Assembly (NCBI GenBank): GCA_944392785.1
Contig: CALXXW010000024.1
Coordinates: 73,744-109,070, forward strand
Source of the DNA: an uncultured Alphaproteobacteria bacterium
GTDB taxonomy: Bacteria; Pseudomonadota; Alphaproteobacteria; CAAHEQ01; UBA3637
Direction of reading: 5' to 3'
DNA length: 35,327 nucleotides
In this document: piece after piece, positions 1-35,327 of the stretch
Layout: every line of letters begins with the position of its first letter
How positions within the stretch are numbered: the first letter of the stretch is position 1
Made by a program: the position numbers and the translations under genes
Notes under the pieces: model-generated
What the model was told of the DNA's origin: nothing
Seen by the model: the letters and a program-made list of their open reading frames with translations, nothing else
Database searches by the model: none

Positions 1-194
1 TAAAGGCGACGGTCAAACCGGCTCTCAAGAAAGTTGCTCCGGTCAAGGCCGCTGCAAAGGCTATGGCAAAATCCGTTTTGAACAGCACAAAAGTAGTTGC
101 AAAACCGGCTGCTAAAACGGCCTCTGTCAAAGTAGCGGCTAAAAAAGCAAAACCGGCCGTATCTAATGAACCGTTTTACGGTATCCGCAAATAA
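1..194 (+). CDS. Lys/Ala-rich C-terminal tail of an unidentified protein (3' end only)
   Basis: Only the last 63 codons are present; the frame is open from base 3 to the TAA at 192-194. The visible part is almost entirely Lys, Ala, Val and Pro in KPAAK/VKVAAKKAK-like steps and ends in NEPFYGIRK. Such tails occur on histone H1-like nucleoid proteins and on phasins; both are possible and the fold-bearing part lies outside the window, so no function is assigned. The tail is low complexity and probably disordered and basic. A hairpin terminator follows 21 bases after the stop, so this is the end of its transcript. Confidence 0.7.
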   Translation, partial: KATVKPALKKVAPVKAAAKAMAKSVLNSTKVVAKPAAKTASVKVAAKKAKPAVSNEPFYGIRK

Positions 195-215
195 ATAAAG
201 CCGGATAAAGGAACA

Positions 216-245
216 AAGCTCTGTGTCAAAGCACAGGGCTTTTTG
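216..245 (+). terminator. Rho-independent terminator
   Basis: A 10-bp stem (AAGCTCTGTG paired with CACAGGGCTT, one G-T wobble) closes a 6-base loop and runs into a T-rich tract. It ends the Lys/Ala-rich gene and separates it from the tRNA promoter. Confidence 0.85.
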
Positions 246-275
246 TTTATAGATAGGCTTTTCCAAAAAAAAGAC

Positions 276-304
276 TTGCTTTTTGATGAAAAAACGTGTA
301 TAAC
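276..304 (+). promoter_or_regulatory. Promoter of tRNA-Ser
   Basis: TTGCTT at 276-281 and TATAAC at 299-304 are separated by 17 bases. The predicted start near 311 lies about 7 bases before the mature tRNA 5' end at 318, so the 5' leader would be very short. Confidence 0.7.
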
Positions 305-317
305 CCTCAAGTAAGAA

Positions 318-408
318 GGATGGGTGGCCGAGTGGTTGAAGGCGCACGCCTGGAAAGTGTGTTTAGGTCTAAAGCCTAACGCGAGTTCGAATCTCGCCCC
401 ATCCGCCA
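318..408 (+). tRNA. tRNA-Ser (anticodon GGA)
   Basis: A 91-base class II tRNA. The acceptor arm GGATGGG (318-324) pairs with CCCATCC (398-404), followed by discriminator G and an encoded CCA (406-408). The anticodon stem CACGC/GTGTG encloses loop CTGGAAA, giving anticodon GGA at 352-354, which reads UCC and UCU. A long variable arm and the T-arm GTTCGAATC are present. It has its own promoter and terminator, so it looks monocistronic. Confidence 0.97.
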
Positions 409-415
409 TTGATTT

Positions 416-437
416 GCTCCATTCGGGGCTTTTTTTA
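416..437 (+). terminator. Terminator of tRNA-Ser
   Basis: A short stem GCTCC/GGGGC (one T-G pair) with loop ATTC is followed by a run of seven T. It begins 8 bases after the CCA end of the tRNA. Confidence 0.7.
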
Positions 438-440
438 TGA

Positions 441-860
441 TTATTCTTCCTCTATCCCGCTTTGATTCACATACCTCATCTCTCACAAAGGGATGATGGT
501 CCCCTTGGACTCAGCGACTGGCTTGTCACAAGGCGTGATAGAGACGATTTGTCCCTTCCAACTAACTTTCCGCGAACCGATAGAAAAGGCTTTTGCTCTT
601 TATCTGAAAGATAGCCCATATCGGGATAACCTAAAATCCCGCCCCGCTTTCTTTTATAAAATTCACTCGGGCAAAGGGGGGTATTATCATAAAAGACCCG
701 ATACATGACTCAATCTTAATATAGATTCGATACAACCGAAATGTTTCGTTAGAAACAATTACCGGCGGTCATAAACGATTTTTCCCATCCATTTCTTGAA
801 TAGGGATACAAAGAAGAGATAGCTTTTCTCACATAAAAACGCTCGGATTTTCCTCAGATT
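441..860. other. Unassigned spacer, about 420 bases
   Basis: This stretch lies between the tRNA-Ser terminator and the 3' end of rfbD. Frames of 70-76 codons are open on both strands over the same bases (493-708 plus, 476-706 minus), but I found no convincing ribosome binding site and no recognisable family. Small inverted repeats exist, for example AAGGG/CCCTT around 486-504, but I see no known RNA fold. No copy of the tRNA 3' end was noticed that would mark an integration site. Confidence 0.5.
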
Positions 861-1691
861 CTACTGTCTTTCCATTTCCCGACAACAGCGCAAAAGAGCC
901 TCACGCCAATGAGGTGTTTTGACGCCAAAGACTTGACGAATTTTAGTCTTACTCAACACACTATATGCCGGACGAATGGCACGTGTGGGATAGTCCTCTG
1001 TTCGAATCGGCTCTACTTGGCAAGGCAAACGACAAGCCTTCATGGTTTCAACAGCTAAATCATACCACGAACAAACGCCCTCATTTGTGTAGTGATAGAT
1101 ACCACTGACCTGAGGAGACAATTGTGGCAAAATCCGCACAATGGCATCTGCCAAGTCAGCCGCATAAGTCGGTGTTCCTATTTGATCGGCAACAACACCC
1201 AAATGGTCTTTTTCTGCGCCCAAACGCCGCATTGTCTTGACAAAGTTCGAACCATACGGCGAATAAAGCCATGCTGTACGAATAATAACAGCTGTTTTGG
1301 CCGTCTCAAGGACAGCCTTTTCTCCGGCTCGTTTCGTCTGTCCATAAACAGATAGAGGATGTGTTTCATCTGTTTCTAAGTAAGGATGGCAATGACATCC
1401 ATCAAAGACATAGTCCGTTGAAATATGAATCAACTGAGCCCCGGTTGCAGCCAAATTTCTAGGTCCCTCACAATTAACAGCTGCGACCAATTTCGGATCA
1501 TCTTCGGCTTTATCCACGGCTGTATAGGCCGCGCAGTTTATAATGGTTTTAATCCGATTCTTGTCGACAAAAGCACGAACGGCTGCTGCATCTCGGATAT
1601 CTAATTCATCTTGGTCCACACATACAGCTTCCGGCAAGCGATGGCACAATTCCGTGCCCAACTGCCCTTTATGACCGACAATTAACAACAT
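861..1691 (-). CDS. rfbD: dTDP-4-dehydrorhamnose reductase RfbD (RmlD)
   Basis: It reduces dTDP-6-deoxy-L-lyxo-4-hexulose with NAD(P)H to dTDP-L-rhamnose, the last step of the pathway that supplies rhamnose to surface polysaccharides. The 276-residue product is a short-chain dehydrogenase of extended type: nucleotide-binding GHKGQLG at residues 6-12, NCAAYTAVDKAE at 52-63, STDYVFDG at 91-98, and the catalytic Y116-GQT-K120 pair. Length is slightly below the usual 285-300. It follows rfbC on the same strand and its start overlaps the rfbC end by 23 bases, implying translational coupling. The partner genes rfbA and rfbB are not in the window, so the pathway is split or completed elsewhere. Confidence 0.95.
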   Translation of the reverse strand: MLLIVGHKGQLGTELCHRLPEAVCVDQDELDIRDAAAVRAFVDKNRIKTIINCAAYTAVDKAEDDPKLVAAVNCEGPRNLAATGAQLIHISTDYVFDGCHCHPYLETDETHPLSVYGQTKRAGEKAVLETAKTAVIIRTAWLYSPYGSNFVKTMRRLGAEKDHLGVVADQIGTPTYAADLADAIVRILPQLSPQVSGIYHYTNEGVCSWYDLAVETMKACRLPCQVEPIRTEDYPTRAIRPAYSVLSKTKIRQVFGVKTPHWREALLRCCREMERQ

Positions 1692-2244
1692 GTTCCCGCC
1701 TTAATATATCAGAAAAATTTCCCAACAACTTATCTTTATCGGATATCAACACCTTCTCTGGAGGGACTTTCCAATTGACACCGACCGTTGCATCATCATA
1801 GCGTATACCGAATTCTGCCTCTTTACAATACGGATTATCCACTTTATAAGCAAAAACAGCCGTTTCGCTTAGAACCGCAAAGCCATGGAGAAACCCTCTT
1901 GGAATAAATAATTGGCGTTGATTTTCATCGGATAATTCCACCGCAATATGTTTTCCGAAAGTCGATGAACCCGGACGAATATCGACCGCCACATCTAAAA
2001 CCTTTCCGCTGAGGACGCGCACCAATTTAGCCTGAGCCGCATCCCCCCACTGACAATGCAAGCCCCGGATCACTCCATACGAAGACTTGGATTGATTATC
2101 TTGAATGAACTCAGCTGTGATTCCATGTTTTGCAAACTCGCTTTTGTTATAACTTTCGAAGAAATATCCACGAGCGTCTGCAAAGATTTGAGGTTCAATG
2201 ATTAAGACCCCGTCTAAATCCGTTTTCATAACATGTATCGCCAT
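1669..2244 (-). CDS. rfbC: dTDP-4-dehydrorhamnose 3,5-epimerase RfbC (RmlC)
   Basis: It epimerises dTDP-4-keto-6-deoxyglucose at C3 and C5, the step before RfbD. The 191-residue product has the cupin signature of RmlC: RGLHCQ at residues 60-65 with the catalytic base His63, Tyr133 in FAYKVDNPY, and FIPRGFLHGF at 113-122. Length is normal for the family (about 180-190). The start at 2244 is supported by AAAGGAG seven bases upstream and by a good promoter at 2271-2299. It is the first gene of an rfbC-rfbD pair. Confidence 0.96.
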   Translation of the reverse strand: MAIHVMKTDLDGVLIIEPQIFADARGYFFESYNKSEFAKHGITAEFIQDNQSKSSYGVIRGLHCQWGDAAQAKLVRVLSGKVLDVAVDIRPGSSTFGKHIAVELSDENQRQLFIPRGFLHGFAVLSETAVFAYKVDNPYCKEAEFGIRYDDATVGVNWKVPPEKVLISDKDKLLGNFSDILRREHVVNCRS

Positions 2245-2270
2245 TGACGCTCTCCTTTATCTTGAGCAGC

Positions 2271-2299
2271 GTTATATCACGTTCTGTCACATAAGTCAA
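2271..2299 (-). promoter_or_regulatory. Promoter of rfbC-rfbD
   Basis: On the minus strand TTGACT (2299-2294) and TATAAC (2276-2271) are 17 bases apart. Predicted start near 2264, giving a leader of about 20 bases that carries the AAAGGAG ribosome binding site. Confidence 0.75.
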
Positions 2300-2305
2300 G
2301 TCATC

Positions 2306-2334
2306 TTGACACCGTGAACAAAAAGTCTTATCCT
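2306..2334 (+). promoter_or_regulatory. Promoter of the transglutaminase-like gene
   Basis: TTGACA (2306-2311) and TATCCT (2329-2334) with a 17-base spacer. Its -35 box lies 6 bases from the -35 box of the divergent rfbC promoter, so polymerase could hardly occupy both at once. Confidence 0.75.
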
Positions 2335-2377
2335 AAGTAAGAGAGAGCCTATTCTCAGGCTGGGTCGGAGGGATGTC

Positions 2378-3175
2378 ATGCTCAAAAAATACCTATTCTG
2401 TTGTTTCTTGTTTTTATCAATGTTGTCAACCGGTGCTATGGCAAAAAATTACTTTACACTGGATAACAAGGCGAAATTCTTACCTTTTTCAGAGGCAGAA
2501 ACCCCTCAAATGCTTGTTAAAAATCTGACGGGTTCCTTAACCAATGATGTTGACAAAGCACGTATCCTGGCCGCTTGGATGGTCTATCAAATGCAACGAG
2601 ACGGCTATCGACATAAAGAGCTGATCAAATACAGCAACCGTGGGTTCAAGGCTCCGCCGCCTCTTCAAAATGACCCGTTTAAGACCCGTATCGGAACACC
2701 GCAAGAATTTGCTGTTCTTTATCAACAACTCTGTCAAATGGCCGGTCTTGAAACCATTGTCATTAACGGCTACGCTGGCTGGAACATTCCGAAAACTAAT
2801 CCGCTACAACCGGTTGTGAACGCCGCCGGCATGATATTAGGTTATATTCCGACAAACTTCGACTTACAACGCTATGAAGCCGCTTGGAATGCCGTCAAAT
2901 TAGACGGCGAATGGCAACTAATCGATACATATTGGATGATTGCCAATCCCAAACTGATGGAGGGACAAGATTATAGTTCTCGACGTTCCATGGAAGCTTA
3001 TTTAAAACGTCGAACAATTAATCCGCCATCATTAAATCGTCTGACACAAAGCAAACGCATCGACAACGACTATTTCATGGCCAATCCTCATCAGTTTATT
3101 AAATCTCATTTTCCCTCTGATGTGACCTGGCAGCTACTACCGGTTCCCACCACATGGGCTGTTTTCACAGATTAA
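2378..3175 (+). CDS. Secreted transglutaminase-fold protein lacking catalytic Cys and His
   Basis: The 265-residue product begins with a signal peptide (KKYLFCCFLFLSMLSTGAMA, cleavage near residue 22) and continues with a transglutaminase-like/KY-peptidase-like domain. Family landmarks are KARILAAWMVYQM (60-72), EFAVLYQQLCQMAGL (110-124), INGYAGW (129-135), AAWNAVKLDGEWQLID (168-183) and a C-terminal ANPHQFIKSHFP (235-246) typical of KY-type members. In active members the EFAVLY segment is preceded by Cys, here Pro108, and WNAV is preceded by HA, here AA (Ala168); Asp183 remains. I infer a non-catalytic periplasmic binding protein. The start is fixed by GGAGGG five bases upstream. Its stop lies 9 bases from the convergent neighbour, with no separate terminator visible. 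Confidence 0.8.
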   Translation: MLKKYLFCCFLFLSMLSTGAMAKNYFTLDNKAKFLPFSEAETPQMLVKNLTGSLTNDVDKARILAAWMVYQMQRDGYRHKELIKYSNRGFKAPPPLQNDPFKTRIGTPQEFAVLYQQLCQMAGLETIVINGYAGWNIPKTNPLQPVVNAAGMILGYIPTNFDLQRYEAAWNAVKLDGEWQLIDTYWMIANPKLMEGQDYSSRRSMEAYLKRRTINPPSLNRLTQSKRIDNDYFMANPHQFIKSHFPSDVTWQLLPVPTTWAVFTD

Positions 3176-3184
3176 GCATCCGCC

Positions 3185-6100
3185 TTATTGAAACAGTTTA
3201 CCGATAATGCCCGGAGCCATAGAACTGAGCGTATTAAAGGAAATTTCCGGCGTCTGAACAGATCCCGTCAGTAGGTATTTTACACCGACCAATCCTCCAC
3301 CTTCTCCATCTCGAAATAATTGTCCAATCAAGGGTATTTTTCCCAGCAAGCTATTCACTGCATAGGCTGGAATAACCGAACCGTTTAAATCCAAAGCATC
3401 TACCCGAGCTCGTCCGGTCACCGTAATTCCCAGCGTTGTCCCATACGCATACCCTTCTGTAATAAACATGGTCTGATACGGCGTCAACTCAAACGGGACT
3501 TCGGCTTTATCAAAATGCAGCTCTTTTCCGCGTAAAGCATCTACTATTCCCAAAATTGTAAATGCCTGCACGAAGAAACCGGGATCTTGGAAATTAAAAT
3601 TCTTAACGTCAATAGTTCCCAATAGACCACCTGATACCGGTTGCTCTGCCCGTAGAATCAACTCACCCCCACTGATACGATCGGTTAAATTAAGCCGATT
3701 TAATAAATCGCCCAGATCGCTTGTTGTGGCTTTCAGAGAGCGATGTTCCGTATCAAAATCTGCTCTGAATGGAACAGCTCCCTGTGCCTCCATACTGAAA
3801 TCCTGCCAAAAGTAGCCTTGACGCTCTCCCAGTATCATGATATTTTGCAGCGGTAGATTCGGATTCAAAATCAATTGATCCAAACGGATATCCAGAGAAA
3901 CACTCACCGGTTGCTCCTGCACGTTCGGGATTTTAGCAACACTATCGGACATATCTGAGGCTAAGGTCACAGCTGTTTTTTCTTCTTTTTTATCTCCGAA
4001 TAATCCGGATAAATCCAAGGACTTACCCCGGACATATAACCCAAAGTTCTGACCGGCCTCTATATCTGCCATCAAAGATACATCCGTCCCCTTTGCTACC
4101 AACTCCACCAGGTCAAGTTGAATTTTATCCCCCCAACCGACAGAACCGTTCACTCGCAAAGGCGCGCCCTCTGCTTGTCCAAGTACCTTACCCTTTAGAA
4201 AGCCTTTTGTTTTGTCGGCCGATAGCGTATACTGTCCGTGAAACGTCATTTCTTCACCGATTTCTTTCGTGAGAGCCAAGGGTTGTATTTCAACTTTTGC
4301 TTCCGTGAAATTTAAGCTGGCTTCTCCGGACATATCACCTGTGACCAGTTGTTTTAAAGAAACATCTCCGACGATTTGACCCCTGACACATGGCGGCATA
4401 TCGGGCCACAACATCTGAAGCTCACCATCCGTAATCGCCGTATTCAATGCCAAAGTCGTACGCACATCCGTTGATTTATTGGCCGTAAACGACTCGCGCC
4501 AATCAAGAGTCAGTGGAATTTGATTAACCTTTCCCGTGCCGGTTAAGTGTAATCCCTCTGTTTTGACGGTTAAAGCCAGCTGACCATCTGTCAATGTCAA
4601 CGGTGTTTGAGGAATCGCCGCTATTCCGTCAATAATATCTGCCGTTAAATTGACGTCAACATCCGATACGGACAGTGTCTCTGTCAAAGGAAAACGCAAA
4701 GACAAAGCAACCGTTGTAAAACCTCCCGTCTGTTCCGGATCCAGGTTAAAAGCCTGAGCAAATTCAAGAGGAGGATACGAAATAATACGCATCGCATCCT
4801 GAACAGGTCCTCTGGCTTGCAAATCTATTTTTGCATAAGACTTATCTTGATCCAAATCCATTAAATAGACATCGGCTTTTTGCAATTGAATATCATCTTG
4901 TTTTCCCGACTGCGCATGGATAATCACCTGATCCAATGACAACAAAACCTCACCATTGACGCCTTGAATTTCCGGGATTTCAGGCAGGTAGCGTACCGAA
5001 ACATCCTGTACGATTATTTTACCTTTTACATCCGTCAGACGTCCTCCCTGCAGCGTCAGCTGAAAGTCCCCCTGAGGTGCAAAACCTGCCGTCAAATTAT
5101 CCGCCACCCAAGCATGCGCATCAGCTCCCAAATCCGCCGGCCATACTTGAGGGACAAACTTGATTGGGATATCCTCGATTCGTGATGTCACAACAGTTTG
5201 AATACGTGATACGTCACCTGTTTCCCAATAGTCATCCAAACCCGTTGTATCGACCGCTATTTTTGCTTTAATTCCCTCTTTGAGAACGGCATATGACTTA
5301 TCTATATGGACGCCTGTCAAGTCTGGGTCGAAACGACCATTCAACAACAAAGATCGTATCCGATAACGATTCGTTAAAGGAGAAGGTAAAGAGATAACCC
5401 CCTCTTTCACACTTTCCAGCTGAAATTTTAATTCAGAGACATAATATCGCGGATTTCGAACAAACCGATTAAAATCCAAGACACCGTTTAGGGTAGCTTT
5501 AACCGACAAATCAACCTCGGCCAGCTCAGGGAAAAAGCGTGCCAACCGGTTTAATCGTATGGGAGAGGCCACCACTTCAAAAGAAAGCTCGTTTGAAAGC
5601 TCCCTCATTTCCGCCTCTAATCCCATGTTAATCAACGAATCATTCGCCCGCAAAACAATCGCCCCTTGTAAAGAGTGTCGAAATCCTAACTCTTTTTCAT
5701 AAACCATATTAAATTCCGGAATACTGAAGGTTTCTTTTTTTTGGCGATCATCAATGCTTAAAGACGCGTCTTGAATCCCCAGATAATCAAAGCTTTTAAA
5801 ATAACGTATCAAGGCATGGAAATCCGCTCGAAACATATGATTTTTTTCGGGCTGAGCCGCGACTTCTTTTGAGTCTTTTTTCGTTTCATGCTCTTGTTTA
5901 TTCATCAAGAAGAGCCGACCTTCTTCATCAATAACCAAGCGAACAATCGCCTTTTCGACCTGAATGGTTTGAGGCACATAATCCAGCGTCAGGATATTTT
6001 TAAGTCCGTAAGACATTTCAACGGAAGGCAGACTAATCATTTCGGTACCATCCGAACGTTTAATTGTCAAATGATGAATATCCAAATGAAATAATCCCTG

Positions 6101-6337
6101 CGCTTTCAGTGATGCCGTCAACATAATCGAATCGACCGAGACCTGCATATCCACATCATCTGGTATCATCCGCTTTGTCAGTTCCGGCAGCAAAAAGGCC
6201 GCATCTAAAGGTTCTGCATACAACCGCCAAACAACCAAGCCAAAGGAAACGCCTAAAAAGGCAATTAAAATCTCTACACTTTTAATCAGTGTCTGCCATG
6301 TTCCCTTAGAAATTCGACGCAAGATTTTAAATCGCAT
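3185..6337 (-). CDS. YhdP/AsmA-like inner-membrane-anchored protein
   Basis: This 1050-residue protein has an N-terminal membrane anchor (about residues 17-40) and a very long beta-rich periplasmic body. The C-terminal 170 residues match the AsmA-like C-terminal domain, with GSVIPAYAVNSLLGKIPLIG and a closing segment ending in SSMAPGIIGKLF. Relatives such as YhdP and TamB are thought to form hydrophobic grooves that carry phospholipid between inner and outer membranes; applying that role here is inference. Length is between AsmA (about 600) and E. coli YhdP (about 1260). The ATG directly abuts the stop of the phosphate transporter upstream (stop 6340-6338, ATG 6337-6335), so it is the last gene of a coupled run. 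Confidence 0.85.
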   Translation of the reverse strand: MRFKILRRISKGTWQTLIKSVEILIAFLGVSFGLVVWRLYAEPLDAAFLLPELTKRMIPDDVDMQVSVDSIMLTASLKAQGLFHLDIHHLTIKRSDGTEMISLPSVEMSYGLKNILTLDYVPQTIQVEKAIVRLVIDEEGRLFLMNKQEHETKKDSKEVAAQPEKNHMFRADFHALIRYFKSFDYLGIQDASLSIDDRQKKETFSIPEFNMVYEKELGFRHSLQGAIVLRANDSLINMGLEAEMRELSNELSFEVVASPIRLNRLARFFPELAEVDLSVKATLNGVLDFNRFVRNPRYYVSELKFQLESVKEGVISLPSPLTNRYRIRSLLLNGRFDPDLTGVHIDKSYAVLKEGIKAKIAVDTTGLDDYWETGDVSRIQTVVTSRIEDIPIKFVPQVWPADLGADAHAWVADNLTAGFAPQGDFQLTLQGGRLTDVKGKIIVQDVSVRYLPEIPEIQGVNGEVLLSLDQVIIHAQSGKQDDIQLQKADVYLMDLDQDKSYAKIDLQARGPVQDAMRIISYPPLEFAQAFNLDPEQTGGFTTVALSLRFPLTETLSVSDVDVNLTADIIDGIAAIPQTPLTLTDGQLALTVKTEGLHLTGTGKVNQIPLTLDWRESFTANKSTDVRTTLALNTAITDGELQMLWPDMPPCVRGQIVGDVSLKQLVTGDMSGEASLNFTEAKVEIQPLALTKEIGEEMTFHGQYTLSADKTKGFLKGKVLGQAEGAPLRVNGSVGWGDKIQLDLVELVAKGTDVSLMADIEAGQNFGLYVRGKSLDLSGLFGDKKEEKTAVTLASDMSDSVAKIPNVQEQPVSVSLDIRLDQLILNPNLPLQNIMILGERQGYFWQDFSMEAQGAVPFRADFDTEHRSLKATTSDLGDLLNRLNLTDRISGGELILRAEQPVSGGLLGTIDVKNFNFQDPGFFVQAFTILGIVDALRGKELHFDKAEVPFELTPYQTMFITEGYAYGTTLGITVTGRARVDALDLNGSVIPAYAVNSLLGKIPLIGQLFRDGEGGGLVGVKYLLTGSVQTPEISFNTLSSMAPGIIGKLFQ

Positions 6338-7339
6338 TTAAATAAAAATCCTTCCATACGCCTTCAATATAAACAAAAACATCCAACAAATCAAGCCGGA
6401 CGCCATAGGGACGATGAACCATGAAGCCAGCACACGTCCTAAAACAAGCGGTTTCAAGCCATAGCCTCCTTTTGTCAAGGCAATACCGATAATCGCACCC
6501 GTCATGGTGTTTGAAAGCGGTAAAGGGACCAAAGGAAAATATGGCCATTCCAGACGTATCAACACATGCCGCAATCCCTCCCACGAAAACAACATCATGG
6601 TTGTTGCTGACACAAATCCCACGATTAAGGCTTCTGAAGGTGTCATGGGGAACAATCCCGAAGTCATGGTACGAATAACTTTTTGATCAGCAAACATAAA
6701 TCCGACGGAAACAGCCAAACAAATCGCGAACGTCAAAAACAGATCTGCTTTTGGTAAAATTTTCAGATAAGGACCGACAATGGTCGAGATATTATTCGCC
6801 CCCAGCGCATAGGCTGCATACGAACCGACAAAAACCAATCCCATTCGAATCATCCAATCCCGTTGAAAGAGAGGTATGGGATGATACCGCACCCATCGGC
6901 GTATGGCATTCATCAAAAAATAAGCCAAGAACATGGCTAAAAAGGGGCTATAGCACCACGCCAAAATCACTTGCTTTAACCGATAACTATCCATATCTAA
7001 GTGATGAAATAAATTCCAGCCGATTAAAGCGCCCACAACCGTCTGAGCAATGGATGCAGGAACCCCGCGCCAGGTTAATAGCTGCAAAACGACAAGAGCA
7101 CTCAAACAAATCACAAACGCATCTATCAACGTCTCCAAGGGGGCTAATTTTAAAATACCGTTTGTTGTTCCGTCGCTACTCATAAAAGCCCCGGCAAAGA
7201 CACAAACAACGGATAAAAACACGGCCGTTTTAACGGATAACATACGCATACCTATGGCCGACCCGAAAAGATTGCTCAGGTTATTTCGACCCAACGCTAT
7301 TCCCAATAAAATGCCGACCGATAAAAAGAGAATCATCAT
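6338..7339 (-). CDS. PiT-family inorganic phosphate transporter
   Basis: A 333-residue polytopic protein with the internal duplication of the PiT (PF01384) family. The two signature segments are GRNNLSNLFGSAIG (about residues 17-30) and GANNISTIVGP (about 180-190). In classical members the motif is G-A/F-N/H-D; here both halves have Asn in place of that Asp. It probably takes up phosphate, or metal-phosphate, with a coupling ion. The gene start overlaps the DUF47 gene end by four bases, a common PiT/DUF47 pairing that supports the assignment. Length is on the short side of the family. Confidence 0.85.
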   Translation of the reverse strand: MMILFLSVGILLGIALGRNNLSNLFGSAIGMRMLSVKTAVFLSVVCVFAGAFMSSDGTTNGILKLAPLETLIDAFVICLSALVVLQLLTWRGVPASIAQTVVGALIGWNLFHHLDMDSYRLKQVILAWCYSPFLAMFLAYFLMNAIRRWVRYHPIPLFQRDWMIRMGLVFVGSYAAYALGANNISTIVGPYLKILPKADLFLTFAICLAVSVGFMFADQKVIRTMTSGLFPMTPSEALIVGFVSATTMMLFSWEGLRHVLIRLEWPYFPLVPLPLSNTMTGAIIGIALTKGGYGLKPLVLGRVLASWFIVPMASGLICWMFLFILKAYGRIFI

Positions 7340-8001
7340 ACTGTATGCTTCACGGCAATAACGGTCAACACATCGGCCGTATCTTCGGCCATATCCGATA
7401 ACTTTTCAATGTTATAAATAAAGTATTTCAATTGTGTTTGACGTGCCAAAGGTTGTTTTTTGTCACTGAAAACGGCTTGTTTTAAATCGATTGCCTGGAT
7501 ATCGACTTGATGCTCTAACAAATAGACTTGTTGAATCAGCTCATTCACATCCACACCGGCAAAGAAGTTCTTAACAGCCGAGATCAGTGCGCTGACGCAA
7601 TCGGCACTTGTCTTTATCATTTGAGTGATATCCGTTTCCAAAGCCTTGGGAATTTTAGGATGCTCAATCGCCAATAGTATCAGATCACTTTCATATTTAT
7701 TGATGATTTTATCACATCCTTCTACAATTTTTAAGATATCCGAACGCATATCCGGCAGCAGCATTTGACTGTAAAGCTGGCTTTCGACTTCGCGACGTAA
7801 AGTATCGTTTTCCGCCTCCAAAGCGCTCACCTGATTTTTTAAAGACAGAAAATCATCACTGACTCCTGAAGAAAAATAACGTTCATATGCGCGAGAAAAC
7901 AAAAAACCGGCCTGAATAATGTTTAATAAAAACGTTGCTATTTTAGCCTCAAGCTCCCGCGTTTTACGAAACAACACGAAATGACTAGATATCATTCTCA
8001 T
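7336..8001 (-). CDS. DUF47 (PhoU-like) Pit accessory protein
   Basis: A 221-residue, all-helical cytoplasmic protein of the DUF47/PhoU_div family (PF01865). The helical bundle runs over most of the length: [17 protein letters not shown] near the N-terminus, a coiled-coil-like stretch at about residues 52-72, and the family-like ending [19 protein letters not shown]. Members are encoded next to PiT transporters and are proposed to regulate them. It overlaps the transporter by 4 bases and the prfB end by 17 bases, so translation of the three genes is probably coupled. Confidence 0.85.
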
Positions 8002-9110
8002 CCCCCTTTTTATCTGCTTTTACACCGGCCAAAGCCGCTCGCATAAAAGCATCCAATTCTCCATCCAGAACACCGCTGGTATCAGAGGTTTCAACACCCG
8101 TTCGTAAGTCCTTGACCAGTTGATAGGGCTGTAGAACATAAGAGCGAATTTGATTTCCCCATCCATTATCTCCCTTGGCCACTTCAATCAAGCCCTGCTC
8201 TGCACGTCGTTTTTGCAGCTCCTGTTCATAAAGACGGGAACGCAACATATTCCATGCTTCCTCTTTATTTTGAAATTGAGACCGCCCCGTTTGACTTTGC
8301 ACAACAATACCCGTCGGCAAGTGCGTAATACGTACCGCACTTTCCGTACGATTAACATGCTGTCCCCCGGCACCGCTGGCACGATATAAATCAATGCGAC
8401 AATCTGCCGGATTAATCTCAATTTTTATGCTATCATCTACGACAGGATAAACCCAGACGGAAGCAAAGCTTGTATGCCGACGTGCATTGGCGTCAAAAGG
8501 AGAAATACGCACCAGGCGATGAACGCCTGATTCATACTTAAGCCATCCATATGCGTTTCGACCTGAAATTTTCAAAGTTGCGGACTTAATCCCGGCCTCT
8601 TCTCCGGCACTTTCTTCCAACAAGCTCACTTTGTAGCCGTTTTTTTCACCCCAGCGCGTATACATACGCAAAAGCATACTGGCCCAATCTTGAGACTCTG
8701 TCCCGCCGGCACCGGGATGAATCTCCAAAAAGGCATCATTCATATCTCCCTCGGCAGACAACAGGCTTTCCAACTCATACGCGGTCACTGTTTTCTCCAG
8801 TGCGACAAAAGAAGCCTCTGCCTCCGCCAACAGTTCCGGTTCATTTTCCGTCTCGGCCAACGCGATCATTTCATACGTATCTTCAATTTGCTTTTCCAAG
8901 TTTTGCACACGTTCAACCGATGCGAATAACGTATTACGTTCCGCCATCAGCTTTTGTGCTTTCTCAGCGTTATCCCACAAATGAGGATCAGCCGTCAACG
9001 CATCCAATTCATCACATCTTAACAAGGCATTTGGCCAGTCAAAGACGCTCCTTAAGCAATAACATTGCTTGACGGTACTTAGAGTTCAAAGCTATTATTT
9101 CTGCTTTCAT
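7985..9110 (-). CDS. prfB: Peptide chain release factor 2, with programmed +1 frameshift
   Basis: RF2 recognises UAA and UGA and triggers peptidyl-tRNA hydrolysis. The main frame holds the SPF stop-codon tripeptide ([12 protein letters not shown]), the GGQ catalytic motif ([10 protein letters not shown]) and the usual [19 protein letters not shown]-terminal block. The reading frame is made of two parts. A 23-codon zero frame starts at ATG 9110 (or the adjacent ATG at 9113) after an AGGGAGAGGA ribosome binding region and ends CTT TGA. Shifting +1 over the T at 9041 joins it to the main frame as [13 protein letters not shown]. The product is then about 374 residues, matching the family; the main frame alone would lack the N-terminal helix. 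It lies 17 bases after mrcA and is followed by the DUF47 gene with a 17-base overlap. Confidence 0.95.
9038..9053 (-). promoter_or_regulatory. RF2 autoregulatory +1 frameshift site
   Basis: Reading the minus strand, AAGGAG (9053-9048), three bases CGT, then CTT TGA C (9044-9038). The internal Shine-Dalgarno element, its 3-base spacing and the slippery CTTTGAC match the classic bacterial RF2 site. Low RF2 makes the ribosome pause at the in-frame UGA and slip forward, so RF2 controls its own synthesis. Confidence 0.95.
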
Positions 9111-9127
9111 CATTCCTCTCCCTATGG

Positions 9128-11527
9128 TTAATAAATTCCACCGACGTCCGGAGCATCCTTATCGTCTTCTCGTATCGTAATATCTCGTCCGATAATCCGT
9201 GTCGGCTTAGATAAATCATCGGTTAATTTGAATGCTTCACTGATCACATTGGTGTCTCCGGGTTCGGCCGGCTTACCTGTTTTGGCATTCACGCGAACCA
9301 ACCGCACGCTGGGAGGCACACGGAAAGGTAAATCCGGTTTATCCTTTAAAGCCACTCGCATAAAATCTCGGAAAATCGGTCCGGCGGTGGTTCCTCCCGT
9401 ATCATTGGGTCCCAAGGTTCGAGGGATATCAAACCCGACCCAAACGCCAACGACTAAATCCGGCGAAAAGCCGATAAACCACGCATCAAAACTATCATTA
9501 CTGGTTCCGCTTTTGGCTCCCAGCGTTTTCTTGAGTGATTTTGCCACGCGACCTGTTCCTCGCTCCACAACACCCGTCAAGATATTCACCATTTGATAAG
9601 CCGTTGCCGGATCTTGTATTTGCGCGCGTTCATCTTGAATGACGGGTCTCAGCTCGCTACTGGCCGTTGGTCCGGAGCAATGAGGACATGGGCGATTATC
9701 GTGCTTATAAATAGTTTTTCCCTCTCGGTCCTGAATCCGATCCACCAAGTTGGGTTCAATCCATTTTCCCCCGTTAACCAACATGCCATAAGCTGTCGTC
9801 AAACGCAGCAATGTGGTTTCTCCCGACCCCAAAGCTGTTGATAGATTCGGCTGCAAGGCATCGGATATATTGAATTTTTTCCCATACGCCAAGATACGTT
9901 TCAAACCAATCGCCTGAGCCAAACGGATTGTCATCAAATTACGCGACTTTTCTATACCGACACGCAACGTTGTCGGACCATAAAAAACATTGCTGTAGTT
10001 TTTAGGTTTCCACTTTGTTCCATCCGGCAGCTCCATAACAATCGGCGCGTCCAAGATAAGACTGGAAGGAGTGTATCCTGCATCCAAAGCCGCCAAATAC
10101 ACAAACGGTTTAAAAGACGAACCCGGTTGACGCTGAGCCTGAACAGCTCGATTGAATTGGTTTTTCCCGAAAGCATACCCACCCGTCATCGCCAAAACAC
10201 GTCCCGTATGCGGATCCAAAGCCACCAACGCTCCTTCGATTTCCGGTTCTTGTTGAAGTAAATAAAGACCGGCATGCTTCGGTTTAGAACTGACCAAGAC
10301 TACATCTGCGACGGCCAGAACTTGACCGACCTTTGATACCTTAGGGCCTATACGTCCCTCTTTTTTGGCGGCTCGCGCCCAAGCCAAATCCTCGACGCGA
10401 ATATCTCCCGTTGTCCCATCAGCCAATGTAATACTTGCTTTTTCATCAGAAACAGCCGATACCCGAGCCCATTGCCAACTATCCGGAAGATACGATGGTT
10501 TTTTGATTTCGGCCAAAGCCTCTAAATCTTCTGTTTCCAATCTGTGCGTAGCGCCGCGCCATCCATGTTTTCTATCATAAGCACGAAGACCGGATTGAAG
10601 TGCCTCGACAGCCGCTTTTTGTAAAACGGGATCTAAGGAGGTGCGAATAAACAAGCCACCGTTATAGATAGCCTCATCCCCATATTTATCGACAACAAAG
10701 CGGCGCACTTCTTCGGCATAATAACCGGCATCATCCAACATTTCGGTTTTTCTTTCGGACATGACAATCGGTTCGGCGGCAGCCAACTGTGCCTCTTCCG
10801 CGGTAATATATCCCTCTGTCACCATACGAGAAAGAACCCAATTACGCCGTTCGACGGCGGCCTCTTGATGCCTCAGTGGATGATAGTTATTCGGCCCTTT
10901 CGGCAACGCCGCCAAAAAAGCCATTTCTCCCAACGTCAACTCATTCATTGCCTTATTAAAGTAGTTCAATGATGCACTGGCGACGCCATACGACCCAACG
11001 CCCAAATAAATTTCGTTGAGGTAAAGCTCTAAAATATGGTCTTTTGTATAAGCATCTTCAATTTTTCTGGCCAATAAAGCCTCTTTAATTTTGCGCGAGA
11101 GGGAGCGTTCGGATGTTAATAAAAAGTTTTTAGCGACCTGCTGTGTGATGGTAGAGGCACCGATGGCACGCTTTCCCGTTCCATAATTCCGGATGTTTGT
11201 CACAACCGCCCTCAGCAACCCCAAATAATCCAAGCCATGATGCTCATAGAACGTTTTATCTTCCGCCGAAATAAAAGCCGCTTTTAACAACGGAGGAATT
11301 TTTTCAACCGGGACAAAAATTCTTTTTTCATGGGCATACTCGGCCAACATAGAACCATCGGCAGCATACAGACGGCTTGTAATTTGCGGCTGATAAACAG
11401 CCAGCTGCTGATAATCGGGCAATCCGACCGAAAAGCGGATAATCAGAACCAATACAGCCAGAGCCGACAAAATGCCGCCCCAGAAAAACCAGCTGATGAG
11501 TGTTGCACAAATGCGCATTTTTTTCAT
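9128..11527 (-). CDS. mrcA: Penicillin-binding protein 1A (bifunctional)
   Basis: A 799-residue class A PBP that polymerises glycan strands and cross-links peptides in the periplasm. After a short cytoplasmic tail and one membrane helix (about residues 9-31) comes the GT51 transglycosylase domain with EDKTFYEHHG (catalytic Glu89) and GASTITQQVAKN (123-134). The transpeptidase domain has the nucleophile motif S470-SF-K473, the SRN triad at 528-530 and KSGT at 672-675. An insert between SRN and KSGT contains CPHC (614-617), a possible metal or disulfide pair. The start at 11527 has AAGGA about nine bases upstream and its own promoter. It heads the run mrcA-prfB-DUF47-pit-yhdP-like. Confidence 0.96.
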   Translation of the reverse strand: MKKMRICATLISWFFWGGILSALAVLVLIIRFSVGLPDYQQLAVYQPQITSRLYAADGSMLAEYAHEKRIFVPVEKIPPLLKAAFISAEDKTFYEHHGLDYLGLLRAVVTNIRNYGTGKRAIGASTITQQVAKNFLLTSERSLSRKIKEALLARKIEDAYTKDHILELYLNEIYLGVGSYGVASASLNYFNKAMNELTLGEMAFLAALPKGPNNYHPLRHQEAAVERRNWVLSRMVTEGYITAEEAQLAAAEPIVMSERKTEMLDDAGYYAEEVRRFVVDKYGDEAIYNGGLFIRTSLDPVLQKAAVEALQSGLRAYDRKHGWRGATHRLETEDLEALAEIKKPSYLPDSWQWARVSAVSDEKASITLADGTTGDIRVEDLAWARAAKKEGRIGPKVSKVGQVLAVADVVLVSSKPKHAGLYLLQQEPEIEGALVALDPHTGRVLAMTGGYAFGKNQFNRAVQAQRQPGSSFKPFVYLAALDAGYTPSSLILDAPIVMELPDGTKWKPKNYSNVFYGPTTLRVGIEKSRNLMTIRLAQAIGLKRILAYGKKFNISDALQPNLSTALGSGETTLLRLTTAYGMLVNGGKWIEPNLVDRIQDREGKTIYKHDNRPCPHCSGPTASSELRPVIQDERAQIQDPATAYQMVNILTGVVERGTGRVAKSLKKTLGAKSGTSNDSFDAWFIGFSPDLVVGVWVGFDIPRTLGPNDTGGTTAGPIFRDFMRVALKDKPDLPFRVPPSVRLVRVNAKTGKPAEPGDTNVISEAFKLTDDLSKPTRIIGRDITIREDDKDAPDVGGIY

Positions 11528-11548
11528 GACGTGAATCCTTTAGGCTTT

Positions 11549-11577
11549 ATCATACCTTGTTTTGCAAAAAAAGACAA
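11549..11577 (-). promoter_or_regulatory. Promoter of mrcA
   Basis: Minus-strand TTGTCT (11577-11572) and TATGAT (11554-11549), 17-base spacer. Predicted start near 11542, leader about 15 bases. Confidence 0.65.
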
Positions 11578-11610
11578 GCTTTTATTTTGCCGAAAAAAGA
11601 GAGGCTTTCC

Positions 11611-11639
11611 TTGACAAGAGCGACACAAACTGGTAAAAT
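11611..11639 (+). promoter_or_regulatory. Promoter of dtd-orf67-murA
   Basis: TTGACA (11611-11616) and TAAAAT (11634-11639), 17-base spacer. The predicted start near 11646 shows that translation must begin at 11665, not at upstream in-frame codons. Confidence 0.8.
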
Positions 11640-11664
11640 TCGGCCCAAAAGGAGCGAAAAAGAT

Positions 11665-12111
11665 ATGAAAGCCGTTTTACAACGTGTCAGCCGTGCCTGT
11701 GTTTCCGTTAATCGTCAAACCGTTGGACAAATCGGGACGGGATTATGTATCTTGCTGGGAGTTGAACCAACAGATTCAGAGGCTGATGCTCGCTGGTTAG
11801 CAAATAAAGTCGTGAATTTACGCATTTTTGAAGACGCGGCAGGAAAAATGAATTTATCTTTAAGAGATATACAGGGAGAAGCATTAATTATCTCACAATT
11901 TACCTTACTCGCCGATTGCAACACCGGACGACGCCCCTCATTCACAGGGGCCGGGAATCCTCAAACGGCGGCACTCCTTTACGATCATTTTTGTCAGGCC
12001 GTTGCCGCACTCGGCATAAAAGTTGAACGTGGTATTTTTCAGGCCGATATGTTGGTGAGTCTTGACAACATGGGACCCGCAACGTTTATTTTGGAGACTC
12101 AAAAATCATGA
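11665..12111 (+). CDS. dtd: D-aminoacyl-tRNA deacylase
   Basis: It hydrolyses D-aminoacyl-tRNAs (and mischarged Gly-tRNA-Ala) so that D-amino acids do not block translation. The 148-residue product has the family landmarks: MKAVLQRVSRACVSV at the N-terminus, ISQFTLLAD with the active-site SQ-TL segment, GRRPSFTGAG, and the C-terminal Gly-cisPro motif in DNMGPATF. Length is normal (about 145). The frame is open upstream to 11557, but the ATG at 11665 is preceded by AAAAGGAG and by a promoter whose start lies near 11646, so the longer version is excluded. The stop overlaps the next gene by four bases. Confidence 0.96.
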   Translation: MKAVLQRVSRACVSVNRQTVGQIGTGLCILLGVEPTDSEADARWLANKVVNLRIFEDAAGKMNLSLRDIQGEALIISQFTLLADCNTGRRPSFTGAGNPQTAALLYDHFCQAVAALGIKVERGIFQADMLVSLDNMGPATFILETQKS

Positions 12112-12311
12112 GACAACCTACTCAAATCTCAGAAACGGACGCCTTTGAACAACAAGCACGCGCGAATGTGGATTTACCGCCTCGCCTGTTGGAAACATTT
12201 ATCAAAAAAGGGAAAGCCTTGCGCTATAACCTCATTTTAAGAAAGCGACAACAACTTGCTCGTCAACAAAAACAACAGCTAAAGGATTCACCATGTATGC
12301 CTTCAAAATAA
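12108..12311 (+). CDS. Small basic protein between dtd and murA
   Basis: A 67-residue, strongly charged protein. Its second half (ALRYNLILRKRQQLARQQKQQ) is a probable amphipathic basic helix. I recall comparable short proteins with an LR-NL-RRK-Q-RAR-like pattern beside murA in other Alphaproteobacteria, but I cannot name a family. The start codon overlaps the dtd stop (ATGA at 12108-12111) and the 3' end overlaps the murA start by 19 bases. This tight coupling is the best evidence that it is real. No signal peptide or membrane segment; function unknown. Confidence 0.7.
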   Translation: MRQPTQISETDAFEQQARANVDLPPRLLETFIKKGKALRYNLILRKRQQLARQQKQQLKDSPCMPSK

Positions 12312-13555
12312 AGGGGGGGCACCCGCTTAAGGGGACAGTCATGATTAAAGGAGCCAAAAACGCCATTTTACCCCTGATGTGTGCGGCTCTCTTAACAAAA
12401 GAACCCGTTCAATTAAACAATATCTCATACCTATCGGACGTTCAGACGCTTTTGGCGTTATTAAAAAGTCTGGGATGTCAAGCGGATGAACAACCTGATA
12501 GCCTAACATTAAAAGCGGAAACATTAACAAGCACAACGGCCTCTTACGATTTTGTTTCTAAAATGCGCGCCTCTTTTTGGGTCTTAGGACCACTTTTGGC
12601 GCGTTGCGGCGAGGCTCGTGTTTCTCTTCCCGGAGGGTGCGCCATCGGGGCCAGACCCGTTGATATCTACCTGGAGGCACTGGAAAAGATGGGGGCCCGC
12701 ATCACGATTGAAAATGGATATATTGTCGCCAAAGGGCAATTAAAGGGGGCGGATATTTATTTTCGACGGATTTCTGTAGGGGCAACTCATAATACTTTGT
12801 TGGCGGCTGTTTTGGCTTCGGGCACCACGATTTTAAGAAACGCGGCCATTGAACCGGAAGTCACGGATTTAGCCCTCATGTTGCAAAAGATGGGGGCTGA
12901 CATTCAAGGCATTGGCACACATACATTGACCATTAAGGGGGTTTCTCAACTTGACGGTGTGTGTTATCGCGTTGTTCCGGACCGCATTGAAGCGGCGACA
13001 TTTGCCATTGCCGCCGCCATCACAAAAGGTAAGATTTTTATGCAAGGGGCTCGTCTTGATTTAATGATGGCTGTCGTTGATTTGCTGCAACCCAGCCACA
13101 TTTTGTTGACGCAAACAGAGGACGGGGTTTGGGTAGATGCCGAGCAGGCTCTGTTGACGGCTGTTCCGGTTAAAACGGCCGAGTATCCGGCTTTTCCGAC
13201 AGATGATCAAGCGCTGATGACAACTTTTTTATGCCTGGCATCCGGCGAAGCTCTTGTCAGCGAATCCATTTTTGAAAATCGCTTCATGCACATTCCGGAG
13301 TTGCGCCGAATGGGCGGGACCATTATTGATGTGAATAATCACAGCGTTTATATTTGTGGGAAAAAGAAACTCTCCGGTGCCACCGTCACTGCGTCTGATT
13401 TAAGAGGGGGGGTCAGTCTTGTCCTGGCCGGATTAGCAGCAGAAGGAGAAACCATCGTCAAACGTATTTACCACATTGAACGCGGGTATTTTGAGCTTGA
13501 CAAAAAGCTGCGCGCATTAGGAGCAGATATCACAAAAATTGATATTCCTCTGTAA
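12293..13555 (+). CDS. murA: UDP-N-acetylglucosamine 1-carboxyvinyltransferase
   Basis: It transfers enolpyruvate from phosphoenolpyruvate to UDP-GlcNAc, the first committed step of peptidoglycan synthesis, in the cytoplasm. The 420-residue product has the expected two-lobed EPT fold length. Visible active-site residues are K22-N23 in KGAKNA and the loop GGCAIGARPVD with Cys116, equivalent to E. coli Cys115, the residue alkylated by fosfomycin; the target is therefore of the sensitive type. The start at 12293 has AAAGGA six bases upstream, inside the preceding small gene. It is the last gene of dtd-orf67-murA. I see no strong terminator in the 100 bases before the convergent rnd. Confidence 0.97.
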   Translation: MYAFKIKGGHPLKGTVMIKGAKNAILPLMCAALLTKEPVQLNNISYLSDVQTLLALLKSLGCQADEQPDSLTLKAETLTSTTASYDFVSKMRASFWVLGPLLARCGEARVSLPGGCAIGARPVDIYLEALEKMGARITIENGYIVAKGQLKGADIYFRRISVGATHNTLLAAVLASGTTILRNAAIEPEVTDLALMLQKMGADIQGIGTHTLTIKGVSQLDGVCYRVVPDRIEAATFAIAAAITKGKIFMQGARLDLMMAVVDLLQPSHILLTQTEDGVWVDAEQALLTAVPVKTAEYPAFPTDDQALMTTFLCLASGEALVSESIFENRFMHIPELRRMGGTIIDVNNHSVYICGKKKLSGATVTASDLRGGVSLVLAGLAAEGETIVKRIYHIERGYFELDKKLRALGADITKIDIPL

Positions 13556-13656
13556 TCTGTCTCAAAAAAGACACCATACCTCTTCTTCCCGTATCTGTCC
13601 AGGGTGTTCTATATCCCGGCAAAGATACACGCTCTTGGATGCATGACAAGTGTGTC

Positions 13657-14814
13657 TTAGGGGATGTTTGACCATATTAATCCCTGCTTTTCGGGATCAT
13701 AGGACAACGCCATTTTTCCCATACCAAAAGCCAACACCCGCTGACCGAAAACATGATAGCGCCATCCGCTTAGACAGGGCACATGTTGATTTCCTTGCGC
13801 CAAAAGGCTCAATTCATCCGTAGAAGCAATAATTCTGGGAGCAACACCGATTTCTGCGGCGGAAACATCCAGCAACAGCCGATAAACCTCCCATAGACTA
13901 CGCTGATACGGCAATAACACTTGCTTTTTTTCCGTCAGGTTTTGAGGATATTGTTCGACAGGAACGGCTTGTGCCGTTTTCAAGATGTGTAATAATTCCA
14001 CTGCCAACGCGCTTTTTCCAAATCCTTTTGGAAAATGACGCAACTTGTCGAAATCGGCCGGCGTATCTACCGGGGCAACAGCCAGCTCAAGCAAAGCCTC
14101 ATCCTTTAAGATATGTTTACGCGGTTTATTTTTTGTTTTAGCCATCTGTTCGCGCCATGCGGCCAAACGTGACAGGACATAAAGCTGCTTCTCTTTTTTT
14201 AAAGGTGCCTTTATTTTACGCCAAGCTGTTTCGTTATCTACCTCATATGTTTTGGGATCTGTCAGAACGGCCATTTCCTCAATTAACCAATCACGCCGGC
14301 CATTATTATCCAAACGGTTTTGCAAATTCAGATACACATCTCGCAAATATGTCACATCATGTAAAGCATACGTCTCCTGCTCCGAGCTTAAAGGACGTCG
14401 TGACCAATCTGTATAACGCTGTCCTTTATCCAAATGAATTCCCAAACAATCATACACCAACTGCTGATAGCCCACCATGTCGGTATATCCACAGACCATA
14501 GCCGCCACCTGGGTATCAAACAATGGTGTCGGTATCTGGTGAGTCAGCATATAGAAAATCTCAATATCCTGCCGCGCCGCATGAAAAACCTTCATGACAT
14601 GCGGATTTTGGAATAATTGAAAGAGCGGGCTTAAATCCAAGTCCCGACTCAGTGCATCAACGCACCAAGCCTCTTGCGGACTGGCGATTTGAATTAAACA
14701 CAATTCGGGATAATATGTTTTCTCACGTATAAATTCCGTATCGACGGTCATAAAAGGATGTGTCGCAAAACGCTGACAAACCTCTTTTAACAAATCTGTT
14801 GTTTGAATCATCAT
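13657..14814 (-). CDS. rnd: Ribonuclease D
   Basis: A 3'-5' exoribonuclease that trims tRNA precursors and other small RNAs. The 385-residue product has a complete DEDDy active site: D25-x-E27 in VDTEF, D83 in ARQDIEIF, and Y149-x3-D153 in YALHD. An HRDC-like domain follows at about residues 205-290 (AWREQMAKTKNKPRKHILKDE and following). Length is near E. coli RNase D (375). The start at 14814 has no ribosome binding site; a promoter ends 9 bases upstream, suggesting a leaderless message. It is divergent from a CCA-adding-type enzyme, another tRNA 3'-end enzyme. Confidence 0.93.
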   Translation of the reverse strand: MMIQTTDLLKEVCQRFATHPFMTVDTEFIREKTYYPELCLIQIASPQEAWCVDALSRDLDLSPLFQLFQNPHVMKVFHAARQDIEIFYMLTHQIPTPLFDTQVAAMVCGYTDMVGYQQLVYDCLGIHLDKGQRYTDWSRRPLSSEQETYALHDVTYLRDVYLNLQNRLDNNGRRDWLIEEMAVLTDPKTYEVDNETAWRKIKAPLKKEKQLYVLSRLAAWREQMAKTKNKPRKHILKDEALLELAVAPVDTPADFDKLRHFPKGFGKSALAVELLHILKTAQAVPVEQYPQNLTEKKQVLLPYQRSLWEVYRLLLDVSAAEIGVAPRIIASTDELSLLAQGNQHVPCLSGWRYHVFGQRVLAFGMGKMALSYDPEKQGLIWSNIP

Positions 14815-14823
14815 GGTGACGAC

Positions 14824-14852
14824 ATTTTACACCTTTTTTCATTGCATGACAA
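14824..14852 (-). promoter_or_regulatory. Promoter of rnd (leaderless)
   Basis: Minus-strand TTGTCA (14852-14847) and TAAAAT (14829-14824), 17-base spacer. The expected start near 14817 is only two or three bases before the ATG at 14814. Confidence 0.7.
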
Positions 14853-14870
14853 GCCCCGCTTTGATATAAT
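14842..14870 (+). promoter_or_regulatory. Promoter of the cca-type gene (leaderless)
   Basis: TTGCAT (14842-14847), 17-base spacer, TATAAT (14865-14870), with an extended -10 TG at 14862-14863. The expected start coincides with the ATG at 14878. Its -35 box shares a base with the -35 box of the divergent rnd promoter. Confidence 0.8.
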
Positions 14871-14877
14871 AACACGT

Positions 14878-15708
14878 ATGACAATCCGGTGGCATCCTCA
14901 TCTTGAAAAAATATATCTTCTTTTAAACGGGCACATGCGTCTGGTAGGGGGCTGTGTCCGAGATATCCTGTTAGGGAAAACGCCGACAGACGTGGATATT
15001 GCCACTCCTTTGCACCCCGAGCAGGTGTGTGACAGACTGATTGCCGGAGGAATTCGTGTGATTCCAACCGGCATGGCCTTTGGGACGGTGACGGCTCAAT
15101 TTCCCGAGACCAAATATGAAATTACTTCACTACGTCGCGATATTGAAACAGACGGCCGACACCCGCGTATTGCCTATACCGATTCCTATCAAGAAGATGC
15201 TTCACGCCGTGATTTTACAATTAATGCCTTGTATCAAGACAGAGAGGGTATCTTATACGATTATCATCAGGGATTACAAGATTTAGCCCAACGACACATC
15301 CGCTTTATCGGAGATCCCGAGCAGCGTATCCATGAGGATTATCTGCGCATTTTACGTTATTTTCGTTTTTGGTCTTCTATTGAAAACAGGCAGCCGGACA
15401 ATCAGGTATTAGATGCTATCTACCGCCAGAAAGAGGGGCTGGGACGTCTGTCTATCGAAAGACGATGTCAAGAGCTCTTTAAGTTATTGGGAACACCTCA
15501 AGCGGAAAAAGCTCTTCACATCATGGAACATCTGGAATTACTTCCCTTGATTGCACCTCATTTGTCTTTGCCTCATTTTAAAGGCCAGACAGCCGTAGAG
15601 CGTTTTGCTTCTATGACGGTTGACCAAGATTTAAGTTTCTATAAACTGTCCCGTCGCTTGACCAGACAAATTCAAGAAGAATGGCAAAAATTTAAAAAGG
15701 AAACATAA
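14878..15708 (+). CDS. CCA-adding-type tRNA nucleotidyltransferase (short form)
   Basis: Member of the class II polymerase-beta-like family that adds or repairs the CCA end of tRNA; poly(A) polymerases share the fold. Head motifs are LVGGCVRDILLG with the metal-binding DVDIAT, followed by RRDFTINALY and the neck GDPEQRIHEDYLRILRYFRF. From the ATG at 14878 the product is 276 residues, clearly shorter than the 380-420 I expect for alphaproteobacterial members; the C-terminal body/tail seems reduced and there is no open continuation after 15708. The frame is open upstream to 14803, but a strong promoter inside that segment makes 14878 the start. No ribosome binding site precedes it, consistent with a leaderless message. 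Confidence 0.88.
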   Translation: MTIRWHPHLEKIYLLLNGHMRLVGGCVRDILLGKTPTDVDIATPLHPEQVCDRLIAGGIRVIPTGMAFGTVTAQFPETKYEITSLRRDIETDGRHPRIAYTDSYQEDASRRDFTINALYQDREGILYDYHQGLQDLAQRHIRFIGDPEQRIHEDYLRILRYFRFWSSIENRQPDNQVLDAIYRQKEGLGRLSIERRCQELFKLLGTPQAEKALHIMEHLELLPLIAPHLSLPHFKGQTAVERFASMTVDQDLSFYKLSRRLTRQIQEEWQKFKKET

Positions 15709-15725
15709 CCTTTGTCATTTTTTTC

Positions 15726-15754
15726 TTGTTTTTTTGGAGATTTCGGCATACATT
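15726..15754 (+). promoter_or_regulatory. Possible promoter of the prepilin gene
   Basis: TTGTTT (15726-15731) and TACATT (15749-15754), 17-base spacer. Both boxes are weak. Predicted start near 15761, ahead of a strong AAAGGAG at 15773-15779. Confidence 0.4.
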
Positions 15755-15783
15755 GACTTAAAGAAAAATAGGAAAGGAGATGT

Positions 15784-16239
15784 ATGATGTCGATTTCACC
15801 GAACGAATCCGGACGCAGTTTGATTGAAATGTTGGCCGTTATTTCTATTATCAGTATTATTACCGTCGGCGCCGTTAATGGTCTGGGATATGCCAATCGC
15901 TTGTTTCGAGCGACAGAAATTCAAAATGATGTCGAAGCATTAGCAAGCGGTGTTATCGACCTTTATTCATGGCAACGTGATTACAACAATCTGAACATGA
16001 CCACCATTTGTGATAATGATATTCTTATGAGAGACTGCGTTAATAATGCTTTCCCGGCCCCCGGAGCCGATACCATAATCGTTCAAAAGACGGGGGGTGG
16101 TGATAGCTTTGAAATTGTTGTCACGGGACTTCCCCGTCTCACGTGCAATGCTCTAAAGGACAAGAAATGGATTTATGTCCAGGCACCGACCGAAGCCTGC
16201 AACGGGGATCAAAACACGTTAAGTTTTGCGGCGAATTAG
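15784..16239 (+). CDS. Type IVb-like prepilin (PilS-like), stand-alone
   Basis: The 151-residue product has a short leader ending in Gly10, then SLIE with the conserved Glu at +5, then about 22 hydrophobic residues: a class III (prepilin peptidase) signal. The +1 residue is Arg instead of the usual Phe or Met. The globular part has four Cys (76, 85, 121, 139). GLPRLTC (115-121), Trp129 and C139-x4-N-x-L-x-F resemble the C-terminal lobe of PilS-type IVb pilins. GGAG at 15776-15779 fits either ATG at 15784 or 15787. No secretion ATPase, platform protein or prepilin peptidase is nearby, so it is an orphan pilin or minor pilin. The same C-terminal pattern occurs in the cysteine-repeat protein at the right edge. 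Confidence 0.8.
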   Translation: MMSISPNESGRSLIEMLAVISIISIITVGAVNGLGYANRLFRATEIQNDVEALASGVIDLYSWQRDYNNLNMTTICDNDILMRDCVNNAFPAPGADTIIVQKTGGGDSFEIVVTGLPRLTCNALKDKKWIYVQAPTEACNGDQNTLSFAAN

Positions 16240-16246
16240 CTCTATA

Positions 16247-16294
16247 TCAAGCCGATGACGGGCTTGACCTCTTTGCATGAACAGCAGAAAGAGG
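16247..16294. terminator. Tandem hairpins between convergent genes
   Basis: Two perfect 7-bp stems in series: TCAAGCC/GGCTTGA (16247-16253 with 16261-16267) and CCTCTTT/AAAGAGG (16268-16274 with 16288-16294). They fill the 61-base gap between the prepilin gene and the minus-strand nucleotidyltransferase. Neither has a clean T-run, so termination is inferred from position. Confidence 0.5.
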
Positions 16295-16300
16295 GAAAGA

Positions 16301-17221
16301 TTACTCAGCCAATAATTTTTGTGCCAGCGCTCTGTTTTCCGATCGGAATCGAGATAACGATAAAAGAGCTCGGACCAGCGCCAACTCATAGAACGGTAGT
16401 GTCCCCGTATCCAACAGTAGATCTTCCGGCGCTTTCATAAACATACGCAACTGCCACGTTAACACGCCTTTAGCCGTTTCCGAATCCAAAAATTGGTTAA
16501 TACCATCGGTATAAACCCACTCGTTTGTTCCTAAATTTTGCGGCATTTGACCGGTTGCCTCATAGACATCCACCTGTGCCGTCATAAAGTCTAACGCCTG
16601 ACGCGGAATCACTATCGGAGAATAGCCGCCAATATGATTATAGGCTATAGCCGGTTTTTCAATAAGACGGCCATTATGAATAATCGCATTATTACTGACA
16701 TCCTCTTTTTCAATACCCGTGCATAAGATTTGACTTTCATCAGATAAAAAGGCTTGGACGATTCGTTGCAAATGCGTATTTTGGGAATCTTTAGAAAGAA
16801 TAACATCATCTGGGAAAATCATTACCCCATGACGCTCTGGGGAAAGTCGGTGCGCCAACCCCAATACATGAGCCGTTCCTAAGGGCTCTTTTTGGATAGC
16901 AAACTTTAAATCCACATCGGACGGCAAAAAAGTAGAGGCCAATATATCTGCGATGGCTATTCGACCGGCTTTACGCAATTTCTGTTCTGTGACCGTATCA
17001 GAGGCCAAAGCTTCCCGAAACTGTTTCACCGTTTCCTCATTGGAACAAACAATCGTGATATGGCGTCCTCCCATTTTGATAATATCGTGCAACAAGACAT
17101 CTATCAGACGCACATCGCCGAAAGGCAATAACGATTTGTGTGCTATACTTTTAGAGTGCGGATAATTTCGTGTACTTTTTCCCCCGCACGGAATGATAAA
17201 CTCTATATTTTCCAACATCAT
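16301..17221 (-). CDS. GalU-like nucleotidyltransferase
   Basis: A 306-residue protein of the NTP-transferase (GT-A-like) fold. The N-terminal PCGGKSTRNYPHSKSIAHKS resembles the nucleotide-binding loop G-x-G-T-R-x6-K of GalU and RfbA, with GGKSTR instead of GxGTR; further marks are EPLGTAHVLGLA (about residues 112-123) and FPDDVI (about 136-141) with the metal-binding Asp. It probably joins a nucleoside triphosphate and a sugar 1-phosphate, but the substrate cannot be told and it is too divergent to call GalU. It overlaps pgeF by four bases and is the last gene of the lgt run. Confidence 0.75.
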   Translation of the reverse strand: MMLENIEFIIPCGGKSTRNYPHSKSIAHKSLLPFGDVRLIDVLLHDIIKMGGRHITIVCSNEETVKQFREALASDTVTEQKLRKAGRIAIADILASTFLPSDVDLKFAIQKEPLGTAHVLGLAHRLSPERHGVMIFPDDVILSKDSQNTHLQRIVQAFLSDESQILCTGIEKEDVSNNAIIHNGRLIEKPAIAYNHIGGYSPIVIPRQALDFMTAQVDVYEATGQMPQNLGTNEWVYTDGINQFLDSETAKGVLTWQLRMFMKAPEDLLLDTGTLPFYELALVRALLSLSRFRSENRALAQKLLAE

Positions 17222-17862
17222 CTGATTTTCTCCCCTCGAATCATAATAGCGCTCAACTGACGTATGGTTGATACCGGATCTCGACGATAGCTCATGTATT
17301 GTAGATCCGTCTTTGTATCATCGCCCACTGTTTCAACTTGTTGCACACCGGCACGTTGCAAGCGCCATCGCACATACGCCGCCAAATCAAAAAGGTATTT
17401 TCCTTTTCCTTGAGGCGTAAACAAGCGATGTTCTGTCACCGGAAATAAGGAACGCATATCCTCTCCGGCCTCAAAGCTAGCCCGCTGTAAATGAGGTCCT
17501 ATTGCCGCCACCATTGTTTCCGTTTGAGCCCCCAGTTTCAACATCTTAAGAACTGTCGTTTCTAAAATCCCCTGAAAAGAACCTTTCCATCCGGCATGTA
17601 CAGCACCAATAACCGGCTTATGTGTATCCGCCAACAAGACGGGAGCACAATCTGCCGTACGCACCATCAACGGCACTCCCGGCAACGTCGTCACCAGCGC
17701 ATCTGCTACCACCTCTTGTTGAGGCAGTTCTTTCACAACGGCCACTTCGGCAGAATGCACCTGCCGTAGCCCTATAGGCGGAGTTATTTTTTGTGATTCC
17801 CGAGCATTATAAAACGCCGCGTAAATCCAGCTAATTTTATTTAAATACGGTGTCTGTTTCAT
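17218..17862 (-). CDS. pgeF: PgeF/YfiH-family purine nucleoside phosphorylase (laccase-domain protein)
   Basis: A 214-residue member of the Cu-oxidase_4 (DUF152) family. Members act on purine nucleosides, and the E. coli protein is also reported to clear misincorporated residues from peptidoglycan precursors. The zinc ligands are visible in RQVHSAEV, ADCAPVL and HAGWKG. The usual IGP-C/A stretch reads IGPHLQRASFEAG here. Length is slightly under the usual 240-260, mainly at the N-terminus. Four-base overlaps on both sides place it in an operon with the DUF2062 gene and the nucleotidyltransferase; lgt-pgeF linkage is common in Alphaproteobacteria. Confidence 0.9.
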   Translation of the reverse strand: MKQTPYLNKISWIYAAFYNARESQKITPPIGLRQVHSAEVAVVKELPQQEVVADALVTTLPGVPLMVRTADCAPVLLADTHKPVIGAVHAGWKGSFQGILETTVLKMLKLGAQTETMVAAIGPHLQRASFEAGEDMRSLFPVTEHRLFTPQGKGKYLFDLAAYVRWRLQRAGVQQVETVGDDTKTDLQYMSYRRDPVSTIRQLSAIMIRGEKIR

Positions 17863-18458
17863 GAGACGATTTTTCCTTGACCGGCCAACAAGCGAGCGGC
17901 CTCCTTCTGTGCACGTCGTTGTGCTCTTTTTTCTTCAAAACGCATCGTCAGATAATACCCGGCAACAGCACTCAACACCATCCAAGGCAAACATCCGACA
18001 GCCATGGAGATACCCCAATCTTGTAAGAGCAATTTAAAGAAATGCGTCCACTTTTCAACAAACGTCAAGTTTTGCATAAAACTCTCATGAAGTGTCCCCT
18101 GTAAACTGGCATACCCTGAAATGGAATCGAAACGTCCCCGCATAATCTGTCCTGTCACATAAAACAAATAATATGTCGGAATCATCGTCACCACATTTGT
18201 TATCCACGTCCACGCACATCCCAGAACCAATGAAAAGTGCCACTTCAACACTTTCCGACAGAATACCCACGTCATAAAGACAAGCCACATCTGAATGCCG
18301 ATAAGCGGTGTCATCGCCCAAGCCAAGCCGACAGCGACACCTCGAGCCTTATATTCCGGCGGATGAGGTGATCGCAGTAGCGGGATTAACAATCGCATAC
18401 GCAACAATCGCACCATATTTTCCCACAAAGTTTTGGCCTTTGGTTTACGTGACATCAA
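17859..18458 (-). CDS. DUF2062 inner-membrane protein
   Basis: A 199-residue protein with three or four membrane segments, matching the DUF2062 pattern: SPHPPEYKARGVAVGLAWAM, then TPLIGIQMWLVFM, then TWITNVVTMIPTYYLFYVTG. The C-terminus is highly charged (RFEEKRAQRRAQKEAARL) and likely cytoplasmic. No biochemical role is established for the family. It sits between lgt and pgeF with four-base overlaps to both, so the three proteins are made from one message. Confidence 0.88.
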   Translation of the reverse strand: MMSRKPKAKTLWENMVRLLRMRLLIPLLRSPHPPEYKARGVAVGLAWAMTPLIGIQMWLVFMTWVFCRKVLKWHFSLVLGCAWTWITNVVTMIPTYYLFYVTGQIMRGRFDSISGYASLQGTLHESFMQNLTFVEKWTHFFKLLLQDWGISMAVGCLPWMVLSAVAGYYLTMRFEEKRAQRRAQKEAARLLAGQGKIVS

Positions 18459-19282
18459 AATTCTCCTTTAATTTTTTTCAAGGTTGCTTTTGGCGACGAG
18501 TGCATAATCAACCAACATCCGAATAGGATCATAGGAATGCACAATATCTGGCCCATCGTTAATTGTGCCATAATAAAGCCCAAATGCGCATCTGGTTCGC
18601 GAAAGAACTCTAAGGCAAAGCGCCCGACACCATACAGAATAAAAAAGAGACCGGTCAAAAAGCCCTGTCGCTCCCGATAGCGCGGCATGAACCACCAAAC
18701 GGCATTCAGCATAATGAACAACAACACTCCCTCTGTCAAAGCCTCATACAGCTGACTTGGATGACGTGGCTCCGGTCCACCCATCGGAAAGACAACGCCC
18801 CAAGGAACGGCATGCGTAATACGGCCGAACAATTCCCCGTTCATAAAGTTCGCCATTCGCCCCAAGAACAAACCTATGGGGGCGACACAGACCAGGATAT
18901 CCCCCATACTCAGCACCGGAATCTGTTTTTTCCGAGCAAACAAGAGGGTTGCAGCAATAACTCCCAGCAATCCGCCGTGAAAAGACATTCCTCCTTGCCA
19001 CACAGCCAAGATTTGCACCGGAAATTCCATAAAATACGACAAATTATAGAATAAAACATAGCCCAATCGTCCACCGATAACAACACCCAAAGTCGCCCAC
19101 ATTAAAAAATCATCGATTTTCAACCGTGTAAAGACACTATGGCTTTTATCCGACATATGCCGAGCCAATAGCCAGGCTCCTATCAATCCTAAAATATATG
19201 CCAAAGAATACCATCGGACAATCAACCATCCGATTTGAAAGGCAACCGGATCAACGCTGGGAAATGGAATACCTTGATACAT
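18455..19282 (-). CDS. lgt: Prolipoprotein diacylglyceryl transferase
   Basis: It transfers diacylglycerol from phosphatidylglycerol to the lipobox cysteine of prolipoproteins, the first step of lipoprotein maturation, in the inner membrane. The 275-residue polytopic protein carries the family motifs GGRLGYVLFYN, MSFHGGLLG, the signature GRMANFMNGELFGR and RHPSQLYEA. Start at 19282 is supported by AAGGAG five bases upstream and by a good promoter. It leads lgt-DUF2062-pgeF-nucleotidyltransferase. A likely substrate encoded in the window is the small lipoprotein at 30689-31084. Confidence 0.97.
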   Translation of the reverse strand: MYQGIPFPSVDPVAFQIGWLIVRWYSLAYILGLIGAWLLARHMSDKSHSVFTRLKIDDFLMWATLGVVIGGRLGYVLFYNLSYFMEFPVQILAVWQGGMSFHGGLLGVIAATLLFARKKQIPVLSMGDILVCVAPIGLFLGRMANFMNGELFGRITHAVPWGVVFPMGGPEPRHPSQLYEALTEGVLLFIMLNAVWWFMPRYRERQGFLTGLFFILYGVGRFALEFFREPDAHLGFIMAQLTMGQILCIPMILFGCWLIMHSSPKATLKKIKGEF

Positions 19283-19307
19283 TGTTTCTCCTTTTTATAT
19301 TGTTTCC

Positions 19308-19336
19308 AAGATAGGCTATTTCCCATCAAATGTCAA
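19308..19336 (-). promoter_or_regulatory. Promoter of the lgt operon
   Basis: Minus-strand TTGACA (19336-19331) and TATCTT (19313-19308) with a 17-base spacer; predicted start near 19301, about 18 bases before the ATG. Confidence 0.8.
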
Positions 19337-19452
19337 ATAAAACTTATCGGCGATAGGCTGATTTTCACAAGGCAAGAATAGTATTTCATTCCGAACAATC
19401 CGTGTTGGAAACTTGATAAGGTTAAGCTCTGTTTTTCGCCTTCTTCTCTCTG

Positions 19453-19486
19453 AAAAAAAAGAGCATTCCAAAACGAATGCTCTTTT
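19453..19486 (-). terminator. Rho-independent terminator of the 1013-residue gene
   Basis: A perfect 12-bp stem (AAAAGAGCATTC with GAATGCTCTTTT) and 6-base loop. On the minus strand the stem is followed by a T-run of eight (counting the last stem bases). It lies 20 bases beyond the stop at 19506. Confidence 0.95.
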
Positions 19487-19505
19487 GAGTATACCCTCAT
19501 GCTCT

Positions 19506-22500
19506 TTACATCGATTTGACACGATGCGCGATCCGTCCCAAAAGACCCCGTTGAGAGTCTTGATAAGCCGTTTCAAGGCGAGCACGTTGCTGAGACCTGG
19601 TTAAAGTCCCCATTTCTTGGGCCAATCGGTTATATACTTCGACCATAATAGGAGGCGGTTCTTTTGATAAATCAATATGCCCTCTACCATCTTTCAAAAA
19701 GATTTCGGCCAACGCATAAACCGTCACGCCATACACACTTTGCTGCGGATTATCGTGCAGCATTTTACCGGCAGCGATACGAGCCTCTACCACCTTGACG
19801 TTCAGTTCAGACTCTGTCCAACGACGACCATCCAAGGCGATATCTGCTCCCAAATTCGGACGCATCATATTACCCTTCATGGCAACCAACACATCAAATT
19901 TTTCCTGCTCATTCAAGTTATGGGTATTTTCACGCCAAGCATGTCCGGCTTGTTTGATAAACTCCAGGCAATCGCGCGCATCCTCTTTTGTCAAAGCGAA
20001 ACTACGACCCAAGAGCGAGCAAGAAACATTTGTTCCACTCACCCAGCGCGGTGTTGTCCTCAAATCACGCGCCAACTGCGTCAACATTCCCTGTGTCGCG
20101 GACAGAACCGCCTGATCAACAGATCTGACATCGCGACCATACAGTCTCATGGCACGCCGCGCCAATTCACTGCGAAGCGCATCCGCACGATTACCCAAGC
20201 GATTATACGCTCCGTAATTATGATTAAAGCGATCGGCACGGAAAGCATCAAAATGCCCCTCCAAAACAATGGGATTAATTTGAGGGAAACGAGCGGGAGG
20301 CTCTAGAACCTGAGGCACAGCCACTGTCTGAGAGCGCGTATCCCCTGCCGTTTCAGTCACTTTCGGCTTAACAACTGTCACTGTTTCGTCCGGCAAGGAA
20401 ACTTCTTCGGTAAAGTAGGGCTCTGGCATCTCCAAAGCATCCACCACAACATGCGGTTTTGATTCGGGCGTCTTGTCTTTAGCCAGATAACTCCATAATC
20501 CCCAGCCAAGGCCTAATGTACTGAGCCCCAACAGACCAACCATAGCCAAAAATGCCCGCAAACTTCCCTCTTTTCCATGGGTCGGCACTTTGTCCGGGCG
20601 AGACGTCTGAACAAATATCTCATCCGCCTCAAACGGTGTATTTTCGGTTGTATAACGTCGTGGCAACGGCTTAGTCACCTGCACGGGCAAATAGTCCTGG
20701 ATCCAATTTTCTTCGGCCGGCACCGCCTTGCCCGAAGCTGTTTCAACAACAGGCGATACAACGGACGGACGCGGATCCTTCACTCCTTGTAAATATAATT
20801 CATCCTGGAACAAACCGTCTGTTCTGGGTTCTTTGACCTTATAAACCCGCACCGGTGTAGAAGGTGTCGGCACAGCCGGCTCCGTCGAAGCGGCCTGAGT
20901 GACAACCGGTTTTGTTTGGACAACCGGAACAACCTCCGGTCTTTGTACAGCAACCTCTGTTTTCAAAGTCTGTTCTTGTACTCGGACGATAGCTCCCTTA
21001 CGGTGCTCGGCAATAGTTGCTTTAGCCATATCTCCCATCGGCGTAAACCACAACGGAGAGAACTCATTATACGCCGGCATATAATCTGCCGGAAGCCCCA
21101 TTAAGCGATTGTAATATGTAATACACCGAGAATCATTGTAGGCAATACGTGGCGTCAAGCCTTTAATACCCGTCATCTCCGTGCAGAAAGCGCCAAACGT
21201 TTCTTCCCACTCTTTTTTAAAGACTTCATACGGGTAGACACGTCCACCGACATGACCGGTTTTGACATAACTCATAAACATGGTATGCAGTTCCTCTCCA
21301 TAATCGCGCCATGTTTGAGAATCAGCCGTTAAAGACAAATTCCGCAGAACCGATTTTTTTCCCTGCACAGGTAAATTGTTCACAACCGGCGGCCGAGCCG
21401 TCATATTCGACAACACCGACGCTTCCTTTTTACTTTCAGGCAAGGCATGAAGCGTCTTAGTCGGCGGCAACGCCTGTGCCACCTTTGTTTCCGGTAGAGC
21501 GTGAGGCGTTTTAGTTGGCGGTAACGCCTGTGCTACTTTTGTCTCCGGTAAGGCATACAACGTCTTGGTCGGAGACAAGGAACGAACGGCGACCTCTTTC
21601 GCGTCTGCCAATGTCGCCATACTGTCCGAGATAATACGGCCGATTGATAGATCCCAATGATATGTGAACTCTGGCAACGTTAAATCATATTCTGCCGAAC
21701 GTCCCAACAAGTATTTCATAATCTGACGCACTTGCGGATTCTGATAGGCGTCTTCCGGCGTTATGTGTTGATTTTTCAAATACTGTGCGGCATGTTCTCC
21801 AAAGCGTAAGCGCAACATACGACGAATATCGACCTCGCTGATATCCGGGGAAGTCAATCGACGAATCATGTTAACAATGGTAGCATCACGCGACATTTTA
21901 GACGCTTCGGCGGCAGACAAAGCCTTGGCCAATTCGGCCTGCTCACGTTCCAAACGCTCATTCATCTGTTCGGTCAAGAAAGTATTTTCGACCAAATCCC
22001 CCAGAGACATATCCCATCCTTCATAAAAACGTTTACGTCCCAAAGGAGCTTTCGGTGATAAATGAAGTATTTTCTTCATCAAATTAACCGCGAACATTTG
22101 TTTTTCATACGCCCGCTTTTTTGAATCACCCAACCAACCCTTATTATAGTAATCGGCAAAAGACATATTCCACAGCTTTTCAAAAGCAGCTGCATCTGTA
22201 AGGGTATGTCCGACAACCGCCTCTAAGGCCGAACGCAGGTCTTTATTTTCCCATGCCTCCAAGGCTTTATCGTGAAGATATTGTTGACGCATTTTAGCAC
22301 GTCGAGCGGCATGCGCTTTCAGCGCCGCTTTCCGACGTCTTTCTCGAATACGCTCTGCTTTCATCCTGTCTGCCTCAGACGGATTCTGCAACACCTGTTT
22401 ATCGGTCTGACCTTTCTGCAGGGCCTTCTCCTTTGTTTGAGAAGACTCAGCCTGTTCCGGCATATGAATCCGCAAGGTTTTTTTCAGTGTTTTTTTGACC

Positions 22501-22547
22501 TCAACCGTTTCTTCGACAACGACTTCTGCTTTTGGTTTTTCAGCCAT
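19506..22547 (-). CDS. Unrecognised 1013-residue single-pass membrane protein with F-x3-W-x4-G repeats
   Basis: I do not recognise this protein. Residues 1-100 are very basic and probably coiled (for example 60-86). Five segments share F-x3-W-x4-G/A with fixed spacing: F122/W126/A131, F174/W178/G183, F294/W298/G303, F443/W447/G452 and F496/W500/G505. Residues 323-373 hold an 18-residue tandem repeat rich in Pro, Thr and Lys; 530-660 is Pro/Val-rich and probably disordered. One membrane helix lies at about 665-689, and 690-1013 is a mostly helical, probably periplasmic part with Cys843 and Cys860. The basic N-terminus suggests N-in/C-out topology. The start has AAGGAG six bases upstream and a consensus promoter; a strong terminator follows, so it is its own transcription unit. 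A structural or envelope-spanning role is only a guess. Confidence 0.9.
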   Translation of the reverse strand: MAEKPKAEVVVEETVEVKKTLKKTLRIHMPEQAESSQTKEKALQKGQTDKQVLQNPSEADRMKAERIRERRRKAALKAHAARRAKMRQQYLHDKALEAWENKDLRSALEAVVGHTLTDAAAFEKLWNMSFADYYNKGWLGDSKKRAYEKQMFAVNLMKKILHLSPKAPLGRKRFYEGWDMSLGDLVENTFLTEQMNERLEREQAELAKALSAAEASKMSRDATIVNMIRRLTSPDISEVDIRRMLRLRFGEHAAQYLKNQHITPEDAYQNPQVRQIMKYLLGRSAEYDLTLPEFTYHWDLSIGRIISDSMATLADAKEVAVRSLSPTKTLYALPETKVAQALPPTKTPHALPETKVAQALPPTKTLHALPESKKEASVLSNMTARPPVVNNLPVQGKKSVLRNLSLTADSQTWRDYGEELHTMFMSYVKTGHVGGRVYPYEVFKKEWEETFGAFCTEMTGIKGLTPRIAYNDSRCITYYNRLMGLPADYMPAYNEFSPLWFTPMGDMAKATIAEHRKGAIVRVQEQTLKTEVAVQRPEVVPVVQTKPVVTQAASTEPAVPTPSTPVRVYKVKEPRTDGLFQDELYLQGVKDPRPSVVSPVVETASGKAVPAEENWIQDYLPVQVTKPLPRRYTTENTPFEADEIFVQTSRPDKVPTHGKEGSLRAFLAMVGLLGLSTLGLGWGLWSYLAKDKTPESKPHVVVDALEMPEPYFTEEVSLPDETVTVVKPKVTETAGDTRSQTVAVPQVLEPPARFPQINPIVLEGHFDAFRADRFNHNYGAYNRLGNRADALRSELARRAMRLYGRDVRSVDQAVLSATQGMLTQLARDLRTTPRWVSGTNVSCSLLGRSFALTKEDARDCLEFIKQAGHAWRENTHNLNEQEKFDVLVAMKGNMMRPNLGADIALDGRRWTESELNVKVVEARIAAGKMLHDNPQQSVYGVTVYALAEIFLKDGRGHIDLSKEPPPIMVEVYNRLAQEMGTLTRSQQRARLETAYQDSQRGLLGRIAHRVKSM
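21432..21581 (-). repeat. 54-base tandem repeat encoding ALPxTK units
   Basis: Within the 1013-residue gene, residues 332-349 and 350-367 are near-identical 18-residue units built from ALPETKVAQ and ALPPTKT. A partial unit stands before (SPTKTLY) and after (ALPESK). At DNA level this is a 54-base direct repeat with about two full and two partial copies. Confidence 0.85.
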
Positions 22548-22587
22548 ATTTTTCTCCTTACATATACTTTTCCTATGTTATTCTTTA

Positions 22588-22615
22588 ATTATAGCATATA
22601 TAAAGAATTTGTCAA
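22588..22615 (-). promoter_or_regulatory. Consensus promoter of the 1013-residue gene
   Basis: Minus-strand TTGACA (22615-22610), 16-base spacer, TATAAT (22593-22588); both boxes are exact consensus. Predicted start near 22581, leader about 33 bases. This is the best-matching promoter I found in the window, so the gene is likely strongly expressed. Confidence 0.9.
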
Positions 22616-22624
22616 AATATTTTC

Positions 22625-24379
22625 TTAAACCGTCTGTATTTCCTTGGTTTTCGCATAAAACGAGCGTCGCCGCTGTGGATCAAGATCGACGCCCACTGTT
22701 GTGATGACTCCATTTTCTATAGTGCGAACAACCAACTCTATGGCATCAACGGACAAACGATCGCCCAGTTCCATATCGCCAAAAGCCGCCGCCATCACAT
22801 CTGCGATTGTACGATCCCTGACCCCTTGACTGACCTGCACACCATACATGCGCTCCAATTCGGCAAAAGTCGTTGAGGCAGCCAACGGAAAGTCTCCAAA
22901 AGCGTCTAACACTTCGGCAGCCTCCCCACCACCGAACAATCGATCCAACAAGCCTTGACGACGTGTCGAGGGAGAAACAACATAAATGCGATCTCCGACC
23001 ATCAGTTGCTTCACCGAAGAATAGGTCAAATCATTTCGCACCACCAATGTCGGACGAGCCCAACGAGGAATCTTTTCTCCCAGAACGGCCGGTGTTTTTT
23101 CACCTAACTCATACATAATCAAGGAACTATCCGTTAAACCGGGTAAGTCTATTTCCATTTTTACCGGCTCTTGGTAAAGACGCGGCACGACCACCCCGCA
23201 AAGGCGTGCTATAACGGGGATAAAGAAGCCCTGAATCAACAAGCTTAACAGAACCATTACAAAAATGATATTAAAAAAGAACTCTCCCTCGGGCAATTCG
23301 TAAATGATTGGAAGCAAAGCCAACAAAACCGATGTTGCACCTCGCAAGCCGACAAAGGAGATGAAATTTTTTTCATGGCGTGTATAGGACGAGAAAAAGC
23401 TTAAAATTCCCCAAATCATCATGGGACGAGCAAAAAACATCAGCAAAATTGCCAAAACAAGTGCAGGCTTCCAAACGGATATCAGTCCCTCCCAAGTCAC
23501 AAATAATCCCAAGGAAACAAACATAACAATTTGACACAACCACGTGATGGTTTGTTGAAATTTTGAAATTTGTGTATAGGCCTGTATTTTGTTATTACCA
23601 ACGATAACACCGGCGATATACACCGCCAAAAAACCACTCCCTCCCAACGCATCCACACAAGCAAATCCCAGCAACGCCAAGCCCAGCACAAAAATAGGAT
23701 ATAACGCCGGTTCCAATTTAATTTGATTAACCAACCAAATAATACCTCGCGCCAACACAAGGCCGCCCAGTGCACCGATTACCAATTGAGCGCCGAACAT
23801 CGGCGCCAAAGCCAAATAGTCTGTTGTTTGAATAATCTCGGGCCGACTGAGGATAAGCATACAGGAGATGGTTAAGAAAATTGCCATCGGGTCATTGGCT
23901 CCCGATTCGACCTCCAACGTTGCTTTTACTTTTTCACGCAGGTACAATCCTTTTGAACGCAACAGAAAAAAAACGGCGGCCGAATCCGTTGAACTAATCA
24001 TGGCGACCAGTAAAAAAGCCGAGACCCAACCGACATGCAGCGTATAGCGTGCCATCGGCGTCATCAAAACGGCTGTCAGGACTACACCTAACGTTGCCAG
24101 CAAAATAGCCGGCAAAGAAGCTTGCTTATACATTTTCATAGAGGTATGGAATCCACTGTCAAATAGGATTAAGGCCAACGCTATAGCCCCTAATCCGAAC
24201 ATCAAGCGCGGATGACGAATTTCCGACAGCACATCAAAACTGCTAAATCCAACGACCACCCCTAAGCACAAAAAAATCAAGATAAGCGGAATACCGACAC
24301 GCGTGGAAACCAGACTTGTCAAAATACTAATCACCAAGACCAACGACATCATAAGAATGGGTAGATCAATAAAATCCAA
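22625..24379 (-). CDS. CvrA/NhaP2-type cation:proton antiporter
   Basis: A 584-residue CPA1 antiporter with about twelve membrane segments in residues 1-390 and a cytoplasmic C-terminal half resembling TrkA-C/CorC-type domains. Conserved transport residues lie in ISSTDSAAVFFLLRSKG and LEVESGANDPMA. Length and domain order match E. coli CvrA (YcgO) and Vibrio NhaP2, which exchange K+ (and Na+) for H+, so potassium/proton exchange is the likely role. Translation probably starts at TTG (24379-24377), with AAGGAG eight bases upstream inside the end of the LOG gene; an ATG nine codons later is the alternative. The gap to the LOG gene is three bases. Confidence 0.9.
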   Translation of the reverse strand: MDFIDLPILMMSLVLVISILTSLVSTRVGIPLILIFLCLGVVVGFSSFDVLSEIRHPRLMFGLGAIALALILFDSGFHTSMKMYKQASLPAILLATLGVVLTAVLMTPMARYTLHVGWVSAFLLVAMISSTDSAAVFFLLRSKGLYLREKVKATLEVESGANDPMAIFLTISCMLILSRPEIIQTTDYLALAPMFGAQLVIGALGGLVLARGIIWLVNQIKLEPALYPIFVLGLALLGFACVDALGGSGFLAVYIAGVIVGNNKIQAYTQISKFQQTITWLCQIVMFVSLGLFVTWEGLISVWKPALVLAILLMFFARPMMIWGILSFFSSYTRHEKNFISFVGLRGATSVLLALLPIIYELPEGEFFFNIIFVMVLLSLLIQGFFIPVIARLCGVVVPRLYQEPVKMEIDLPGLTDSSLIMYELGEKTPAVLGEKIPRWARPTLVVRNDLTYSSVKQLMVGDRIYVVSPSTRRQGLLDRLFGGGEAAEVLDAFGDFPLAASTTFAELERMYGVQVSQGVRDRTIADVMAAAFGDMELGDRLSVDAIELVVRTIENGVITTVGVDLDPQRRRSFYAKTKEIQTV

Positions 24380-24382
24380 AAC

Positions 24383-25456
24383 TCAGTCTCCTTGATACTG
24401 TTTTTTTAATTGACTTAATTTATCGCTGATAACGGCCGTATCCCGACCGGATTTGGCCAAACGTTCATATAGGCGCGTGATTTCTTTATTTAAATAGGCA
24501 GTTTCGATTTCCTTTGACAACTGTTGCTGTGCAGCTTGTTTTCCCTGAGACAAGATGAAATCTTTTTCATCCAGAATAGCCGTGATACTTTCATCGGTTC
24601 GATAGCGTTTCTGATCAATAACATAGGGTAAATCATAAATAATTTTTTCCACGGCACGCATTGCGTTGGTCCGTGTCCCTTTTTTAGGATAATACCTGGC
24701 AATCATTTCAAAGGCTATGCTTGCCTCAAAGCTATCATCAACGACAATAAACGGCATAGCATCGGCGAAGCCTTTTAAATGCATTTCTTTCAGATACTCC
24801 AACAAATGATGGAAAAAACCTTCCACATTAAACAAGACGAAGGGCTTAAACGTTAAAAAACCGTCCTGCATCGCCACACAGTCATACGCCAATTCATCCA
24901 ATGTTCCCACTCCTCCCGGCGCAAAGATGACGAAATCTGCGGCCAACAGCTGCTTTTTACGCTCCTCAAGTGTATGAGCCACAATCACTTCGGAAAAAGC
25001 ATCCAACAGTTGATTTTTCTGATAGAGAGCAAAATACTCCTTTGTCGTCACGGCCTGAATCGGTTTTGTCGCCTCTGTTTGATTTTTGCTCTTTTGAGTC
25101 CAGGCGTCCAAAACTCCCTCTGCCACAGCCCCCATAATACCCCGAGAAGACAAGCCGAAGTTCAACCGATAATTCTGGCATCCAATGGCTTGTCCCAACA
25201 GATACGCCTCTTTTGCATAACCTTTATCATGTCCTGAACGAGAGCCTCCTGCCACAAAAACGCGCGTTGTTCCCTTTTTATTACGGGAAATCAGCTCAGA
25301 CGCAACTTGTGTTGAGGACACTTTGAGGTGATTTTTCCGACTTTCTCTGACGGATAGCCCCGATCCTCTTTTTAACGTAATATCAACAGTCGACGTCAAA
25401 GACGATGCCGTCCGCGAGACCTGTTTTGCCGTTCTTGTTGTTTTCTTTGTTTTCAT
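24383..25456 (-). CDS. LOG-family protein with basic N-terminal extension
   Basis: The core (about residues 65-260) has the lysine decarboxylase-like/LOG Rossmann fold: VAGGSRSG, an ERKKQLLAADFVI segment and the nucleotide-binding APGGVGTLDELAYD. LOG proteins release cytokinin-like bases from nucleoside 5'-monophosphates; many bacterial members are general nucleotide phosphoribohydrolases, so the substrate is open. At 357 residues it is far longer than typical LOGs (about 190). The extra parts are a basic Lys/Thr/Ser-rich N-terminus of about 60 residues and a charged helical C-terminus of about 80. The ATG at 25456 has no clear ribosome binding site, and a promoter lies only 8 bases away. It is first of a two-gene unit with the antiporter. 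Confidence 0.82.
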   Translation of the reverse strand: MKTKKTTRTAKQVSRTASSLTSTVDITLKRGSGLSVRESRKNHLKVSSTQVASELISRNKKGTTRVFVAGGSRSGHDKGYAKEAYLLGQAIGCQNYRLNFGLSSRGIMGAVAEGVLDAWTQKSKNQTEATKPIQAVTTKEYFALYQKNQLLDAFSEVIVAHTLEERKKQLLAADFVIFAPGGVGTLDELAYDCVAMQDGFLTFKPFVLFNVEGFFHHLLEYLKEMHLKGFADAMPFIVVDDSFEASIAFEMIARYYPKKGTRTNAMRAVEKIIYDLPYVIDQKRYRTDESITAILDEKDFILSQGKQAAQQQLSKEIETAYLNKEITRLYERLAKSGRDTAVISDKLSQLKKQYQGD

Positions 25457-25464
25457 TGAGTTGC

Positions 25465-25493
25465 ATATTAGCCGTTTTTATCGCAATACACAA
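25465..25493 (-). promoter_or_regulatory. Probable promoter of the LOG-antiporter unit
   Basis: Minus-strand TTGTGT (25493-25488), 17-base spacer, TAATAT (25470-25465). The predicted start is near 25458, about two bases from the ATG, again suggesting a leaderless message. Confidence 0.5.
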
Positions 25494-25495
25494 CC

Positions 25496-25561
25496 TTTTT
25501 TTGAAAAAAGTCTGGTATTTCAAAAAAAAGAGTGTTATAAAACACCTATTCAAAAAAAAGA
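25496..25561. promoter_or_regulatory. Inverted and direct A/T repeats upstream of the RND genes
   Basis: A perfect 11-bp inverted repeat, TTTTTTTGAAA (25496-25506) and TTTCAAAAAAA (25518-25528), has an 11-base spacer. The right arm recurs as TTCAAAAAAAAGA at 25519-25531 and 25549-25561, 30 bases apart. Between them is GTGTT-ATAA-AACAC (25532-25545). These look like a regulator site or bent DNA; the only -10-like box (TATAAA 25536-25541) lacks a good -35. Confidence 0.5.
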
Positions 25562-25576
25562 AGCAAAGGAGAGAGT

Positions 25577-26710
25577 ATGAAAAAAACAGTGATTGCCTTA
25601 TGTGTTGCCGGCGTCGTTCTTGGCGTGGCTTATCACCAGGGATACCTATCAACAATCTATACCCATTTAATCGAAGCCGGAGATGACAATCAAGTTCTAC
25701 CGGCTGTAGCCGTTGATGCCATCCGCGTTTCGGAAAAAGACGTTGTTCCGACGGCCAGTTTTGTTGCCAAAATCGAAAGCCGAGACAAAGTTGCCTTACG
25801 GGCTCGCATTACCGGCTTTTTGCAAGAACGTTTATTTCAAGAAGGTGATGTCGTCACAAAAGATCAACCTCTGTTCGTCATTGAAAAGGTCAATTTTGAG
25901 GCCTCTTTGCGTGAGGCAGAAGCCAATCTGGCCAAGGCCGAGGCTGAGGCTGCTAATGCCGAGTCACAATACAAACGAACTCGAACCCTGTTTAAGACAA
26001 AAGACGTGTCAGAGTCTCGTCTGGATGAAGCCCGTGCTGCGAACGATACGGCCAAGGCAACCGTTGCTCAAATGAAAGCCTTAGTGGATTTAGCACGCAA
26101 GGATGTTGAATACACCGAAATTAAATCGCCTATGGACGGTAAAATCGGTGAGTCTGTTTTTTCCGTCGGAGAGTTAATCAGCCCGAACTCAGGGGTATTA
26201 GCTGAGGTCGTGTCCATCAATCCGATTGACGCCGTTTTTTCGGTCAGCGAAAATCAATTACTCCTGCTTCAAAAACAATTTGGGAAAGAAACCGATACAA
26301 CCGTGAATTTTTTAACGGCTGACGGCTCGGTTTACCCGGAAGCGGGAAGTATCAGTTTCGTCGATGTCACCATTGATGAGGCTATGAATACACTCAAGAT
26401 GAAGGCTTTGTTCCCGAATCCGGACGGCCGTTTAATTTCGGGACAATACGGCCGTGTTGTATTAACGGCTAAAGAACCGGCTAAGTTGTTGGTTATTCCC
26501 ATGCGCGCCGTCCAACGCGACTTAACCAACACATATGTCTACGTCGTAGATGCCGACAACAAAGTGGAGCGGCGTCCCGTTGTATTAGGGCAAGAGTTGA
26601 AGAATTTTGAAGTCGTCATCGAAAGTGGTTTACAGGTAGGAGATATCATCATCACAGAAGGATTCCAAAAAATTGCCCCACAAATGACCGTCAATCCAAC
26701 CATTCGATAA
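25577..26710 (+). CDS. RND efflux periplasmic adaptor (AcrA-like)
   Basis: A 377-residue membrane fusion protein linking an RND pump to an outer-membrane channel. It has an N-terminal membrane segment or signal without a lipobox cysteine. The lipoyl-like halves surround a helical hairpin at about residues 110-175, with repeated EA-LAKAEAEAAN-like heptads. The beta-barrel follows, including PNPDGRLISGQYGRV, and a membrane-proximal domain near the C-terminus. The typical IKSPMDGKIG marks the return to the lipoyl domain. AAAGGAG stands five bases before the ATG. The pump gene follows after 13 bases. No local repressor gene is visible. Confidence 0.93.
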   Translation: MKKTVIALCVAGVVLGVAYHQGYLSTIYTHLIEAGDDNQVLPAVAVDAIRVSEKDVVPTASFVAKIESRDKVALRARITGFLQERLFQEGDVVTKDQPLFVIEKVNFEASLREAEANLAKAEAEAANAESQYKRTRTLFKTKDVSESRLDEARAANDTAKATVAQMKALVDLARKDVEYTEIKSPMDGKIGESVFSVGELISPNSGVLAEVVSINPIDAVFSVSENQLLLLQKQFGKETDTTVNFLTADGSVYPEAGSISFVDVTIDEAMNTLKMKALFPNPDGRLISGQYGRVVLTAKEPAKLLVIPMRAVQRDLTNTYVYVVDADNKVERRPVVLGQELKNFEVVIESGLQVGDIIITEGFQKIAPQMTVNPTIR

Positions 26711-26723
26711 AAGGAGATAAGAT

Positions 26724-29700
26724 ATGATCGCAGATGCTTTTATCAAACGCCCTCGGTTGGCGACAGTTATTTCACTTGTCATTGTCATGGCGGGTTTGCT
26801 TGTTTTATCCAGCATGCCCGTTGAACAATATCCGAACATCGTTCCGCCTTCTGTTTCTGTTTCTGCCGTATATCCGGGAGCCAGCGCCGATGTGGTTGAA
26901 TCTTCCGTAGCTCAGCAAATTGAAGGAGCCATGAACGGTGTGGAAGACATGTTGTATATGAGCTCCTCCTCAAATGATGACGGAACTTATGACCTATCCA
27001 TTACGTTCAAAGTCGGAACGGACCCCAGCATTGCCTCGGTCAACGTACAGAACAAGTTAAAGCAGGTCGAGAGTAATCTGCCGGAAGAGGTTATTCAACA
27101 AGGGGTGACCGTCCGTTCACGCATGCCCTCCATGCTTCAAGTGTTTGCTCTTTACTCAACGAATCCCGAGCATGATGCGACATATTTAACCAACTATCTC
27201 ATCATCAATATGAAGGATGAATTAGCGCGAACAGATGGCGTGGGAGAAGTCATGGCTTTTTCGACCTTGAATTACAGCATGCGCATCTGGTTGAACAACG
27301 ATAAACTCAAGAGTTTAAAGCTTTCCACCAATGATGTATTGTCCGCTATCAAAAGCCAAAATCTTCAAGCTTCCTTGGGACGTATCGGTGTTATGCCGAC
27401 AACGGATGACCAAGAGTTTCAATTTTCTTTAACAACCCAAGGCCGTTTAACGACACCCGAAGAGTTCGGCAATATCATCATTCGCGCGAATACGGATGGT
27501 TCATTTTTGTTATTGAAAGATATTGCACGGATTGAGCTTGGCTCAGAAAGTGAGTCCATGACATCTCGCTATAATGGGCTGCCGGCAGCCGGATTTGCTA
27601 TCTTCCAAGCACCTGACTCAAACGCCGTGGACGTTGCGGCGGCTGTCAACAAAACGCTTGAGCGTTTAAAAGAGCGCATGCCTGATGGCTTTCATCTGGG
27701 TGAGATGATGAATACCGCGGACTTTGTCAAGGCTTCGTTATCCGAAATCGCTCAAACCATTATTGAAGCCTTTATTTTGATTGTTTTAATTACATATATC
27801 TTCTTGGGTACTTTCCGTGCAACCATTATTCCGACATTAGCAATTCCGGTATCGTTAATCGGTGCTTTTATCGGGATGTCCATTTTTGGTGTCACGGCCA
27901 ATACGATTTCTTTATTGGCCTTGGTTCTGGCCATTGGTGTTGTGGTTGATGATGCCATCGTTGTGGTGGAAGACGTTGAAACGGTCATGAGTGAAAATCC
28001 GAAACTACCGCCGGCTGTTGCCGTAAAAAAGTCAATGGACCGCATTACGGCGCCGATTATCGCGATTACCATGGTGTTGCTGGCCGTGTTTGTTCCGGTG
28101 GCCTTTACACCGGGGATCTCGGGACTTTTGTATCGTCAATTCGCTATTGCTATTGCATCGGCCATGGTTATTTCGGGATTGAACTCTTTGACGCTCAGCC
28201 CGGCTGTTGCAACGTTAATTATGCGCCCGAATCAAAAGCCGTTTAAAATCATCCAATACTTGATGAATTTAATCGATAAGGCTCGAAATATCTACTCCGG
28301 TATTGTTGCTAAGATGGTTCCGTTTTCTCGGGGCGTCTTACTGGTTATATTAGCCTTTGGTTTAGGAGCTTGGTGGCTTTTCCGAGCCACACCAACGGGC
28401 TTTTTACCCTCTGAAGACCAAGGGACCTTTATGATGGAAGTACAATTACCGTCAGGGGCTTCATGGAATCGTACCGATGCTGTGATGAAAACCGTCGGCG
28501 AGCGCCTCACGAAAATTCCTGAGATAGAGGCCTACATGGCTATCACCGGCTATGGTATGATGCAAGGCGTTCAATCGGCAAATAACGGTTTCTTCGTTAT
28601 CAAATTAAAGCCGTATGCGGAACGAACAAAGCCTGATCAACAGGTAGATGCTGTTATCGAACGCGTTTACAAACAGATGGCTGATATTAAAGAGGCTCGT
28701 ATTCTGCCGTTTAACTTGCCCGCGATTATGGGTATCAGTATGACTTCCGATGCGGAATATATGCTGCAGAGCACACAAGGAGCTTCACCCGAAGAGATCT
28801 TGTCCGTTGCACAGCAAATTATTGCGGCCGGGAATAATGATCCTCGTCTCAGTCGTGTTATGACGTTTTACACAGCGGACTCACCACGCGTTCACTTAGA
28901 TGTTAACAGGCAGAAAGCTTACGCCTTGGGTGTTTCCATTTCGGATATTTTTTCGACCATGCAAACCATGCTGGGCGGAACCTATGTCAATGATTTTAAC
29001 CTATACGGCCGTGTTTGGGAGGTTAATGTCATGGGAGACGTCATGGAACGGCGCACACTGGATGACATTTTCAAAATCAACATCCGTAATAATAAAGGAG
29101 AAATGGTTCCCTTACGCTCGCTGGTGACGGTTGAACGGACGGTGGGTGCGCAGACCATTCAACGCTATAATAACTATCGTGCGATTAAAATTATGGCCAC
29201 ACCGGCGCCTGGTGAAGGTTCCGGCTCGGCCATCGAAGCGATGCAAGATATCTCTCGCAAAATACTTCCAAGCGGCTATCAATACGAATGGACCGGCATG
29301 GCTTTACAAGAGCTTGAGGCAGGATCTCAGATTATATTGCTTTTTGCCATGGCTTTCTTATTTGCCTATCTGTTCTTGGTGGCCCTATATGAAAGCTGGA
29401 TCATTCCGGTATCCGTTATGTTATCCATCGTCATTGGTATTGTTGGGGCTGTTGGGTTATTGTTCATACGAGGTCTGACAGATGACTTATATGCTCAGGC
29501 CGGTGTTATCGTGCTCATTGCTCTGGCGGCCAAGAATGCCATTTTGATGATTGAGTTCTCAAAAGATGAACATGAAAAGAAAGATGTTCCCATTCGTCAA
29601 GCAGCTATCAATGGAGCTCATATGCGCTTCCGGGCCATTATGATGACGGCATTTTCGTCTTTGATGGGATTTGTTCCCTTGGTCACGGCTGTTGGGGCCG

Positions 29701-29852
29701 GTGCCATGGCACGACAAGCGATTGGTTCATCCATTTTTGGCGGGCTATCCATGGCATCTTTTGTCGGTATTTTCTTTGTGCCGCTCTTGTATGTCTTTTT
29801 CCAAGAAATGGCTGAATACTTTTGGGGCAAGCGCAAGAAAGACGACTTTTAA
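26724..29852 (+). CDS. RND (HAE1) efflux pump inner-membrane subunit (AcrB-like)
   Basis: The 1042-residue product has the full HAE1 architecture: one N-terminal helix, a large periplasmic loop, a six-helix block, a second periplasmic loop and the last helices. It starts [19 protein letters not shown], characteristic of the family. The proton-relay residues are present: the DD pair in [12 protein letters not shown] (transmembrane helix 4) and the Lys in [12 protein letters not shown] (helix 10). It therefore should be a working proton-driven exporter of amphiphilic compounds. AAGGAG lies seven bases upstream of the ATG. A terminator follows directly, and no outer-membrane channel gene is attached, so a TolC-like partner must be encoded elsewhere. 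Confidence 0.97.
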
Positions 29853-29863
29853 AGTTGAGGTCT

Positions 29864-29894
29864 AAAAAAACCGCTCACAAAATGAGCGGTTTTT
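29864..29894. terminator. Bidirectional terminator after the RND pump gene
   Basis: A perfect 12-bp stem (AAAAACCGCTCA with TGAGCGGTTTTT) and loop CAAAA, T-rich at the 3' side of both strands. It serves the pump genes and probably the convergent ankyrin-like gene. Confidence 0.95.
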
Positions 29895-29936
29895 GATTTC
29901 TCAAAGAATTTTTCCATCTGGAATGGATACTGATTT

Positions 29937-30431
29937 CTAATACTCCTTCACTGTCCTTGTATACTTTGCCAGTATTTCCTGTTGGCGTTTATGACGTAAA
30001 GCCTCACGCTGTTGGTATAAAACCTCCGATTTCAAGCGGCGCGCTTCTTTTTCACGTTCCATGGCTTCTTTGACCTTTAAAAGTTTGATAACTTCAGGTA
30101 AACGCATTTCCGCCAACTGCATGAATGATCGCTTGTCTGCCGGACGAGACACACGGACATCCGAACGGCTTAGCAATACCCGACAAACTTCTAGATTTTG
30201 CTTAATAATAGCTGTCTCAAGAGCATCTTCATAAGAGCAGTTCCTATTGACAATGCCCTCGGGGCATTGCTTTAAATAGTCTATAGCATCATGGGTCTTT
30301 CCGTTGATAATCAACCTTATTAATAGGGGCTCCCGACGTACGGAGGCGTCTCCCATATCCAAGCGTTTTTGTTTTTTTGATGACGGAGATATGTTATCTT
30401 GTTTTTCTGGATTCTCTAAATTATTTGACAT
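29937..30431 (-). CDS. Small ankyrin-like, charged cytoplasmic protein
   Basis: The ORF is open from 30458, but AAAGGA five bases before the ATG at 30431 makes that the likely start, giving 164 residues. The N-terminal 40 residues are polar and basic. The middle part holds one recognisable ankyrin-type helix pair (ALETAIIKQNLEVCRVLLSRS, with VRVS after it) preceded by a weaker one (LIRLIINGKTHDAIDYLKQC). The C-terminal 45 residues form a charged helix rich in Arg, Lys, Glu and Gln, possibly a coiled coil. No signal peptide or membrane segment is present. Function is unknown; ankyrin repeats usually bind other proteins. It has its own promoter. Confidence 0.7.
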   Translation of the reverse strand: MSNNLENPEKQDNISPSSKKQKRLDMGDASVRREPLLIRLIINGKTHDAIDYLKQCPEGIVNRNCSYEDALETAIIKQNLEVCRVLLSRSDVRVSRPADKRSFMQLAEMRLPEVIKLLKVKEAMEREKEARRLKSEVLYQQREALRHKRQQEILAKYTRTVKEY

Positions 30432-30462
30432 GCTTTTCCTTTCTGTTTTACCTGTCATTTTA

Positions 30463-30490
30463 AGTATATATCAGTTTTAAGGTCTGTCAA
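30463..30490 (-). promoter_or_regulatory. Promoter of the ankyrin-like gene
   Basis: Minus-strand TTGACA (30490-30485), 16-base spacer, TATACT (30468-30463); predicted start near 30456. I see nothing else to annotate in the rest of the 230-base gap up to 30688. Confidence 0.75.
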
Positions 30491-30688
30491 TTATACTTCA
30501 TTTTTCTATTTATTTTCAGATAGATATTTCAATAGAATCCCTTTTTGTCAGTCTCCCGTAAAAGAAAGGAGGGAAAAACCTCACAGAGACAAAACATCAA
30601 CAGCACTATGATTACCTCAACGATTGGAAGCCCCTCCCTAAATACATCAACATTTATTGAAGGACACAGACATAAGCTTTTTGTCAAG

Positions 30689-31084
30689 CTAACGAGCTTT
30701 ACATCCATCTCCTTCAAATAAATAATCCGTAATAACATCATTGATGGCTAAAAAAGTTGTTTGACAAAAAATAGACACATCATATGCGGGAGTTCCTTCC
30801 AAAGGACTGACATATTGAAGTTGTCCCGAGCCTAAATCATCTTCAACGCCGGGCAACTCAACATGTTTATCGACGATATAAACCATGTACTGCGTATTAT
30901 TTTTCATAAAAACCTGTGTTGGCGTCCCCCATGCCGAAATCAGTTCAGCCGGCGTTCGACCAAGCCATGCGCTCACCTCTTGACGGTATTGAGCAACGGT
31001 GGGGTCTTGCATCGAACAAGCACACATCACACTTCCCATCAAAAGAGCCAGAGAAATTTTTTGATAAAAATTGATAGATGACAT
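30689..31084 (-). CDS. Small lipoprotein of unknown function
   Basis: The frame is open from 31177, but GGGAG six bases before the ATG at 31084 sets the start, giving 131 residues. The N-terminus KISLALLMGSVMCAC ends in a lipobox-like M-C-A-C, slightly atypical at -3 and -2, so the mature protein would be acylated at Cys and followed by SMQDP. The mature part contains LGRTPAELISAWGTPTQVF and a C-terminal TDYLFEGDGCKA. The G-x-P-L-x-x-W-G-x-P pattern recalls the small outer-membrane-assembly (SmpA/BamE-like) and related lipoproteins, but I would not assign it to them. Two Cys besides the lipobox could form a disulfide. Confidence 0.75.
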   Translation of the reverse strand: MSSINFYQKISLALLMGSVMCACSMQDPTVAQYRQEVSAWLGRTPAELISAWGTPTQVFMKNNTQYMVYIVDKHVELPGVEDDLGSGQLQYVSPLEGTPAYDVSIFCQTTFLAINDVITDYLFEGDGCKAR

Positions 31085-31186
31085 ATTGTTCTCCCTTCCT
31101 ATGTCACATAAGCTCTTTGACAGGTTGGGACAACCCCCTCTTTCGTCAGATATACCTATTTTACAAGAAAGCGCCACTTCTCATAC

Positions 31187-31213
31187 ACCGACAAAGATAA
31201 ATGTTTTGTCGGT
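31187..31213. repeat. Hairpin in the gap downstream of pgsA
   Basis: A perfect 9-bp inverted repeat, ACCGACAAA (31187-31195) and TTTGTCGGT (31205-31213), with a 9-base loop. It lies between the pgsA stop and the lipoprotein gene, both on the minus strand. There is no T-run after it on the minus strand, so it may be a weak terminator or a regulator site. Confidence 0.5.
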
Positions 31214-31254
31214 TGTATTTGCCTCTTTCACAAATTATCCCATCAATTTCCGTA

Positions 31255-31914
31255 TCAATCTGTTAAATAGCGGCGACCTGATTTCCAATAATCATAGCCT
31301 GTCATAACCGTTAAAATGGCCGCTCCCCACAAAGCCAAAGAGCCGACAAATGTCACGACCGGAGAAAGAGCACCGGTATATACCGGAGAAGCCACCATTA
31401 ACATCGGCAGGGCCAACATCTGACAAGCCGTCTTCCATTTAGCCAATCGTGTGACGGGACAGCCGACCTTAATTTCCGCCAAAAATTCCCGAAGACCCGA
31501 GACCAAAATCTCTCGACACATAATAATGACGGCAGGAATACTGTCCCAATCCGCCAATCGTCCCGTTTGCGCCAACATCAATAAGATAGAGCCAACCAGC
31601 AATTTATCCGCGATCGGATCCAAAACCCGACCGAAACGAGATAACTGATTCAAATGTCTGGCCAAATACCCATCCACATAATCCGTCACGCCGGCCAAGA
31701 CAAATAATACAACCCCCAACCATCCGGCCCAAGCGGCATCACAAAAGAAGGTTGCGACAATAACAGGGATAGCCCACATTCGTCCCATTGTCAGCACATT
31801 CGGGACATTGATTTGTCCTTTGACCTGATTTTTTACCGTCGACAGAGTTTTTGAGATCGCCTTAGGAGCTGCTGCCTTTAAAGGCACTTTTTTTGTTTGA
31901 GATGTTTTTTTCAT
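31255..31914 (-). CDS. pgsA: CDP-diacylglycerol-glycerol-3-phosphate 3-phosphatidyltransferase
   Basis: It makes phosphatidylglycerol phosphate from CDP-diacylglycerol and glycerol 3-phosphate in the inner membrane; phosphatidylglycerol is the lipid donor used by Lgt. The 219-residue product has the complete CDP-alcohol phosphotransferase signature D78-x2-D81-G-x2-A-R-x8-G-x3-D99-x3-D103. NVLTMGRMWAIP precedes the first helix. A Lys/Ala/Thr-rich extension of about 35 residues stands before the enzyme core and is unusual. The start is supported by AAAGGA six bases upstream. It follows uvrC by 36 bases, the common alphaproteobacterial uvrC-pgsA order. Confidence 0.95.
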   Translation of the reverse strand: MKKTSQTKKVPLKAAAPKAISKTLSTVKNQVKGQINVPNVLTMGRMWAIPVIVATFFCDAAWAGWLGVVLFVLAGVTDYVDGYLARHLNQLSRFGRVLDPIADKLLVGSILLMLAQTGRLADWDSIPAVIIMCREILVSGLREFLAEIKVGCPVTRLAKWKTACQMLALPMLMVASPVYTGALSPVVTFVGSLALWGAAILTVMTGYDYWKSGRRYLTD

Positions 31915-31950
31915 GTGTTATCCTTTACTTGTTATATTTCTCTTATACAC

Positions 31951-33765
31951 CTAACCATGGTAAAATGTATAGATATTTTTTGCGATTTTTTCATTTATTC
32001 CGGGGACACGCATCAACTGTTCAAGTGAAGCGCCGGCAATTTCACGTGCAGAGCCGAAATGCAACAACAAAGCTTTTTTACGTTTTTCTCCGATTTCCTC
32101 AATATCCGTCAAAGATTCGTGCAGCATATTTTTAGCGCGTTTTTGACGGTGCGTTGTAATAACGAAGCGATGCGCTTCATCTCTCAAGCGCTGGAGCAAG
32201 TGGATTAAGTCCCCCTTAAAATCCAGGTGAATGGGTGTATTTGGATCAGATCCCAAGAAAAATGTTTCCAAGCCGGCATTTCGTTTTTCACCTTTGGCAA
32301 TCGCCAACACAGCTACCTGCCGAATATGTAATTCCCGCATAATTTCCAACACAGATGACAACTGTCCTTTTCCACCGTCAATCAACAATAACGAGGGGAG
32401 ATTTCCCTCTTTGAGACCCCGAGCCAATCGACGCGCCAACACTTCTCGCATCATACCGAAATCATCATTTGTTCGTGTTTTTGTAGCATCAATGTTAAAG
32501 CGGCGATAGGCCTCTTTTTGAAAGCCGTCTTGTGTCGCCACGATATAAGCTCCCACGGCAAAAGCCCCCTGAATATGACTGTTATCATACACCTCGACCC
32601 GATCCAAAACGGGCACGCGGACCAGTTGGCGCAGTTGCTCCCAAACATTTGAATCAATAGCCTCACGCCCTGCTTGCTGACGAAAAGACTGAGCGGCATT
32701 TTGCAACGCCTGCTCCATCATCTGGCGGCGCGCCCCACGAAAAGGAGGAGCCGTTATCACAACCGCATGTCCGGCTTTCTGTGATAAAGCCTCGGCCAAT
32801 CCTTTTTCGGGCGGCAAAGAAAGTAGAATCTGCTTTGGCGGCGGCACAGAATCATAAAATTGCATCAAAAAACTTGATAACTGTTCGGTTATATCTGTTT
32901 CCAAGTGTTTGATAAAATGGACAACGTTTCCTTCGGGATGACCGGATCGATAGAAAAAGATTTGAACGGCCGCTTGATCGGATTCGGTATGTACGGCAAT
33001 CATATCCGTTTGATAGAGCGGCGATTCGCGAGCTGTTCCTTGAATATGATTCAGAGCCAAAATTTTATCTCGCACCTGAGCGGCCTCTTCATAAGCCTCT
33101 TTTGCGGACAATCGTTGCATTTCTGCGGTCAATCTGGCCTGGACATCTGTTTTTTCGCCCCGCATAAAGGCCTTAGCCTCCTGCACACAAGTCATATAGT
33201 CCTCTTGGGAAATAAGGCCGACGCAAGGACCCGCACAGCGTTTAATTTGATACAGCAAACAAGGGCGTGTCCGGTTCAGAAAAGCACTGTTGGTACAAGA
33301 GCGTAAACCAAAGATTTTTTGTAGCTCTTTCATGGTCTGAGCCACCGCCAAACCGGAAGCAAACGGGCCAAAATAATCCCCTTTCAAGGTTCGTCTTCCC
33401 CGATACTTAACCAATCGAGGATACGCCTCTTTGGTCAAGACGATATAGGGAAAGCTTTTATCATCCTTTAACAAGATATTGTAGTAGGGATGAAACTCTT
33501 TAATCAAATGATTTTCCAACAAAAAAGCTTCCGTTTCTCCGGCTGTTTCGATGGTCATCAAATCGGCGACTTCCGAGACCATTTGACGAATACGCGTTGA
33601 CAACTTGTCCCAATGCGTATAATTCGTCAAGCGTTTTTTCAGGTTTTTGGCCTTACCGACATACAACACCACACCATCGGCATTCAACATACGATAGACA
33701 CCGGGACGTTCGGAGACCAGTTTAAGTTTTTCTTTTAAAAGCGGGACACCTTTTTTTTCATTCAT
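31951..33765 (-). CDS. uvrC: Excinuclease ABC subunit C
   Basis: UvrC makes both incisions around DNA lesions in nucleotide excision repair. Domains in order: GIY-YIG nuclease near the N-terminus (PGVYRM, VLYVGKAKNLKKRL), the Cys-rich segment RPCLLYQIKRCAGPC, the UVR motif EAYEEAAQVRDKIL, the RNase H-like 3'-5' side nuclease domain (YDNSHIQGAFAVG, LLIDGGKGQL), and C-terminal helix-hairpin-helix repeats (IEEIGEKRKKALL, RVPGINEKIAKNIY). The start chosen is the ATG at 33765, giving 604 residues; a TTG at 33801 is in frame, but the added residues are not family-like and it lacks a ribosome binding site. An 18-bp palindrome sits just before the ATG. Confidence 0.95.
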   Translation of the reverse strand: MNEKKGVPLLKEKLKLVSERPGVYRMLNADGVVLYVGKAKNLKKRLTNYTHWDKLSTRIRQMVSEVADLMTIETAGETEAFLLENHLIKEFHPYYNILLKDDKSFPYIVLTKEAYPRLVKYRGRRTLKGDYFGPFASGLAVAQTMKELQKIFGLRSCTNSAFLNRTRPCLLYQIKRCAGPCVGLISQEDYMTCVQEAKAFMRGEKTDVQARLTAEMQRLSAKEAYEEAAQVRDKILALNHIQGTARESPLYQTDMIAVHTESDQAAVQIFFYRSGHPEGNVVHFIKHLETDITEQLSSFLMQFYDSVPPPKQILLSLPPEKGLAEALSQKAGHAVVITAPPFRGARRQMMEQALQNAAQSFRQQAGREAIDSNVWEQLRQLVRVPVLDRVEVYDNSHIQGAFAVGAYIVATQDGFQKEAYRRFNIDATKTRTNDDFGMMREVLARRLARGLKEGNLPSLLLIDGGKGQLSSVLEIMRELHIRQVAVLAIAKGEKRNAGLETFFLGSDPNTPIHLDFKGDLIHLLQRLRDEAHRFVITTHRQKRAKNMLHESLTDIEEIGEKRKKALLLHFGSAREIAGASLEQLMRVPGINEKIAKNIYTFYHG

Positions 33766-33768
33766 GTG

Positions 33769-33786
33769 TTTCAGTTTAAACTGAAA
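33769..33786. promoter_or_regulatory. 18-bp perfect palindrome before uvrC
   Basis: TTTCAGTTTAAACTGAAA reads the same on both strands and ends three bases before the uvrC ATG. It occupies the place where a ribosome binding site would be expected. It could be a repressor site or a small hairpin in the 5' leader. Confidence 0.6.
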
Positions 33787-33970
33787 GCCGCCAAAAAGCA
33801 AGAGCCTTTCATCGGAAAATCATACGAAAAAAAAGAGAGTATATACACCTGATAGCGATACTTACCTAACAATCGGCCGACGGTATTTGGTTCACATCTG
33901 TTCGGGACGTCTTTTGATTTTTTTGCTATCGGTTTTACCCCCTTTTGTTATCGGGACAAGAGGGAATTGT

Positions 33971-34004
33971 CCAAGTGGGAGGGGACGTCCCCTCCCCGGC
34001 TTGG
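33971..34004. repeat. GC-rich palindrome
   Basis: GGGAGGGGACGTCCCCTCCC (33977-33996) is a perfect 20-bp palindrome, flanked by CCAAG (33971-33975) and CTTGG (34000-34004), which extend the pairing. It lies in the gap of about 345 bases between the uvrC start and the cysteine-repeat gene end. Its base composition is far richer in GC than its surroundings. Confidence 0.85.
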
Positions 34005-34060
34005 ATCAGATGATGGAATCAGATAGCGTCAAACGTTGACCCCGTCTTTATTGACAGACC

Positions 34061-34094
34061 GGGCGTTAAAGGGGGTAAAGCCCCCTTTAAGCCC
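34061..34094. repeat. Strong hairpin downstream of the cysteine-repeat gene
   Basis: TTAAAGGGGG (34066-34075) and CCCCCTTTAA (34081-34090) pair perfectly around TAAAG, extended by GGGC/GCCC with one bulged G. CCCCGGGG (34103-34110) follows next to the stop codon. It may protect or end the minus-strand transcript, but no T-run follows. Nothing else in 33787-34110 looks like a gene. Confidence 0.7.
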
Positions 34095-34110
34095 GACCAG
34101 AGCCCCGGGG

Positions 34111-35327
34111 TTAGGAGCATTTCTTTGTCCCGGCATTCCATGTCCCACGACACGATTCACACTTCTCTTGGGTGTTCAAGCCAACCAAACTTGTCGGACA
34201 TTTATAACAATAGCCTCCGCTCATATACCGTGGGGTGCTACTCTTATCACACTTGGCACATTCGACTTCTGTCGCTGGAACGCCAACTGAAGCGCTGCAG
34301 CTGAGGCAAGCGCCATAGGTACTCATAAATCGCGGTGTGCTACTGTCATCACACTCGGCACATTCGGCCGCGGTCGCTGAATAGCCCGTTGACTCGCTGC
34401 AGCCGCGGCAATTGCCATTGGTATCTATAAATCCCTCAGGACAATATCCTGGTAGAATACAAATCCCATTTCTCATCTCGCGCGGTGTGCTACTGCTATC
34501 ACACTTGTCACATTCGGCCGCGGTCGCTGAAGCGCCAGATGATCTGCTGCAGCTGAAGCAAAAGCCACCGGAAGACTGGAACTGATTCGCTTCACAGTTA
34601 ATTAACCCACAATAGTCACCAAACATTTTGCGAGGAGTGCTACTATCATCACACTGGGCACATTCGGCCTTGGTCGCTGGAATGCCAGCTGAAGCGCTGC
34701 AGCCGAAGCAATAGCCATCGGTCCCCATAAATCGTGGTGTGCTACTGGCACCACACTTGGCACATTCGGCCGCGGTCGCTAGCCAGCCAGATGGATCGCT
34801 GCAGCTGGTGCAAGAGCCATTGGTACTCCAAAATCGTGGTGTGCTACTCTTATCACACTTGGCACACCCGGCCGCGGTCGCTGACCAGAAACCTGAATCG
34901 CTGCAACGGAGGCACCAGCCATTGATATCCATAAATCGTGGTGCACGACTACCATCACATTTAGAGCACTCTGCAGCATCAACTAGGTCCAAAACATTTG
35001 CATCGCAATCATAACAGGTGCCTCTTTTATCACAGAATTGTGTCATCGAGCAGTCATCTCCGGACCAACCGGCCTCACACGCGCATGACGTGCCGTCCCA
35101 GGTGCCATGGCCCCAACAATGCTCTTCATTCGGGTCCGGCGTTTCTTCCCCCTCTCCGCCGGCCACAGCACCGCTCTTTAAATCATTGGCAAAGGCAAAT
35201 AACATCTCGTTATTACCTTCACCACAAACCGTATTGTCATCAACGGCAACACCATCCAACAAAATAGCCGCCGGCATTTGCCAGTTGACGTCTATGACCT
35301 TATCACACACCCCTTGCGGTATATCCG
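34111..35327 (-). CDS. Pilin-like protein with EGF-like module and cysteine-repeat array (5' end missing)
   Basis: The frame is open to the window edge, so the N-terminus is missing; about 405 residues are visible with 44 Cys. Numbering from the GTG at 35310, the first part (to about residue 48) holds P-x2-V-C-x7-W and C29-x4-N-x-M-x-F, matching in spacing the C-terminal lobe of the prepilin at 15784. A Gly/Glu/Pro linker follows, then an EGF-like module (residues 65-87, with WGHGTWDGTSCAC and GWSGDDC). From Cys115 to Cys387 come seven repeats beginning C-x2-C and containing SSTPR, C-x2-C and ATAAE; unit lengths are 34, 34, 34, 50, 50, 34 and 33. The two longer units each carry an extra Cys pair. 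I infer an exported, disulfide-stabilised surface or pilus-associated protein. Confidence 0.85.
   Translation of the reverse strand, partial: DIPQGVCDKVIDVNWQMPAAILLDGVAVDDNTVCGEGNNEMLFAFANDLKSGAVAGGEGEETPDPNEEHCWGHGTWDGTSCACEAGWSGDDCSMTQFCDKRGTCYDCDANVLDLVDAAECSKCDGSRAPRFMDINGWCLRCSDSGFWSATAAGCAKCDKSSTPRFWSTNGSCTSCSDPSGWLATAAECAKCGASSTPRFMGTDGYCFGCSASAGIPATKAECAQCDDSSTPRKMFGDYCGLINCEANQFQSSGGFCFSCSRSSGASATAAECDKCDSSSTPREMRNGICILPGYCPEGFIDTNGNCRGCSESTGYSATAAECAECDDSSTPRFMSTYGACLSCSASVGVPATEVECAKCDKSSTPRYMSGGYCYKCPTSLVGLNTQEKCESCRGTWNAGTKKCS
34150..34968 (-). repeat. Tandem repeats of about 102 bases (two of 150) coding the Cys units
   Basis: Seven direct repeats follow one another in the cysteine-repeat gene. 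The best-kept part encodes ATAAECAKCDxSSTPRF and recurs with few base changes (for example plus-strand GGTGTGCTACT and CACATTCGGCC). Such arrays can change copy number by recombination or slippage. Confidence 0.85.

Follow-up and report, generated by a model that had tools for sequence, protein, structure and literature searches.

The window, that is, the whole stretch of 35,327 nucleotides analyzed here, contains two divergently oriented genes, rnd and cca, whose start codons (ATG in both cases) are separated by 63 bp (Table 1). The gap holds two back-to-back promoters, with a TTGCAT-17-TATAAT-7-ATG layout for cca and a TTGTCA-17-TAAAAT-9-ATG layout for rnd. The sequence-only reading had described two outward-pointing promoters with 17-bp spacers, -35 boxes sharing base 14847, and -10 boxes ending 7-9 bp before the ATG, and its coordinates were exact. 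The two overlapping -35 boxes form a TTGN5CAA core, which is an inverted repeat, and the two -10 boxes lie 35 bp apart. The -10 box of cca is of the extended type, with TG one base upstream (TG-A-TATAAT). A simple promoter scan of the window listed the rnd promoter (10 of 12 consensus matches) and missed that of cca, because TTGCAT fits TTGACA at only three of six positions; the case for the cca -35 box is carried by its conserved TTG.

Table 1. Genes and promoter elements at the rnd/cca locus (positions within the window)
Feature	Position	Strand	Basis or remark
rnd, ribonuclease D	13657-14814	-	385 aa; ATG at 14814
cca, class II CCA/poly(A) nucleotidyltransferase-type gene	14878-15708	+	276 aa; ATG at 14878
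cca -35, TTGCAT	14842-14847	+	sequence; TTG kept there in 19/20 family loci
cca -10, TATAAT	14865-14870	+	sequence; 6-7 bp before ATG in 20/20 family loci
cca -10-to-ATG gap, 7 bp	14871-14877	+	spacing
rnd -35, TTGTCA	14852-14847	-	sequence, simple promoter scan
rnd -10, TAAAAT	14829-14824	-	sequence, simple promoter scan
rnd -10-to-ATG gap, 9 bp	14815-14823	-	spacing rule
TTGN5CAA core from two overlapping -35 boxes	14842-14852		19/20 adjacent family loci

A -10 box ending 6-7 bp before the A of an ATG places the usual transcription start on that A. The cca transcript was predicted to start at A14878 or at most one base away, and the rnd transcript between 14817 (3-nt leader) and 14814 (no leader), which would put the two starts ~61-64 bp apart. 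No Shine-Dalgarno match of at least 5 nt was found upstream of either ATG in the window, in agreement with the earlier claim that neither gene has a ribosome binding site; the sole Shine-Dalgarno-like match at cca is 4 nt long and sits at the -10 box. Folding of the two 5' ends (55 nt each) gave z values of 1.92 and 0.65, which is neutral or at best mildly in favor of leaderless starts. Directly 3' of cca, positions 15784-16239 encode a small protein that resembles pilins and has a methylation motif at its N terminus; it scored just under the Pfam cut-off.

Identity of the two enzymes and genomic background

The rnd product could be firmly assigned to ribonuclease D by homology: it scored 377 bits against TIGR01388 (cut-off 298.95), contains the DNA_pol_A_exo1 and HRDC domains, and its homologues begin at the same residue. 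Two loci with named records among its matches belong to rumen Alphaproteobacteria. The cca product contains the PolyA_pol (PF01743) and PolyA_pol_RNAbd (PF12627) domains and is encoded by the only gene of this type in the genome. It scored higher against the CCA model (167.8 bits, cut-off 290) than against PcnB (136.6 bits, cut-off 305.65), reaching neither cut-off, and its best solved relative was the human mitochondrial CCA enzyme (E 1.6e-51). With 276 aa, it is without the C-terminal part of the solved enzymes (~390-450 aa). Among its relatives, many open frames have ~380-430 aa and others ~250-310 aa. Since CCA is encoded in all 14 tRNA genes sampled (395 kb of the genome, L064-L083 plus the window), CCA addition here would mean repair. 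The protein is thus best read, from these similarities, as a CCA-adding or repair enzyme. The earlier claim that both products act on the tRNA 3' end therefore stands firmly for RNase D; for its partner, the CCA-adding assignment is favored over PcnB, falls below the curated cut-offs and would have to be reworded as repair.

The genome containing the window (G000) is a 1.12-Mb draft in 25 contigs, and its statistics were obtained from 395 kb (311 ORFs). In this sample, Shine-Dalgarno matches of at least 5 nt preceded 145 of 309 first-ATG starts as against 129 of 2031 internal ATGs, 95 of the 309 starts had no Shine-Dalgarno match, and the distance from upstream -10-like boxes to the first ATG was mostly 20-35 bp. 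A search of this incomplete genome for the 16S tail pattern gave no match. The genome uses Shine-Dalgarno initiation widely, and the rnd/cca pair is a minority arrangement. Full promoters (score of at least 9) with a -10 box ending 4-11 bp before the ATG were present at 12 of 306 starts compared with 19 of 2042 internal ATGs, an excess so small that a general leaderless habit of this genome was rejected as the cause. By promoter position, further leaderless candidates are L073:18920 (-), L073:8056 (-) and L068:1129 (+), which, from their sequences, may be xseA, miaA and parE, respectively, as well as window position 30458 (-).

Promoter arrangement among family members

We then compared the locus among the 33 genomes of family f1 (G000-G032; 0.9-1.8 Mb). 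Strong matches to both genes were found in 28 genomes, and in all 28 the genes were divergent on one contig; the other five (G004, G010, G027, G028 and G031) were left out because one or both genes gave a weak match or none, or were located on a different contig or at the end of one. Twenty pairs were adjacent (gaps of 58-76 bp), one had a longer gap (G008) and seven were ~1 kb apart.

In the adjacent pairs, where the promoter search was left free from 2 to 30 bp from each ATG, the arrangement of the window recurred, which answers the call of the sequence-only reading to look for it in related genomes. First, the gap measured 58-64 bp in 18 of 20 pairs, and the -35 boxes overlapped by exactly one base in 19, covering seven genera by their labels; the family genomes being related, this figure does not represent 19 independent events. 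Second, the cca -10 box ended 6 bp (14 genomes) or 7 bp (six genomes) before the ATG and that of rnd 6-11 bp before it in 19 of 20, with -35/-10 spacings of 17 for cca (19/20) and 16-17 for rnd (20/20). Third, close -10 boxes, the one-base overlap and the lack of Shine-Dalgarno matches occurred together in 18 of the 20 pairs. Of 4000 shuffled gaps, 4 satisfied all criteria, and the arrangement is not a product of chance. A pyrimidine preceded the cca start codon (position -1) in 19 of 20 family loci. The two exceptions differed in kind. In G011 (L040) the rnd leader is 16 bp longer and an AAGGA motif is present with the -35 overlap kept, an apparent switch from a leaderless to a leadered rnd as judged from its sequence, and in G007, where the gap measures 76 bp, the two -10 boxes are near their ATGs and the -35 boxes do not overlap. 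G003 shows a 5-nt Shine-Dalgarno-like match at rnd that coincides with the -10 box itself and would stay untranscribed.

Protein similarity within the family starts at or adjoining the annotated ATG for rnd and cca alike. This bears on the alternative in which the message has a true leader and translation begins farther downstream, at a codon served by a Shine-Dalgarno sequence. Such a codon could be sought in the second in-frame ATG of cca, at codon 20, but the proteins of the family can be aligned from the first ATG onward, the later methionine is missing from many relatives, and no Shine-Dalgarno-like sequence was seen by eye before the codon-20 ATG. An internal start, which the sequence-only reading had named as an outcome against it, thus appears exceedingly improbable. 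Taken together, the family comparison strongly supports the earlier prediction of a leaderless start for both genes.

The pairs that are not tightly joined provided a second view. By eye, a TA-type -10 box was located 6-9 bp from the cca ATG in all eight of them (the seven separated pairs and G008). The rnd layout TTG-17-TATAAC-6-ATG was kept in five of seven separated genomes (G022, G016, G014, G005 and G023; by eye), with the -35 box lying within the terminal part of the gene upstream; G008 also has a close rnd -10 box, giving six of eight overall at 6-7 bp (by eye). In the remaining two, the rnd start is farther from the -10 box (by eye): G018 has a Shine-Dalgarno-like AGAGG sequence before it, and in G009 no evident Shine-Dalgarno sequence was seen by eye in the longer leader. 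The persistence of close -10 boxes in separated pairs indicates that leaderlessness is independent of the back-to-back layout. In the seven separated genomes, rnd and cca have between them a gene of ~245 aa, which ends just before rnd; its G022 copy (L102) had no Pfam match.

These observations also bear on the possibility that TTGN5CAA is mainly a transcription-factor operator, the true promoters lying elsewhere and giving leadered messages translated by non-Shine-Dalgarno initiation. Such a role would suit an inverted repeat, in a genome where 95 of 309 starts are without a Shine-Dalgarno match. It would leave unexplained, however, the constant -35/-10 spacing of both genes, the placement of the -10 box 6-11 bp before the ATG at every start but one, and the retention of TTG-17-TATAA near the ATG of separated rnd genes that are without the other half-site. 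We consider an operator of this kind very unlikely.

In all eight genomes whose pairs are not tightly joined (L016, L017, L018, L020, L021, L024, L025 and L060), the -35 region of cca contains a conserved element, AACGACTCGnnTTTT, located 19-20 bp upstream of the cca -10 box. CGACTCG, which contains a GANTC site, is present in seven of the eight. When nine genomes were searched for exact matches, six had a single one, at cca, G022 had two, and none was found in G008 or G000.

RNase D promoters in other lineages

To place the family in context, we collected the rnd starts of 85 other alphaproteobacterial genomes, for the most part a single one from each family. In 45 of them, a -10 box of the TA type had its end 4-12 bp from the ATG, compared with 99 of 1700 control windows taken further upstream, and 42 of the 45 boxes were 6-10 bp from the ATG. 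The other 40 starts failed this strict rule; with a lenient choice of ATG, the number with a close -10 box rose to 54 of 85. No Shine-Dalgarno match of at least 5 nt was found at any of the 85 starts, and the start codon was ATG in 81 of the 85 genomes. A pyrimidine at -1 was about equally common with a close -10 box (31/45) and without one (26/40), showing no difference.

For 48 or more of these 85 genomes, the gene divergently upstream of rnd was aspS, a lower bound as most stretches covered only ~350 bp. Together with murA, aspS served as a negative control. Within the same 48 intergenic regions, a close -10 box was found at rnd in 28 and at aspS in one (Fisher p 5e-10), whereas Shine-Dalgarno matches of at least 5 nt occurred at 13 aspS starts and at no rnd start. 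No close -10 box was found at 29 murA starts, and only three of 284 first ATGs of five class genomes had TATA at 4-11 bp. For cca outside family f1, only two of 23 starts, many of them uncertain, had a close -10 box, and an extension of leaderless cca to the class was rejected. Thus, by this comparison, leaderless cca looks like an innovation of family f1, and leaderless rnd looks ancestral or repeatedly kept in Alphaproteobacteria.

Outside the class, the strict -10 rule detected none of 20 rnd starts. In one such family (f134; L272 and L274-L285), a TANNNT box, mostly TAGGCT, was located 6-7 bp before the rnd ATG in 12 of 13 loci, which suggests from sequence a second lineage with leaderless rnd; this looser rule was set post hoc, after TAGGCT had been noticed by eye in this single family, and it detected none of seven starts in other out-of-class families.

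The class data are also relevant to the idea that the whole arrangement is a by-product of genome compaction, with neither overlap nor leaderlessness having functional meaning. The size of the family genomes (0.9-1.8 Mb) is in line with it, as is a gap near the minimum able to hold two promoters. On the other hand, rnd in other genomes of the class keeps its leaderless-type -10 box despite gaps to aspS of mostly 92-259 bp, and within the family both genes mostly keep their close -10 boxes after separation. We regard compaction as the full account as doubtful, if still a real possibility; it may account for how the one-base -35 overlap as such arose.

Proposed explanation and relation to known systems

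Very probably, the 63-bp gap consists of hardly more than two back-to-back housekeeping-type promoters from which both messages are produced leaderless (leaders of 0-3 nt). Each -10 box is about as far from its own ATG (6-9 bp) as it normally is from a transcription start, and RNA polymerase would start at the A of the ATG or within about three bases of it. Both messages would then offer no space for a Shine-Dalgarno sequence and be translated without one, perhaps by 70S-type initiation. With one base common to both -35 boxes, simultaneous occupancy by two polymerases is not expected and, if they cannot share the region, the promoters would exclude each other; competition between the rnd and cca promoters is plausible from this geometry. 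In evolutionary terms, rnd may have had a leaderless promoter since an early stage of the class, with aspS as its usual divergent neighbor, and in family f1 cca may have come to face rnd and then gained a leaderless promoter of its own.

A more far-reaching reading, which we think rather unlikely, is that RNase D leaderlessness is an old and selected trait, covering Alphaproteobacteria and one or more further families of the phylum, and that the -35 overlap, by mutual exclusion, determines how much trimming enzyme is made relative to repair enzyme. If true, trimming and, in family f1, repair would be tied to Shine-Dalgarno-independent initiation, and production of RNase D and the repair enzyme would continue even if canonical initiation failed. 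Reports of leaderless genes usually give totals for the whole genome of one species. A named gene such as rnd, with a leaderless position kept across a class and a leadered partner in the shared intergenic region, makes it possible to ask cleanly whether leaderlessness is under selection. The family supplies natural experiments in its joined pairs, separated pairs and rare longer rnd leaders (two of which contain Shine-Dalgarno-like motifs), and the one-base -35 overlap offers a compact system for testing promoter exclusion.

Neither leaderless messages nor divergent promoters are new as such. In the incomplete literature collection searched, which was without supplements, neither a conserved leaderless rnd nor the shared -35 design was reported. 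Leaderless mRNAs number 375 in Caulobacter, 171 in S. meliloti, 62 in G. oxydans and 119 in Z. mobilis, as given in the available text of these papers (PMC4117421, PMC3616915, PMC5756330 and PMC7566282, respectively), whose main texts, as available, contain no match for rnd or RNase D. The same sources, as far as their available text goes, define leaderless messages by a 5' end within 3 nt (PMC5756330) or 5 nt (PMC7566282) of the start codon, describe leaderless initiation at normal efficiency in Caulobacter (PMC4117421), and assign AUG starts to the leaderless messages of S. meliloti (PMC3616915), with which the predominance of ATG at rnd in the class fits.

Judged by those available texts, the rnd/cca pair resembles these alphaproteobacterial messages in having a -10 box right before the ATG, no Shine-Dalgarno sequence and an ATG start, and differs in that two divergent genes share one promoter block and are predicted from sequence to be leaderless. 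The bidirectional promoters of E. coli and Salmonella, in the portions of the reports available (PMC12825309, PMC10268837), are similar in that one bound polymerase should block the other; in E. coli, competition is slight at the basal level and strong when one direction is strengthened (PMC12825309, available portion). They are different in sharing a -10 element, with starts 7-25 bp apart, whereas at rnd/cca no -10 box is shared and the -35 boxes touch instead. The rnd/aspS region of other Alphaproteobacteria is like rnd/cca in that the rnd side is often of the leaderless type and the partner is a tRNA enzyme, but a close aspS -10 box occurs in only one of 48 regions, the gaps are mostly 92-259 bp, and, by eye, a -35 overlap of exactly one base is not typical. 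Compared with published leaderless sets, the present analysis follows one leaderless position across a class, and this rnd pattern is a more interesting part of the results than the window pair itself.

Follow-up and report, generated by a model that had tools for sequence, protein, structure and literature searches.

A slot-conserved, sequence-labile protein family in rumen and gut Alphaproteobacteria and its long form, a 1013-residue apparent orphan

PodJ, the 974-aa polar scaffold of Caulobacter, combines cytoplasmic coiled coils, a disordered region, a transmembrane (TM) helix, and periplasmic TPR and peptidoglycan-binding domains (PMC8980812). The protein described here, encoded in a 35,327-nucleotide stretch of DNA from an uncultured alphaproteobacterium (the window), belongs to the same class of bacteria and resembles PodJ in its size and, by prediction, in its cytoplasmic N-terminus, its helical and disordered cytoplasmic part, its single TM helix and its periplasmic part; one of its relatives, at locus L034, also has a coiled-coil-like stretch, recognized by eye, in the cytoplasmic part, where PodJ is coiled-coil as well (PMC8980812). 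It differs from PodJ in carrying F-x3-W units, compared with the six coiled coils of PodJ, and in having no TPR/Sel1 or peptidoglycan-binding domain found by Pfam. The window protein has low-complexity linkers and a TM helix, and a long coiled coil is seen, by eye, in L034 alone. Because the periplasmic domains of PodJ were not detected, we did not file the protein as a PodJ, and because Pfam returned no TPR or peptidoglycan-binding match, no envelope-binding module was identified.

Envelope-spanning proteins of the TolA/TonB type have an N-in single TM helix, a Pro-rich periplasmic linker and a C-terminal domain. The window protein shares this arrangement, but it has a large cytoplasmic region and a C-terminal domain that is mostly helical by prediction, and neither the TolA nor the TonB C-terminal domain was matched by Pfam. 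Its repeated short-helix units of ~50 residues are reminiscent of TPR, Sel1, HEAT, ankyrin and PPR repeats; however, they are built on F-x3-W, are irregularly spaced and have linkers between them, and the TPR, Sel1, HEAT and ankyrin profiles gave no match in the protein.

The gene, its control signals and the genes upstream of it are as follows.
19506..22547, minus strand: open reading frame of 1013 aa, with ATG at 22547 and TAA at 19508-19506
22554..22559, minus strand: ribosome-binding site AAGGAG, 6 nt 5' of the ATG, read in the sequence
22588..22615, minus strand: promoter TTGACA-N16-TATAAT with an extended -10 TG, kept at this site in relatives
19453..19485, minus strand: terminator-like hairpin AAAAGAGCATTC-GTTTTG-GAATGCTCTTTT followed by a T run, read directly in the sequence
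22625..24379, minus strand: CPA1-type cation/H+ antiporter, a syntenic anchor (PF00999, E 7e-42)
24383..25456, minus strand: LOG/lysine-decarboxylase-like protein, a syntenic anchor (PF03641, E 3e-15)

The coordinates given by an earlier sequence-only reading were correct, with the coding strand read here as minus (22547 to 19506). That reading had also described an exact-consensus promoter, and we indeed found TTGACA-16-TATAAT with TG before the -10 element at 22615..22588, the sole site in the whole window that matches at 12/12 positions. A terminator-like hairpin lies 3' of the gene, which is therefore probably transcribed as a unit by itself, a judgment made on the letters themselves; the automatic terminator scan did not list hairpin 19453-19485. 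As to the proposed abundance of the protein, ribosomal and other genes of this genome are hardly distinguishable by codon usage, which is uninformative on this point.

The gene lies directly downstream of the LOG-antiporter pair. Among the 43 genomes of the family to which the window belongs, 30 carry the antiporter, and the corresponding site (the slot) was read in 20 of them; the LOG-antiporter pair was intact at all 20 relative loci. A diverged protein with one main TM helix stands next to the pair in genera g3 (990, 798, 1026 and 813 aa), g13 (388 and 373 aa) and g7 (604 aa in two genomes), and other genes occupy the slot in g4, g6 and g9. The slot promoter is likewise kept, matching TTGACA-16-TATAAT at 12/12 positions in three g3 loci (L035, L036 and L037), as in the window, and at 10/12 in five further loci (L034, L042, L044, L047 and L048), so that the claim of a strong promoter extends to the relatives. 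Synteny extends past the slot: in three of the four g3 genomes the next genes are a pilin-like one, adjoining the slot gene, and the counterparts of window genes 14803 and 13657, a set that lies at 13657-16239 in the window; by their sequences, the latter two would be CCA-adding-type and RNase-D-type enzymes. The small pilin/pseudopilin-like protein of the window (15784-16239, plus strand) has an N-methylation motif and matches PF07963 at E 5e-4, just under the cut-off. In two genomes of genus g4, 540- and 551-aa single-TM slot proteins with TTGACA-type promoters were observed (L045, 2792-4411, and L046, 8196-9848, both minus strand), which are possibly further, still more diverged family members. 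The nearest loci belong to uncultured Alphaproteobacteria, and for several of these the sample was rumen, abomasum, cecum or rectum.

Sequence searches agreed with the earlier statement that no family could be named: Pfam, NCBIfam, PHROGs, PADLOC and PDB sequences gave no match, and with Pfam at E up to 10 the sole match was a sub-threshold DUF3408. Pattern-based searches for the protein among collected genomes and viruses found nothing, and single-sequence searches of 57 relatives and then of the 43 family genomes rose above noise in its own genome alone, the window's genus (g1) being sampled by one genome. One weak match, L033, was taken as chance; by inspection it is a RodZ-like HTH-TM protein.

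Profile-based tests revealed similarity between genera. When a C-domain HMM was built without the window protein and run against 736 sequences, including 500 shuffles of the window protein, the window protein ranked first (E 2e-5; next best, 0.05). Leave-one-genus-out HMMs of the C domain similarly placed the held-out g7 (E 3e-4) and g13 (E 1e-5) proteins first, and for g3 the similarity was weak, with L034 at rank 2 (E 0.19). In profile comparisons, the TM helix plus C domain of the window protein scored 35.6 against g3, a value reached by 0 of 150 shuffles (null 15.8 +/- 3.1, maximum 29.4), and the C domain alone scored 23.7 (null 13.8 +/- 2.4). A blind HMM of the five repeat units of the window protein, searched against 2,233 sequences, ranked L036 first (E 7e-4), with L034 as the second real open reading frame and one shuffle scoring above it; in the reverse test, a profile of g3 units matched the window protein at E 0.14, within the shuffle range. 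We estimate a probability of about 0.85 that the slot gene belongs to a family defined by its locus. The window gene is the long form of this slot-conserved, sequence-labile family and is an apparent, not a true, orphan: a 1013-residue member of a chromosomal slot family in which promoter and position have been kept and the protein sequence nearly erased.

By the C-domain profile, the family is present in 9 of the 43 genomes and in 4 of the 13 genera of one rumen/gut Alphaproteobacteria family. Across 385 genomes of the class, the same profile gave just three matches outside this family, with E values of 0.003-0.006, about chance level, which supports a restriction to one lineage. The cytoplasmic part ranges from ~57 residues (g13) to ~700 (g1 and g3), and the TM helix and C-terminal domain are constant family-wide. 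The repeat region is absent altogether in the g7 and g13 members, and membership of the family therefore does not depend on the repeats.

The window protein is organized into the following parts.
22128..22271, minus strand: repeat unit 1 (F122/W126), residues 93-140, by motif and gapless comparison
21963..22115, minus strand: repeat unit 2 (F174/W178), residues 145-195, by motif, gapless comparison and unit profile
21612..21752, minus strand: repeat unit 3 (F294/W298), residues 266-312, by motif, gapless comparison and unit profile
21309..21575, minus strand: low-complexity linker, residues 325-413, with an 18-residue repeat LPETKVAQALPPTKTxxA
21162..21308, minus strand: repeat unit 4 (F443/W447), residues 414-462, by motif and gapless comparison, the weakest unit
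21006..21152, minus strand: repeat unit 5 (F496/W500), residues 466-514, by motif and gapless comparison, like the last L036 units
20562..20990, minus strand: Pro/Thr/Val-rich cytoplasmic linker, residues 520-662, 13% Pro
20496..20552, minus strand: single TM helix, residues 666-684, hydropathy 1.73, its GLSTL also present in L036
20253..20480, minus strand: Pro/Val/Glu-rich periplasmic linker, residues 690-765, 14% Pro, acidic
19509..20252, minus strand: C-terminal helical domain, residues 766-1013, predicted periplasmic, by the leave-own-out HMM (rank 1) and the AF2 model

All five F-x3-W-x4-[GA] motifs are at the residues first reported for them, 122, 174, 294, 443 and 496. Shuffled versions of the protein contained F-x3-W 0.36 times on average, reaching five in 1 of 20,000 shuffles; for the full F-x3-W-x4-[GA] motif the mean was 0.054, and five were reached in 0 of 20,000. 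The alignment of units 2 and 3 held in gapless 40-residue comparisons, where they formed the best pair (z 6.3), followed by pairs 2-5 and 3-5 (both 4.7), 1-2 (4.1), 1-4 (3.1) and 3-4 (3.0); units 2 and 4 had no significant similarity. An alignment of units 3 and 4 upstream of the Phe had also been put forward; the segment LMGLPADY used in it lies ahead of Phe 496 and is therefore part of unit 5 instead of unit 4. Profile A3 was built without unit 4 and did not recover it, making unit 4 the weakest, and the significant matches of this profile in the 43 family genomes were limited to its own building units.

Recognizable units in g3 include F198-LAD-W-DETI and F565-TTY-W-YKPL in L034, and L169-RRD-W-NESL, F277-KED-W-NTPI, F627-CHY-W-KKPF and AYND..F-HKN-Y-DKTMGD in L036. 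The expected conservation of Phe, Trp and Gly is accordingly found in part: Trp is kept in five of the six units (Tyr in the other) and Phe in five of six, but Gly is not kept. The predicted N-terminal structure is poor overall (pLDDT 49), with unit 1 modelled as short helices at a block pLDDT of mostly 75-82. The repeat is thus supported as real and diverged, and as helical in those stretches where the model can be used.

Within the gene, a tandem repeat with a 54-bp period at 21448-21550 encodes the 18-residue linker repeat, and its length possibly varies between strains. A second repetitive gene was observed at 34111-35310 of the window (minus strand), where 102-bp tandem repeats give a 399-aa Cys-rich protein with ~34-residue repeats (CxxC...SSTPRxM...GxCxxCS); its sequence has the look of a Cys-repeat protein of the extracellular kind.

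In 8 of 9 members, basic residues weigh more heavily before the TM helix than after it; this bias is weak in the window protein and reversed in L036. The g7 members, L035 and L037 finish in another hydrophobic stretch, followed by a basic tail. The basic N side and these hydrophobic, basic-tailed endings both point to an N-terminus inside the membrane and a C domain beyond it, so that charge bias, hydropathy and the model together support the predicted layout of one TM helix, N-in, with a helical C-terminal domain. The AF2 model of the C domain is mostly helical (pLDDT 69, pTM 0.64), its best part lying roughly between residues 120 and 260 of the domain. Foldseek with this model found no convincing fold, the best E values being 0.6 (PDB) and 0.5 (BFVD viral models), and VIA-align reached a Z of up to 5.7 with 90 residues aligned at an rmsd of 3.7, in low-confidence stretches.

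From this architecture we infer a function, tentatively and at somewhat under even odds: the slot protein may be a cytoplasm-to-envelope tether or scaffold, PodJ-like in its working. With the N-terminus in the cytoplasm, the F-x3-W units would form small modules of helices and bind a partner there, the Pro-rich linkers would give reach, the single TM helix would anchor the protein in the inner membrane, and the helical periplasmic domain would dock onto an envelope component. If this is true, the family would provide two handles on envelope organization in small gut Alphaproteobacteria, a repeat of simple design and a scaffold that diverges rapidly. Against the tether or scaffold reading, divergence as fast as that described next could equally result from weak constraint or from an arms race.

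The rate of change bears on a different, and unlikely, explanation, that of an envelope protein changing to escape recognition under diversifying pressure from phage, host or competitor. Proteins flanking the slot share 58-64% identity between the window and g3; the C domains, at ~22-25%, are at alignment-noise level. In the g13 pair, the neighbour proteins are 98.5-99% identical and the slot protein 76%, with a dN/dS of 0.30 for the slot gene vs 0.03-0.04 for the neighbours, as such pressure would have it. However, dN/dS remains below 1, the changes in this pair fall mostly in the N-terminal cytoplasmic and TM part and not in the periplasmic core, the slot protein showed no signal for secretion or for the outer membrane, and in the g7 pair the divergence of the slot protein is near that of its neighbours. 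The dS of the slot gene is also raised in the g13 pair (0.52 vs 0.17), which suggests mosaic alleles. Judged from these comparisons, turnover is fast and partly mosaic, but under purifying selection. A dN/dS below 1 in the relatives further indicates that the family is coding.

Less likely still is that the protein works with, or regulates, the neighbouring cation/H+ antiporter (and the LOG protein), its repeats sensing or binding some factor in the cytoplasm and its TM helix modulating transport. In four genera the slot gene immediately follows the antiporter in the same direction, but a promoter and a terminator-like hairpin of its own flank it, it is found in 9 of the 43 genomes compared with 30 for the antiporter, other genes hold the slot in g4, g6 and g9, and the antiporter is well conserved, at 53-61% identity to the window's copy, whereas the slot protein is near noise level.

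A bolder extension of the tether or scaffold reading, and a long shot, is that both the C domain and the F-x3-W units have folds not described before, in a lineage-specific polarity/envelope hub that replaces PopZ/PodJ in these small-genome Alphaproteobacteria. PF10691, which we take to be the PopZ family, was found in 34 of the 43 family genomes, with a strong signal in most genera, was not detected in the window's genome, and was weak or absent in g3 and weak in part of g4 too. The window's genome and g3 are the lineages with the long form, a weak hint of PopZ replacement; the loss of signal in g1 and g3 could simply reflect diverged copies.

That the protein is nearly species-specific, with no conserved role and repeats from a recent expansion, would suit its long low-complexity linkers and the failure of single-sequence searches to find a homologue in any collection, but this very improbable reading is largely refuted by the similarity across genera, in which site, promoter, TM helix and C domain are kept and F/W units are common to the window protein and g3, and by purifying selection in the relatives. 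Elsewhere in the window, the minus-strand gene at 29937-30458 encodes a small ankyrin-like protein (Ank_2, E 1e-6).
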